DNA from: Deltaproteobacteria bacterium
GTDB taxonomy: Bacteria > Desulfobacterota > Desulfobulbia > Desulfobulbales > Desulfurivibrionaceae
Assembly: GCA_013349285.1 (NCBI GenBank)
Contig: DUZU01000011.1
Coordinates: forward strand, 1 to 64,000
Reading direction: 5' to 3'
Length of the DNA stretch: 64,000 nucleotides
Position 1 is the stretch's first letter; each line of letters starts with the position of its first letter. A model generated the notes under the pieces. It saw only the letters and a program-made list of their open reading frames with translations. It was not told the origin of the DNA and did not search any database. Both the position numbers and the translations under genes were made by a program. Shown piece after piece: positions 1 to 64,000 of the stretch.

Positions 1-37
1 ACCATTCAGGTGCACTACCAGACTGCGCTGCGTCCCG
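1..37 (-). pseudogene. partial tRNA-Pro-like copy truncated by the window edge (5' half; anticodon region reads GGT)
   Basis: Identical to the 5' half of the copy at 119-222: cgggacgcagcgcagtctggtagtgcacctgaatggt on the minus strand. Confidence 0.6.
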
Positions 38-79
38 ACCCAATGGCCAATATCGAAATTTATTTCCGCATCATAAAAA

Positions 80-109
80 AAGGGGTTAGCCCGTGTGGAC
101 TAACCCCTT
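80..109 (-). terminator. intrinsic terminator-like hairpin between tRNA-Pro copies
   Basis: AAGGGGTTAG/CTAACCCCTT perfect 10-bp stem flanked by A/T runs; repeated at 265-294. Confidence 0.7.
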
Positions 110-118
110 ATAAAAAAC

Positions 119-222
119 TGGTCGCAACGAGAAGATTCGCTCTTTTCAGTACCCCCTTGAGGGGTAAACTTCCGGCCCCCTGAACACCATTCAGGTGCAC
201 TACCAGACTGCGCTGCGTCCCG
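119..222 (-). pseudogene. tRNA-Pro-derived degenerate copy, anticodon GGT, 27-nt insertion in the T loop (140-166)
   Basis: Aligns end to end with the intact tRNA at 305-381 apart from the insertion, an acceptor-stem mismatch and the anticodon change GGG->GGT. Confidence 0.75.
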
Positions 223-264
223 ACCCAATGGCCAATATCGAAATTTATTTCCGCATCATAAAAA

Positions 265-294
265 AAGGGGTTAGCCCGTGTGGACTAACCCCTT
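265..294 (-). terminator. intrinsic terminator-like hairpin downstream of intact tRNA-Pro
   Basis: AAGGGGTTAG/CTAACCCCTT stem with flanking A/T runs. Confidence 0.7.
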
Positions 295-304
295 ATAAAA
301 AAAC

Positions 305-381
305 TGGTCGGGACGAGAAGATTCGAACTTCCGGCCCCCTGAACCCCATTCAGGTGCGCTACCAGACTGCGCTACGTCCCG
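305..381 (-). tRNA. tRNA-Pro (GGG)
   Basis: Cloverleaf: acceptor CGGGACG/CGTCCCG, anticodon loop ATGGGGT, T arm GGAAGTTCGAATCTTCT, encoded CCA. Confidence 0.95.
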
Positions 382-471
382 ACCCAATTTCTATGTACAA
401 ATTTACCTTTACGGCAGACCTTATTTAGCATGACCACTTACCAGTGTCAAGCAAGGAGTCATGAACCAACC

Positions 472-900
472 TTATTTCTCGAGCATTTCTTTTAAGGCAA
501 GCAACTCGGCCTTTACTTCATTGACCATCGACTTCTCGTTCGATGGGGCGGCAAGATGACTTTCAGGTTCCGTTTGCCCCTCGGCTTTTTCACCGCCCGT
601 TCTTGCGGCCAGCGCCTTTTGGGCGCCGCTGATGGTGAAACCCTCGTCCTTGAGCAGGCGCCTGATCTTCAGGATATTTTCAACATCAACCTTGCGGTAG
701 AGCCGTTGTTTCGACCTGGCCCGCTGGGGGCTGAGAATTTTAAACTCAGACTCCCAGTAGCGTAACACATGCTGTTTGACCCCGGTAATTTCGCACACCT
801 CGCCAATCTTAAAGTATCGCTTGTCCGGAATAATGACCTGGTCATCGGCTCCGGACGGCATATCATCAAGATTATCGCAAGAGGTATTGGTCACACGCAC
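472..900 (-). CDS. MerR family transcriptional regulator
   Basis: [25 protein letters not shown] MerR HTH signature; follows ihfA. Confidence 0.9.
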
Positions 901-907
901 GCGTCCT

Positions 908-1201
908 TTAATCCTGGTTCAACTTCTCCCGCACAACTTTACTCGGCCTAAATGATACCATACTTCGCTTGGAGATTTCCATGGTCTCGCCGGTCCGCGG
1001 ATTACGGCCGACCCGAGATGTTTTCTTGCGCACGGTAAAGGTGCCGAACTGAACAAGCTTGATCGACTCCTCGTGGAGCAGGGATTTCTTCAATTTATCA
1101 AAAACCGCATCAACCAATTCACCGGCGCTGCGCAGGGAAAAGCCCATTTTTTCATTAATAAGCTGGGCGAGTTCCTTTCGTGTCAAGTTGGATCTTTTCA
1201 T
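908..1201 (-). CDS. ihfA: integration host factor subunit alpha
   Basis: HU/IHF fold ([30 protein letters not shown]...GRNPRTGE); follows pheT as in many Proteobacteria. Confidence 0.9.
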
Positions 1202-1204
1202 TTA

Positions 1205-3619
1205 TTATGCCTCACGTAACTGCCCGTCAAAACGGGAAATCATCATGTCGATTATCTTCTGGTGCACCTTGGCCACTGATTCATCATCAAGGGTATGCTC
1301 GGCAGACCGGTATGTTATGGCAATGGCTACACTCTTCATGCCAGCCTCAATATTCTTTCCTCTAAAAACATCAAAAATTTCAGCCTGTTCAATAATCGGC
1401 TCACCGGCCCCGGTGATCGCCGCCACCATCTCTCCGCCGGCAACCTTCTCCGGCACCAGCAGAGCCAGATCCCATTTAACCGAGGGAAACTTGGGCAGGG
1501 CGGCAAATCTTTTCGCCTGCAAGGGCTGACTGCCGAGTAAATCAAAATCAAGATCCACAAAAAAGACCTTCTGTTTGATGCCGAACGCCTTGAGAATCTT
1601 GGCATCGACTACGCCGCAACTGCCCAACAGCTCGCCATTGGCCCTGACACTGAGCAAGGTGGCCACATCGCCATAGGCAAGGGCTTCAGCCGCGCCCTTT
1701 TCGTAGGTAATGTGGTTAAGGCCAAGGGAGGTGAACAACTGGGCGACAACCCCTTTCACATCGAAAATATCCGTTGCCTCATCACCATAGAGGAGCGGGG
1801 CGGCCGGCTGCCGCCTGCCACTTAACACCGCGGTCAACCGCATCGGCTCCTTGGGCTGCGCATCGCCCATCGGATGAAAAACCTTGCCGATCTCAAAAAG
1901 CCTGACATCTGGGTTCTGATGGTTTGCGTTTCGCCGCAGATTTTCGAGGAGCGCCGGCAACAGAGTGGTGCGCATAATGGATTGATCTTCGGCCAAGGGG
2001 TTGAGCAGGGTCACGGTTTTCCGCCGGTAATCATCCGCCGCGAGACCGAGCAGGTCTAAATGCTGCGGAGAGACAAAGCTGTAATTGATCGCCTCGTAAA
2101 AACCCAGCCCCAATAAGATATTAGAAACTTTTTTGCGAAGAAGCCGACTGGGGTCCTGTTCCGGGAAGGTCATCGGCACCAGGGGTTGGGCGGTGGGCAA
2201 TTCGTTGTAACCGATAAGCCGGGCAACCTCTTCCACCAAATCGATCTCGCGCTCCAGATCTACCCTGAAGCTTGGCACGGTTACCAGCAGGGTATCCTCG
2301 TCATGGGGCGCCACCGCCAGTTCAATCGAGGTGAGGACCTTGGCTACCTGATCGGCGGAAAGGGGCAGCCCCAACAGCGCGGAGGTTCGGCTGATCCGCA
2401 ACTTGATGGTCGCGGGTTCGGGGATGGCCGCTTTAAAATCAACGCCACCGGCCACGATCTCGCCACCGGCCAACCGGGCGATAAGCTGCACCGCCCGTTC
2501 CATGGCCCGGGGCGCGGCCTGGGGATCAACCCCGCGTTCGAAGCGGTAGGAGGCATCGGTGCTCATCTTGAGCTTGCCGGCAGTGCGCCTGATACTGATG
2601 GCGTCAAAGCAGGCGCTTTCCAGGAGGATATTGACGGTGGCATTATCCACCTCGGAATTGGCGCCGCCCATTACCCCGGCCAGGGCCACGGGATTTTCGG
2701 CATCACAGATCAGCAGCATCTGCTCGTCAAGCTGCCGCTCGACTCCGTCCAGGGTGGTCATTTTCTCATCGGCGCCGGCCAGGCGAACCACGATCTTGCC
2801 CGCGGCCAGTTTATCGAAATCAAAGGCATGGAGGGGCTGGCCGTACTCCATCATCACAAAATTAGTGATGTCGACCACATTATTGATCGACCTCAGGCCC
2901 ACGGCAGCCAAGCGCTGCTGCAACCACCAGGGCGAGGGGCCGATCTTGATATTTTTTATAAGGCGAGCCACATAGCGGGGGCAGTCGGCCGGGGCCTGGA
3001 CCTCAACCTGAAAAGGGAGATCATGGCCGGCCAGTTCCGGGACCTCGGTGACCGGCGGCTTAATATGGTTGCCGACCACGCCGCCAACCTCGCGGGCAAT
3101 GCCTAAAACACTGGCGCAATCAGGACGGTTCGGGGTCAGATCGACCTCGATCATGGTATCTTCGAGATTAAGGGCCGCGGCCAGAGGCTGACCCAAGGGG
3201 AGATCCGCCGCCAACTCCATGATTCCGGCCTGGGCCTCGCTGATGGCCAGTTCCTTGGCCGAACAGAGCATCCCATGGGATTTCTCACCGCGGATCTTGG
3301 CGGGCTTGACCTTAAAGTCACCGGGCAGCACGGCGCCGGGCAGGGCGATGGCCGTAACCAGCCCGGCCCTGGCATTGGGCGCGCCGCAAACAACCCGGAC
3401 CATTTCGGAACCGATGTTCACGTCACAGAGGACAAGTTTGTCGGCATTGGGATGGGGATGAACCGCCTCGATCCTGGCCACGCAGACGCCGGTCAGATCC
3501 GGGTAGCATGGTTCACAGGCATCCACCTCCAGGCCAAGCATGGTAAGGTGATCGGCGATTTTGGCCGGGGCCAGCTCCACCTCAATATATTCGCGCAACC
3601 AGTTGAAAGTGAACTTCAT
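1205..3619 (-). CDS. pheT: phenylalanyl-tRNA synthetase subunit beta
   Basis: Full length 804 aa, tRNA-binding and B5 domains; adjacent to pheS. Confidence 0.97.
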   Translation of the reverse strand: MKFTFNWLREYIEVELAPAKIADHLTMLGLEVDACEPCYPDLTGVCVARIEAVHPHPNADKLVLCDVNIGSEMVRVVCGAPNARAGLVTAIALPGAVLPGDFKVKPAKIRGEKSHGMLCSAKELAISEAQAGIMELAADLPLGQPLAAALNLEDTMIEVDLTPNRPDCASVLGIAREVGGVVGNHIKPPVTEVPELAGHDLPFQVEVQAPADCPRYVARLIKNIKIGPSPWWLQQRLAAVGLRSINNVVDITNFVMMEYGQPLHAFDFDKLAAGKIVVRLAGADEKMTTLDGVERQLDEQMLLICDAENPVALAGVMGGANSEVDNATVNILLESACFDAISIRRTAGKLKMSTDASYRFERGVDPQAAPRAMERAVQLIARLAGGEIVAGGVDFKAAIPEPATIKLRISRTSALLGLPLSADQVAKVLTSIELAVAPHDEDTLLVTVPSFRVDLEREIDLVEEVARLIGYNELPTAQPLVPMTFPEQDPSRLLRKKVSNILLGLGFYEAINYSFVSPQHLDLLGLAADDYRRKTVTLLNPLAEDQSIMRTTLLPALLENLRRNANHQNPDVRLFEIGKVFHPMGDAQPKEPMRLTAVLSGRRQPAAPLLYGDEATDIFDVKGVVAQLFTSLGLNHITYEKGAAEALAYGDVATLLSVRANGELLGSCGVVDAKILKAFGIKQKVFFVDLDFDLLGSQPLQAKRFAALPKFPSVKWDLALLVPEKVAGGEMVAAITGAGEPIIEQAEIFDVFRGKNIEAGMKSVAIAITYRSAEHTLDDESVAKVHQKIIDMMISRFDGQLREA

Positions 3620-3652
3620 GGATCGATTCTTTTGTGCCCTGACTGAAATTTT

Positions 3653-4666
3653 TTAAAACTGAGACAGAAAACGGAGATCATTCTCATAATAAAGTCGGAT
3701 ATCGGTGATCCCGTATTTAAGCATGGCAATACGCTCGATCCCCAGGCCAAAGGCAAAGCCGCTGTACTGCTCGGGATCGTAACCGACCTTCTTGAAAACC
3801 TCGGGGTCGATGAGGCCGGCCCCTAAAATCTCAAGCCAGCCCGTCTGTTTGCAAACCCGGCACCCGGAACCGCCGCAGATCACGCAAGCGATATCGACCT
3901 CGGCACTCGGCTCAGTAAAAGGGAAGAAACTGGGCCGAAAACGAATGGCGGTATCAGGGGCGAAAAGTTTGGCAATAACAATGGACAATACCCCTTTCAG
4001 GTCGGCAAAAGATACGTTGCGGTCAACCAGAAAGCCCTCAATCTGATGAAACATCGGGGTATGGGTAATGTCGGAATCGCAGCGATATACCTTGCCCGGG
4101 GCAATCATCCTGAGAGGCGGCTCCTGCTTCTCCATGACCCGGGCCTGCATGGGCGAAGTATGGGTCCGAAGCAACAGGCTTTCGCTGATGTAAAAGGTAT
4201 CGTGCATGGCCCGGGCCGGGTGATGCTTGGGGATGTTCAAGGCCTCGAAATTATAAAAATCGACCTCGACATCCGGCCCTTCGGCCACGGCAAAGCCCAG
4301 TCCCTCAAAAATGGAGCAAACCTCTTCCATTACCTGGGTCACGGGATGCAGCTTGCCGAACGGGGTAAAACGGCCGGGCAGACTCAAATCCTCACTGATC
4401 ACGGCGCCGGCACGGGCTTGGCCGGCTTTCAACTCCGACTCCCGGGCGGTAAAGGCATCCTCAAGCACCTGCTTGATCTCGTTTGCCAATTTGCCGAGGC
4501 GTGGGCGATCTTCAGCTGAAGCTTTACCCAATTGTCGCATGATCAGGGTAAACTCGCCTTTCCGACCCAAATATTTGACGCGGAAAGGCTCTAGTTCACC
4601 GGCCTGGCTGATGGCGGACAAGGCCGCCTCAGCCTCGGCTTTCAGTCGGAGGATTTCGTCTTCCAT
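3653..4666 (-). CDS. pheS: phenylalanyl-tRNA synthetase subunit alpha
   Basis: 337 aa class II aa[30 protein letters not shown] motifs. Confidence 0.97.
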
Positions 4667-4691
4667 GATAAAAATCTAAAGGAAACTCTGA

Positions 4692-5045
4692 TCAGTTGCT
4701 TGCGCCGGTCATCTTGGTGACCTTGGTGAAAACGGAAGGATCCAAAACGGCCAGATTGGCAAGAACCTTACGATCCAACTCAACATTGAGCTTCTTGAGC
4801 CCACCCATCAAACGGCTGTAAGAGATGCCGTTCATCTTGGCGGCGGCGCCGATTCTGACGATCCACAACCGACGGAAATCACGTTTTTTCTGACGACGAT
4901 CACGGTAGGCATAGCAAAGGGCGCGGTCTACGGCCTCAATGGCGGAACGATAAAGACGGCTCCGGCCTCCGATATAACCGCTGGCCAATTTCAAAACTTT
5001 CTTTCTTCTCCGACGCGCTTTAAATCCACGTGTTACTCTGGGCAT
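4692..5045 (-). CDS. rplT: 50S ribosomal protein L20
   Basis: [24 protein letters not shown]... Confidence 0.98.
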
Positions 5046-5106
5046 CGTTTTTCTCCTTATTCATCGCCGGCGAAACCGCCGCACGTACTTAACTATTAAG
5101 ACCAGA

Positions 5107-5307
5107 TTACTTGAGATAGGGCAGCAAACGCTTGATGCCTTTCACATTGGTATCATCAACGATACCGGCCTGGCGAAGATTTCTTTTTCTCTTGGTGCTC
5201 TTCTTGGTGAGGATATGGCTGCTGAAAGCTTTCCGGCGAACAATCTTGCCGGAGCCGGTGCATTTAAAACGCTTGGCCGCCCCTCTGTTTGTTTTCATCT
5301 TAGGCAT
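5107..5307 (-). CDS. rpmI: 50S ribosomal protein L35
   Basis: [22 protein letters not shown]... Confidence 0.98.
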
Positions 5308-5437
5308 AACTTTTCTCCCTTTTTCATATCATTGCCGACAGTGCTTACCGTACCGCCGACCTGTTATCTTTCACAACCCTGCCGAATGGGGCAGTAATCC
5401 TATATTTATGTCCACCAACATCAAGTCGGCGGTTTGC

Positions 5438-5980
5438 TCATTTCGGTCCGACAAACATGGCCATCTGCCGGCCTTCCATGGTCGGCTGCTGAAGAATAAC
5501 CCCATCTTCAGTCAGTTCGGCGGCTATTTTTTTCAATACCTCAAGCCCCAGGCTGTTGGCATAGACGATTTCACGGCCCCGGAATCGCAAGGTGATCTTC
5601 ACCTTGTTTTTCTGCTGGAGAAACTTCTTAATATTGCGGATTTTGAAATCCAGATCGTGCTTTTCGGTCTTGGGCCGCAATTTGATCTCTTTGATCTCGA
5701 CAACCGACTGTTTCTTCTTCGCTTCCTGCTGTTTCTTGCTCAGCTCATAGCGGTACTTGCCGAAATCCATAATTCGACAGACCGGCGGCTCGGCGGTGGC
5801 GGACAATTCGACCAGATCAAGGCCGACGCTCTCGGCCATTTGCAAAGCCTGGGCGATGGGAAGGATACCGGCCTGGGCCCCGTCTTGATCAATGACTCGC
5901 ACTTCCTTGCATCTTATTTCGCCATTAATTCTGGCCCTGACTTCCTTTTCAGCCCGGACACTCTTTTTTTTACCTTTAAT
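5438..5980 (-). CDS. infC: translation initiation factor IF-3, predicted AUU start
   Basis: IF3 sequence; the frame extends upstream of the ORF-track GTG as IKGKKKSVRAEKEVRARINGEIRCKE; ATT at 5980-5978 preceded by AGGAGGT at 5993-5987. Confidence 0.92.
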   Translation of the reverse strand: MKGKKKSVRAEKEVRARINGEIRCKEVRVIDQDGAQAGILPIAQALQMAESVGLDLVELSATAEPPVCRIMDFGKYRYELSKKQQEAKKKQSVVEIKEIKLRPKTEKHDLDFKIRNIKKFLQQKNKVKITLRFRGREIVYANSLGLEVLKKIAAELTEDGVILQQPTMEGRQMAMFVGPK

Positions 5981-6061
5981 ACGCTTACCTCCTGATAATA
6001 GGATCTTCGATCAACGCAAACTTTCTAAATTCTTTTAAAAACACAGATTCAGCAGTTTACA

Positions 6062-8011
6062 CTACTTACCCGGGTTATTGCAAACGCCGCGGCGTCCTTG
6101 CTCATTTTCTTTTGCCACCAGGGCGGCAAATTCGGGCAAGGACATGGCGGGAAGATTCTTGCCGTCACGCAGGCGAACGGTTACCTGCCGCTCCTCCATC
6201 TCCTTATCGCCGATAATCAGCATATAAGGAATTTTCTGCATCTGTGCGTCGCGAATCTTATAATTTAATTTCTCGTTACGTAGATCTTTCTCAATCCGAA
6301 CGCCGGCCCGGCGAAGCTCCTGATAAACCTCTTCGACATAATCGGCCTGGGCATCGGTGATATTGAGAATCCGGGCCTGGGTCGGGGCCAACCATACCGG
6401 AAAGGCGCCGGCATAATGCTCGATGAGCACCCCTAAAAATCTTTCCAGCGAACCCATCAGGGCCCGATGAATCATAATCGGCTGATGCTTGTTGCCATCC
6501 TCGCCGGTATAGGAAATCTCAAAGCGCTCCGGCAGGTTGAAATCAACCTGAATGGTGGAACATTGCCAGGAGCGGCCGATAACGTCTTTAATCTTGATAT
6601 CGATCTTGGGACCGTAAAACACGCCCTCGCCGGGATCAATCTCATACTTGAGCCCTTTTTTCTCCAGGGCCAGCTTGAGGGCATTGGTCGCCTGCTCCCA
6701 GTGCTCATCATCACCGACATACTTCTCCGGCCTGGTGGAGAGATAGATATCGTAATTGTCAAAACCGAAGGTCTGCAAGATATGCAGATTCAAATCGAGA
6801 ATATTGTAAATCTCTTTCTCAAGTTGATCCGGCTTACAAAAAATATGGGCATCGTCCTGGGTAAAACCGCGTACCCGCATCAGGCCGTGCAGCGCCCCGG
6901 TTTTTTCGTAGCGGTATACCGTGCCCAATTCGCACCAGCGCAGGGGAAACTCGCGGTAGCTGCGCATGCGCGTCTTATAAATGGCAATATGAAAAGGACA
7001 ATTCATCGGCTTGAGCTGATAACTGACCTCGTCGATATCCATGGGCGAAAACATATTCTCGCCGTAAAAATCTAAATGGCCGCTGGTCTGCCACATATCG
7101 CGCCGGGCAATGTGCGGGGTAAAGAGCAGTTCGTAGTCATTGCGGTAATGCTCATCCCGCCAATGGTCTTCAAGGATCTTCCGGAGCAGGGCGCCCTTGG
7201 GCTGCCAGAGAATGAGCCCGGGGCCGACCTGATCCTGAATGGAAAAAAGCTCCAGCTCCTTGCCCAGTTTCCGATGATCGCGTTTTTTCGCCTCTTCCAG
7301 CTGATGCAGATAGGCGGTCAGGGCTTTCCCGTCAAAGAAGGCGGTGCCGTACAAACGCTGCAACATCTGATTATTTTCATTGCCGCGCCAGTAAGCGCCG
7401 GCCAACTTGACGATCTTGAAGGCCTGCAAAAAACCGGTGTGGGGCAAATGGGGCCCCCGGCACAGATCAACAAAAGCCCCCTGCCGATAGATGGAAACCT
7501 CGTCTTCGGCTATCTCCTTGAGCAACTCTACCTTATAGGGCTGGCCGCTTTTGGTGAAAAGCTCAATCGCGGCGGCAACCGGCATGGTCTCCCGGCTAAA
7601 GGGGGCGGCGGCGGCGACAAGTTCCTTCATTTTCGCTTCGATCCGCTCGAAATCATCCGGCGTGAAAGGCTCGCTGCGATCAAAATCGTAGTAAAAACCG
7701 TCGGCGGTGGCCGGCCCGATGGCAACCTTGACCTCATCACCGAAGAGGGAAACCACAGCCTCGGCCATGACATGGGCGGCGCTGTGCCGGAGAATCTCAA
7801 GGGCTTCCGGAGCATCGGAGGAAATCGGCTCAAAGGAAGCATCACTCTCCAAAACGGCGGACAGATCCATCAGGCGGCCGTCAAGGCGAACCGCGACGGT
7901 CTTTTTACGGGTCTTGTTCGAAACCAGCGCCTTCAAGGCGTCGGCAACCGTAACCCCTTTGGCAACTGTTTTACATTCCCCGTCCGGGAGGGTGAGTGAA
8001 ATATCAGCCAT
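6062..8011 (-). CDS. thrS: threonyl-tRNA synthetase
   Basis: TGS, editing and class II catalytic domains; likely start at MADISLTLPDG (ATG 8011); the ORF track extends to 8053. Confidence 0.95.
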   Translation of the reverse strand: MADISLTLPDGECKTVAKGVTVADALKALVSNKTRKKTVAVRLDGRLMDLSAVLESDASFEPISSDAPEALEILRHSAAHVMAEAVVSLFGDEVKVAIGPATADGFYYDFDRSEPFTPDDFERIEAKMKELVAAAAPFSRETMPVAAAIELFTKSGQPYKVELLKEIAEDEVSIYRQGAFVDLCRGPHLPHTGFLQAFKIVKLAGAYWRGNENNQMLQRLYGTAFFDGKALTAYLHQLEEAKKRDHRKLGKELELFSIQDQVGPGLILWQPKGALLRKILEDHWRDEHYRNDYELLFTPHIARRDMWQTSGHLDFYGENMFSPMDIDEVSYQLKPMNCPFHIAIYKTRMRSYREFPLRWCELGTVYRYEKTGALHGLMRVRGFTQDDAHIFCKPDQLEKEIYNILDLNLHILQTFGFDNYDIYLSTRPEKYVGDDEHWEQATNALKLALEKKGLKYEIDPGEGVFYGPKIDIKIKDVIGRSWQCSTIQVDFNLPERFEISYTGEDGNKHQPIMIHRALMGSLERFLGVLIEHYAGAFPVWLAPTQARILNITDAQADYVEEVYQELRRAGVRIEKDLRNEKLNYKIRDAQMQKIPYMLIIGDKEMEERQVTVRLRDGKNLPAMSLPEFAALVAKENEQGRRGVCNNPGK

Positions 8012-8208
8012 AATCTCCGTGTCCAGCCGTTCAACGTCATCCGCCTTTAACAAGCAAAGACGAAAAAATTAATTTTCATGCATCCCAGGCCCATCAAAAA
8101 AAACAAGCACATTGACATGGTCAATCTGCCTGGGCAAAAAAGGCCTTGTCACGGATATTCCGCAACAGAAGCCCTCGATGACTACACAACCTTAAAGTTG
8201 TGAAAATA

Positions 8209-8285
8209 TGGTAGGCGCGGGCGGATTCGAACCGCCGACCTCTTGCGTGTCGGGCAAGCGCTCTAACCAACTGAGCTACGCGCCT
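8209..8285 (-). tRNA. tRNA-Val (GAC)
   Basis: Cloverleaf AGGCGCG...CGCGCCTACCA; anticodon stem CTTGC/GCAAG with loop CCGACAC (C at position 33). Confidence 0.9.
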
Positions 8286-8456
8286 ATATAAAAAAAGGCA
8301 GGCCAATGCTTACGGCCCTTGATTTTTCAAAACCTCTAAACGGCAACCAAATACCAATAATTTCGTTGTGTGTCAAGGATAATTAGTAATCCCGGAACGG
8401 AAAACAGCTTGACCAAAAACAACCAAACAAATCAACCGGCCCCACCCCGCAGCCCC

Positions 8457-9065
8457 TCAGTCGCAGGTGTTTTTCCGGGACTCAATCGCCCTGCTCAAGG
8501 TGAGCTCATCGGCATACTTGATATCCATCCCCATGGGAATCCCACAGGCAAGCCTGGTTACCGCGGCAGGGGTTTCCTCCTGCAAGCGCTTGATCAAATA
8601 TGCGGCCGTGGCCTCGCCCGGCACCGTGGAGCTGGTGGCGATCAATACCTCGACCACCTTATCTTTTCTGACCCGGGAAACCAGGGCCTCGATCTTGATC
8701 TCATCCGGCCCGATCCCGTCCATGGGCGACAGGGCGCCGTGCAGGATATGATAAGTTCCCCTAAAGGCCCCGGTTTTCTCAATGGCCATCAGGTCGCCCG
8801 GCCCCTCAACCACACAAACCAGCTGCCGGTTGCGCCCGGAATCACTACAGATAACACAGGGATTGGTTTCGGAAAAGGCAAAACATTTGCCGCACAACCG
8901 AATAGCGCCATGCAGCTCCCCCAAACTCCGGCTCAGGCTCTGGGCCTCGGAGGCCGGACGCCGCATGATGTGAATAGCAAGCCTGGTAGCCGTTTTTTTC
9001 CCGATCCCGGGAAGGCGGCCCAGATCGGCAATAAGACGGGCCAAGGCAGGGGGGACGACATTCAT
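8457..9065 (-). CDS. recR: recombination protein RecR
   Basis: 202 aa, LGRLPGIGKKTATRLA HhH, CxxC zinc motif, Toprim; next to ybaB and dnaX. Confidence 0.97.
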   Translation of the reverse strand: MNVVPPALARLIADLGRLPGIGKKTATRLAIHIMRRPASEAQSLSRSLGELHGAIRLCGKCFAFSETNPCVICSDSGRNRQLVCVVEGPGDLMAIEKTGAFRGTYHILHGALSPMDGIGPDEIKIEALVSRVRKDKVVEVLIATSSTVPGEATAAYLIKRLQEETPAAVTRLACGIPMGMDIKYADELTLSRAIESRKNTCD

Positions 9066-9105
9066 AATTGAGCAACCACCATCATCAAAAACATCAACAA
9101 TTCGC

Positions 9106-9441
9106 TTAAAACAAGCCGGGAATATTCATGCCGCCGGTCAACTTACCCATCTCGCCCTGGATCATCTCCCGGGCTTTTTTCATGGCATCGTTCACCGCGG
9201 CCATCACCAGATCCTGCAACATCTGCGGATCATTGGGATCGACCACCTCTTTCTCGATAACCAGGGAAATCAACTCATGCCGGCCGTTAACCGTCGCACT
9301 GACCATGCCGCCGCCCACCGAGGAAGTGACCTGCCTGGCGGCCAACTCTTCCTGCATTACCCCGAGCTTCTGCTGAAACTGCTGGGCCTGCTTCATTATC
9401 TGACTCATATCCATAACCTTGTCTCCATCATGCCAAATCAA
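9106..9441 (-). CDS. YbaB/EbfC family nucleoid-associated protein (real start probably MDMSQIM, slightly downstream)
   Basis: MSQIMKQAQQFQQKLGVMQEELA...; classic dnaX-ybaB-recR order. Confidence 0.93.
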   Translation of the reverse strand: MIWHDGDKVMDMSQIMKQAQQFQQKLGVMQEELAARQVTSSVGGGMVSATVNGRHELISLVIEKEVVDPNDPQMLQDLVMAAVNDAMKKAREMIQGEMGKLTGGMNIPGLF

Positions 9442-9491
9442 GCGGCAGCAACAGCCGCCGTATTTTTTTCAAAAAAACTTACCGTCCGCCA

Positions 9492-11249
9492 TCATCTGCT
9501 GCGGGGCCCGGTGCGGACGTTGCCCACCTGGCCGCTGAATATCTCGTTGGTCATCTGCACCAGGGGGTCATTGGCCAAGGCGCGCCTTTCTTCCCGGGGA
9601 TTATCCCCGTCATCGCCCTGCTCGCCGTCATCCTTGACCCCCCGCACCCTGAAAACCACCTTAAAATCACGCTGAAAAAAATCCTGGGCAAATTCGTTGA
9701 TCAATTTCAGATTGTCGTGCTCCTGCATAACACTGCAATCGGAAGGATCATCAAACTTCATGACCAGTTCGCTCCCCTCATCGCGCCCCACCCCGCTCAA
9801 CCTGAGAACATGGGCCATCCAGGCCTTGCGGGACTTGACATAACCGATAAACTCATCCCAGTCCTGCCGAACCTGCTTGCCGGCAGCCCCCACCTTTTGC
9901 CCGGGCGAGCCAACCGAATGGCCGGCCGTTGTCGATCGGGGCGCAACCGGCTGCTCGAGGATCACTTCAGTTTTTTTTTGCGGGGCAACCTGCGGGGCCG
10001 ATGGATGAGGGCGGGCTCCGCCCCCCTGGGGCGCAAAGGAAGGGGCGGGTTCGGCGGTGACCGGCGGAGCCATTACCGCAGCCGGCGCGGCAGGCAAAGA
10101 AAAATCGGCGCCGGCCAGCAGCTGATCGAGCCGGGTGAGCAGATCGGCCACCGGCACGACCCGGCCGGCCTGGGTGGCCCGGATAAAGGCCATCTCCAGC
10201 ACCATTCGCGGCCGGGACGAGTACTGCATCTCCTCGACCCCCTTGAGCAGCAGATTGAAATACTGATACAGGGTTTCCTGGCTTGCGGCGGCGGCAATCT
10301 CCTTGAATTCGGCCAGTTCATGATCCGAGACATCAAGCAACTGTTCGGGCTGCTTGGCCGCCTTACAGAGCAGCAGCGACCGAAAATAGCCGAGCAGATC
10401 ATTGGCAAAGCGCTTGAGATCCATACCCGCCCCATAGCCCTTGTCGAAAATATCCAGACAACCGGCCAGATCACCGGCCAACAGAGCCCGGGCCAGCTTG
10501 GCAAAGACCTGATGATCGACCAGACCCAGAACCTGCACCACATCATCGTCGCCGACCTCGGCGCCGCCGAAGGAAAAGATCTGATCCAGCAGGCTCAGGC
10601 CGTCCCGGACACTGCCCTCGGCCTCGCGGGCAATCATCTCCAGGGATCGCTCGGAGATGCTCACCCCCTCTTGCTTGGCAATTTTACCGAAAAAAGCGAC
10701 CAGTTCGGCAAAAGCGACCCTTTTGAGCTCATAACGCTGGCAGCGGGAAAGGATGGTGATGGGAATCTTGTGCAGTTCGGTGGTGGCGAACATGAAAAAA
10801 ACATGGGCCGGCGGCTCCTCCAGGGTCTTCAACAGGGCGTTGAAGGCCTCGGTGGTGAGCATATGCACCTCATCGATGATGATGATCTTGTAGCGGCCGC
10901 TGGTCGGGAAAAATCTGATATTTTCCTTGAGTTCGCGGATCTCCTGGATGCCGCGATTGGAGGCGCCGTCGATCTCGTGGAGATCAATGGCGGTGCCGGC
11001 GGTGATCTCCTGACACGAACGGCAATTATTGCAGGGCACCTCAGCGCCGTCATGTTCACAATTCATGGCCTTGGCCATGATTCTGGCGAGGGTGGTTTTG
11101 CCGACCCCGCGCACCCCGGAAAAAAGCATGGCATGGGCGACCCGGTTACGCTGAAGGGCATTCTGCAGGGTTCGGACCACGGATTGCTGGCCCACGACAT
11201 CGGAAAAGCTCTGGGGACGCCACTTTCTGGCTAAAACAAGATAGGACAT
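9492..11249 (-). CDS. dnaX: DNA polymerase III subunits gamma/tau
   Basis: SYLVLARKWRPQSFSDVVGQQ, FSGVRGVGKTT Walker A, zinc module, DnaX domains. Confidence 0.97.
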   Translation of the reverse strand: MSYLVLARKWRPQSFSDVVGQQSVVRTLQNALQRNRVAHAMLFSGVRGVGKTTLARIMAKAMNCEHDGAEVPCNNCRSCQEITAGTAIDLHEIDGASNRGIQEIRELKENIRFFPTSGRYKIIIIDEVHMLTTEAFNALLKTLEEPPAHVFFMFATTELHKIPITILSRCQRYELKRVAFAELVAFFGKIAKQEGVSISERSLEMIAREAEGSVRDGLSLLDQIFSFGGAEVGDDDVVQVLGLVDHQVFAKLARALLAGDLAGCLDIFDKGYGAGMDLKRFANDLLGYFRSLLLCKAAKQPEQLLDVSDHELAEFKEIAAAASQETLYQYFNLLLKGVEEMQYSSRPRMVLEMAFIRATQAGRVVPVADLLTRLDQLLAGADFSLPAAPAAVMAPPVTAEPAPSFAPQGGGARPHPSAPQVAPQKKTEVILEQPVAPRSTTAGHSVGSPGQKVGAAGKQVRQDWDEFIGYVKSRKAWMAHVLRLSGVGRDEGSELVMKFDDPSDCSVMQEHDNLKLINEFAQDFFQRDFKVVFRVRGVKDDGEQGDDGDNPREERRALANDPLVQMTNEIFSGQVGNVRTGPRSR

Positions 11250-11319
11250 TTCAAGCCTTCAGTGATCTGCGTTAAGGATTCAGCCGACGGCCGCCTTAAG
11301 CTGAATGCTTAAAAAAAAT

Positions 11320-11420
11320 GATAGCCGGGCACCCTGCGGCACACAAAGTTACTCACTACCGTTGCTTCCTTCCGGACCTGGCGGAGTTCGCGAGTCTCTG
11401 TTGCGCAGGACCCGGCTATC
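11320..11420 (-). ncRNA. ffs: bacterial small signal recognition particle RNA (4.5S)
   Basis: Minus strand contains the conserved apical motif CAGGTCCGGAAGGAAGCA within a GATAGCCGGG...CCCGGCTATC closing helix. Confidence 0.95.
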
Positions 11421-11434
11421 AAAACGAAAAAAAA

Positions 11435-11520
11435 TGGCGGAGAAGGTGGGATTCGAACCCACGGTACTCGCGTACACACGCGTTCCAGGCGTGCACCTTA
11501 AGCCACTCGGTCACCTCTCC
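11435..11520 (-). tRNA. tRNA-Ser (GGA)
   Basis: Class II tRNA with long variable arm; anticodon loop CTGGAAC; encoded CCA. Confidence 0.95.
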
Positions 11521-11648
11521 GATGATTCTAAACTAGTAAATATGAGGACCGTTAACGACCCAACATACAAGTGTTCAACATTTTTTTAAAGAACAAAATA
11601 GCCAAAAGGCAAACCTTCTCGCCGGAGATCATCGAAACAAACGATTTC

Positions 11649-12107
11649 TCAACCACCCCTTCGCCGCTTAAAAAAGTCGCGCAACAGGGTGGAGCTCTCC
11701 TCGGCCAACAGACCGCCCTCCACCTTCAGCAGATGGTTGAGACGATTGTCCGATCCCACCTGGAACAGCGAGACCACCCCACCCGCTTTCGGGTCAAGGG
11801 CGCCGTAGACCAGCCGCTCAACCCTGGCATGAACCAGGGCCCCGGCACACATCACGCAGGGTTCAAGGGTCACGTAAAGGGTGGTTCCGGTCAGGCGATA
11901 GTTGCCGATCCGCTGCCCGGCCTCGCGCAGGACCAGCATTTCGGCATGCCCGCTGGGGTCACGCAATTCAATGGTCCGATTGCCGTTTTCAGCCAGGATA
12001 TTGCCGAGGCCGTCAACCAGAACCGCGCCGATGGGCACCTCGCCCCGCTCGGCCGCAAGGCTGGCCTGATCAAGGGCCAGTTCCATAAAATATTTAGCTT
12101 CGTCCAT
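11649..12107 (-). CDS. tadA: tRNA-specific adenosine deaminase
   Basis: GHAEMLVLREA and PCVMCAGA deaminase motifs; likely start at MDEAKYFMELA rather than the ORF-track start at 12275. Confidence 0.92.
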   Translation of the reverse strand: MDEAKYFMELALDQASLAAERGEVPIGAVLVDGLGNILAENGNRTIELRDPSGHAEMLVLREAGQRIGNYRLTGTTLYVTLEPCVMCAGALVHARVERLVYGALDPKAGGVVSLFQVGSDNRLNHLLKVEGGLLAEESSTLLRDFFKRRRGG

Positions 12108-12328
12108 CGACAAAGAAAGCCTATATAGCAAAGAGTTGATAAACTTGCAACAAAGGTTTTCGGATAACGGCTCAACGGCACTCCACCACGGTTCAGTGGT
12201 AAAGGATAAAGAGCAGCGCCAGCAAAACGGCGTTGCCTCACCACGAAGCACACGAAGGAGACGAAGAAAAAACAAAAAAAATCGTGCGCGCCATGGGCTT
12301 GGTCAAAAAAACCGCTGCGGCTTAGTTA

Positions 12329-13252
12329 CTAATCTTCCTTCTGCTGCCTTTTCTGCTTGTTGGCGTAGTTGGCGGCCTCCCAGCCGGCCACGCAGCCCTC
12401 GCCCACCGCCTTGGCCATCTGCCAGGGCGGCCCGGCAATATCGCCGGCCGCATAAATGCCGGCAATATTGGTCTGCTGCCTTTTATTGGTATCAATATAA
12501 GAAAAGGTATCGAGATCAAGCATGACGCCGATGGTGGTGGCAAGCTCCATGGCCCCTTTGGCGCCGAGTTCGACAAAAACCCCGTCCACCTCCAGGCTGG
12601 TGTCGTCATCAAGCAACAACCCCTGCACCGCGTTTTCTCCGGTTATCTCCTTGGGCCAGCGCCCGGCATGGACCTGCACCGAGCTCTCGGTCAATTTGGC
12701 CGCAAGCCCCTCGCCGACCTCCAGCGCCTGACAGACCAGATGAACCTCCGAGGCATAACCGGTCAGGGTAAGGGCGCCATCCACCGCGGCCGACTCATTG
12801 CCCACCACCGCCACCTTGGCATTGCGGTAGAAATTGGCATCGCAATCCACACAGTAACTCACCCCCCGGCCGGAAAGTTCTTTTTCACCCTTGACCTTTA
12901 ATTTTTTCCGGGAGGTGCCGGTGGCAAAGATCAGGGTACGGCAGAGCAACTCAGTGCCGCTTTCGATCTTAACCTTAAACAATTCATCAGCCTGATCGAC
13001 GTGCAACACATCCTCGGCAATAATCTCGGCCCCGAACCGGGTGGCCTGATCCACCGCGGTCCGCAACAGATCAGCGCCGTCGACTACCCCGTCGACACAG
13101 AGATAATTCTCCACATGGGCCCCGTAAATACTGCTGTGGGCAACCTTGCCGAGCACCACCACCGAGGCTTTTTTACGAACCGCATGCACCGCCGCCTGCA
13201 ACCCGGCGGGGCCGGCCCCGACAATCAACACATCTATTATGGTATCAGCCAT
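12329..13252 (-). CDS. NAD(P)/FAD-dependent oxidoreductase, thioredoxin reductase-like
   Basis: GAGPAGLQAAVHA FAD motif, redox-active CVDC, C-terminal GIYAAGDIAG. Confidence 0.85.
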   Translation of the reverse strand: MADTIIDVLIVGAGPAGLQAAVHAVRKKASVVVLGKVAHSSIYGAHVENYLCVDGVVDGADLLRTAVDQATRFGAEIIAEDVLHVDQADELFKVKIESGTELLCRTLIFATGTSRKKLKVKGEKELSGRGVSYCVDCDANFYRNAKVAVVGNESAAVDGALTLTGYASEVHLVCQALEVGEGLAAKLTESSVQVHAGRWPKEITGENAVQGLLLDDDTSLEVDGVFVELGAKGAMELATTIGVMLDLDTFSYIDTNKRQQTNIAGIYAAGDIAGPPWQMAKAVGEGCVAGWEAANYANKQKRQQKED

Positions 13253-13417
13253 TTCTGGACTCCTTTTTTAATAAAAATTCAGATTACAATCTTTCATTAT
13301 ATAGCGGATTCCGCCTCAAAATACCATCCCTTTCCCGCGGCCAAATAAGGCGTGGACAGATAAGAGCAAACCTTATACTATTGCCTATCCGGACAAACTC
13401 AACCTATAACTTACCCT

Positions 13418-16400
13418 ATGAAATACATCGCCGATCTCCATATCCACTCGCCCTTTTCCCGCGCCACTTCCAAGGCAAGCAACCTGGCCGGCCTTTACGC
13501 CTGGTCCAAGGTCAAGGGCATCAACGTGGTCGGCACCGGCGACTTCACCCACCCCGGCTGGTTCAGCCAGCTCAAGGAGCAGCTGGAACCCGCGGAACCC
13601 GGTCTGTTCAAACTGAAAGACGAGGCCGTGGCCAAGGCCCTGGCCGGGGTGAGCCCCGAGGATATCCCCACCCGCTTCATCCTCACCGCGGAAATCTCCA
13701 GCATCTACAAACGCCATGACCGGGTGCGCAAGGTTCATAATATCCTCTATGCCCCGGACTTCGCCTCGGTGGAGAGGCTAAACGCCAAGTTCGCCGGAAT
13801 AGGCAATATCGAGGCGGACGGCCGCCCGATCCTGGGCCTGGACTCCCGCAACCTGCTGGAGATCATGCTGAGCGAGGCGCCGGAGGGCTTTTTGGTGCCG
13901 GCCCATATCTGGACCCCGTGGTTTTCGCTGTTCGGCTCAAAATCGGGCTTTGACGCCATCGAGGATTGCTTCGGCGATCTCACCGAATATATCTTTGCCC
14001 TGGAAACCGGCCTGTCCTCCGATCCGGACATGAACCGGATGATCTCGGCCCTGGACCGCTTCGCCCTGATCTCCAACTCGGACTGCCATTCCCCGTCAAA
14101 ACTGGGGCGGGAAGCCAATATCTTTGACACCGAACTAAGCTATTACGCCCTGCGCGACGCCCTCAAGAACCCGCTGACCGGCGCCTTTAAAGGGACCATC
14201 GAGTTTTTCCCGGAAGAGGGCAAATACCATGGCGACGGCCACCGCAAATGCCAGGTTTGCCTTGAGCCCAAAGAGACCAGGGACCTTGCCGCCAAGTGCC
14301 CGGTTTGCGGCAAACCGCTCACGGTGGGGGTCCTGCACCGAGTGATGGAGCTGGCCGACCGCGAGCAGCCCTTTTACCCGGACGGCTCCCCCCAGGTAAC
14401 AAGCCTGATCCCGCTGCCCGAGGTGCTCGGGGAGATCATCGGCGCCGGGCCCGCCACCAAGGGGGTGATGACCCAGTATTGCAAGGTGATCGCCCGTTTC
14501 GGCTCCGAGTTCAACCTTTTACTCAACACCCCGATCGAAGAAATCAACCAACTCTCCCCGATCCTGGGCGAGGCGATCAAGCGGATCCGGCGAGGCCGGG
14601 TGATAAGAAAGCCCGGCTATGACGGCGAGTTCGGGGTGATCAGCGTGTTTGACGAAAACGAGCTTGCCGAGATGGCGGGCCAGATCAGCATGTTCACCGG
14701 CAAGCCGGTGCGCAAAAAAAAAAGCGCCCCGCGCCCGCCCCTGGCAATAACAAACGATGAGCCCCCAACCAGGCAAGCGCTTCCCCCCGGCCGACCCAAC
14801 CCTGAACAGCAGGCCGTGATCAGATCAACCGCGGCCAAAATTTTGGTGGCGGCGGGACCTGGCACCGGAAAGACCTTCACCCTGGTGGCCCGGATCAAAC
14901 ACCTGCTAACCAGGGACGAAATACCGCCTGAAAAAATCGTGGCCATCACCTTTACCAACCGCGCCGCCCAGGAAATGCGGGAACGACTGCTGGCCGATCT
15001 CGGCCAAACGGCGGAAAAAATCCAGGTGGCCACCTTCCACGCCTTCTGCCTGGAAAGACTGCGGGGCAAAGATCCGGAATTGGCCGTGATCGGGCCGGAA
15101 GAGCGGGCGCTGTTCATAAAAAAAATATTTGGGGAAATGGATGGCCTGGAGCGCCAGATAGTCGGCAAACAGCTTGCCGACTATCTGGAAATGGCCAATC
15201 TCGGCGAACATCCGGAGCAGACCGCCGACCCCGCTTTCAGCCAACGCTATCTGCAAGGATTGGCCGCAGCCCACGCCATCGACCTTGACCTGATTGTGCC
15301 GCGGATGGTCGAGATGATGCAGACCGATGCCGAATTCCGGCGGCGCCAAGAAGAGTCGGTGGCCTACCTTTTAGTCGATGAATTTCAGGACCTCAACCGC
15401 CCCCAGTATGAACTGGTCCTGCTTTTTTTAAAAAAATCGCGGATCTTTGCCATCGGCGACCCCAATCAGGCCATCTACGGCTTTAGGGGCAGCGACCTCA
15501 CCTTTTTCCAGCAACTCCAAGGCATGGCCGACGTAAAAACCATGCGGCTGATCCGCAACTACCGATCCGCCCCGGCCATTATCGAAGCCGCCGCCGCGGT
15601 TATCCGCCGCAACCAGCTCTGCGGCCCGACCGAATTGGTGGCCATGAGCAACCACCAGAGCGCCATCGAACTACATTCGGCGACCAGCCCCCAGGCCGAG
15701 GCGGAATTCATTGTCCAGCGGATTGAAGAATTGATGGGCGGCATCAGCAATTTCTCCATCAACAGCGGCCGGGGCGGAAACGCTGCGGCCAACCTTGGCT
15801 TCGGCGACTTTGCCATCCTGGTCCGCCTGAACCAGGTTGCCGAAGCGATCGGTCAAGCCCTGGAGCGGCGCGGGATCCCTTTTCAACAGATCGGCGCCAC
15901 CCCCTTCTACAACAAAGGCCGTCTGGCCGCCGCTTATCGGCTGCTTGAAAACACCGGCCCGGAAACCACGGTGGCCTGCTTTCTTGCCCTGTTAAAAAAT
16001 ATCAGCGGCATCGGCCCATCAACCTTAACCAGCCTGGAAGAAGCCTTGCCCCTGCGCAGCCCCGACTTTTTCCAGGCAACCGCCAAGGTGAACCTGCCGG
16101 CCGGCGCTCGGGATATCATTGCCGAAACGGGCAAGGCCCTTGCCCGCTTCCAAAGCATGGCCGCCACCAAGGGTATTGCCCCGGCCCTCACCTCGGCGAT
16201 GAAGATGCTTGGCCTTGACCCTGATCAGGAGGAGGCGGCCAGACTGCTGAGGCTGGCCGCCGCCTTTGGCGGCAATCTCACCGAGTTCCGGGCACATCTG
16301 CAACGCAACGCCCAAGCCACCGCCTATGACGAGCGGGCCGAAGCCGTCGCCCTGATGACCATGCATGGCGCCAAAGGGCTGGAATTTCCCGTGGTATTTC

Positions 16401-16669
16401 TGGCCGGCCTTGAAGAAGAGATCATCCCCTGCACCATTGCCGGACTGAACAGCGACCTGGAGGAGGAACGCCGCCTTTTTTACGTGGCCATGACCCGGGC
16501 CAAGGAAAACCTCATCCTCACCTCGGCCGCCAGCCGCACCATTTTCAACAGGATGGCAGCCTCGGAGAAATCACGCTTTATCAGCGAGATCCCAGCCAGA
16601 CTCATCCACAAGAGCGAACCGCGCCCCACAAAGAAAAAACCGCGGGCGCAACAGATAAAACTTTTTTAA
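13418..16669 (+). CDS. fusion: N-terminal PHP/endonuclease Q-like domain and C-terminal UvrD/PcrA-type DNA helicase
   Basis: N-term MKYIADLHIHSPFSRATS...GTGDFTHPGW, HSPS, CxxC-CxxC zinc module; C-term GPGTGKTFTL, VDEFQDLN, GDPNQAIYGFRG, MTMHGAKGLEFPVV, VAMTRAKENL. Confidence 0.93.
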   Translation: MKYIADLHIHSPFSRATSKASNLAGLYAWSKVKGINVVGTGDFTHPGWFSQLKEQLEPAEPGLFKLKDEAVAKALAGVSPEDIPTRFILTAEISSIYKRHDRVRKVHNILYAPDFASVERLNAKFAGIGNIEADGRPILGLDSRNLLEIMLSEAPEGFLVPAHIWTPWFSLFGSKSGFDAIEDCFGDLTEYIFALETGLSSDPDMNRMISALDRFALISNSDCHSPSKLGREANIFDTELSYYALRDALKNPLTGAFKGTIEFFPEEGKYHGDGHRKCQVCLEPKETRDLAAKCPVCGKPLTVGVLHRVMELADREQPFYPDGSPQVTSLIPLPEVLGEIIGAGPATKGVMTQYCKVIARFGSEFNLLLNTPIEEINQLSPILGEAIKRIRRGRVIRKPGYDGEFGVISVFDENELAEMAGQISMFTGKPVRKKKSAPRPPLAITNDEPPTRQALPPGRPNPEQQAVIRSTAAKILVAAGPGTGKTFTLVARIKHLLTRDEIPPEKIVAITFTNRAAQEMRERLLADLGQTAEKIQVATFHAFCLERLRGKDPELAVIGPEERALFIKKIFGEMDGLERQIVGKQLADYLEMANLGEHPEQTADPAFSQRYLQGLAAAHAIDLDLIVPRMVEMMQTDAEFRRRQEESVAYLLVDEFQDLNRPQYELVLLFLKKSRIFAIGDPNQAIYGFRGSDLTFFQQLQGMADVKTMRLIRNYRSAPAIIEAAAAVIRRNQLCGPTELVAMSNHQSAIELHSATSPQAEAEFIVQRIEELMGGISNFSINSGRGGNAAANLGFGDFAILVRLNQVAEAIGQALERRGIPFQQIGATPFYNKGRLAAAYRLLENTGPETTVACFLALLKNISGIGPSTLTSLEEALPLRSPDFFQATAKVNLPAGARDIIAETGKALARFQSMAATKGIAPALTSAMKMLGLDPDQEEAARLLRLAAAFGGNLTEFRAHLQRNAQATAYDERAEAVALMTMHGAKGLEFPVVFLAGLEEEIIPCTIAGLNSDLEEERRLFYVAMTRAKENLILTSAASRTIFNRMAASEKSRFISEIPARLIHKSEPRPTKKKPRAQQIKLF

Positions 16670-16678
16670 CTAACCGCC

Positions 16679-17179
16679 ATGACCAAAGACCATAACGATA
16701 TCCCGGCTCCCCGCACCATCAAGATCGGCAAGGCCAGTGTCGGCCTGATCGGCTTTGATGAGGCCATGAACAAGATCATGGGTAAGAAAATGACCGAGGA
16801 GGAAGCGGTTACCCATCTCTACCAATCGATCCGCGACAAAAATTATATCCCGGCCACCGCCGCCGACCTCTACCGCAAGGCCCTGCGCCAAGAGTACCGG
16901 CGCCGATGCGGTCTGAAAACCGATGAGTCACCCCCCCTAACCATCCGGGTGCTCGGCAAAAACTGCGTGAGCTGCAACCGAATGAACAGCCTGCTCTTTG
17001 AGATCTTGCAGAAGCTAAACCTGGCCGCGGACATGGAATCGGTGCATGACCCGGACGAGATATACCGCTTCGGGGTCACCCGGACCCCGGCCCTGATCAT
17101 CAACAATAGGGTGAAATGCGCGGGCCGCACTCCCTCTCCGGTTGAAATTGAGATGTGGCTGCAAGAAGAGACGCCATAA
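16679..17179 (+). CDS. thioredoxin-like-fold protein with N-terminal extension
   Basis: IRVLGKNCVSCNRMNSLLFEIL CxxC and TPALIINNRVKCAGR, small-glutaredoxin-like; starts 10 nt after the fusion gene. Confidence 0.7.
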   Translation: MTKDHNDIPAPRTIKIGKASVGLIGFDEAMNKIMGKKMTEEEAVTHLYQSIRDKNYIPATAADLYRKALRQEYRRRCGLKTDESPPLTIRVLGKNCVSCNRMNSLLFEILQKLNLAADMESVHDPDEIYRFGVTRTPALIINNRVKCAGRTPSPVEIEMWLQEETP

Positions 17180-17279
17180 CGGCCGCCAGCCAAAAAAAAT
17201 CTTGAAAAAGCAGCCAATGGCGCTAGTATGATTTAACCTTTAACCATTGAATGAAACAACCCCTGAGGAGGCTTTGATT

Positions 17280-17405
17280 ATGAGCGGCGATGATCATCAC
17301 AACGACCCACACGGATACGGCCATGATGAACCCCAGGCATGCGTGCAGGTGGGCATTATTTTTATCTGTGTCGTAGTCGCCCTGACCATCCTTTCCTTAC
17401 TGTAA
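17280..17405 (+). CDS. small (41 aa) membrane protein with His/Asp-rich N-terminus
   Basis: MSGDDHHNDPHGYGHDEPQACVQVGIIFICVVVALTILSLL*; good SD (aggagg) 8 nt upstream; absent from the ORF track because of its length. Confidence 0.6.
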   Translation: MSGDDHHNDPHGYGHDEPQACVQVGIIFICVVVALTILSLL

Positions 17406-17413
17406 CCTATCCT

Positions 17414-17476
17414 GACCAACGGGTAACAACAGCGGCAATCGAGCACCATGAATACCGGTGTTGTTACCCGTTGGTC
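17414..17476. repeat. perfect 18-bp inverted repeat with 27-nt loop
   Basis: GACCAACGGGTAACAACA at 17414-17431 and TGTTGTTACCCGTTGGTC at 17459-17476. Confidence 0.9.
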
Positions 17477-17497
17477 GAGCTTAAATATCCCCGGCGC

Positions 17498-18553
17498 ATG
17501 AACCCCTTTTCTCGACCATTTTCCCCCCGGCAACTGCGCGCCACGGTCCTGATCATCCTCTATCTCACATGGCAAACCGCCGGCTGCGCCCTGGCGGAGG
17601 AACAACAAAGCACCGAGCCCCCCTGGACCTTCAGTATATATTTTGAAAACGACCTGTTCACCGGCACCGACCGCAACTACACCAACGGCATCAAGCTTGC
17701 CCTGATCTCTCCGGATCTCAAAAAATTTGCCGACAGCGGCAAGTTGCCGGACTGGAGCCTGAAGTACGTAAAAAAGCTTCCCTTTATCAACAAACCCGAC
17801 CCGGAGTTAACCCACAAGGTTGAATTCTCTATCGGCCAAAACATGTACACCCCGGCCGACATCAGCTCCGCCGAATTGATCCCCGACGACCGCCCCTATG
17901 CGGGCTGGAGTTATTTCGGAGCCGGCTTTCACACCAAGAGCCAACGGATGATGGACACCATCGAGCTCCAATTCGGCATGGTCGGCCCTGATTCAGGCGC
18001 CGATGAAACCCAAAAATTGGTACATGAACTCCGCCGCCTGCAACGGCCGAACGGCTGGGAACACCAGCTGAAAAACGAACCGGGCTTCGCGGCCATCTAT
18101 GAACGAAAATGGCGGCTCCCGGCCATCACCAGCCCTGACCGGTGGGGCTTTGACGCCGTCGCCCATCTGGGATGCGCCCTGGGCAATGTCTACACCTATG
18201 CCAACACCGGCCTGGAGGCGCGCTTCGGCTACCACCTGCCCGATGATTTCGGGGTTACCCTGATCAGACCGGCTGGCAACACCAGATTTTCAACCAATGA
18301 TCAGCGCGGCGGCTATATCTTTGCCGCGATCAACGGTCGCGCCGTGGCCCGGGATATCTTTCTCGACGGCAACACCCTGGCCGACAGCCACCATGTTACC
18401 AAGGAACCTTTGGTCACTGATATCGCCGGCGGCGTGGCCCTTTATTTTCAGAGATTCAAAATAACCTGGACCCAACTGCTGCGAACCAAAGAATTTAAGG
18501 CGCAGCCGGATAACCACAGTTTCGGCTCAATTACCTTTTCCTTCTTTTTTTAA
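17498..18553 (+). CDS. LpxR-family (DUF2219) outer membrane lipid A deacylase-like protein
   Basis: Signal peptide, FSIYFENDLFTGTDRNYTNGIKL, PDDRPYAGW motifs, C-terminal aromatic residue. Confidence 0.8.
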   Translation: MNPFSRPFSPRQLRATVLIILYLTWQTAGCALAEEQQSTEPPWTFSIYFENDLFTGTDRNYTNGIKLALISPDLKKFADSGKLPDWSLKYVKKLPFINKPDPELTHKVEFSIGQNMYTPADISSAELIPDDRPYAGWSYFGAGFHTKSQRMMDTIELQFGMVGPDSGADETQKLVHELRRLQRPNGWEHQLKNEPGFAAIYERKWRLPAITSPDRWGFDAVAHLGCALGNVYTYANTGLEARFGYHLPDDFGVTLIRPAGNTRFSTNDQRGGYIFAAINGRAVARDIFLDGNTLADSHHVTKEPLVTDIAGGVALYFQRFKITWTQLLRTKEFKAQPDNHSFGSITFSFFF

Positions 18554-18627
18554 AAAACAAAGAAATGGTATAATATTTAAATAGAAATAATACTTACCGC
18601 TAATAATCAGCAAAAGGTGGAGGAACC

Positions 18628-18975
18628 ATGCCCCTGAGAAACTTTCCCAAAGAAGAAAAAAAATTCGAGATCCAGACCTATGAAAGACCGGAAGACGAGC
18701 AGCAGCTGCGCAACACCCATGTGGCATTTTCCGGCTCACCCCAGAAACACCCCTTCAACCCGGATAAGGTAATCCTGGTCTCCGACCCGTACAGCACCAA
18801 CACCTTCTATTATGAATTCAACACCAGCGACATCACTTACGTGGAAGAACTTGCCAACATCGTCAACATCGAAGGAGTGGTCATTCCCATGGCCAGGATC
18901 TGGGTAAAACGCAAAAGTATCGCGGTTCGCAGCACCCCGTTTATCGTGGAACACACCGTGACCAGAAATAATTAA
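18628..18975 (+). CDS. conserved protein of unknown function (115 aa)
   Basis: ORF with SD (aaaggtggagg); no domain confidently recognised. Confidence 0.65.
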   Translation: MPLRNFPKEEKKFEIQTYERPEDEQQLRNTHVAFSGSPQKHPFNPDKVILVSDPYSTNTFYYEFNTSDITYVEELANIVNIEGVVIPMARIWVKRKSIAVRSTPFIVEHTVTRNN

Positions 18976-19142
18976 CCTCCTGATCCGACGTTTTTTTATA
19001 ACACTGGCTCGCGGTCACTAATTTTTTTTTTCGCCGGGTTCTTAATTTTTTAGATTTTTTTTTTTTTTTTTGCGACACTAAAATTAGAGGAGCAACAACC
19101 GACAACAAACCATAAATCGTCAATAACCACCGGGGTAGCCCC

Positions 19143-19589
19143 ATGAAAGACATTAAAAAGATTCTGGTGCCGATTGATTTCACCGCACACTCGGAAAAAA
19201 TCGTTGAATCAGCCGCCCTGGTGGCCGGCAAATTCGAGGCGTTGCTTGAGGTCGTTTTTGTCGTTGAAACCCTGGAGGGCTATGCCGGTTTTGCCGTGCC
19301 GCACATCTCGCTGGATAACCTGGAAAAGGATTTGATCAACCGGGCCCAAAACAAAATGGAAGATTTCATCAATGATTTCCCCCACAAAAACATCTCGTTC
19401 AACGGCAAGGTCCTCTACGGCAAGGTAGCCGAACAGATCGTAAACCATGCCGAGGCTGAAGGTTGCGACCTGATTGTAATCGGCACCCAGACCTGCAGAG
19501 GACTTGAAAAAATGATCTTCGGCAGTGTTACCGAAAAGGTCATAAAAAGTGCCGCCTGCCCGGTACTGACCCTTAACCCTTGTATCTAA
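19143..19589 (+). CDS. universal stress protein (UspA family)
   Basis: KKILVPIDFTAHSEKIVESAA...GCDLIVIGTQ...GSVTEKVIKSAACPVL. Confidence 0.93.
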   Translation: MKDIKKILVPIDFTAHSEKIVESAALVAGKFEALLEVVFVVETLEGYAGFAVPHISLDNLEKDLINRAQNKMEDFINDFPHKNISFNGKVLYGKVAEQIVNHAEAEGCDLIVIGTQTCRGLEKMIFGSVTEKVIKSAACPVLTLNPCI

Positions 19590-19630
19590 AAATATTTCAC
19601 CATCACCAAACTTTTTTTAAGGAGCCAAAC

Positions 19631-19813
19631 ATGAACATGGTTGCCGTTAAAGCCAAAGCCAAAGAAATGGGAATACAAACAGCCAAAATGCGCAAAGCGG
19701 AACTAATTCGCGCAATTCAACAAGCAGAAGGACATTTCCCCTGCTTTGAGACGGCAAAAGACTACTGTGATCAAATGGATTGTTGCTGGCGGGAAGATTG
19801 CCTGCCCCAATAA
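19631..19813 (+). CDS. small SAP/Rho-N-like domain protein with Cys-rich tail
   Basis: MNMVAVKAKAKEMGIQTAKMRKAELIRAIQQAEGHFPCF...; SD aaggag. Confidence 0.7.
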   Translation: MNMVAVKAKAKEMGIQTAKMRKAELIRAIQQAEGHFPCFETAKDYCDQMDCCWREDCLPQ

Positions 19814-19962
19814 TTATTTCTTGCAACACTATCATTTTTTTCTTAATTAACTCAAAAATTAATCATGGGACAATAATTCCCAGGCGGATGCTGTTATGCA
19901 TCGACCACGCACACCGGCATGGCGCTTTTTTCTCTTAATAACAAGACGTTAAGGTCTACTCC

Positions 19963-20259
19963 ATGGCAAAAAATATTATCCCCGTTGAAGGAAACTGGTA
20001 CAAATCCCTTGATACCGGAGAAACACTTTCGGTTGTGACTTTTGATGAAGACGAGGGGATCGTCGAAGTTCAGTATTATGACGGTGATCTTGACGAGATT
20101 GACATTGAACAATGGGAAGAACTCTCATTGAAACAAATTGATCAACCGGAAGATTTCCTCGGCGATGACGACGACCTTGATGACGACGACGCCCACTACG
20201 ACATGGATGACATGGATTCGGATCAATGGGGGGACCCCCTGTTAGATCTTGATGATTAA
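19963..20259 (+). CDS. small acidic protein (DUF6763-like)
   Basis: 98 aa, EGNWYKSLDTGETLSVVTFDEDEGIVEVQYYDGDLDEID with a highly acidic tail. Confidence 0.6.
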   Translation: MAKNIIPVEGNWYKSLDTGETLSVVTFDEDEGIVEVQYYDGDLDEIDIEQWEELSLKQIDQPEDFLGDDDDLDDDDAHYDMDDMDSDQWGDPLLDLDD

Positions 20260-20350
20260 AACCGAGCGGATTTTTTGCGGCACCTCATTTTTGAGAAGAC
20301 ACTAACTAACCGTTTTTTTTTCGGTGAAAAGCATAACTCAGGAGGTCAGA

Positions 20351-20713
20351 ATGACGAAACAACTCTCGTTCAGCAAGTATGAAAACCAGGCAATGCCGAG
20401 TTTCAGAGACAAAACGAACATGGCTGAATCCACAGAGGATGTAAAAAAATTTTTCCGCTACACGACCCAGGAACTATTTACCAATATTTTTGAAGGCCAA
20501 ATAGAGATCACCCAAGACGATATTGTGCTCTCCAACGGAGATGAGCCCTATTTCACGGTAAGCGAGAGGTTGCTGGCCCTGGACCATTTCACCTCGGTCT
20601 GGAACAGCTCCGACCTGCCCCGCATGACCGGACGCCTGGCCAAGACCGCGATGAACCGCTGCCGGCATCTGGAAAAACATCCGGAAAAAACCAACTCAAA
20701 AATAAGGATGTAA
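20351..20713 (+). CDS. hypothetical protein
   Basis: ORF with SD aggaggtcagaATG. Confidence 0.6.
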   Translation: MTKQLSFSKYENQAMPSFRDKTNMAESTEDVKKFFRYTTQELFTNIFEGQIEITQDDIVLSNGDEPYFTVSERLLALDHFTSVWNSSDLPRMTGRLAKTAMNRCRHLEKHPEKTNSKIRM

Positions 20714-20727
20714 CCGCATAACCAAGG

Positions 20728-20752
20728 GGGCGCGGTGAATTTCGCGCCCCTT
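20728..20752 (+). terminator. intrinsic terminator hairpin
   Basis: GGGGCGCG...CGCGCCCC stem after the ORF stop. Confidence 0.6.
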
Positions 20753-20778
20753 CCTCAAGGTTTCCTCCCGCCATAAAC

Positions 20779-21663
20779 CTATAACGCCGTCAACAGATAC
20801 CTGCAGGCCACAATGAGCAACACCACGAAAAGCCCGACCTTGATCGGCTGTTCGGGAATATGGCGCTGGGTTTTAGCCCCCAGATAGCCGCCCAAGGCGC
20901 CGCCCAGACCAAAGAAAGCACCCAACAGATAATCGGGCCTGGTTTCCAGCCCTCCTGAAAAAAAACCAAAATGATAAACCAGCACCCCGACAACCGAACA
21001 CATAAAGGTGCCGAATAACGAGGCCCCGGCCACGCTGTGCACCGGCAGTCGCAACACCGAAATACAAAAAGGAGCGAGCACCGCACCGCCCCCGATCCCA
21101 TAGGCGCCGCCCACTACTCCGACGATGGTGGCCAGTGAAAATAAAGGCAGGGGCGCAAAACTTATCTTTTGCCCGTCAAACTCATAACTGATCCGAGCCA
21201 GACCGACATGCCCGGTTTTAATCTGGGCGCTTTTGCAAGGGGGTGCAGCCGGACCGCCGGCGGCGCCGAAGATTTTTCTGCCCATCAACCAGGCCAGATA
21301 GAGCAAAACCAGGCCGGCAAAAGGCTTGAAATCCGCCGGGTCGGCCAGATAACGAATTCGCAGCAAATAACCGAGAACAATCCCCGGGCAACTGCCGAGA
21401 ACAATCACCGCAGCCAACGGCCAATTCATCCGCCCCTCCTGGGCATAACGAAAAACCGTGCCGGGAATGGCAATAATATTGTAGGTGAAATTGGTGCCGG
21501 ATACCCCAGGACTGGTATAGCCGAGCACACTCATCTGAAAAGGCAGCAGCAAAAAGGCGCCGGTCACCCCGCCCATGGCGCCGAAATATGCGAGAAAAAA
21601 CGCCACCAACGGCGGCAGCCAGATAAAGGTTTCAACCTGGGCTATCGGAAAAAAAATATGCAT
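20779..21663 (-). CDS. sulfite exporter TauE/SafE family (TSUP) membrane protein
   Basis: Multi-TM; GGVTGAFLLLPFQMSVLGYTSPGVSGTN and GGAYGIGGGAVLAPF. Confidence 0.85.
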   Translation of the reverse strand: MHIFFPIAQVETFIWLPPLVAFFLAYFGAMGGVTGAFLLLPFQMSVLGYTSPGVSGTNFTYNIIAIPGTVFRYAQEGRMNWPLAAVIVLGSCPGIVLGYLLRIRYLADPADFKPFAGLVLLYLAWLMGRKIFGAAGGPAAPPCKSAQIKTGHVGLARISYEFDGQKISFAPLPLFSLATIVGVVGGAYGIGGGAVLAPFCISVLRLPVHSVAGASLFGTFMCSVVGVLVYHFGFFSGGLETRPDYLLGAFFGLGGALGGYLGAKTQRHIPEQPIKVGLFVVLLIVACRYLLTAL

Positions 21664-21830
21664 TTACCCACCCTCTGACCAGCTAACGTCAATCCATAAC
21701 AGAGCAAAACAGGAATAAAGAGAACAAAAAAAAAAGCGAAACGGCAACGATTATACTCAACGACAAAACGCACAACTGCCCAGACAGCATTAATAGGGAA
21801 GCGGATGTGCAATCCCCCTGGCTTCACATT

Positions 21831-22232
21831 TTATAGCCGGGCAAAGTTGGACAAGCGAAAGGCCCTCTCGATACTCTCTTCAAGAATCGGCCGGGTAAAG
21901 GGTTTGACCACATATTCGCTGACCTTGGCCTGGATGGCCTCAAGCAGTAAGTGGGGCTGAGCCTCGGCTGAAATCATAATAAAGGGGAGATCCTTGGTGG
22001 CGGCGTCGGCCCTTAATCTCCGAAGAAGGTCAATCCCTTGCATGCCCGGCATGCACCAGTCGGACAAAACCAAATCAATCTTTTGCCTGCCCAGAACGGC
22101 AAGGGCTTTTTCCGCACTATTCACCTCACAAACAGAGCTGATTCCCATGCCTAATAAATGTCGGATAATAATCCGGCGCATCACCGCCGAATCATCAACC
22201 ACCAGCACCGTCATATTTCGATCAAAAGACAT
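21831..22232 (-). CDS. single-domain response regulator (CheY-like)
   Basis: VLVVDDSAVMRRII...LVLSDWCMPGMQGIDLL...YVVKPFTR. Confidence 0.92.
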   Translation of the reverse strand: MSFDRNMTVLVVDDSAVMRRIIIRHLLGMGISSVCEVNSAEKALAVLGRQKIDLVLSDWCMPGMQGIDLLRRLRADAATKDLPFIMISAEAQPHLLLEAIQAKVSEYVVKPFTRPILEESIERAFRLSNFARL

Positions 22233-22388
22233 TGCAACTCTTATTCATTGATGATTAACACCACGTTTCGGCCAACTTGAGGAAAGTGTGATAAAAACAA
22301 AAATATTATGAAGATAATATCGAAGCGTGACAAGTTAAAAAAAAAAGAGGAAACCGGTGTTACCCGACTCCCTCTTTGATTTTTTTTA

Positions 22389-22465
22389 TGGTGGGCGAGA
22401 TGGGATTCGAACCCATGACCTTCGGCTTCGGAGGCCGACACTCTATCCAGCTGAGCTACCCGCCC
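22389..22465 (-). tRNA. tRNA-Arg (CCG)
   Basis: Cloverleaf GGGCGGG...; anticodon loop CTCCGAA; T arm ATGGGTTCGAATCCCAT; encoded CCA. Confidence 0.95.
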
Positions 22466-22522
22466 ACATAAATTTACTTTAATTTGCGACCTTAAATACC
22501 ATGGATCATTTTTTCAGTAAAG

Positions 22523-23965
22523 TCATTTCCTCACCCCTTTTGCTTGTAACTTGACAAACAATACGGAATCAGTCGTTTCGGTAAGCGCCACCCGTTGATC
22601 GATCCGCCGGCCCGGCAAGGCGATAATGCCATGCCGGTCGGCAAGCACCGGCTCCTGCCACCGCCGGGCCACGGCCACCTTGCAGTCGGTAAAAAAATCT
22701 CCCACCTTTTTACTGCCCGGCCCGCCCAGGGGATAAAATCGGTCGCCCGGCCGATACGATCTTACAGTCAAAGGAAAATCGACCTTTGCCGCATCAAGGT
22801 ATTGCACCTCGGCGCCGGCGGCGGTCAAATCGGCGGGGGGATGCTCAAGCACCTCCAGCACCAGCTCCTTGCCCAGGGCGGCAATCAGGTAACAACCAGG
22901 CTCAACAATAACCTCGGCAAAAGAATTTTGCTCTGCCCGCTCATCACCCCGCAACGCCCCCTGGCCCAAAGGATAGCCGAACTTAAGACTCTCCGAGTCC
23001 TTACTTACCCGCAAGCCGCCGGCCAGGTGCATTCGCCCGCCGACCTCGCCCCGCTCGACCAGCCGCAACAACTGCTCGATCTGTTTGAAGGAAGGCCTGC
23101 ACCCCAACTGCCAGCAGGCCTTCTCCATAATCCGACGCTGCAGGGCCTTGGGCTGAGCCAGCAGGGCCGCCAGGTTGACGCGCAAATCAGTAGGATGTTC
23201 CGGGAGGGGGCCTTCCACTCTAACCACGGCCCCATAAGCCCGGCCTGCCATCTGAGCCAGCAGTTGTTCTTCATCCTGCAAAATCGCGGCCGTCTCCCGC
23301 AACGATTCATAGATATTGGGATTAAACTGCGCGGCCAGAAATGGCAGCAGATCGAGCCTCACTCGATTGCGCAGATAAATTCGGCCTTGATTGGAACTGT
23401 CCTCAAGAAAGGGAAGCTGTTTGGCGGCCAGATAGGCAAGCAGCTCCTTTTTAGCAATGGCGAGCAGGGGCCGGACAACCCCGGAGGCCGCGAGCAAGGG
23501 CATGCCGGATAAGCCGGCCCGCCCGGTCCCCCGAATAAGACGGAGCAACAACTCCTCGGCCTGATCATCGGCGGTATGGGCGACACAAATCTTGCCGGCG
23601 CCATATTTTTTGGCGATCTCGCCAAGAAAACCGTAGCGCAGTTCCCGAGCCGCATGCTCAATGGAAAGCGAATTGTCACGGGCATGGGCTCTGACCTCCA
23701 CCCGCCCGATTTCACAGGCCAACCCCAGATCCGCCGCCGTCCTCTCCACCAGGGCAATCTCCCGGGGCGTCTCCCCGGGCCGCAGGCCATGGTCGACATA
23801 GGCCGCCACCAACGTAAGATCAAGACTGCCGGCCAGCTCGGCCAACAGATGCAACAGGGCCATGGAGTCGGAACCGGCGGAGACCCCAACCACCCAACAC
23901 TCCTTGCCGACCAACAGACCTTCGCCGACAATAACCTGCCTTAGTTTTTTCTCAAGAGGATGCAT
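22523..23965 (-). CDS. tilS: tRNA(Ile)-lysidine synthase
   Basis: VGVSAGSDSMALLHLL P-loop, VDHGLRPGE, HTADDQAEELLLRLIRGTG. Confidence 0.95.
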   Translation of the reverse strand: MHPLEKKLRQVIVGEGLLVGKECWVVGVSAGSDSMALLHLLAELAGSLDLTLVAAYVDHGLRPGETPREIALVERTAADLGLACEIGRVEVRAHARDNSLSIEHAARELRYGFLGEIAKKYGAGKICVAHTADDQAEELLLRLIRGTGRAGLSGMPLLAASGVVRPLLAIAKKELLAYLAAKQLPFLEDSSNQGRIYLRNRVRLDLLPFLAAQFNPNIYESLRETAAILQDEEQLLAQMAGRAYGAVVRVEGPLPEHPTDLRVNLAALLAQPKALQRRIMEKACWQLGCRPSFKQIEQLLRLVERGEVGGRMHLAGGLRVSKDSESLKFGYPLGQGALRGDERAEQNSFAEVIVEPGCYLIAALGKELVLEVLEHPPADLTAAGAEVQYLDAAKVDFPLTVRSYRPGDRFYPLGGPGSKKVGDFFTDCKVAVARRWQEPVLADRHGIIALPGRRIDQRVALTETTDSVLFVKLQAKGVRK

Positions 23966-24315
23966 TTTTATTTAAAATTCAAAATGTTATACATAATGAT
24001 GGTTATCGGACCCATTGATGGCCATCCTATAATGAAATGATAAATTCTTCCCGCAAAAAGCGCATGTTATGCAAGCAAGCAAAATAAACCGGCCAAAGCA
24101 AACGGTATAACTCAACCATCTATTTACACGGCAAAAAACAATTGTATGCGATTTTCAGCAACAATTCAAACAAGGGGGGGCTGCGAATCAAAGCAGGATC
24201 TAAATTATAAAACGCATAAAAAGTCCATGGATATCTGGCAATAGACCATGGGGTCGGTTATTGTTGAATAAACAATAAGCAATTTCACCAACCCATTTTA
24301 AGATAACAATCATCA

Positions 24316-26772
<2,457 letters not shown>

Positions 26773-26832
26773 AATTAATTGTCGCAAAAGTATGTTTCAC
26801 AAAAACAATTATGCAAAAAAAGGATAATTTTC

Positions 26833-27357
26833 ATGGCGTTGCGCGAGATCCTCACTTACCCCTTTCCCATCCTCAAAAAAGCTGCCGAACCGGTTAAAGA
26901 ATTCGGCGAGGAACTCGAGCAACTGGTGGCCGACATGGCGGAAACCATGTATGACGCCCCCGGCGTCGGCCTGGCCGCCCCGCAAATCGGCATCCCCTTG
27001 CAACTCTGCGTTATCGACATCATGCCCAAGGACCAAGAACGCGAATTGATCGTGCTCGCCAACCCGAAAATCATCGAGGGCGAGGGCAAGGAGATCGATG
27101 AGGAAGGCTGCCTCAGTGTGCTCGACTATTCAGCCAATGTCCCCCGCTTCACCAAAATAAAGGTCGAGGCCCAGGACATCAAGGGCAACCCCTTGAACTT
27201 TGAGGCGGAAGGTTTTTTTGCCCGGGTGATTCAGCATGAACTCGACCACCTGGACGGCACCCTGTTCATCGACCGGATCAGCAGCCTCAAGCGGACCCTT
27301 TACAAGAAAAAGGTTAAAAAAATGCTGCGGGCCGAAAAAGAGGAAGGCGAAAAATAA
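26833..27357 (+). CDS. def: peptide deformylase
   Basis: GVGLAAPQIG, EEGCLSV, QHELDHLDG motifs. Confidence 0.97.
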   Translation: MALREILTYPFPILKKAAEPVKEFGEELEQLVADMAETMYDAPGVGLAAPQIGIPLQLCVIDIMPKDQERELIVLANPKIIEGEGKEIDEEGCLSVLDYSANVPRFTKIKVEAQDIKGNPLNFEAEGFFARVIQHELDHLDGTLFIDRISSLKRTLYKKKVKKMLRAEKEEGEK

Positions 27358-27361
27358 AATC

Positions 27362-28309
27362 ATGTCAAACAAACCGTTACGCATCATATTCATGGGCACC
27401 CCCCAGTTTGCCGTCCCCTCGCTGCAGGCCCTGCTCGACCACGGCGAACAGGTGGTTGCGGTGATCTGCCAGCCTGACCGCCCCTGCGGCCGCGGCTGCA
27501 AGGTGACCTCCCCGCCGGTCAAGGATCTGGCCCTACAAGCAGGACTACCGGTTCTCCAGCCCCACAAGGTAAAAAGCGAAGAATTCCTGGAAGAGCTCCG
27601 GGCCTACGCGCCGGATTTGATCATCGTTACCGCTTACGGACGGATCCTGCCCGGCCCGGTCCTCAACCTGCCGCCCTTGGGCACCATCAACGTGCATGGC
27701 TCCCTGCTCCCTAATTACCGGGGCTCGGCTCCCATCCAATGGGCAATCCTTAATGGCGACAAGGAAACCGGGATAACCATCATGCAGATGGACGAGGGGA
27801 TGGACACCGGCGACATGCTGCTGAGCGGGGCCTTACCCATTTCGGAAGAGGACACCACCGTCACCCTGAGCGAGAAGATGTCGATGCTGGGCGCGGAGTT
27901 ACTGATCAAGGCCCTGGAAAAACTAAAAAAAGGGCAACTGCCCCCCCACAAACAGGATGAGGCCCTGGCCACCGCCTCGCCGCCGCTGTGCAAACACCAG
28001 AGCGTGATCGACTGGAGCAAGTCGGCCTGGGAGATCAGCTGCCAGATCCGCGGCCTGGAGCCCTGGCCCCTGGCCTCTACCACCTACAACCAAAAATGGC
28101 TGCGCTTGTTCAAACCGTTGGTGGTTAAGGGGATTGTCACCGAACCGGCCGGCACCCTCTGTAATGCCGACAAAAACGGCATATTATTTGCCACAGGTAA
28201 AGATTACCTGCTGATCAGGGAAGTACAGCTGGAGGGCGCCAAACGAATGGGCGCCGCCGCCTTTTTATGCGGCCGCCCCCTGCCCTGCGGGATCAGGCTG
28301 CCCACATGA
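27362..28309 (+). CDS. fmt: methionyl-tRNA formyltransferase
   Basis: RIIFMGTPQFAVPSL, NVHGSLLPNYRGSAPIQWAI. Confidence 0.96.
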   Translation: MSNKPLRIIFMGTPQFAVPSLQALLDHGEQVVAVICQPDRPCGRGCKVTSPPVKDLALQAGLPVLQPHKVKSEEFLEELRAYAPDLIIVTAYGRILPGPVLNLPPLGTINVHGSLLPNYRGSAPIQWAILNGDKETGITIMQMDEGMDTGDMLLSGALPISEEDTTVTLSEKMSMLGAELLIKALEKLKKGQLPPHKQDEALATASPPLCKHQSVIDWSKSAWEISCQIRGLEPWPLASTTYNQKWLRLFKPLVVKGIVTEPAGTLCNADKNGILFATGKDYLLIREVQLEGAKRMGAAAFLCGRPLPCGIRLPT

Positions 28310-29064
28310 CCCGTTTTCTCAAACGGCGCGCCGTCTACCTCATCCTGCTGCTGGCGGCGCTCGGCGGCATTATCATCTATGCCATGCAGGAAAACGGCCT
28401 GTTGTACCAGGCGATTTTTCATCTTAAAAACGGCATGGACAAGGGAGAGCAGCTGCGCGCCGCCATCCTTGCCCAAGGCATGTTGGCCCCTTTTTTATTA
28501 ATCGGCCTCCAAGTGCTCCAGGTGATTATCGCCCCGATTCCCGGAGAGGCGAGCGGCGCCCTGGGCGGCTATCTTTTCGGGGCCTGGCCCAGTTTTTTTT
28601 ACTCAACCATCGGCCTGACCATCGGCTCCTGGCTGGCCTTTGCCATCGGCCGCCTGCTGAGCGACCTGGTGCGCAGCCGCCTGGAAAAATCAAAGATCTA
28701 TCTTAAATTCAATCACCTGGTCGAAAAAGGCGATTTCATCATTCCCTTTATTCTTTTTCTGCTGCCCGGCTTTCCCAAGGATTCCCTGTCGTACATGCTG
28801 GGCATGAGCCATATGCCCCTGCCGGTTTTTCTTTTTGTCGCAGCGGTCGGCCGGATGCCGGGCACCCTGATGCTCTCATTTCAGGGGGCGGAAATTTACC
28901 AGGGTAATTATCTCCGCTTGGCCCTGTTACTTTTCCTTTCCGCCCTGATTGCCATCCCCTGCGCCATCTATCGTAAACAGATCATGCTGAAGCTGACCCA
29001 TCTCAGCAAGCGCACCTTTGACGACCAGGATGGAGTAACCATGGACAACCCACCGAAACCATGA
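28306..29064 (+). CDS. VTT/DedA-like (TVP38/TMEM64 family) membrane protein
   Basis: Multi-TM; PIPGEASGALGGYLFG, LLPGFPKDSLSYMLGMSHM; ATGA overlap with fmt. Confidence 0.85.
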   Translation: MTRFLKRRAVYLILLLAALGGIIIYAMQENGLLYQAIFHLKNGMDKGEQLRAAILAQGMLAPFLLIGLQVLQVIIAPIPGEASGALGGYLFGAWPSFFYSTIGLTIGSWLAFAIGRLLSDLVRSRLEKSKIYLKFNHLVEKGDFIIPFILFLLPGFPKDSLSYMLGMSHMPLPVFLFVAAVGRMPGTLMLSFQGAEIYQGNYLRLALLLFLSALIAIPCAIYRKQIMLKLTHLSKRTFDDQDGVTMDNPPKP

Positions 29065-30257
29065 CCAATAACCACGGACAGACTGCCTATATCGACTGCT
29101 TTTCCGGCATTAGCGGCGACATGTTTCTTGCCGCCCTGCTCGATGCCGGACTGCCGGAGAGAGAATTGCGCGACCAGCTCAAGCAGCTCGATCTTGCCGG
29201 CTACGAGCTGAAGCTCGGCACCAAAAAAGATCACGGAATCAAGGCGACCACCCTTCAGGTAAACTCTTCCGACTGCCACCCCCACCGCTCATGGCCAACC
29301 ATCCGTCTGCTGATCGAAGAAAGCGGCCTGGCGCCTAAGGTCAAGAAAATGGCCCTGGAAATTTTCACCATCCTGGCTGAGGCCGAGGCCAAGGTCCATG
29401 ACCAGCCCCTGGCCGAAGTACATTTTCACGAGGTGGGGGGGATTGATTCAATCATCGACATCGTCGGCGCCGCCATCGGGGTATGCCACCTCAACCTCAG
29501 CGCCATCTCCTGCGCCCCGCTGCCCATGCCCCGCGGCTGGGTGAAATGCGCCCATGGCAAGCTGCCGCTGCCGCCGCCGGCGGTCTGTGAGATCCTGAAA
29601 GGGGTGCCCTCATACGGGGTGGAACTCGATCAGGAACTCATCACCCCCACCGGGGCGGCCATTGTCAAGGCCCTGGCCGACTCTTTCGGCCCCCTGCCGC
29701 CGATGAGTTTTTCGGCAGTGGGCTACGGCGCGGGCAGCCACCAGCTGGCCAATAATCAGCCAAACCTGTTGCGGCTCATTATCGGCGCCTCTCAGCAGAC
29801 TGCCGAAGCTCAGGAGGTTGAGGTTATCGAAACCCACCTGGATGACTGGCCGCCGGAGGGCTTCCCCTATCTTTGTGAACAGATCTTTGCCCTGGGCGGA
29901 CTTGATGTGGCCTTGATCCCGATCCAGATGAAAAAGGGGCGACCCGGTTTTTTACTGCGGGCCATCAGCGACCCGGCCCATGGCCTGGCCGTGAAAAAAT
30001 GTATCTTAAGTGAAACCAGCGCCATCGGCCTGCGCTTCCGCACCGAACAACGCTGGACCCTGCCCCGGAAACTTGGCCGGATTGCCACCCGCTACGGGGA
30101 AGTGGCAGTAAAAATGATAGAAACACCGACAGGGAATATCCTGACCCCGGAGTATGAGGATTGTAAAAGAGTGGCGCTTGCGCAAAAGATACCTCTCAAA
30201 GAGGTTTATGGCGCGGTGGGCCGGGCCGAGCTTAGCGATTTTAAGGAGAATAAATAG
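29061..30257 (+). CDS. larC: nickel pincer cofactor biosynthesis protein LarC
   Basis: YIDCFSGISGDMFLAALLDAG, VHFHEVGGIDSIIDIVGAA. Confidence 0.93.
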   Translation: MTNNHGQTAYIDCFSGISGDMFLAALLDAGLPERELRDQLKQLDLAGYELKLGTKKDHGIKATTLQVNSSDCHPHRSWPTIRLLIEESGLAPKVKKMALEIFTILAEAEAKVHDQPLAEVHFHEVGGIDSIIDIVGAAIGVCHLNLSAISCAPLPMPRGWVKCAHGKLPLPPPAVCEILKGVPSYGVELDQELITPTGAAIVKALADSFGPLPPMSFSAVGYGAGSHQLANNQPNLLRLIIGASQQTAEAQEVEVIETHLDDWPPEGFPYLCEQIFALGGLDVALIPIQMKKGRPGFLLRAISDPAHGLAVKKCILSETSAIGLRFRTEQRWTLPRKLGRIATRYGEVAVKMIETPTGNILTPEYEDCKRVALAQKIPLKEVYGAVGRAELSDFKENK

Positions 30258-30722
30258 ATGGATCGACTGTTCATGGCCATAGCCAGCGGCTTCGGCCTGG
30301 GCTACCTGCCCAAGGCCCCCGGCACCTGGGGTACACTGCTCGCCTTCCCCGTGCATTACCTGCTGATCCGGCTCCCGCCGCAATACTATGCCCTTGGCCT
30401 GTTTGCAATCTTTGTGGCGGCGGTGCTCTCCGCCGGTGCTGCTGAAAAAATTCTGGATTACAAGGATCCCGGCCTGGTGGTGATTGATGAGGTTATCGGC
30501 ATGCTGATCACCCTGATCGGCGCCCCGAGCACAGCTTACGTCTGGCTGACCGGATTCATCCTCTTCCGTTTTTTCGATATCGTCAAACCCTTCCCAATCC
30601 GCCTCATCGACCAGCGGATAAACGGCGGCATCGGCATTGTGCTCGACGATGTCCTGGCCGGCATTTACAGCCTTATCCTGCTGCAGATCCTCTGCCGGTT
30701 ATTTCCGGTTATAAGCCAATAA
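30258..30722 (+). CDS. pgpA: phosphatidylglycerophosphatase A
   Basis: GLGYLPKAPGTWGTL, VIDEVIGMLITL, LDDVLAGIYS. Confidence 0.92.
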   Translation: MDRLFMAIASGFGLGYLPKAPGTWGTLLAFPVHYLLIRLPPQYYALGLFAIFVAAVLSAGAAEKILDYKDPGLVVIDEVIGMLITLIGAPSTAYVWLTGFILFRFFDIVKPFPIRLIDQRINGGIGIVLDDVLAGIYSLILLQILCRLFPVISQ

Positions 30723-30730
30723 TGAAACTA

Positions 30731-32626
30731 TCAATCACCGGACTCCGGGCCGGGTAACAGCTTTTCGGCCGTGGGCCGCGAAGCCAACACATTGCCTGCC
30801 GCCGGCCGATCAGGGCCGGTTGAGACGCTGGAGCTAGTGCCGCCGTAAACCACCGCGGCAAGGGCATTAACCATCTTTTCAAGCTCTTTTTCCTGATTGG
30901 CAAGATCAAAACCGGCGGCGGCCGATTCCTCGGCATTGGCCGCATTGGATTTGGTAACGGAGTCGAGCTGGAGAATTCCTTTATTGATTTGCTCGATGCC
31001 CTGGTTTTGTTCGGCCGTGGCGGTATTCACTTCAGCGATCAGATTGGTGACCTTGCCGACCTGATCGACGATCTGGATCAAATAATCGTCAACCTCCTTG
31101 GACACATTTACGCCATGCTCGGCATTGCCTTGGGATTCTTCGATCAGGGCCGAGGTATTTTTCGCCGCCTCCGCGCTCCGCTGGGCAAGGTTTCTCACCT
31201 CCTCAGCAACTACGGCAAAACCGGCGCCGGCCTCTCCTGCCCTGGCCGCCTCCACCGCTGCGTTAAGGGCGAGCAGATTTGTCTGAAAAGCAATCTCATC
31301 AATCGTTTTAATAATTTTCGCGGTTTCATCGGCGGAACTTTTAATCTTGCCGATGGCCAAGGTCATTTTTTCCATGGAATCCGCGCCCCTGGACGCCGTA
31401 TTGGACGCCTCGGACGACATGGTATTAGCCTGGGCCGCATTATCGGTATTCTGCCGGGTCATGGTCGACATCTCTTCAAGACTGGTGGAAATAAGATCAA
31501 GATTGGAGGCCTGCTCACTTGCCCCGGTCGCCACCAGCTGACTGCTGGCCGATACCTGCTCGGAAGCCTGACTCAGCATGCGGATCGCATCCTTAAGCCC
31601 TTCCATAACAGAGGTAACCGGCGTTGCAATGGAGTTAACCACAAAGATCGAAACCACGGAAAAGATGATAATCCCGCCGCCGATTATCGACAGCAGGATA
31701 TAAATCGCCTGGGTTTTCACCCGGTCGGCGGAAATATTTACATTTTCAAGCATGATATCGCTGGTGGCAAGAATTTCATCGCCCAATTTATCCAAGCTGG
31801 GAATAATTTTATTGCGCTCGGCAAAAAAATCCTTTGATTGATTAAGATTAACAACCGATTGCTCAAGCAACTGAATAATCTTATTTGAGGCTTGCTCAAA
31901 ATCACTATTGTTAATGGCAATGGCAAATTCTTTGAGGTCGGAAAAACAGCCGCCCGCTTTTAAATTTTCTTCCTTATTTGCCAGATAGTCGCTCACATAC
32001 TTAAAGTCACCGCTATTAAGAAACCGCGCCTGCAGGGAGGCAAGCTTCAATAACTGGATCTTGCAATCCCGAGTAACATTAAGCAGTTCAAGTTTTTGAG
32101 GCTCAAGATCCTCGCCCATCATCTGAAGTTCCGCCTGCTCCGACTCCAAGAAGCCTAAAATATTATCCAGCATCTTTTCGGAATCAGCATGGGGGATGGG
32201 CATTTTCTCCTGAAGGGCGACATGTTCGGAATAATTTTTACCGGCAAGATTAAACAGTTGAGCATACTCGGTTTTCTGCTGTCCCATCTTGGCGATTAAT
32301 TTTGCATTGGTATCATCATCCTGCTGTTCCTTAAAATCGACAAAAGCCTTGTCCACTGATTTCATTTTTACGGCAAAATCATCCCGCAATGCATCGTTAT
32401 GAAATTGAAGATATGTTTTCTCTGTAATTTTTGATTTTAAAATAAGCGCGGAGATCTCAGCCACATCACACTTCAAGGTGTTCGATCTTTCAATTTTGGT
32501 GTAATAAAACTGGGCAAGAACCGTGATAATCACCAAAAGCATGATAGTGCCGGCTGAAAATCCGAAAAGTTTTACCTTTAATCCAACTCTGTCTATCATC
32601 TTATTTATCTGCCCTTTTGTTCTCAT
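30731..32626 (-). CDS. methyl-accepting chemotaxis protein
   Basis: [41 protein letters not shown] signalling hairpin, N-term TM and sensor; likely start MRTKGQI (ORF track to 32665). Confidence 0.95.
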
Positions 32627-32748
32627 AGTGAACTTTCCCGTCGAATCGACCACCAAACCAACCAAGCTTCACCTTAAAAGAAAGAGGCCTGCCCCTACAT
32701 TTAAACGGGGGCAGACTTCTCAACCTCTACAACCTGACCGACCTCGGC

Positions 32749-33303
32749 CTACTGCGGATTGGTCGCCAGCAGCTTGTCCGCTGTTTCCTTGTCGCAATAA
32801 ATTCCGCAGCCGATGACATAATCCCGGTCACCTTTGACAAGTTTTACATAGGAAATTTTCTGAACCGGCTTATTGGAACCGGGCTTGGCCCACATATAAT
32901 CAACCCAACCGGCGCCGCTTTTTTTACAGAGACTGTTCATCGCGCTGAACAGACGTTTGCCGTTAGGATCTTTTACCCCTAAGATCGGCTTGCCATCGAG
33001 TTTATATTTCATCGGATGCATGATCATTTCGCCATTTAAATCATGGATCCAGATATAGGTCCCATTACCGGTAAACTCACTTTTTCCTCTGAATTTATCC
33101 ATGGATGAAATGCCCTCAGCCAACACCAGCTGGGCTGCCTTTTCCACCCTGGCAATGATCTGATCCGGGGTAATCGGGTCACCCTCACCGGCCTTTTCCG
33201 CGGCCTGGGTCGCCAATACATCCGGGGAAACGGCAAATGCGCTGTTAACAGCGAACACCCCAACAAGAGAAAGCAAAAACATGACGCCAAAAATTCTTTT
33301 CAT
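32749..33303 (-). CDS. secreted single-Cache sensor-domain protein
   Basis: Signal peptide MKRIFGVMFLLSLVGVFAVNSAFA; YIWIHDLNGEMIMHPMKYKLDGKPILGVKDPNGK Cache signature. Confidence 0.8.
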   Translation of the reverse strand: MKRIFGVMFLLSLVGVFAVNSAFAVSPDVLATQAAEKAGEGDPITPDQIIARVEKAAQLVLAEGISSMDKFRGKSEFTGNGTYIWIHDLNGEMIMHPMKYKLDGKPILGVKDPNGKRLFSAMNSLCKKSGAGWVDYMWAKPGSNKPVQKISYVKLVKGDRDYVIGCGIYCDKETADKLLATNPQ

Positions 33304-33854
33304 CGCTGACACCTTTTCTTTAATTTTGAAAATAAATACTATGCCCAACACCTGTAAAATCGGCATATTATTCAAACCTGACCGCAAGAGCGGCCAACCC
33401 TCCTATCGAAAAAAAACAAAAATTAATGTTTGATTACACCTAAAGTGTACAAATCTAATTAAAAAATTATCAAGCTAAAAAAAATTACGAAAAATGGCCC
33501 GCAGCGTTAAAACCTCAAACAATCGCGGCATTAGGAAGAATTAAAAGAGATTTTTTTTGTTATGAAACTTACCGAACCAAGGAATAATTATTAAAAAAAC
33601 AGAAATAATAAACTTGGTGGCAAAAGTTGAACATTGCCGGCGAACTATCAACTGCCGGAAATATGGGGCTTGACCGGGACTGTTTTTGGGGGAGGGACAG
33701 GAGCGAATGAAAAACGAAAAAATTAGCGTAGACGCTACGACCGAATGGTGGCTAGGCGGTTATTGTTCGCACCTGAACTCGCCACCACCAGCTTTTCAAG
33801 CTATCCGCCTTAAACCAGGTGGTAATTAAAAATAATAGCCTGCGGTGCACAAGA

Positions 33855-34565
33855 TCACAAAGATCCCGCGGCGATATCATGCTGCATCGCCTCGATAACC
33901 GCAATGGGATCAGCCGCTTTGGCAATGGGCCGGCCGACCACCACATGGTTGGCGCCGTCGGCAATTGCCCGGCCGGCGGTGATGATTCTGGTCTGGTCAT
34001 CGGCGCCGTCGAGAACATTGGCCCCGGGCCGAATACCCGGGGTAACCAGCAGGAGTTTATCCCCGAGCCCGGAACGCAACCGGTGGGCCTCAAGACCCGA
34101 GGAAACAACACCATCACAGCCAAGCTCCAAGGCGCGTTTGGCCCGGAAATAGACAAGATCCTCGATGGACTGGGTCATCCCCATGGCCCGCAGATCTTCC
34201 TCGCCGAAACTGGTAAGAACGGTGACGGCCAACAGTTTAAGGGAACCGCGTTCTTCAATGGCGGCGCGGATAATGGGATCATTCCCATGGATGGTGGCAA
34301 AACTTACCCCATGGTCGCGAATCTGGGCCACGGCCAGCTTGACCGTCTCCGGGATATCAAAAAATTTAAGATCGAGCATAACCTTGTGGCCCCGGTCAAC
34401 CAGCCAGTCCACCACCTCAAACCAGCTGGCCATAAAAAGCTGCAAGCCGACCTTATAAAAACCCAGATGGGATTCGGTTTTTTTCACCAGCGCCTTGGCC
34501 TGTTCGGCGGTTTCCACGTCAAGGGCCAGAATAATTCTATCTTTAATCTCGATATCCGTGCTCAT
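33855..34565 (-). CDS. pyrF: orotidine 5'-phosphate decarboxylase
   Basis: IILALDVETAEQAK, VMLDLKFFDIPETV, RPGANVLDGADDQTRIITAGRAIADGANHVVVGRPI. Confidence 0.95.
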   Translation of the reverse strand: MSTDIEIKDRIILALDVETAEQAKALVKKTESHLGFYKVGLQLFMASWFEVVDWLVDRGHKVMLDLKFFDIPETVKLAVAQIRDHGVSFATIHGNDPIIRAAIEERGSLKLLAVTVLTSFGEEDLRAMGMTQSIEDLVYFRAKRALELGCDGVVSSGLEAHRLRSGLGDKLLLVTPGIRPGANVLDGADDQTRIITAGRAIADGANHVVVGRPIAKAADPIAVIEAMQHDIAAGSL

Positions 34566-34596
34566 CTCTCTTTTCCTGCTTATTTTGCCGGCTCCG

Positions 34597-35166
34597 TCAC
34601 CAGGACTGCACCTTCACCCGGCCGCCTACTTCATAGGAGCCGCTTTTAATGTCATAAACAAACCCTTGCCCCCGAAGATCCATGTCATCGGCAGTTATAT
34701 GAACGGCCGAGCGGGTCGTGATTTTACGGGCCCTGTCATCATAACGGAGACGAGCCGATTGAACAACATACCCATCCGCTGCTTCCACCCTTACATTTTT
34801 CTCGAGCTCAAGAATTTTTTTCTTATTATCGTAAACCCCATCCCGGCTGGTGATATGAAATTTACGAAGACTGCCCTCAAACACCTCGGCCGCAATGGAT
34901 TCCATCTGCATTTTAGCGGGATCCGGGGCGGAATAAAGACGATCGGCTTTAATCTGCCAGTCGCGGCGGCCATTGGTGAGCTGGGTAAAAAAAACATGAT
35001 CCATGTTGAACGACTCGGCCGGGGCGGGCTTGTTCTTGACTTGGCCTGCAACTTGGGAGTCAATACCGGGCGGAGCCAGAAAGCGGATAACCGACTTACC
35101 CCACCCCGGCCAACTAAGGATAAAAATCAGGGGCAACAGCCAGAGTAAATTGCGAAGCCCGGTCAT
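34597..35166 (-). CDS. lptC: LPS export ABC transporter periplasmic protein LptC
   Basis: Single N-term TM and beta-jellyroll-like sequence; downstream of kdsC. Confidence 0.85.
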   Translation of the reverse strand: MTGLRNLLWLLPLIFILSWPGWGKSVIRFLAPPGIDSQVAGQVKNKPAPAESFNMDHVFFTQLTNGRRDWQIKADRLYSAPDPAKMQMESIAAEVFEGSLRKFHITSRDGVYDNKKKILELEKNVRVEAADGYVVQSARLRYDDRARKITTRSAVHITADDMDLRGQGFVYDIKSGSYEVGGRVKVQSW

Positions 35167-35894
35167 CAGCCCATGTACCTTTTCAATAGATCTTCACGCA
35201 ACCCCTTGGCCTCGATAATCAGATCACACAACTCGCGCACCGCACCGCGGCCGCCCGGACACCTGGTCACATAATGGGCAATCTCTTTCACTTCCGACAC
35301 CGCATCGGCCACGGTAACGGCCAACCCCACCCTGGTAAGCAACGGCAGGTCCAGCCAATCGTCACCCATATAGGCAATCTGCTCGGGGGCCAAGGAAGTG
35401 GCGCTGAGTATTTGTTCAAAGGCTTCAATCTTGTTGGGCATTCCCTGATAAACATGGGTCAGTTTTAAATCCTGGGCGCGCCGTCGGACCGCTTCCGAAC
35501 TGCGGGCCGTGATAATCCCCGCTTCAACCCCGGCCTCCTGCAGAATACGTAAACCGAAGCCGTCCTTGGTGTTGAACGCCTTCATCTCGGTGCCGGAATG
35601 GGTATAGACGATGGTGGCGTCAGTGAGCACCCCGTCCACATCGAGCAGGAGCAGTTTGATTTTTTGCGCGCGGGGCAGGCAGGCCCGCCAGGCATAACCA
35701 CGCACATCCTGGGCATTGCCGGCCATGGCCTTGCGCAAAAGCCCCTGGGTCACCTCGCAATCGGAAGGGTATGCCCCGGCGGCTGTTTGCGAACGACAGT
35801 CATCACTCATCGGCATGCACCAAATTATGGATGGCGAGAAGTTTCCGGAGCAGGGGTTCGGCCGCGGCCAGGGGCAAAGAATTGGGGCCGTCAC
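35166..35894 (-). CDS. kdsC: 3-deoxy-D-manno-octulosonate 8-phosphate phosphatase (start probably internal, around MPMSDDC)
   Basis: IKLLLLDVDGVLTDATI, YMGDDWLDLPLL; overlaps kdsA in the ORF track. Confidence 0.92.
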   Translation of the reverse strand: MTAPILCPWPRPNPCSGNFSPSIIWCMPMSDDCRSQTAAGAYPSDCEVTQGLLRKAMAGNAQDVRGYAWRACLPRAQKIKLLLLDVDGVLTDATIVYTHSGTEMKAFNTKDGFGLRILQEAGVEAGIITARSSEAVRRRAQDLKLTHVYQGMPNKIEAFEQILSATSLAPEQIAYMGDDWLDLPLLTRVGLAVTVADAVSEVKEIAHYVTRCPGGRGAVRELCDLIIEAKGLREDLLKRYMG

Positions 35895-36630
35895 ACAGGG
35901 CTTTTTCCGGCTCCGGATGAATCTCCATGAAAATGCCGTCTATGCCCGCCGCTACCGCAGCCCGGGCCAGGGGCGGAATAAACTCACGCTGCCCGCCGGA
36001 ACTCCCCCCTGCCCCGCCGGGCAGCTGCACACTGTGGGTGGCGTCATAGATCACCGGACAGCCGAGAGAGCGCATCACCGGCAAGGAGCGCATATCCACC
36101 ACCAGATTATTGTAGCCAAAACTTGAGCCGCGTTCGACCAGCAGCAAGCGATTGCTGCTCACCGAATTTATTTTGGCCACGGCATTCTGCATGTCCCAGG
36201 GCGAAACAAACTGGCCTTTTTTGAGGCTAACCACCTTACCGCTCCGGGCCGCGGCCAGCAACAGATCGGTCTGCCGGCAAAGAAAGGCTGGTATCTGCAG
36301 GATATCAAGGAACTCGGCGGCCGGGGCGACCTGGGTAACATCATGAATATCGGAGATGACCGGAATATTGAAATCAGCCCGGATCCGGGCGAGAATCTCC
36401 AGACCCTGCTGCTGCCCGGGCCCACGATAGGCGGCAATGGAAGTCCGGTTGGCCTTATCAAAGGAGGCCTTGAACACATAGGAAATCCCGAGGCGATCGC
36501 AAATCTCCTTGAGAGTGGCCGCCACCTCGCGGCACATATCCTCGGATTCGATCACACAAGGTCCGGCCATCAATAAAAAAGGCCGGCGCGGACCGACCTC
36601 GAAAAAATCTGTTATCTTAACAGGCTCCAT
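35803..36630 (-). CDS. kdsA: 3-deoxy-8-phosphooctulonate synthase
   Basis: AGPCVIESEDMC, FKASFDKANRTS, VIYDATHSVQLPGG. Confidence 0.97.
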   Translation of the reverse strand: MEPVKITDFFEVGPRRPFLLMAGPCVIESEDMCREVAATLKEICDRLGISYVFKASFDKANRTSIAAYRGPGQQQGLEILARIRADFNIPVISDIHDVTQVAPAAEFLDILQIPAFLCRQTDLLLAAARSGKVVSLKKGQFVSPWDMQNAVAKINSVSSNRLLLVERGSSFGYNNLVVDMRSLPVMRSLGCPVIYDATHSVQLPGGAGGSSGGQREFIPPLARAAVAAGIDGIFMEIHPEPEKALCDGPNSLPLAAAEPLLRKLLAIHNLVHADE

Positions 36631-36690
36631 GCAAACAACCTCGATTACCCGAACAGGTTAGGAAGAAGGCAGCCGACTAGTGATTAGCCA

Positions 36691-38340
36691 TCAAGTGTAG
36701 TCCAGGGCGGCCTTGATAAAGTTTCTGAATAAAGGATGGGCCTTCATCGGGCCGGATTTGAATTCCGGATGAAACTGGCAACCGAGAAACCATGGATGAT
36801 CAGCCAGCTCGACAATCTCCACCAGCTTTTCATCGGGCGAGGTGCCGCTGATAATCAGGCCGCTTTCAACCAGCTTCTCCTTGAAAAGATTATTGAATTC
36901 GTAACGATGCCGGTGCCGCTCCTCAATCTCCGACTTCCCGTAAGCCTCGTGGGCAAAGGTGTTCGCCGCCAGCTTGCATGGGTATGCACCCAAACGCAAG
37001 GTGCCGCCCAGGTCGGTTGACTCGTCCCGGATCTGGACCTTGTCGGTCCGGTAGTCATACCATTCTTTGATAAAGTAAATAACCGGATGTTCGGTCTTTT
37101 CGTTAAATTCCGTACTATCGGCATCGGCCATCCCGGCAATATTTCGGGCAAACTCAATAACCGCCAGTTGCATGCCCAGACATATTCCGAAAAAGGGCAC
37201 CTTGTTTTCACGGGCATAGGTTACGGCGTTGATCTTACCGGCCACGCCGCGGCTGCCGAAGCCACCCGGCACCAGCACCCCATGGCAACCGGCCAACAGC
37301 GCGGTCGCATCCTGGGCCTCGAGATCCTCGGCGCTGACGTAACGCAATTTTACCTTGGCGTCATTGGCCACCCCGCCATGCACCAGTGCTTCGTGCAGGC
37401 TTTTATAGGACTCGGTCAGATCAACGTATTTACCGATAATGCCGATCTCCACTTCCCGCTGTGGATTTTTGACCTTGCGCACCAGCTCCTGCCAGTCGTC
37501 AAGGCGGGGAGCGCCGGTCCAGATATTGAGCTTATTGAGAATGATCCGATCAAGACCCTCCGCATTGAGGCAAAGAGGGACTTCATAGATATTATCAACA
37601 TCGCGGGCGGTAATCACCGCCTCTTTTTCCACGTTACAGAACAGGGCGATCTTGGTTTTCAAGTCATCGGTGAGCAGGCTCTCGGTCCGACAAAGCAGAA
37701 TGTCCGGCTGAATACCGATGGCGCGCAGCTCTTTTACCGAATGCTGGGTCGGCTTGGTCTTGACCTCGCCGGCTGTTTTGATATAGGGAACCCAGGTAAC
37801 ATGGATGTAGAGCGAATTCTCGCGGCCCACATCGCCGCGGAACTGCCTGATCGCCTCAAGAAAGGGGAGACTTTCGATATCGCCGATGGTCCCGCCGATC
37901 TCGATAATGGCCACATCCACCTCACCCTCAAACTGCATGACCGCAGCCTTGATCTCGTCGGTGATATGGGGGATTACCTGCACGGTGCCGCCGAGGTATT
38001 CCCCGCGCCGCTCCTTGCTGATTACCGAGTAATAAATCCGGCCGGAGGTGTAATTGTTCCGCTGCCCGAGAACGGCTGAGGTATAACGCTCATAATGGCC
38101 GAGATCAAGATCGGTCTCGGCGCCGTCATCGGTGACGTAAACTTCACCGTGCTGGAAAGGATTCATGGTGCCGGGATCCACGTTGATATAGGGATCCAAT
38201 TTCTGAAAAGTAATGGTCAAACCACGACTTTCAAGAAGGGCGCCGATGGAAGCGGCGGCAAGTCCTTTACCCAGAGAGGAGAGAACGCCGCCGGTGATAA
38301 AAATAAACTTGGTCCGATTAGATTGTTTTTTATTCTTCAT
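36691..38340 (-). CDS. pyrG: CTP synthase
   Basis: [51 protein letters not shown]. Confidence 0.98.
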
Positions 38341-38531
38341 GGGGGGAAACTATAGCAGCTTTGGCGACATTTGGCCAAGTGAAAAAGCGGCGGACCGTAA
38401 CCTTTTTTGCTTATAGTTATCGCAGGTTGTATTATTATTATGTTTCTATGTTTTTTTAAGATTTTTGAAGATTATGTTACAGGATAAAATTTCCTCAAGA
38501 TTACAGCTTACTATCAGGCAAATATATTGTT

Positions 38532-40061
38532 ATGCATACCATCAAGAGACTAGGTAAGTATTCCGGATTAGTTTTGCTTTGCAGCCTGAGCGCTTTAACC
38601 GGCGGCTGCAAAGACGACTCGACTCCCAAGAGCGTGGCCCAACCTGCTGCGGCGAAAAACAGCTTAACCGGCTGCCGACAATGCCACGAGCTCCACCCTG
38701 ACCCCGACCACGACTTCGGCTGCACCACCTGTCACGGGGGCAGCCTGGCCGGCAACAGCCGGGAAGATGCCCACCAAAACCTTATCGCCGCCCCGGCCCA
38801 CCCGAATCAGATGAAAAAAAGCTGCGGGAAATGCCATGCCGCAGAGGTTGACAATATCAGCACCTCCCTGCACTTTACCATGGCCAAAAAAGTCAATACC
38901 GTCCGCCAGGCCTTTGGCGCAACCTCCAGCCTGAAGTCCTTAACCGAAATCCCCATCGCGGCCCAATTGACCACCCCCGCCGAGGTCGCAGATGACCTTC
39001 TGCGCCGCCGCTGCCTGCGCTGCCATTTATACAACAACGGCGACATCTACCCGGAAACCGTTCGCGGCAGTGGTTGCGCCGCCTGCCATTTGCGATACGC
39101 GGACGGGGCCATCACCGATCATGAATTTATAAAATCACCCGATGACCAACAATGCCTGCACTGCCATTACGGCAATGTTGTCGGGGCCGACTATTACGGC
39201 CGCTTCGAACATGACTACAACTGGGAATACCGAACCCCATACCGGACAGATGAGAGCTACCCCAGGCCTTACGGGGTTGAATTTCACGAGCTTGCCCCGG
39301 ATATTCACCAGCAAAAAGGCATGGCCTGCATCGACTGCCATAGCGGCCGGGAAATAATGGGGAATCACGCCCAACAACCACCCACCCCCAAAATCAGCTG
39401 CCGACACTGCCATGACCATCAAAGCGGCGAGCCGCTACCCCTTGCCAACCTCAAGACCGGCAAAGAAGGGCTTACCCTGACAACCAAACTCGGCAACAAA
39501 GAGCTCCTGGTCCCCCAAATGCGCAACCCGGCTCACCAAACCTATAAAGACCAGGCCAATTGCACGGTATGCCACGCCCAATGGAGCTTCAACGACCAAG
39601 GCACCCACTTGCTGCGCCAGGATTATGTTGACTATGCCCCTTGGACCAGGCTTTCGGTTCAGGGCAGCTTCGAGGTAGAAAATCAACTTGACCTTGAAGA
39701 ATACGAAGTTCCCTTCATGGGGGACAAGATCACCGGCACCAACTACCTCGGCCTCTGGTTCAAGGGTTATGAACTCAGGCGCTGGGAGCAGCCCCTGATC
39801 GGCAAAGACAGCCAGGGCATGCTGCAGGTCTTTCGTCCCATTCTTGACCTGCACCTGTCAGTCGTTGACCCGGAGGAGGAAGTAATCTTTGATGCGGTTA
39901 CGATTAACAAGTACGCCGACCGCTTTCGCCCCTACACCCCGCACACTACCGGCAAGGCCGGGGCTTTCTACCGGGAAAGACTCAAAACGACCATGCCCGA
40001 CCAATCTTTGCTCGGCTCGAAAAAAGACCAGAAAAGCGCCGGTCCTGAGAAGATCGAGTAA
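38532..40061 (+). CDS. multiheme c-type cytochrome lipoprotein (9 CXXCH motifs)
   Basis: Lipobox LTGGC; CRQCH, CTTCH, CGKCH, CLRCH, CAACH, CLHCH, CIDCH, CRHCH, CTVCH. Confidence 0.9.
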   Translation: MHTIKRLGKYSGLVLLCSLSALTGGCKDDSTPKSVAQPAAAKNSLTGCRQCHELHPDPDHDFGCTTCHGGSLAGNSREDAHQNLIAAPAHPNQMKKSCGKCHAAEVDNISTSLHFTMAKKVNTVRQAFGATSSLKSLTEIPIAAQLTTPAEVADDLLRRRCLRCHLYNNGDIYPETVRGSGCAACHLRYADGAITDHEFIKSPDDQQCLHCHYGNVVGADYYGRFEHDYNWEYRTPYRTDESYPRPYGVEFHELAPDIHQQKGMACIDCHSGREIMGNHAQQPPTPKISCRHCHDHQSGEPLPLANLKTGKEGLTLTTKLGNKELLVPQMRNPAHQTYKDQANCTVCHAQWSFNDQGTHLLRQDYVDYAPWTRLSVQGSFEVENQLDLEEYEVPFMGDKITGTNYLGLWFKGYELRRWEQPLIGKDSQGMLQVFRPILDLHLSVVDPEEEVIFDAVTINKYADRFRPYTPHTTGKAGAFYRERLKTTMPDQSLLGSKKDQKSAGPEKIE

Positions 40062-40150
40062 CAAACCGCAACCAAGCGACTTGCACAAGGATGATGAGTT
40101 ACGACCAGAGCAAGCCTACTTTTTTTTCTTTAAAAAATCCGTCAAAAAAA

Positions 40151-40184
40151 ATGGCGGTCATTCCCGTTGGGGAACAACCGCCAT
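40151..40184 (-). terminator. intrinsic terminator for the minus-strand cytochrome gene
   Basis: ATGGCGGTcaTTCCCgttGGGGAAcaACCGCCAT hairpin; on the minus strand followed by a U8 tract. Confidence 0.8.
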
Positions 40185-40223
40185 CGAATCTAGCTGAAAC
40201 TAAAGTAAGGCTAACCGCTTGCC

Positions 40224-41657
40224 TTATTTAGGCTCATCATGACAGAGACTACAATCCTGAGTGATGGTCTTACCACTTTCTGATTGATGCTCTTCGTCAT
40301 GACAGCGCCAACAGCCATAACCATCATCGGCATCCTGGTGACCGAGATGGCCTTTGTAGGTGCCCCAGGTAACATTCATCTTCGGCCAGATGTTGCCCAG
40401 ATAGGCCTCCAAGAGGTAAGCCGCCGCCTTATTGATATCCTCGCCATATTTAACCACCTGCTCCTCGCTACGCTGGGTCTGCAAAGCCCGCAGCTCATCG
40501 GCCATCATCGCCTCGGCCTCATCGCGGGAAGCATATTCCTTGGTCAGCACGGCAAGGGAATCCTCGCGAATACCGGGAATTGCAGGATTGATCTTATCGC
40601 TCAACAGGCCGAAGTCAACCCGATCTTCCGGCATGTCATAAACATGGGTCGGACGGTTATGGCAATCAATACAATCCATGGTCCGCCACATGCCTTCTCT
40701 TTCCGCCGGAACCTCGATATCAGATTTAACAAATTCTTCTTCGCTGCCATCAGGCCGTTTAACTTTAACCCTGGCAATCTGGGTGCGCTTGTCATCTGCC
40801 GCCAGATAACGAACCTCAACATCCTTACTTACGTGCCAATGGATCCCTTCAAAAGCGCCGCTATGCCGATTGCGACCACCGATATGCAAGGCAATCTCAA
40901 CAACCTCAGGGTTGACCTGATCTTCGTTGGTGAAATGAGTGAAACTCTTCACCTTCTTGCCATGGAATTTTTCCGGCCAATGACACTGTTCACAGGTATC
41001 CCGCGCCGGACGCAGATGAGATACCGGAGCAGGGATAGGCCTGCTGAAGGTTCCGGTCATTACCGCCGCCACCTGCCGCAGACCGGAAATTTTCGCCTGC
41101 ACAAACCACTCGGCGCCCGGGCCGATATGACACTCAACACATTTTACCTTGGAATGGGGCGAACGCTGGTAGGCGGTATACTCGGGAGCCATAACATCAT
41201 GACAAACCACCCCGCAGAAATACGGAGATTCGGTAAAATGATATCCCTCGTAGCCGACAATGGCCAGAATGGCAAAATTGACAACCGTTAACACGATAAG
41301 AGCAATCACAAAACGACGATGTTTGTGGTCACTGAGATTTATTTTCAGATGTTCTCTGGAAATACCATGTTTATGAAACTCTCGCCGGCGCAAATAAGCG
41401 GCGACCGGAATCAAAAGCAGGCCGGTAATCATGCCGCCGGGCAGCACCAGATAGGTGGCAATGGCAGCATAGGGATTCTCTACCAGGCCAAGCATATCAA
41501 TCACCAAACCAACCACCATCAGGGTGATACTGACCGTGGTGATACTAACCCCGAGCAAACCAAGGGGAGAACGCCACATCCCGCGTATTATGTGCCCCCA
41601 TGGAGTTCGCTGGCCTTCCGCCTCTTCCGACTGATATTTGTTTTCCGCATCACTCAT
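40224..41657 (-). CDS. NapC/NirT-type membrane-anchored multiheme cytochrome c (ImcH-like architecture)
   Basis: N-term TM helices; CGVVCH (CX3CH) plus CVECH, CEQCH, CIDCH, CWRCH, CSLCH; SD before MSDAENK (ORF track to 41729). Confidence 0.85.
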   Translation of the reverse strand: MSDAENKYQSEEAEGQRTPWGHIIRGMWRSPLGLLGVSITTVSITLMVVGLVIDMLGLVENPYAAIATYLVLPGGMITGLLLIPVAAYLRRREFHKHGISREHLKINLSDHKHRRFVIALIVLTVVNFAILAIVGYEGYHFTESPYFCGVVCHDVMAPEYTAYQRSPHSKVKCVECHIGPGAEWFVQAKISGLRQVAAVMTGTFSRPIPAPVSHLRPARDTCEQCHWPEKFHGKKVKSFTHFTNEDQVNPEVVEIALHIGGRNRHSGAFEGIHWHVSKDVEVRYLAADDKRTQIARVKVKRPDGSEEEFVKSDIEVPAEREGMWRTMDCIDCHNRPTHVYDMPEDRVDFGLLSDKINPAIPGIREDSLAVLTKEYASRDEAEAMMADELRALQTQRSEEQVVKYGEDINKAAAYLLEAYLGNIWPKMNVTWGTYKGHLGHQDADDGYGCWRCHDEEHQSESGKTITQDCSLCHDEPK

Positions 41658-42265
41658 ACTTTCCTCCTCCTGAAAAAAAATAATTACAAGTCCCCTTACA
41701 ACGTTTGGGAATTTTAAAATCCACAACACAAAACGCTACGATAATTCAAGGGCAACACCGTGAGAACAAAACCGCGGTCCGCCCACCTCAAAGAATTATC
41801 AGCAAAAAAAATGGCTGCATGCTCAATCGCAAAAGACATGGATCGTCGCGCTAAATCAACCTCCTTGCCGATGTTCTCTCGAGCAACGGGTAAGTAACCG
41901 GTCCACGAAAGAAAATAAACCTAATTCTGCAAATTTGTGCCTAAAATAATCGGAAACGCCTTGCAACTCAACAAAAAAATATAATAATTCAAGACAGATA
42001 CGCCTAATCACAAAGAGGCAATATTAGCTACAGTCACAATTTACCCGTTTCCTACAAATGCAAAACTTAAATACCATCAACCCCATCCAACAACCCATCC
42101 AGCACAACAGAAATCACATCAACCCCTCTCCTTAAAAAGGGATACCGGCGCAACCAGGCAAGGGCAAAAGCATACTTCCATTTGACTTGCCGAATATTCA
42201 TGATAGAGTGCTATAAATTTTTCAACCGCAATAAATCAAAAGCCTCTACCGGCAACCAAGGAACA

Positions 42266-43066
42266 ATGCGCAAAGCCCTGATCTTCACCTCTGCTATCTT
42301 ATTTATGCTCTCCGGCTGCGGACCGCAGGTAATCACCACCCCACCCTCGAAAAGGATGGTATCGACGATTGAGTCCGGCAGCCGAGAAACGCCGCCGCCC
42401 CCACGTGGACAGCACCCCACCCAGCGCCCGTACAAGATCAACGGCAAGTCCTACTATCCCCTGCCTTCGGCCGACGGATACAAAGAAACCGGCATAGCAT
42501 CCTGGTATGGAGAGCCTTTCCACGGCCGCAAGACGTCAAACGGCGAAACCTACAACATGTACGACTGGACCGCGGCCCACAAAACCCTTCCCATGAACAC
42601 CTACCTGCTGGTGGAGAACCTCGATACCGGCCGCAACACCACGGTCCGGATCAATGATCGCGGCCCCTTTGTCAAGGGAAGGATTATTGACCTTTCTTAT
42701 AATGTAGCCCGCAAGCTGGGCGTGGTCAAAAAGGGGACCGCCCGGGTCAGAATCACGGCCTTGGGCGAGGCGGAAACCATCAAGGCCGGCAACATAACCA
42801 CTACCCGCTTTTTGCCCCACCAGGATTTCAACAAAGGCGAATTTTTCGTCCAAATCGGCTCGTTCACCAACAAGGACAATGCCGACCGCTTAAAGGAACA
42901 GATGATCAATTGGGACAAAAAAGCCGTTACCCTCCGCTACGACCGCGGCGACAAAGTGTTCTACCGGGTCCAGGTCCGGGCCGGAACCACGATGGATTCA
43001 GCCCGTCGCAGCGAGCGGGTTCTCACCGAAGCCGGATTCCCCGGCGCCTTTATTGTTGCCCGCTGA
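42266..43066 (+). CDS. rlpA: septal ring lytic transglycosylase RlpA-like lipoprotein with SPOR domain
   Basis: Lipobox LSGC; GIASWYGEPFHGRKTSNGETYNM, VRINDRGPFVKGRIIDLS; C-terminal SPOR. Confidence 0.93.
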   Translation: MRKALIFTSAILFMLSGCGPQVITTPPSKRMVSTIESGSRETPPPPRGQHPTQRPYKINGKSYYPLPSADGYKETGIASWYGEPFHGRKTSNGETYNMYDWTAAHKTLPMNTYLLVENLDTGRNTTVRINDRGPFVKGRIIDLSYNVARKLGVVKKGTARVRITALGEAETIKAGNITTTRFLPHQDFNKGEFFVQIGSFTNKDNADRLKEQMINWDKKAVTLRYDRGDKVFYRVQVRAGTTMDSARRSERVLTEAGFPGAFIVAR

Positions 43067-43098
43067 TTTTCTGCAAAAGTCATTTTTTTCACATTATC

Positions 43099-43126
43099 TT
43101 GACAGCCAACAACGAATCATTATATC
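43099..43126 (+). promoter_or_regulatory. sigma70-like promoter upstream of the hydrogenase operon
   Basis: TTGACA-N16-TATATC about 75 nt upstream of the first hydrogenase gene. Confidence 0.45.
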
Positions 43127-43200
43127 CAATATCATTGATCTTTTTCTTGTAGCGGGGCAATTACTGCCAAATCCAATCCCCCACAATCAGAGACTGACCT

Positions 43201-44238
43201 ATGATATTCAAGGTTTTTCCAAAAAAGAAACTGTCCTTGCTGTACGAGCTGCTGGCCGTCAACACCATGGTCGGCCCCACCCTCAAGGGTAAAGACCGCA
43301 ACGGCAAATCACTTTATGATTTCGACGTGCTCTACACCTTTGACGACCTGGCCCTTGACTACACGGCCACCATCCATTCGGCCAAGCGGTTCGTCCTCCC
43401 CTACCATGAAAAACTTTCCTCCTTTGACATCAATAAAACCGACTGGAAAAAGCATGTGGACATCAATGTCTACAAACCCTTGGTCTTTTTCGGCATGCAC
43501 CCCTGCGACATCAATGCCCTCAATAAACTCGACATGGTGCTGGCCGGCAATGTCTATCCAAACCCCTACTACATCGGCAAGCGAAAAAACATCTTCATCG
43601 TCGGCCTGGACTGCAGCCCCGAGCCCCAATGCTTCTGCCACTCCATGGGTACCGACAGCGCCTTGCACGGCTTTGACATGTTTCTGACCGACCTGGGCGA
43701 CAAATATTTTGTCGAGGTGCTCTCCGCCACCGCCTTTGACTTTCTCTCCCAGATCAAAAGCAAAGAGCCCAGCAAGAAAGATCACCAGCACTACAAGCAG
43801 GTGAACGCCTTAAAAAACAAAAACTTCGCCACCAACGTCGAAACCAATGACCTCACCAAAATCCTTGACCTGGAATTTGACGCCAAGGCCTGGGACCAAT
43901 GGGGCGACAAATGCCTCTCCTGCGGCACCTGCTCCAACGTCTGCCCCACCTGCTACTGTTACGGCGTCGAAGAAAACATTGACCTGGACCTGAAAAACGC
44001 CAACAAAATAAGATCGCTCCACTCCTGCAACCTGCTGGACTTTGCCAAGGTCTCGGGGGGTCATAATTTCAGGCCGGAAAAATCGACCCGCCTCAAATAC
44101 CGTTACTACCATAAACATCGCGGCTTTGTTGAAGCCTTTGAAGAATCACTCTGCGTCGGCTGTGGACGCTGCGGCCAGGCGTGTCTTGCCGACATAACCC
44201 CACCGGAAGTCATTGCCAGTGTCCGGGGCAAGGAGTAA
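43201..44238 (+). CDS. sulfhydrogenase-type NiFe hydrogenase beta subunit (4Fe-4S dicluster)
   Basis: CLSCGTCSNVCPTCYCYGVEEN and CVGCGRCGQACLADITPPEVI; HydB-like; first of a beta-gamma-delta-alpha cluster. Confidence 0.9.
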   Translation: MIFKVFPKKKLSLLYELLAVNTMVGPTLKGKDRNGKSLYDFDVLYTFDDLALDYTATIHSAKRFVLPYHEKLSSFDINKTDWKKHVDINVYKPLVFFGMHPCDINALNKLDMVLAGNVYPNPYYIGKRKNIFIVGLDCSPEPQCFCHSMGTDSALHGFDMFLTDLGDKYFVEVLSATAFDFLSQIKSKEPSKKDHQHYKQVNALKNKNFATNVETNDLTKILDLEFDAKAWDQWGDKCLSCGTCSNVCPTCYCYGVEENIDLDLKNANKIRSLHSCNLLDFAKVSGGHNFRPEKSTRLKYRYYHKHRGFVEAFEESLCVGCGRCGQACLADITPPEVIASVRGKE

Positions 44239-44242
44239 TCAC

Positions 44243-45145
44243 ATGAAAAACAAACTGGACTTCATCGATATCATGCACGGCAGCGATGGGCATCACCGCA
44301 AGGAAGATCCCAACAGCTTCGAGTACTCCTATCAGGCCGAGATCACCAATGTTTACTCGCTCACCAAAACCGAAAAACTGTACCAGATCCAGATAGCCGA
44401 CCCCAAACTGCGGACCAAATTCACCTTCAAGCCCGGCCAGTTCGTCATGCTGGAGCTGCCCGGCATCGGCGAGGCGCCCTTCTCGATCTCATCCTCCCCG
44501 GTTCGACACGGCGACATCGAACTCTGTATCCGCGGGGCGGGCAATTTCACCAACTTTTTATCCCGGGTGCAGCGGGGCACCAAGGTAGGACTTTCCGGCC
44601 CCTTCGGCACCCATTTCCCGGTGGAAAAAATGCATGGCCAGGATCTGCTGCTCATCGCCGGCGGCCTGGGCATTGCCCCTCTTCGCTCCCCGCTGCTGAG
44701 CGTGCTTGAAAACCGAAGCCGTTACGGCCGGGTGGATATCATGTACGGGGCCAAAAACCCCGACGAACTGCTTTTCACTTACCAGCACGAGGAATGGCGC
44801 CGCTTTGACATTAATCTCGACATCACCGTCGACCAGGCTGATAAACAATGGCAGGGCCGGACCGGCCTGATCACCGAGATCTTAAAAGAGAGGATCCAAG
44901 AATCAACCGACCTGGCGAACAACACCTTCGCCATTGTCTGCGGACCGCCGATAATGTTCCGCTTTGTCTGCGACATGCTGACCCAGGCCGGGCTGCCCAT
45001 GCAGAAAATGTTTGTCTCCCTGGAACGGCGCATGCATTGCGGCCGCGGTAAATGCTGCCGCTGCAACATCGGCTCGACCTACACCTGCATTGACGGTCCG
45101 GTTTTTGATTACTGGTCGGTTATGAATCTTAAAGAGGCGATCTGA
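44243..45145 (+). CDS. hydrogenase gamma subunit (FAD/NAD(P)-binding oxidoreductase)
   Basis: KPGQFVMLELPGIGEAPFSISSSP, LLIAGGLGIAPLRS, C-terminal CGRGKCCRCNIGSTYTCIDGP [2Fe-2S] site. Confidence 0.92.
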   Translation: MKNKLDFIDIMHGSDGHHRKEDPNSFEYSYQAEITNVYSLTKTEKLYQIQIADPKLRTKFTFKPGQFVMLELPGIGEAPFSISSSPVRHGDIELCIRGAGNFTNFLSRVQRGTKVGLSGPFGTHFPVEKMHGQDLLLIAGGLGIAPLRSPLLSVLENRSRYGRVDIMYGAKNPDELLFTYQHEEWRRFDINLDITVDQADKQWQGRTGLITEILKERIQESTDLANNTFAIVCGPPIMFRFVCDMLTQAGLPMQKMFVSLERRMHCGRGKCCRCNIGSTYTCIDGPVFDYWSVMNLKEAI

Positions 45146-45147
45146 TT

Positions 45148-45960
45148 ATGGACCAACAACTATCCTATCTCGGTGTGCCCCTGACCCGCCCCAAAGTGGC
45201 TTTCTTCGATTTCACCTCCTGCGAAGGATGCCAGCTCCAGATTCTCAACAACGAAGCGACCCTGCTCGACTTTCTCAACCTGGTGGAGATTGTCAATTTC
45301 AGGGAGGGGATGAGCGAAAAGAGCGATAATTATGATATCGCCTTTATCGAGGGCAGCATCAGCCGGCCCGATGAAATCAAGCGCCTGGAGGCCATTCGCC
45401 ATAACGCCAAAATCGTGGTCGCCCTTGGCTCCTGCGCCTGTTTCGGCGGGGTCAACCAGCTGAAAAACCGCTTCAACGACCTTAATTGGGTAAAAAAAGA
45501 GGTGTACGGCGATTTTCCCATCGAAACCATCGAGGTGCATCCCCTTGAAAAATACGTGCAGGTCGACCTCAAGATCTACGGCTGTCCCATAAAAAAAGAA
45601 GAGGTGGAAAAAATCGTTACCAATCTGGTGGTGGGCAAATCAATAACCTCCCCCGAGTATCCGGTCTGCATGGAATGCAAGGCCAATGAAAACATCTGCC
45701 TTTTTGAACTGGGCGAGCCATGCCTTGGCCCGGTAACCAGAGCCGGTTGCGATGCCTGGTGCACCAATAACCGCCGCGGTTGCTGGGGCTGCCGGGGCCC
45801 GGCCGATGTAGCCAATGTCCGCCAGCTCGAAGAAATCATGCATAAATATGGGTTCAGCAACGAAACCATGCTTGACCGGCTCGAATGCTTTGGCGGCTTT
45901 GCCTCCCTTACCAAAGAAATAAAAAAAACAAAGAAACCTGCTGCCAAGAGGAAAAAATAA
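45148..45960 (+). CDS. NiFe hydrogenase small (delta) subunit
   Basis: DFTSCEGCQLQILN, GSCACFGGVN, CWGCRGPAD. Confidence 0.93.
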   Translation: MDQQLSYLGVPLTRPKVAFFDFTSCEGCQLQILNNEATLLDFLNLVEIVNFREGMSEKSDNYDIAFIEGSISRPDEIKRLEAIRHNAKIVVALGSCACFGGVNQLKNRFNDLNWVKKEVYGDFPIETIEVHPLEKYVQVDLKIYGCPIKKEEVEKIVTNLVVGKSITSPEYPVCMECKANENICLFELGEPCLGPVTRAGCDAWCTNNRRGCWGCRGPADVANVRQLEEIMHKYGFSNETMLDRLECFGGFASLTKEIKKTKKPAAKRKK

Positions 45961-47235
45961 ATGAAGCTATCCTGCGACGTTAACGTCAAGCACCTTACCC
46001 GGGTTGAAGGACATGGCAACATCCAGATCAAGATCCAGGATGGCAGAGTTAAGCAGGCCAACTGGGAGGTGGTGGAAACTCCCAGATTTTTTGAAGCGAT
46101 GCTGGTCGGCAAGCACTGGGAAAACGCACCTTACATCTGCGGCCGGATTTGCGGAATCTGCTCCATCGGCCATACGCTGGCCAGTATCAGGGCGGTGGAA
46201 AACGCTTTTAACATTATCCCGAGCACCCAAACCGCCAAACTCCGATTGCTGCTCAAACACATGGAAACCTTGCAAAGCCATATCCTCCATCTCTACTTTC
46301 TGGCCGCCCCTGATTTCCTCGGCACCGGCAGCGTACTGCCTTTGGCCAAGAGCAACCCGGAAGAGGTGCAACGGGCCCTACGCCTGAAACTGCTGGCCAA
46401 CGACGCCTGCGACATCATCGGCGGCCGCAGACTGCATCCAACCAGAACCGTGGTGGGCGGCTTCACCATGCTCCCGGAAAAAAAACAACTCGACCAGATC
46501 AGACGCCGCCTTAACGCCTGCGTCCCGGATCTGCTCGCCGCCGCCGAGTTGTTCAAGACCTTCACCATTCCGGATTTTTCCAGGGAAACCGAGTTTGTCT
46601 CCCTCAAGGCTGACGAAAACTACCCCTTTATCGGCGGCTCCCTGATCTCCACCGACGGCGTGATCAAAAAAGAGGCGGATTACCGGCAGATGACCAATGA
46701 ATATTGCAAAAAAGGGTTCACGTCGAAATTGAGCAAACTCTCCCGCAAATCATTCGCGGTGGGCGCCCTGGCCCGGCTCAACAATAATTTTGCCTTCCTC
46801 CACCCGACGGCGCAGAACATCTCAACCGAACTGGGACTTACGCCGGTCAACCACAACCCCTACATGTGCAACGTCGCGCAACTGGTGGAATGCGTCCATA
46901 TCGTCTTCGACAGCCTGAGCCTGATCGAGGATTTGCTCAACAGCCCCTGGCAGGAAGAACGCCAACCGGTTAAAGCCATCAAAGGTAAGGGTGTCGGCGC
47001 GGTGGAGGTGCCCCGGGGCATTCTCTACCACTATTACGAATTTGACGGCAAGGGCAAGATAGTTGCCGCCGACTGTGTTATTCCAACCAGCCAGAATCAC
47101 GCCAACATCCACCATGACATCCAGGCGCTGGCCAAGCAGTATGCCGAAAGCGGCACCAAAGATCAAAACATTGAACTGCTCGCCGAAATGCTGGTCCGGG
47201 CCTATGACCCTTGCATCTCCTGCTCGGTGCATTGA
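45961..47235 (+). CDS. NiFe hydrogenase large (alpha) subunit, group 3b-like
   Basis: ICGRICGICSIGHTLA (N-term Ni ligands) and C-terminal DPCISCSVH-stop. Confidence 0.94.
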   Translation: MKLSCDVNVKHLTRVEGHGNIQIKIQDGRVKQANWEVVETPRFFEAMLVGKHWENAPYICGRICGICSIGHTLASIRAVENAFNIIPSTQTAKLRLLLKHMETLQSHILHLYFLAAPDFLGTGSVLPLAKSNPEEVQRALRLKLLANDACDIIGGRRLHPTRTVVGGFTMLPEKKQLDQIRRRLNACVPDLLAAAELFKTFTIPDFSRETEFVSLKADENYPFIGGSLISTDGVIKKEADYRQMTNEYCKKGFTSKLSKLSRKSFAVGALARLNNNFAFLHPTAQNISTELGLTPVNHNPYMCNVAQLVECVHIVFDSLSLIEDLLNSPWQEERQPVKAIKGKGVGAVEVPRGILYHYYEFDGKGKIVAADCVIPTSQNHANIHHDIQALAKQYAESGTKDQNIELLAEMLVRAYDPCISCSVH

Positions 47236-47304
47236 TTAACAAGTTCGAGTAAATGGTTAAGAGAGGTTGGCAAGAAAGAAATCAGGGCAAGCGCTTATCA
47301 GCCA

Positions 47305-47577
47305 TCAACAGCAATTATTTTTGGATTTGCCCAGCAGCTGATTAAAGATGGCCTGAGCACAGCCGACCCCGGCCTGGACCTTGATCGCCGTAACCGAACA
47401 ATTAGTGGCGCAAGCACCGCACTCCATACAGGCATCCCGCCGCACTATTTCAGCTTTTCGGCCATTTAAGCGAAACACCGCGTGGGGACAAACCTCAAGA
47501 CACATCCCGCAGCCGACGCAGCGAAGCTGATCCAATTCGAGGGTTACCACCTCAGGCAAATAAACAAAGTCAGCCAC
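47305..47577 (-). CDS. hgcB: HgcB, 2x[4Fe-4S] ferredoxin of the mercury-methylation pair
   Basis: CVGCGMCLEVCP and CMECGACATNC motifs, AGVGCAQAIFNQLL, C-terminal CC pair; immediately downstream of hgcA. Confidence 0.9.
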   Translation of the reverse strand: MADFVYLPEVVTLELDQLRCVGCGMCLEVCPHAVFRLNGRKAEIVRRDACMECGACATNCSVTAIKVQAGVGCAQAIFNQLLGKSKNNCC

Positions 47578-47584
47578 TTAGCCC

Positions 47585-48604
47585 CTACCCCCTAAAAAGC
47601 AGAAAAAACCACCAACCGCTTCCCGCGACAATTGAACAAACCTGGGCGGGAACCGCCAGACGCATCTCTTTCTTCACCCCGGAAAGTGAGGTATAGGTCG
47701 ACGCGCCGGTAAAATTCATCCCCAGGTATGAAGATACCGCCGTGCAGATTACCCCCCAAGCAAGATCCGCCCCGGCATTGATTTGCCCGGCAAGCAAGAA
47801 ATGACTCAAGCAAATCATGGCGGCCACCGCCAGACCGGCGACACCCCCTTTAACGGCAAAGGCTCGGCCCGGCAGATACGGCAAGAGCAGCGGAGTAAGC
47901 ACCCCACCGCCAAACACCCCGGCCAACAGGTAAACAAGCGGCCACCGGCCGACCTCAAGGCTGTTTTGTTGAAAATCACCGGTTCCGGCCAAGCCGCTGA
48001 TCACCAAGACGGCGGCCATGGCAAACAGCAACCATTTCCCGGCCATGGTCATCTCCACCGGAATCAGGGCCAGACGCTCACGAAACGGAAAAGTCTTGCG
48101 CCGCATGGCCGGGGTGGCCACCATATTATTGGCAAGAAACAAAGGCAGATCACGGGCCATCACCGGCCCATACCGCACCGTAAACCCGCACCGTTTTTTA
48201 ACATGATGGGCGGCAACCCCGGGAGCGCCGAGCTGGGGAACCACAATCGTCCGATGCCCCACCAGCTCATGCAAACGACTGGCCTTGACCCTGAGCACCA
48301 GTTCGGTTGTGCCGAAACTGCCCTTGCCGGCCGCGCACCAGACGTTGATGCCAAAGGTCTCCAGCACCACAAGCCAGGCATCGATCCCGGCCAGCTTACC
48401 CCGCAGATGATCAAAACTGAGCTTGTAATTTGCGGTCACCAGCACCGGCGAATCAGGACCTGGCGCTCCCACTCCGTAGAGACCGGGCTCCACCGTATAA
48501 CCCATACGGCCAAAGCCCGAGCGCACCAGGGTAGTCCCGAGCCAATCCCGAAGAGACATCTCTGTCGCAACTAACGGGACTGGTCCGACTGCGGTTTCCA
48601 GCAC
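47585..48604 (-). CDS. hgcA: HgcA, corrinoid-binding membrane protein of mercury methylation (uninterrupted part; frame extends upstream through an in-frame UGA)
   Basis: Cap-helix motif NVWCAAGKGSFGT, SPVLVTANYKLSFDHLR, C-terminal TM segments; followed by hgcB. Confidence 0.93.
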   Translation of the reverse strand: MLETAVGPVPLVATEMSLRDWLGTTLVRSGFGRMGYTVEPGLYGVGAPGPDSPVLVTANYKLSFDHLRGKLAGIDAWLVVLETFGINVWCAAGKGSFGTTELVLRVKASRLHELVGHRTIVVPQLGAPGVAAHHVKKRCGFTVRYGPVMARDLPLFLANNMVATPAMRRKTFPFRERLALIPVEMTMAGKWLLFAMAAVLVISGLAGTGDFQQNSLEVGRWPLVYLLAGVFGGGVLTPLLLPYLPGRAFAVKGGVAGLAVAAMICLSHFLLAGQINAGADLAWGVICTAVSSYLGMNFTGASTYTSLSGVKKEMRLAVPAQVCSIVAGSGWWFFLLFRG

Positions 48605-48730
48605 CTTGGTAACAAAAGGCTGCCGGGTGATTTCAACTCCTGCCCGAGGAGGGATTTTAGGTCCTCAACAGGCCTCCTGAACCGGAGGTTGAATCATGGT
48701 TATCTCGGGAATTTGTTTTTCTCCATTCAT
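48605..48730 (-). other. hgcA: candidate selenocysteine recoding site and N-terminal extension of hgcA
   Basis: Same frame as hgcA: MNGEKQIPEITMIQPPVQEAC-(UGA)-GPKIPPRAGVEITRQPFVTK then the ORF-track GTG; TGA at 48667-48665; hairpin CUCCU-CGGGC-AGGAG downstream. Confidence 0.55.
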
Positions 48731-48766
48731 CGGTTACAGGATAATCTATTTTTTACAAAAAAAAAA

Positions 48767-48785
48767 GCCCGACATAAAGCCGGGC
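48767..48785 (-). terminator. intrinsic terminator of the AICAR transformylase gene
   Basis: Minus strand GCCCGGCTTTATGTCGGGC followed by a long T run. Confidence 0.8.
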
Positions 48786-48807
48786 CTAAAAAAAATATCA
48801 AAAAAAA

Positions 48808-50097
48808 TTAATGCTTAAAAGAACGCTGGCCGGTGAACTTCATGGCCACCTGCGGATTTGCCTCATTACAGGCCTGAACCGTCTCAAAGTCGCGCATGGA
48901 GCCGCCCGCCTGCAGGATAGCGGAAACCCCCTGGCGGATGCCGACATCGGCGCCGTCACGATACGGGAAAAAGGCATCGGAAATCATTACCGAGCCCGGC
49001 AAGCCCGCCTTGTCTTTCTTGGTCTTGGCGTCGATGGCCTCCTTGTCGGCCTTGTCCCGCTTGCCCTGCTCCACCTCAAGCACCATATCCGCATAGGGAA
49101 TGCCATAGGTGTCGAAACAGACGATATCCGCGTACTTGGTATAGGCCTTGGCCACCGCGATTTCCGCCACCCCGACCCGATCCTGCTCGCCGGTTCCGAT
49201 CCCGACCGTGCAGCCATCCTTCACGTAAATAACCGAGTTGGAGGTAACCCCGTGCTCAACAGCCCAACCAAAGAGCATATCATCGATCTCCCGCTGGGTC
49301 GGCTCACGCTCCACCTTGTACTCCGTGCCTTTGGAGGTCGTGACCGCCGGCTTCAGGTCAGCCACGCTACGAATGGAGTTGACCGCGGATTGCTGAGCAA
49401 TGATCCCGCCATCAATCAGGCTCTTAAAATCGACAAAACGATAATTTTCAAAATCCGCCAATCTCTCAATCTTAGCCATTTTGATCACCCGCAGATTCTT
49501 GCGCTGACTAAGAATCTCAAGGGAACCCTCTTCAAACTCCGGCGCGCAGACAACCTCGAGATAATTCTTACTCAGCAGCTCGGCCGTCTCCTTATCACAG
49601 GAACGATTGAGAACAATGGCCCCCCCGAAGGCGGCAATCCGATCCGCCCGGTTGGCCCGGTCATAGGCCTGGGCCAGGGTCTCGCCGTAAGCGGCGCCGC
49701 AAGGGTTATTATGCTTGAGAATAACCGCCGCCGGTTTACCCATCAGGTATTTGATAATATTAAGACCATTGTCGATATCGGTCAGGTTGATCTTTCCCGG
49801 ATGTTTGCCCACCTGGAGCATATCCTCAACCGTGATGCCGCTCACCAACCCATTGCCCGGGTCGATGAATTTGCAATCACCCAAAACCAGGTTGCCGTTG
49901 ACCAGTTCATACAACGCCGCTTCCTGGTCCGGATTTTCGCCGTAACGAACGCCACGCTCGTCCACCGTGCCGTCATCCATGGCAATCTTCCAGGTCTTTT
50001 TCCGGTAGACCAGGGTCTGATCACCAAAGCTAATCTTCATTTCCATGGGAAAGTGGTCACCGAGAATGGTGGTATACATTTTTTTCAGGTCTGCCAT
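48808..50097 (-). CDS. phosphoribosylaminoimidazolecarboxamide (AICAR) formyltransferase, stand-alone PurH C-terminal-type domain
   Basis: RYGENPDQEAALYE, LKHNNPCGAAYG, SVMISDAFFPYRDGADVG, AILQAGGSMRD; no N-terminal IMP cyclohydrolase domain. Confidence 0.9.
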   Translation of the reverse strand: MADLKKMYTTILGDHFPMEMKISFGDQTLVYRKKTWKIAMDDGTVDERGVRYGENPDQEAALYELVNGNLVLGDCKFIDPGNGLVSGITVEDMLQVGKHPGKINLTDIDNGLNIIKYLMGKPAAVILKHNNPCGAAYGETLAQAYDRANRADRIAAFGGAIVLNRSCDKETAELLSKNYLEVVCAPEFEEGSLEILSQRKNLRVIKMAKIERLADFENYRFVDFKSLIDGGIIAQQSAVNSIRSVADLKPAVTTSKGTEYKVEREPTQREIDDMLFGWAVEHGVTSNSVIYVKDGCTVGIGTGEQDRVGVAEIAVAKAYTKYADIVCFDTYGIPYADMVLEVEQGKRDKADKEAIDAKTKKDKAGLPGSVMISDAFFPYRDGADVGIRQGVSAILQAGGSMRDFETVQACNEANPQVAMKFTGQRSFKH

Positions 50098-50145
50098 TGG
50101 CTGAAGCCTCCTTCCTGCTGGTTATCGTTCACATGTTTTTTTAAG

Positions 50146-51279
50146 TTAAATTACCAAGGCCGCCGACTGAGGCCGCCGGCCATGCATTTGAAATATGGGA
50201 TCCCAATCCTTGCGGACCGGGTCAAATCCTTTTTGCCGGATAACCTCACTAACCTCATCAATATTTCGATGATCGCCAACCGAAAACTGTTCCCCGGTAA
50301 CATCTCGATTACCATATCCACCGGGCACCGTGCAAGAGCCGGCTGAATATCTGGTCGGCCCCAGGCCCAGCATGCCGTCCCGATAACGGGCCTCCTCGCG
50401 GGTAGAAAGCAGTAGCCCAACATCCGGATCAAAAATACGCAAGGCAAAAATAAGCTGGGTCATCTCCCTTTCACTTACCGGCAGAGGCGGGGTAAACTCG
50501 CCCATGGCCGGACGCATCCGGGGAAAGGAAACGGTAAGCGCCGTACGCCAAAAATGTTTGCGCAACCAGGCCAGGTGCAGGCCGATGGCCAACCCTTCCG
50601 CCCGCCAGTCAGACAGACCAAGCAAGGCGCCGATCCCGACCTCCCGCATCCCGGCGGCGGCCACCAGAGCTGGGGTCGCCAACCGATGGTCATAATCACT
50701 TTTTTTGCCGCTAAGATGTACCTGCCGATAAACATCCCGATCATAGGTTTCCTGGTAAACGGCCACCGCGGTAATGCCGGCGGCAAACAACCGGGCATAC
50801 TCTTCACCTCTAAGAGGCTGCACCTCAATGGAAATGGCGGCAAAACGATCGCGAAGCCTTAAAGCCAACTCTTCAAGATAGGCAACCCCCATTTTCGCGG
50901 GGGCCTCGCCGGAGACCAGCAGCAGATGATTAAAACCACGATCATGAAGGATGGTGGCCTCATGTTCTGCCTCGGCCAAGGTCAATACCCGACGTTCGAT
51001 CTGGTTGTCCGCTGAAAACCCGCAATAAACACAACGGTTACTGCAAAAACTGGAAAGATAGAGCGGCGCATAAAGTTGCACGGCCCGTCCGAATCGCCGG
51101 CCGGTTATCTGCGCCGACTTCTCGGCCATAACTCCCATATACGGCTTGGCCGCGGGAGAGAGCAAGGCGGCCAAGCCCTTGATCCCGATCCGTTCAGCGG
51201 CCAGCGCCTGTTGGACATCAAAGGCGTCGGCGGCGGCAATGGCTTTCTTTAATTCTGCAAAATCAGGGGTAACAAACAT
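50146..51279 (-). CDS. thiH: 2-iminoacetate synthase (radical SAM)
   Basis: LYLSSFCSNRCVYCGF radical SAM motif; clustered with thiG/S/F. Confidence 0.94.
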   Translation of the reverse strand: MFVTPDFAELKKAIAAADAFDVQQALAAERIGIKGLAALLSPAAKPYMGVMAEKSAQITGRRFGRAVQLYAPLYLSSFCSNRCVYCGFSADNQIERRVLTLAEAEHEATILHDRGFNHLLLVSGEAPAKMGVAYLEELALRLRDRFAAISIEVQPLRGEEYARLFAAGITAVAVYQETYDRDVYRQVHLSGKKSDYDHRLATPALVAAAGMREVGIGALLGLSDWRAEGLAIGLHLAWLRKHFWRTALTVSFPRMRPAMGEFTPPLPVSEREMTQLIFALRIFDPDVGLLLSTREEARYRDGMLGLGPTRYSAGSCTVPGGYGNRDVTGEQFSVGDHRNIDEVSEVIRQKGFDPVRKDWDPIFQMHGRRPQSAALVI

Positions 51280-51289
51280 ATCTTTCAGT

Positions 51290-52057
51290 TTACCTTAAAA
51301 AACCAAGCCCATCCTCGGGGGAGGAAGCCGCAGCGTCTTTGCTGACCATACCCAGACCCGACTCGTAGGCCGCCCTGCCGGCTTCCACCGCCATGGCAAA
51401 GGCGCGGGCCATGCGGACCGGATCACCGGCCACGGCAATGGCGGTATTGACCAGAACGGCATCCGCCCCCATCTCCATGGCCAGAGCGGCATGGGAAGGC
51501 GCGCCGAGCCCGGCATCAACCACCACCGGCACCTGAGCCTGATCGATAATAATCTCTATCATGGCTTTGGTCAGTACCCCCTGATTGGTGCCAATGGGTG
51601 AGCCCAACGGCATCACCGCAGCCGCACCGACATCCTGCAGCCTGAGGGCCAGAATAGGGTCGGCATTCATATAGGGCAACACATGAAACCCCTCTTTAAC
51701 CAGTATTTCGGTGGCCTTGAGCGTCTCAATGGGATCGGGCAGCAGGGTCCGAGGATCAGGGGTGACCTCAAGCTTCAACCACTCGCCGCCGCCTGAGGCG
51801 CGAGCCAGATGCGCGAGCCGGACAGCCTCGCCGGCATCCCTGGCCCCGGAGGTATTTGGCAAAAACAAATAGCGCTCCCGATCAAGCACACTCATGATGT
51901 CGTCGGCAGGATCTGCCAAGTCAACTCGCCGCAGGGCAACCGTGACCATCTCACACCCCGAGGCGTCCAACGCCTCCTTCATCACGGCCGGGGATGAAAA
52001 TTTCCCGGTCCCCCCAAAAAGGCGCGATCTAAAACTTCTGCCTGCAATGATCAACAT
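51290..52057 (-). CDS. thiG: thiazole synthase
   Basis: [58 protein letters not shown]. Confidence 0.97.
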
Positions 52058-52058
52058 C

Positions 52059-52259
52059 TCAACCGCCTCCTACAAAGCGTATCAACTCAACCACAGAGCC
52101 CTCACGCAACTCGTGGCGGTCATAATCTTCACGTTTCAAAATCAAAGTGTCACACTCAACCACAACCGTATCAGCGGCAAGGTCAAATTCTTTCAGCAAA
52201 TCGACAATTTTTGCGCCTGCCGCAACCTGATGCTCGGTGCCGTTACAAACAATCTTCAC
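52059..52259 (-). CDS. thiS: sulfur carrier protein ThiS
   Basis: 66 aa, C-terminal GG (RFVGGG). Confidence 0.95.
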
Positions 52260-53071
52260 TGCTGCTTATTCTCCGTATCCTCGCCCAACAAAAGACGGAC
52301 GACTTGATTCGCCTGATGATGGGCGGCAATGCCGACCCTGGCCGCCATCAATCCCTGGCCGGGCTCGGCCGCGCTTTCCTGATCGCCGACCAGAAATACC
52401 CCGGGATAAAGTCTTCTGGTTTTTATCTCATTATTGCTGCCATAGCCGGCCATCCCGGATGCGCACACATAGAAAACCCCCTCAAGATGTTGAAGCCTGG
52501 CCCGCAAGGCAGCGGCCTTCATGACCGGGTCGTCAAAGCATTCGACCAAGGCGTCAACATCGGCAAACAATGCGGGGATCAAGTCTTCAGTCAATCGTTG
52601 ATCGATTATTTCCACCCGGACATAGGGATTGATTCTGCCGATATTATCTTTAAGCGCCTCGGTTTTCTTGAGACCAATCTGGTCGACAAAGTATTGCTGT
52701 CGATTCAGATTGCTCGGTTCAACCAGATCAAAATCAGCAAGGATAAGAGAACCGATTCCCATCCGGGCCAAGGCAAGGGCAACGGTGGAGCCAAGACCGC
52801 CCAGGCCCATAATGCCGACCACCGCATCCTGCAACCGCGCCTGCACTCCCGGGGTATGCCGGGCATATAACAGGTTGCGCATTTCATCGGCGGAAACCGA
52901 CTCACCCCGTTTGACGAGCCAGCATTGATCGCCGTCGCCTAAAACAAAAGAAGCAGCTACCGGATAACCATTAACAATAAATATATCGGCGTCCGGTTTA
53001 GTCCGCTTACCGACTTCGGCAACGGTCAACCCTTCACAATATTCAACAATTTCATTGTTTACTAGAAGCAT
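52256..53071 (-). CDS. thiF: ThiF-family adenylyltransferase with ubiquitin-like N-terminal region
   Basis: VGIMGLGGLGSTVALALARMGIGSLILADFDLVEPSNLNRQ. Confidence 0.93.
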   Translation of the reverse strand: MLLVNNEIVEYCEGLTVAEVGKRTKPDADIFIVNGYPVAASFVLGDGDQCWLVKRGESVSADEMRNLLYARHTPGVQARLQDAVVGIMGLGGLGSTVALALARMGIGSLILADFDLVEPSNLNRQQYFVDQIGLKKTEALKDNIGRINPYVRVEIIDQRLTEDLIPALFADVDALVECFDDPVMKAAALRARLQHLEGVFYVCASGMAGYGSNNEIKTRRLYPGVFLVGDQESAAEPGQGLMAARVGIAAHHQANQVVRLLLGEDTENKQQ

Positions 53072-53298
53072 GACTCTAACTGTCGCAGTTTGCTTAAATG
53101 CAAACTAACATATTAACCCACCCCACTTGCCGATGGTATATTTTTTTATCTTTCACCGCAATGCCCCCTAACCACGTTTCGCCTTGAAATCCCTGTAAAT
53201 CCATGGTAAATAGCCGATCTTGTATCAAAACAGCTTTACGAATGTATTTTGCAGCCAGTTCACATTATGCAAGACAGCCTTTTAAGCGAGGAAATACT

Positions 53299-53733
53299 TT
53301 GCAGGTACAACAACTGTGTGTAAGTGTTGAAAACAAGGCTGAGACAATGACGCAAATAGCGGATTTACTCGCCCAACATTGTCTCAACATCAGAGCCCTA
53401 TCGCTAATCGAAAACAATGGCAATGGTCTGTTACGACTAATTGTCAACGACACCGGCAAAGCAAAACAACTTCTGGAGAATGAAGGCTTTCAGGTAACAT
53501 TACAAGACGTCCTGGTCATCGAAGTCCCGGATAAACCAGGGGGCTTGGCCAGGGTTTTACATTCAGTGGAACACCTCAGCCTAAAAGTAGAATTCCTTTC
53601 CGCCTTCACCCAAAAAAGTGGCGAACAAGGCCTTATCATTCTTCGCTTCAACAATCTGGATCAAGCGATGACCGCTCTCAATTCCGCAAAAATCCGGACT
53701 CTGAGCAGTGAAGAACTCTATGCCATGAAATAA
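53299..53733 (+). CDS. tandem ACT-domain protein, TTG start
   Basis: QLCVSVENKAETMTQIADLLAQHCLNIRALSLIE and DVLVIEVPDKPGGLARVLHSVEHLSLKVEFLSAF; SD gagg 6 nt before TTG (ORF track begins at 53203). Confidence 0.8.
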   Translation: MQVQQLCVSVENKAETMTQIADLLAQHCLNIRALSLIENNGNGLLRLIVNDTGKAKQLLENEGFQVTLQDVLVIEVPDKPGGLARVLHSVEHLSLKVEFLSAFTQKSGEQGLIILRFNNLDQAMTALNSAKIRTLSSEELYAMK

Positions 53734-53756
53734 AGGTTTGGCACACCATTAAAAAA

Positions 53757-53793
53757 AAAGGCTGATTTGAACCTTTCGGTCAAATCAGCCTTT
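53757..53793. terminator. strong terminator between the ACT gene and the rplQ operon end
   Basis: AAAGGCTGATTTGA/TCAAATCAGCCTTT 14-bp stem with adjacent A9 (U tract for the minus strand). Confidence 0.85.
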
Positions 53794-53814
53794 AACATCT
53801 TATATCAACAAAAA

Positions 53815-54219
53815 CTAATTATCGTTTTTATCGGTAGTTGTTTCTTTGTCTTCACTATAATTTACAAGTTCAATTATAGACATCTCGGCAGCATCGCCAA
53901 GACGATTACCGGTACGAATAATCCGGGTATAACCGCCGTTACGGTCCATATATTCATCTTTCAACTTGTCGAAAAGCTTGGCCACGATTTTATGATCTCT
54001 GATATAAGACAAAGCCTGACGACGGGCATGCAAATCGCCACGTTTGGCCAAGGTCATCATTTTATCAGCAACCTTACGAAGCTCTTTGGCTTTTGGGGTT
54101 GTGGTAATAATTCTCTCATGTTCAAACAGAGAGGTAACCATATTTCTAAACATTGCCTGACGATGTGAAGTAGTACGTCCAAGCCTGTTTCCCGTTTTTC
54201 TGTGTCTCATAACAACCAA
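53815..54219 (-). CDS. rplQ: 50S ribosomal protein L17
   Basis: [34 protein letters not shown]. Confidence 0.98.
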
Positions 54220-54231
54220 CCTCGTCCTGAT

Positions 54232-55284
54232 TTATTCCTGATCTTCAACCAATTTATCTGAAGCAGGAGGCTCCCAGCCGTCTAACTTCATACCGAGAGA
54301 AAGATCCATCTCGGATAAAAGCTGCTTAATCTCATTGAGAGATTTACGGCCGAAGTTTTTGGTTTTAAGCATCTCAGCTTCAGTTTTCTGCACCAACTCT
54401 CCAATATGACAGATATCTGCGTTACGAAGGCAATTAGCTGAACGAACGGAAAGTTCAAGATCTTCAACACTGCGATAAAGGTTATCGTTAACCGGACCTT
54501 TAGCATCATCTCTTTCAACAACAACTTCGGGCTCAACGGCTTCTTCATCAAAATTGATAAAGACCTGCATCTGCTCTTTCAAGATTTTGGCGGCATAGGC
54601 CAAAGCAGCCTCAGGCTGTACACTTCCGTCGGTGGTAATTTCCAAGGTCAACTTGTCATAGTCTGTCTGCTGCCCAACACGGGCCTGGCTTACGATTGAC
54701 TTAACGTTGACAATGGGCGTAAAAATAGCATCAATCGGAATTACTCCGATAACTTGCTCTTCGCTCTTATTTTTTTCAGCCGGGACATAACCCTTGCCCC
54801 ACTTCACTTCAAATTCGGCATTAAAGGTTCCTTCACCGGTAATGGTGCAGATCTCCTTATCCGGGCTCATAACATCAACCATACCACCAGAGACGATATC
54901 CCCGGCGGTTACAACTCCTAACTCAGATTTTTCAATACGAACAATCTGACTTTCGGCTGAGTTGAGTTTAAGCCTGACTTCCTTCAAATTCAAGATGATC
55001 TGGGTTACGTCTTCCTTAACACCAGGAATAGTTGACAACTCATGCAAAGCACCGTCAATCTTCACGGATGTTATAGCTGCACCTTGTATTGAAGACAGCA
55101 ATATACGCCGCAGCGAATTACCGATAGTAGTGGCAAAACCACGCTCAAGCGGTTGGCATACGAACTTTCCATAACTTGACGTATGCGTTTTTTGATCTAA
55201 TTCCAATCTTTCCGGAGAGATCAGCGCGTACCAGTTTCTGTAAAACGGATCAGACTCGATTGTCATGTCTTCGTTGTTCTCCAT
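54232..55284 (-). CDS. rpoA: DNA-directed RNA polymerase subunit alpha
   Basis: [22 protein letters not shown]-type motif, C-terminal CTD. Confidence 0.98.
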
Positions 55285-55297
55285 GGTGGATGGCTAA

Positions 55298-55927
55298 TTA
55301 TTTGGAGTAAAGCTCTACAATCAACTGTTCTTGAATCGGCAAAGTAATCTCTTGGCGATCAGGTAACGACTTAACAGAACCTTTGTAATTATCCTTATCA
55401 AGCTCCAACCAACTCGGGACACCGCGGCGAACAACAGCGTCAAGACTACTATTAATCATATCGTTCTTGCGACTTTTCTCTCTGACGGTAACAACATCAT
55501 CAACAGAAACACGGAAAGAAGGAATATTAACCTTCCGGCCATTAACCTCAATGTGATTATGACGAACAACCTGCCGAGCCTGGCTCCTTGAATCAGCAAA
55601 ACCCAAACGGAAAACAACATTGTCAAGACGAGACTCAAGAAGCATCAACAGGTTTTCGCCAGTTACGCCCTTAATCCGCTCTGCTATTTCAAAATATTTT
55701 TTAAACTGTGCTTCAAGCATGCCGTAGATACGACGAACCTTCTGCTTTTCACGCAACTGGACGGCATAATCGGATACCTTGCGTAAACGGGCTTGTCCAT
55801 GCTGTCCTGGCGGAAATGAACGCCTTTCAAACGAACATTTATCGGAGTAGCACCTGTCGCCTTTCAGAAACAGTTTAAGTTTTTCGCGCCGACATTGCCG
55901 ACATACTGCGCCTCTATACCTGGCCAA
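55298..55927 (-). CDS. rpsD: 30S ribosomal protein S4
   Basis: [26 protein letters not shown]... Confidence 0.98.
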
Positions 55928-56001
55928 TTTGAACCTCCACTAAATCACAATTCTATTCTTTTCGAATATTTCGAATAATTTTTCCAGCAACAACGCCCGA
56001 A

Positions 56002-56394
56002 CTACACTCTTCTACGCTTAGGGGGCTTGCAACCGTTGTGTGGAATTGGGGTAATATCACGAATCATACCGACATCAAAGCCTGCAACCTGCAAAGCTCG
56101 AATAGCAGACTCACGACCAGGGCCAGGACCTTTTACACGAACCTCAACCTTACGCAATCCATGCTCCTGCGCTTTCTTGGCTGCGGTCTCAACAGTGGTC
56201 TGCGCGGCAAAAGGAGTGCTCTTTCGCGAACCTTTAAACCCGAGACATCCACCGCTGCTCCAAGAGATCACGTTGCCCTGCTTATCAGCAAAGGTCACAA
56301 TTGTGTTGTTAAAGGTAGAATGGATAAAACAAATCCCCTCGGGAATATGTTTTTTTTCCTTGCGCTTTACGCGGCTTGTTTTCGGACTAGCCAT
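56002..56394 (-). CDS. rpsK: 30S ribosomal protein S11
   Basis: [16 protein letters not shown]...[13 protein letters not shown]. Confidence 0.98.
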
Positions 56395-56431
56395 TTTCTC
56401 TCCTAATACTTACGAGATATGCGTTTATCAA

Positions 56432-56800
56432 TTACTTCTTCGACTTAACAGCTGAGCGTCTCGGTCCCTTCCGGGTACGGGCATTGGTCTTGGTTCTTTG
56501 ACCATGCACCGGAAGCCCACGCCTATGCCTGAGGCCGCGATAACAACCAAGATCCAAAAGACGCTTGATGTCCATTGCAACCTCGCGACGACGATCACCC
56601 TCAACCACAAAGTGATCTTCAATTATTTTCCTGATCTTAGCGACCTCTTCCTCGGAGAGAGTATCACTATTGGCAATAAAATCAATATTTGCCATCTCAA
56701 GAATCTTACGAGCTGAAGTACGGCCGATACCATGAATATAGGTAAGGGCTATCTCCATATGCTTATTTTTAGGTAAATCAACACCAGCTAAACGTGCCAA
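56432..56800 (-). CDS. rpsM: 30S ribosomal protein S13
   Basis: [30 protein letters not shown]. Confidence 0.98.
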
Positions 56801-56838
56801 GGCTTGCCTCCATTGCTATGCAAATAAACTTTTTTATA

Positions 56839-56952
56839 CTAGCCCTGCCGCTGCTTATGTTTTTTAATTTTACACGAAACTCTCAAAACTCCATTCCGCT
56901 TAAACACGCGACATGCACTACAAATTTTCTTAATAGATGATCTTACTTTCAT
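56839..56952 (-). CDS. rpmJ: 50S ribosomal protein L36
   Basis: [37 protein letters not shown] (37 aa, below the ORF-track cutoff). Confidence 0.97.
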
Positions 56953-56986
56953 CACGAGACCCTTTTGTTATGGTTGTGATTGACAC

Positions 56987-57208
56987 TTATTTTTTTGCAC
57001 GAAAAGTAACCCTGCCCCTTGTCAGGTCGTAGGGAGAAAGCTCAACAGTAACTCTGTCCCCGGGCAAGATCTTAATAAAATACATCCGCATCTTCCCGGA
57101 AATATGAGCAAGAACCTTATGCCCATTATCCAACTCAACACGAAACATCGCATTGGGTAAAGGTTCAACAATAGTTCCCTCTACTTGTATTGCTTCTTCT
57201 TTAGCCAT
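56987..57208 (-). CDS. infA: translation initiation factor IF-1
   Basis: [41 protein letters not shown]. Confidence 0.98.
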
Positions 57209-57342
57209 ATACGATTATTATCCTGTTGTTATATCTTTTGTGAACAAAATGTATTCTATAAACACCCTGTTCCAGAAAGCACAAGATATTAACTTATTTT
57301 TATATTTTTGGCTTATCTTTTTTACTAAAAGTCAAAAATAAA

Positions 57343-58107
57343 TTACGAAACCCTTTCACTCAGCACTAAAGGGTCACCTTCGGTAACGGCAATTGAATGT
57401 TCAAAATGCGCCGAGGGCTTTTTATCTTTGGTAACTACGGTCCACCCATCACGCAAAACTTCAACTAAATGGGTGCCCAGGTTAACCATCGGTTCAATCG
57501 CAAGAACCATACCCGGCATCAACTTCGGCGTCCGTTCCGTTCTATTATAATTAGGTATCTCCGGAGCCTCATGCAACTGACTCCCTATACCATGTCCGAC
57601 AAACTGCCGGACAACAGAAAAGCCGTGCTTTTCAACATGCTCCTGCACGGCTTTTGAAATATCATTTATCCGGTTACCGGCTCTGGCCTGGGCAATCCCC
57701 TTATAAAGCGAATCCTTGGTAACCTGTAACAGATCTTGGTATTTGGCGGCTATCTTCCCCACCGGAATAGTTACGGCGGAATCACCGTAATAGCCCTTGT
57801 ATCTAACCCCAAAATCAATACTAACGATATCACCGTCCCTTAACACGACCTTCTTGGAGGGGATACCGTGCACAACTTGCTCATTTACGGAAACACAAAG
57901 ACTGCCGGGAAAACCTCGATACCCCTTGAAAGCAGGATGGGCACCGGCCTGTCTACAATTATCTTCAGCAATCTGGTCCAGAAAAAGAGTCGTACAACCA
58001 GGCTCTATTTTCTGCTCGAGCAAGCTAAGCGTATTAGCAACAATCTGATTGGCCTCCTGCATGATCTTAATCTCTTCAGGAGACTTCAGGATAATTGCAT
58101 TGCTCAT
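57343..58107 (-). CDS. map: methionine aminopeptidase
   Basis: VSIDFGVRYKGYYGDSAVT, GHGIGSQLHEAPEI. Confidence 0.97.
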   Translation of the reverse strand: MSNAIILKSPEEIKIMQEANQIVANTLSLLEQKIEPGCTTLFLDQIAEDNCRQAGAHPAFKGYRGFPGSLCVSVNEQVVHGIPSKKVVLRDGDIVSIDFGVRYKGYYGDSAVTIPVGKIAAKYQDLLQVTKDSLYKGIAQARAGNRINDISKAVQEHVEKHGFSVVRQFVGHGIGSQLHEAPEIPNYNRTERTPKLMPGMVLAIEPMVNLGTHLVEVLRDGWTVVTKDKKPSAHFEHSIAVTEGDPLVLSERVS

Positions 58108-58120
58108 CTTTTACTCTACC

Positions 58121-59434
58121 TTAACGCCGTCCTTTCATGCCGCCGGATTTCATAAAACCATCATAATTACGCATCACCGTGTGCGACTCAATCTGCGACA
58201 TGGTATCAATGGCAACCCCGACAACAATAAGCAGGGCAGTGCCTCCGAAGTAAAAAGGCACATGCAATTCATTAATCAAAATCGTGGGCAACACACAGAT
58301 GAGACTGACATATACCGCCCCGATCACAGTGAGTCTAACCATGATTTTGTCTATAAAATCAGCGGTCTTCTTGCCGGGACGAATGCCGGGCACAAAACCG
58401 CCGTTTTTCTTCAAATTTTCCGCCACATCAACGGGATTAAAGGTAACCGCTGTATAAAAGAAACAAAAGAAAACAATAAAACCTACAAACAGAAGGGTGT
58501 GTGGCACACTCCCCCAACTCAAAGCCGCACTCATTTGCTGAACCCAGTCGATCTGAATAAACTGACCGATCGTGGCCGGAAACATCATAATCGATGAAGC
58601 AAAAATGGGAGGAATTACACCTGCCATATTCACCTTAAGCGGCAAATGTGACTGCTGGCCGCCATACATCTTACGACCAACCATCCTTTTCGCATACTGA
58701 ATGGGAATACGTCGTTGCGCGGTCTCAAAGAAAATAATAAAAGCAATAATCGCCCCCATCATCACCAGGAGAATGGGTAACATTATATAATGAATTTCAC
58801 CGGCACCGGCCATTTTAAAAGTATTTACAATGGCCGCAGGCATACGAGCAACGATACCTGCAAAAATAATAAGCGATATACCGTTGCCAATACCCCGCTC
58901 GGTCATCTGCTCGCCAAGCCACATGATGAATGCCGTACCGGAAGTCAGGGTCAGCATGGTCATCAACCTAAACGAAAGGCCCGGCTCGATAACAACCATG
59001 GCGCCGGTCCCTGGTGCGGTCATGGACTCAAGGCCGATACTTATAAAAAGTCCCTGTACCAGACTGAGCACAACCGTAGCATAGCGGGTGTACTGGGTAA
59101 TCTTATGACGCCCGGCCTGTCCTTCCTTGGAAAGTGCCTCAAGCTGCGGAACAACAACGGTCAGCAGCTGAAAAATGATTGAGGCACTGATATAGGGCAT
59201 GATGCCGAGGGCAAATATCGAAAAATTTTCGAGCGCACCGCCGGAGAACATATTGAACATGTCAAATAATGTTCCACCGCTTTGGGCGAAAAACTGAGTA
59301 AGCGCTTCGCCATTGATACCGGGAGTAGGAATCTGCACCCCTGCACGGTAGACGGCCAGCATGAAAAGCGTAAAAAGTATGCGACGCCTTAATTCAGGAA
59401 TATTAGCAGCGTTGGAAACCCCGGCTTGCATCAA
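58121..59434 (-). CDS. secY: preprotein translocase subunit SecY
   Basis: 437 aa, 10 [13 protein letters not shown]-like start, [17 protein letters not shown]. Confidence 0.98.
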
Positions 59435-59875
59435 TTATGCCTCAATCTTACCGCCAGCCGCTTCAACCTTCTGACGGGCAGATTGGCTCACCTTGTCCAC
59501 GGCAATGGTTAAGGCTATGCTCACCTCGCCGTTACCCAGCAATTTAATCAGGTTGTCGCTATTGGAAACAAGACCGGCATCAACAAGAGCCTGCTTGTCA
59601 ACTCTGGCCCCGGCATCAAAGCGATCAAGATCCTGAACGTTAACAACAGCGTACTCTTTCCGGAAAATGTTGGTAAAACCGCGCTTGGGAAGACGACGAT
59701 GCAAAGGCATCTGCCCACCCTCAAAGCCTGGTTTGATACCACTGCCGGAACGAGATTTAAAGCCTTTGTGGCCACGGGTAGCGGTCTGACCATGGCCGGA
59801 ACCCTGTCCACGACCAACTCTTTTCCTTGCCTTCCGAGATCCCGGCGCCGGCGACAAATTACTTAACGTCAACAT
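59435..59875 (-). CDS. rplO: 50S ribosomal protein L15
   Basis: [26 protein letters not shown]. Confidence 0.98.
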
Positions 59876-59878
59876 GTA

Positions 59879-60058
59879 TTATTCCTCCACCACAACCAGG
59901 TGTTGTACCTTATTGATCATCCCCCGGATCTCGGGTGTGTCTTGCCGAACAACTGTTTTATTGGTCTTTGTCAGCCCCAAGCCGACCAAGGTGGCACGAA
60001 TTTTCTTCGTACTCCCGATCATGCTTTTTTTGAGGGTAACTTTGAGCTGATTTGCCAT
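59879..60058 (-). CDS. rpmD: 50S ribosomal protein L30
   Basis: [59 protein letters not shown] (59 aa). Confidence 0.96.
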
Positions 60059-60153
60059 ATCGATACCTATCCAATATTCAATTAGTTATATAAGTTCACA
60101 AAATTATCATTGTGAACTTAATGACCAGTAATTTGAAAAAAGAAAAGAACTAA

Positions 60154-60663
60154 TTAAGCTGTGATCTCTTCAACCGATTTACCGCGAGTTGCCGCAATCT
60201 CCTGGGCTGTCCGCAGACGAAGCAAACCATCGATTGTTGCCTTAACCAAATTATGGGGATTATGAGAACCAATGCATTTGGTCAGGATATTATTAACCCC
60301 TGCGGCTTCCAATACGGCGCGAACAGCACCACCGGCAATAACCCCGGTACCTTCAACCGCCGGTTTCAGCATAACCTGACCAGCGCCAAACTTACCATGA
60401 ATCTCATGGGGAATGGTTACTTCATTGATCGAAACCCTCTTCATATCTTTGCGGGCTTTATCAACTCCCTTCCTGATCGCATCCGGCACCTGGTTTGCTT
60501 TGCCAAGGCCATAACCGACCCGACCATTGCCATCGCCGACCACAACAATAGCGCTGAAACTAAAGCGCCGACCACCTTTCACAACCTTTGCAGTTCGATT
60601 GATATGAACAATCTTTTCGATGAACTGGTCGTCGGTATTTGCATTTTTATTAAAATTTGACAA
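60154..60663 (-). CDS. rpsE: 30S ribosomal protein S5
   Basis: [35 protein letters not shown]. Confidence 0.98.
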
Positions 60664-60731
60664 GGTTTACCCCCAAATAGTCGATAATTTGGTTTAGTCT
60701 TCGGGTCAGCTCAGTGCAATAACCTGAAAAT

Positions 60732-61097
60732 TTAAAATTCCAGACCGCCTTCACGTGCCCCTTCAGACAGGGCCTTTACTCGGCCATGATATATATATCC
60801 ACCGCGATCAAAAACAACCTTGGCAATCCCCTTACTCTTTGCTATCTCGGCAAGCTTAAGACCTACCTGACGGGCAAATTCGGTTTTACCTTTTGCATCA
60901 ACGGTTTTAATTTCTTTATCAACGGTTGACATTGAAACCAAAGTGTGCCCGGCAACATCATCAATAACCTGACAATAGATATGCTTGGCGCTTTTAAATA
61001 CACGCAACCGAGGTCGTTCCGGAGTCCCGACAATATTTTTCCTGATCCGTTTCACCCGCTTTTCGCGTGCAACCTGTTTCGGATTTGTTTTACCCAT
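60732..61097 (-). CDS. rplR: 50S ribosomal protein L18
   Basis: [20 protein letters not shown]...[19 protein letters not shown]. Confidence 0.98.
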
Positions 61098-61161
61098 TTT
61101 TCTGCCTTATCTCAGTGTATTCAGCTCGTTATGAACGGAAAGATACAACTTTACCTAAAAA

Positions 61162-61701
61162 TTATTTAGAAGATGTCTTGCCGACCTTACGGACAATATG
61201 CTCATCGGAATAACGGATACCTTTACCCTTGTAAGGCTCAGGAGGCCGTATAGCGCGAATCTTCGCTGCGGTCTGACCAAGACTTTCCTTGTCGATACAG
61301 TCAAGGGTAATCGTATTAGTCTTATCGACCTCAGCACTTACCCCGTCAGGAAGACTGAAATCAACCGGGTTGGAATAGCCAACGTTCAAGGTAAGAATTT
61401 TGCCCTTAACCTCTGCACGATAACCAACACCGTCAATGTTCAATTTTTTCTGAAAAGATTGCTCAACGCCGACTACCATGTTGTTGACCAAAGTACGGGT
61501 CAAACCGGAAAAAGCGCTGGTCCTCTTACTGTTATCTTTGCAGACGACAATGTATGCACCGTCTTTCTCTTCAAGAGCAACTTCCGGACGGATAACACGC
61601 TCCAAAGTACCCTTCGGCCCTGTAACCTTCACATGGGTACCGTTTATATCAAGTTTAACCCCTTTGGGTACAGGGATAGGTTGATTGCCAATCCTAGACA
61701 T
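61162..61701 (-). CDS. rplF: 50S ribosomal protein L6
   Basis: MSRIGNQPIPVPKGVKLDINGTHVKVTGPKG. Confidence 0.98.
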   Translation of the reverse strand: MSRIGNQPIPVPKGVKLDINGTHVKVTGPKGTLERVIRPEVALEEKDGAYIVVCKDNSKRTSAFSGLTRTLVNNMVVGVEQSFQKKLNIDGVGYRAEVKGKILTLNVGYSNPVDFSLPDGVSAEVDKTNTITLDCIDKESLGQTAAKIRAIRPPEPYKGKGIRYSDEHIVRKVGKTSSK

Positions 61702-61749
61702 GGCTGTTCTCCACTATTTACAAGATACTCAAATTAAGCAAAAAAAGAC

Positions 61750-62148
61750 TTACCAAACCTCACAAAGAATCTCACCACCGAGCTTTTGGCTTCTAGCTTC
61801 ACGGTCGGTAACAATTCCCTTTGAAGTCGATATAATCGCGATTCCCAAACCACTCATTACCTTGGCAATCTTGTCATGTTTCACATAGATTCTACGGCCA
61901 GGCTTACTAATGCGTTTCAGTCCTGTGATAACACCATAATTATTCTGGTCGTATTTAAGATCAACACGCAGAACACCTTGGATTTTATCTTCGATTACCT
62001 GAAAACCACTGATGTAACCTTCTCTTTTGAGAATTTCAGCTACACCAGCCTTCAGCTTCGAAAGTGGCATTTCTACACTTTCGAACTTGACCATTCCGGC
62101 ATTCCTTATCCTGGTCAGCATATCAGCCAGGGGGTCAGTCATGGACAT
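61750..62148 (-). CDS. rpsH: 30S ribosomal protein S8
   Basis: [17 protein letters not shown]...[26 protein letters not shown]. Confidence 0.98.
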
Positions 62149-62213
62149 AGGTCCGTACTCCCATCAAAAAATTGTTTTCGTAAAATTCAGTTACCGGTAA
62201 AGCTTGTTTTTAG

Positions 62214-62399
62214 TTACCAACTTGACTTGGTAACACCGGTAATTTGCCCTTGATTAGCCAGTGATCGGAAGCATATACGACATACGCCGAACTTCCTGAT
62301 AAATGCATGCGGCCTACCACACAATCCACAACGGTTATAGCCCCGAACACTGAACTTGGGCTTACGTGCGCATTTTGCTATTAAAGATTTTTTAGCCAA
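62214..62399 (-). CDS. rpsN: 30S ribosomal protein S14 type Z
   Basis: 61 aa with CGLCGRPH and CRICFR zinc motifs. Confidence 0.97.
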
Positions 62400-62414
62400 A
62401 TCTTCCTCCTATCC

Positions 62415-62957
62415 TTACCGTTTACGGAAGGGCATTCCCAATGATTTCAAAAGGTACCGACCTTCTTCATCGCTTTGAGCGGTCGTTGTAATCACAATAT
62501 TAAGTCCCTTGATTTTATCGATCTTGTCATAATCAATTTCAGGGAAAATGATATGCTCTTTTATGCCCATAGCATAGTTTCCACGACCATCAAAAGCTTT
62601 TACTGAAACGCCCCTGAAGTCACGTACTCGGGGAAGAGCAATATTCAGCAACTTTGACAGAAAGTCATACATCCTGTCGCCACGAAGAGTTACCTTGCAA
62701 CCAATCGGCATACCCTCACGCAATTTAAAAGTCGCGATTGACTTCTTAGCCCGCGTAACTACAGCCTTCTGACCGGCAATCATAGTCAGCTCATTAACTG
62801 CGCCGTCAATAATTTTCGGATTTTGCACAGCTTCTCCCAAGCCCATATTCAAAACGACCTTGGTAATCTTCGGCACCTGCATCACATTCTTATAGCCGAA
62901 CTCTTTCATGAGCTGCGGGACACACTCGTCCTGATAACACTTTTTAACCCCAGCCAT
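62415..62957 (-). CDS. rplE: 50S ribosomal protein L5
   Basis: [40 protein letters not shown]. Confidence 0.98.
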
Positions 62958-62989
62958 TATAGCCTCCAAAAAATCAGATCTGTATCAGC

Positions 62990-63334
62990 TTACGCGTCTA
63001 CGGATTCATTACACTTTTTACAAGTGCGGACCTTGGTGCCGTCCTCAAGTATTTTTTTGCCGACTCGCACCGTCTTAGAACACTTAGGACAAATCAACAT
63101 CAGATTAGAGATGTGGATTGCGGCCTCTTTTTCAATGATGCCGCCCTGCTGGTTCATTTGACTCGGCTTCGTGTGCCGTTTGATCATGTTCAATTTTTCG
63201 ACAATAACGTTATCGTCCTTAGAATTGACTTTGATTATTTTCCCGACACGACCATTATCCTTGCCGGTAATCACTTCAACCTGATCATTAACTTTTAAAT
63301 GTTTCTTTGCTTGCATCCTAATATGCCTCTTCAA
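62990..63334 (-). CDS. rplX: 50S ribosomal protein L24 (start possibly at MQAKKHLKV)
   Basis: [24 protein letters not shown]-terminal CPKC...CKKC. Confidence 0.97.
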
Positions 63335-63398
63335 CGATCAGGACAAAGTTCCCAATCTATGTCTCCACCCTATATTTTGCGCTGAGCAAAACCGCCTA

Positions 63399-63767
63399 CT
63401 ATAGAACCTCAGGCGCAAGGGATATAATCTTCATATAGCCTTTGGGGCGCAACTCTCTGGCCACCGGCCCAAAAATACGGGTTCCAAGAGGTTCCCCTGA
63501 AGCATTCAAAAGAACTGCGGAATTATCATCAAATTTTACGGAAGTAGCATCCATTCGCTTGAGCTCTTTTGCCGTCCGAACAACAACAGCGCGAAGCACA
63601 TCGCCTTTTTTGACCTTGGCATTTGGAATTGCTTCCTGAACAGCAACAACAATTACATCACCAATGCCTGCATAACGACGCCTGGTACCACCCAGAACAC
63701 GAATACAAAGTACTCTTTTTGCACCCGAATTATCTGCAACATTCAGTACGCTTTCTGTCTGTATCAT
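63399..63767 (-). CDS. rplN: 50S ribosomal protein L14
   Basis: [27 protein letters not shown]. Confidence 0.98.
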
Positions 63768-63850
63768 CTCTTCACCAACCGCCTATAAATTAGCCTGCAT
63801 AACCCGGTAACCCCAGGACAGACAGACGGATTGTAAAATTAAAGCCGTTA

Positions 63851-64000
63851 TTAAACAGCCTTTTCAATTATCTCACGAACCAACCAACGTTTGTTTTTGC
63901 TCAGCGGCCGACACTCTTGGATCAAAACGCGGTCACCGACATTACAGCTGTTTTCTGGATCATGTGCCATAAATTTTGTATGACGCCTCAAGAATTTCCC
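63851..64000 (-). CDS. rpsQ: 30S ribosomal protein S17, partial (start beyond window)
   Basis: [48 protein letters not shown]. Confidence 0.93.

Follow-up and report, generated by a model that had tools for sequence, protein, structure and literature searches.

The DNA analysed here (the window) is a stretch of 64,000 nucleotides from a Deltaproteobacteria bacterium (assembly GCA_013349285.1, contig DUZU01000011.1), and its minus strand carries adjoining genes for the mercury methylation proteins HgcA and HgcB. The hgcA frame, which ORF calling begins at GTG 48604, extends upstream to an ATG at 48730, with a second ATG at 48697, and closes with a stop before 47585. The sole in-frame interruption of this extended frame is a TGA at 48667-48665, lying directly 3' of Cys21 (codon TGT) in the motif C-U-G-P-K; the gene is otherwise intact. 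With the TGA read as selenocysteine (Sec22), the full frame (47585..48730, minus strand) encodes 381 residues, Sec22 included, of which the N-terminal portion translates as MNGEKQIPEITMIQPPVQEAC-U-GPKIPPRAGVEITRQPFVTK-VLETAVGPVPLV. The coordinates, the frame, the TGA position and the two ATGs, together with the downstream hgcA and hgcB, are as an earlier sequence-only reading of the locus had described them. In a profile search the product matches the HgcA family NF040863 with 420.6 bits against a curated cut-off of 275 bits, and the cap-helix motif N(V/I)WCA(A/G)GK is present as INVWCAAGKG. N129, W131 and C132 are invariant, as are both Cys21 and residue 22 (TGA or Cys, 61/61), in a full-length alignment of 61 HgcA sequences that were selected for carrying the motif and in which TGA was read as Cys. 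An AlphaFold model of the protein has long C-terminal helices, as expected for the membrane domain.

The adjoining downstream gene, hgcB (47305..47577, minus strand), encodes a ferredoxin that matches NF040864 with 118.9 bits. It has a Cys (GVGC) at the position equivalent to Cys73, and its product ends in CC immediately before a TGA (47305-47313). A second Sec at this C-terminus was considered and rejected: after the terminal CC, relatives variously have TAA, TAG or TGA, and the codon is therefore read as a stop. A few relatives have an HgcB with a single Cys before TGA.

Among close relatives the hgcA ATG lies 14-21 codons upstream of the UGA, with a good Shine-Dalgarno sequence in several. 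In the present gene ATG 48730 stands 21 codons before the UGA and ATG 48697 stands 10 codons before it, and we prefer the former as the start because 21 codons better suits the range observed in relatives. No sigma-70-type promoter was found upstream of this hgcA. The arrangement TTGACG-~17 nt-TAGGGT, which is likely a promoter, lies upstream of hgcA in several close relatives (L084, L104, L106, L102, L100, L108, L110 and L101) and is not visible here. A terminator-like hairpin with a T run (48765..48787, minus strand) marks the end of the upstream gene and separates that gene from hgcA.

Downstream of the UGA is the hairpin that the sequence-only reading had pointed to (CCTCCT-CGGGC-AGGAG in the DNA). 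This SECIS-like element, CUCCU-CGGGC-AGGAG (48637..48651, minus strand), has an apical loop that begins 19 nt after the UGA with G at loop positions 2-4, and it was found to covary in relatives. When a hairpin is defined by a stem of 4 bp or more, a G within the first two loop bases and a loop start 16-27 nt after the codon, it is present in 77/78 of the TGA forms of hgcA versus 7/24 of the Cys forms. Across 12 relatives the 5-bp stem is paired in 60/60 cells, with compensatory two-sided changes at 4/5 pairs; this test omitted two family rows with odd or short stems (L131 and L132), which slightly flatters the hairpin, and upon their addition the same five pairs are paired in 66/70 cells. None of 500 shuffles matched the stem in pairing or covariation score (nor, at 0/500, was any as good on most measures), and the true register was the best of seven, outscoring six slid registers. 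In other HgcA groups the hairpin is shifted by one or two nt either way. When 43 nt of the present sequence are folded in isolation, the minimum-energy structure is a different one, because the GAGGA that follows the U pairs with UCCUC, and the SECIS case is consequently founded on comparison and not on energy. Nor can UGA and Cys forms be told apart by free energy alone (Mann-Whitney p 0.15), for which reason the comparison used covariation and a hairpin score under constraint.

How the UGA is read was examined at the corresponding column in homologues. HgcA loci came from a genome scan and from the order to which this organism belongs (147 genomes), with frames read upstream and TGA shown as U. 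At the position following the conserved Cys, the 111 loci have TGA in 78, TGC in 18 and TGT in 6, such that 102/111 have either TGA or Cys; the statement in the sequence-only reading that many HgcA homologues have a Cys pair was right (24 Cys-codon loci of 111). Nine loci are unassigned at this column, of which seven are truly without the pair and two were unscorable (L075 runs off the end of its contig and L070 has no readable tail). Neither TAA nor TAG was ever found at the column among the HgcA loci scored. Furthermore, in the 60 nt from the TGA to GTG 48604 (48605..48664, minus strand), a stretch missed by stop-to-stop ORF calling, pairwise comparison of nine close hgcA genes gives 78, 99 and 261 differences at the first, second and third codon positions, and by this third-position bias the stretch is one that evolves as translated coding sequence. 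Taken together, the homologue column and the coding-type evolution rule out that the UGA is simply a stop, that the frame is open by chance, or that one sequencing error created the TGA. A more elaborate version of the stop, in which the UGA truly terminates a leader peptide or lies within a 5' UTR, HgcA is made from GTG 48604 or another internal start and the hairpin is regulatory, would gain from the lack of a clear, strong Shine-Dalgarno sequence at either ATG (a point the earlier reading had also made), from the AGGAGG immediately before the UGA, and from the domain model: counted from the GTG, its match starts at residue 9, which leaves the whole domain outside the tail. Such an arrangement is nonetheless very improbable in light of the 24 homologues in which a Cys codon occupies exactly the same column and is read through, the absence of TAA and TAG, and the coding-type evolution from UGA to GTG. 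In a draft genome (75 contigs, 89% complete) either a sequencing error or a pseudogene mutation might have turned a Cys codon into TGA, but this explanation is refuted by recurrence: 77 further loci have the same TGA, and they come from separate assemblies, one-contig genomes among them. With the rest of the gene intact as well, we regard it as the least credible explanation of all, with a negligible chance of being correct. Elsewhere in the set, two HgcA domains from draft genomes have isolated stops, a single in-frame TGA in L064 (GKP-TGA-NDSP) and an in-frame TAG in L125 (TAN-TAG-KLTFD) where Tyr is normal; both look like errors or decay.

A last alternative accepts the codon and questions the organism, supposing that the Sec codon has been kept while the Sec pathway was lost, in which case the UGA would truncate HgcA. 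The sequence-only reading had proposed that the four sel genes be sought and had named their absence as a refutation, which does not apply, since two of the four are present: selA (634.8 bits) and selB (359 bits) were found and are both intact, while neither selC nor selD was found in the assembly. Matches to the tRNA-Sec model in this genome were not counted as selC, being Leu, Ser and other tRNAs according to ARAGORN, and matches to selD were set aside because sequence and gene neighbourhood pointed to ThiL and HypE. Both genes missing here are near-universal among relatives in the family: a tRNA-Sec match above cut-off is present in 67/77 of the hgcA genomes, and selD in 20/22 of the family genomes examined, nearly always with an in-frame TGA of its own. 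In one relative (G037) selC adjoins glyQ, a gene essential to bacteria whose glycyl-tRNA synthetase is of this type, and glyQ was likewise not found in the present assembly. Since selC's neighbour in that relative is also missing, the absence of selC and selD looks like an assembly gap; the simplest reading is that selC, selD and glyQ are probably missing through one absent genome stretch or contig. Loss of the pathway is also opposed by the intact selA and selB and by a formate dehydrogenase that this genome also encodes (alpha subunit, C22:27117-29114, L163), whose classical Sec site still reads TGA in frame (CARLUHAPTVASL), and it is, in our estimation, highly unlikely. Having selA does not mark out the UGA forms from the Cys forms, as 75/77 of the hgcA genomes carry it.

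We are therefore highly confident, from sequence comparison, in reading this hgcA as a selenoprotein gene in which the UGA specifies Sec22; the conservation of the column, the coding evolution around it, the covarying hairpin, the presence of selA and selB and the second Sec-type gene of this genome each lend support to the Sec reading first proposed from the sequence. From this evidence we infer actual insertion of Sec at residue 22. Translation would start at ATG 48730 (or 48697), SelB with Sec-tRNA and the hairpin ~13-28 nt past the UGA would insert Sec beside Cys21, and translation would then run on into the corrinoid and membrane domains.

In the AlphaFold model, built from an alignment led by this HgcA, the corrinoid and membrane domains are predicted with high reliability (mean pLDDT 91.9, mostly >90), and residues 1-30 have pLDDT values of about 50-63, which places the pair on a flexible tail that is predicted to be disordered. 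According to one proposal, Hg(II) or methylmercury is shuttled by the Cys pair at the C-terminus of HgcB (PMC7305189); in HgcA, cobalt is ligated by Cys93 (PMC11588087). By analogy, and given the predicted flexibility of the tail, the likeliest role for the Cys-Sec (or Cys-Cys) pair of HgcA, and one that is somewhat favoured, would be that of a soft-metal ligand pair by which Hg(II) or the product is taken up or kept; the tail pair could then exchange Hg(II) (or product) with the HgcB C-terminal Cys pair and with the Co-Cys centre of HgcA. The pair is not indispensable, as seven HgcA among the 111 loci are without either Cys-Cys or Cys-Sec. In the 6/6 pair-less cases for which an hgcB sequence was available (HgcA L118, L098, L103, L117, L114 and L073; HgcB L156-L160 and L073), the partner HgcB has GEGC in place of GVGC. 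The pair-less proteins are probably one lineage spread across several families of the order, so the GEGC change may have been a single event. A broader proposition, that in Desulfobacterota a Sec-Cys tail is the usual state of HgcA and not a rarity, and that it forms half of an Hg(II) relay with HgcB, would take the GEGC change in the lineage without the pair as a hint that the two sites change together; it is tentative and in our view rather doubtful.

Hg(II) has a higher affinity for selenolates than for thiolates, and for this reason the presence of Sec in HgcA bears upon the handling of mercury ahead of methylation. There is also a practical consequence, in that many hgcA genes risk annotation with a wrong start that drops the Cys-Sec tail.

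HgcA with Sec is already published, and the present case is an independent rediscovery and a further good example. Haft and Gwadz (2023, J Bacteriol 205:e0025922) reported HgcA and HgcB as selenoproteins, as cited in PMC11588087, and a 2026 review (PMC13188914) includes HgcA under NF040863 with the motif CU (example WP_250697417.1) and selenoprotein HgcB under NF040864 with the motif GVGU. The HgcA family was not found by name in the 2008 GOS paper that the review cites for it. What is added here is a clear record of SECIS covariation and a count across one order and other Desulfobacterota. Going by the papers that cite the 2023 report of selenoprotein HgcA, the present protein belongs to the same family, has the same CU motif and has its UGA in an N-terminal tail aligned with the Cys of homologues; it comes from a different genus, and no essential difference was seen. 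The experimentally studied HgcA of Pseudodesulfovibrio mercurii ND132, in which Cys93 is named as the key Cys, is alike in its corrinoid domain and in the cap-helix Cys within N-V-W-C-A-A-G-K-G (PMC11588087, PMC7305189), as well as in its five-helix membrane domain and hgcB partner, this being a comparison by published description; an N-terminal pair is not mentioned for it in PMC11588087 or PMC7305189. Selenoprotein HgcB (NF040864, GVGU) is the partner ferredoxin of the same system, whereas the HgcB encoded here has Cys (GVGC) instead.
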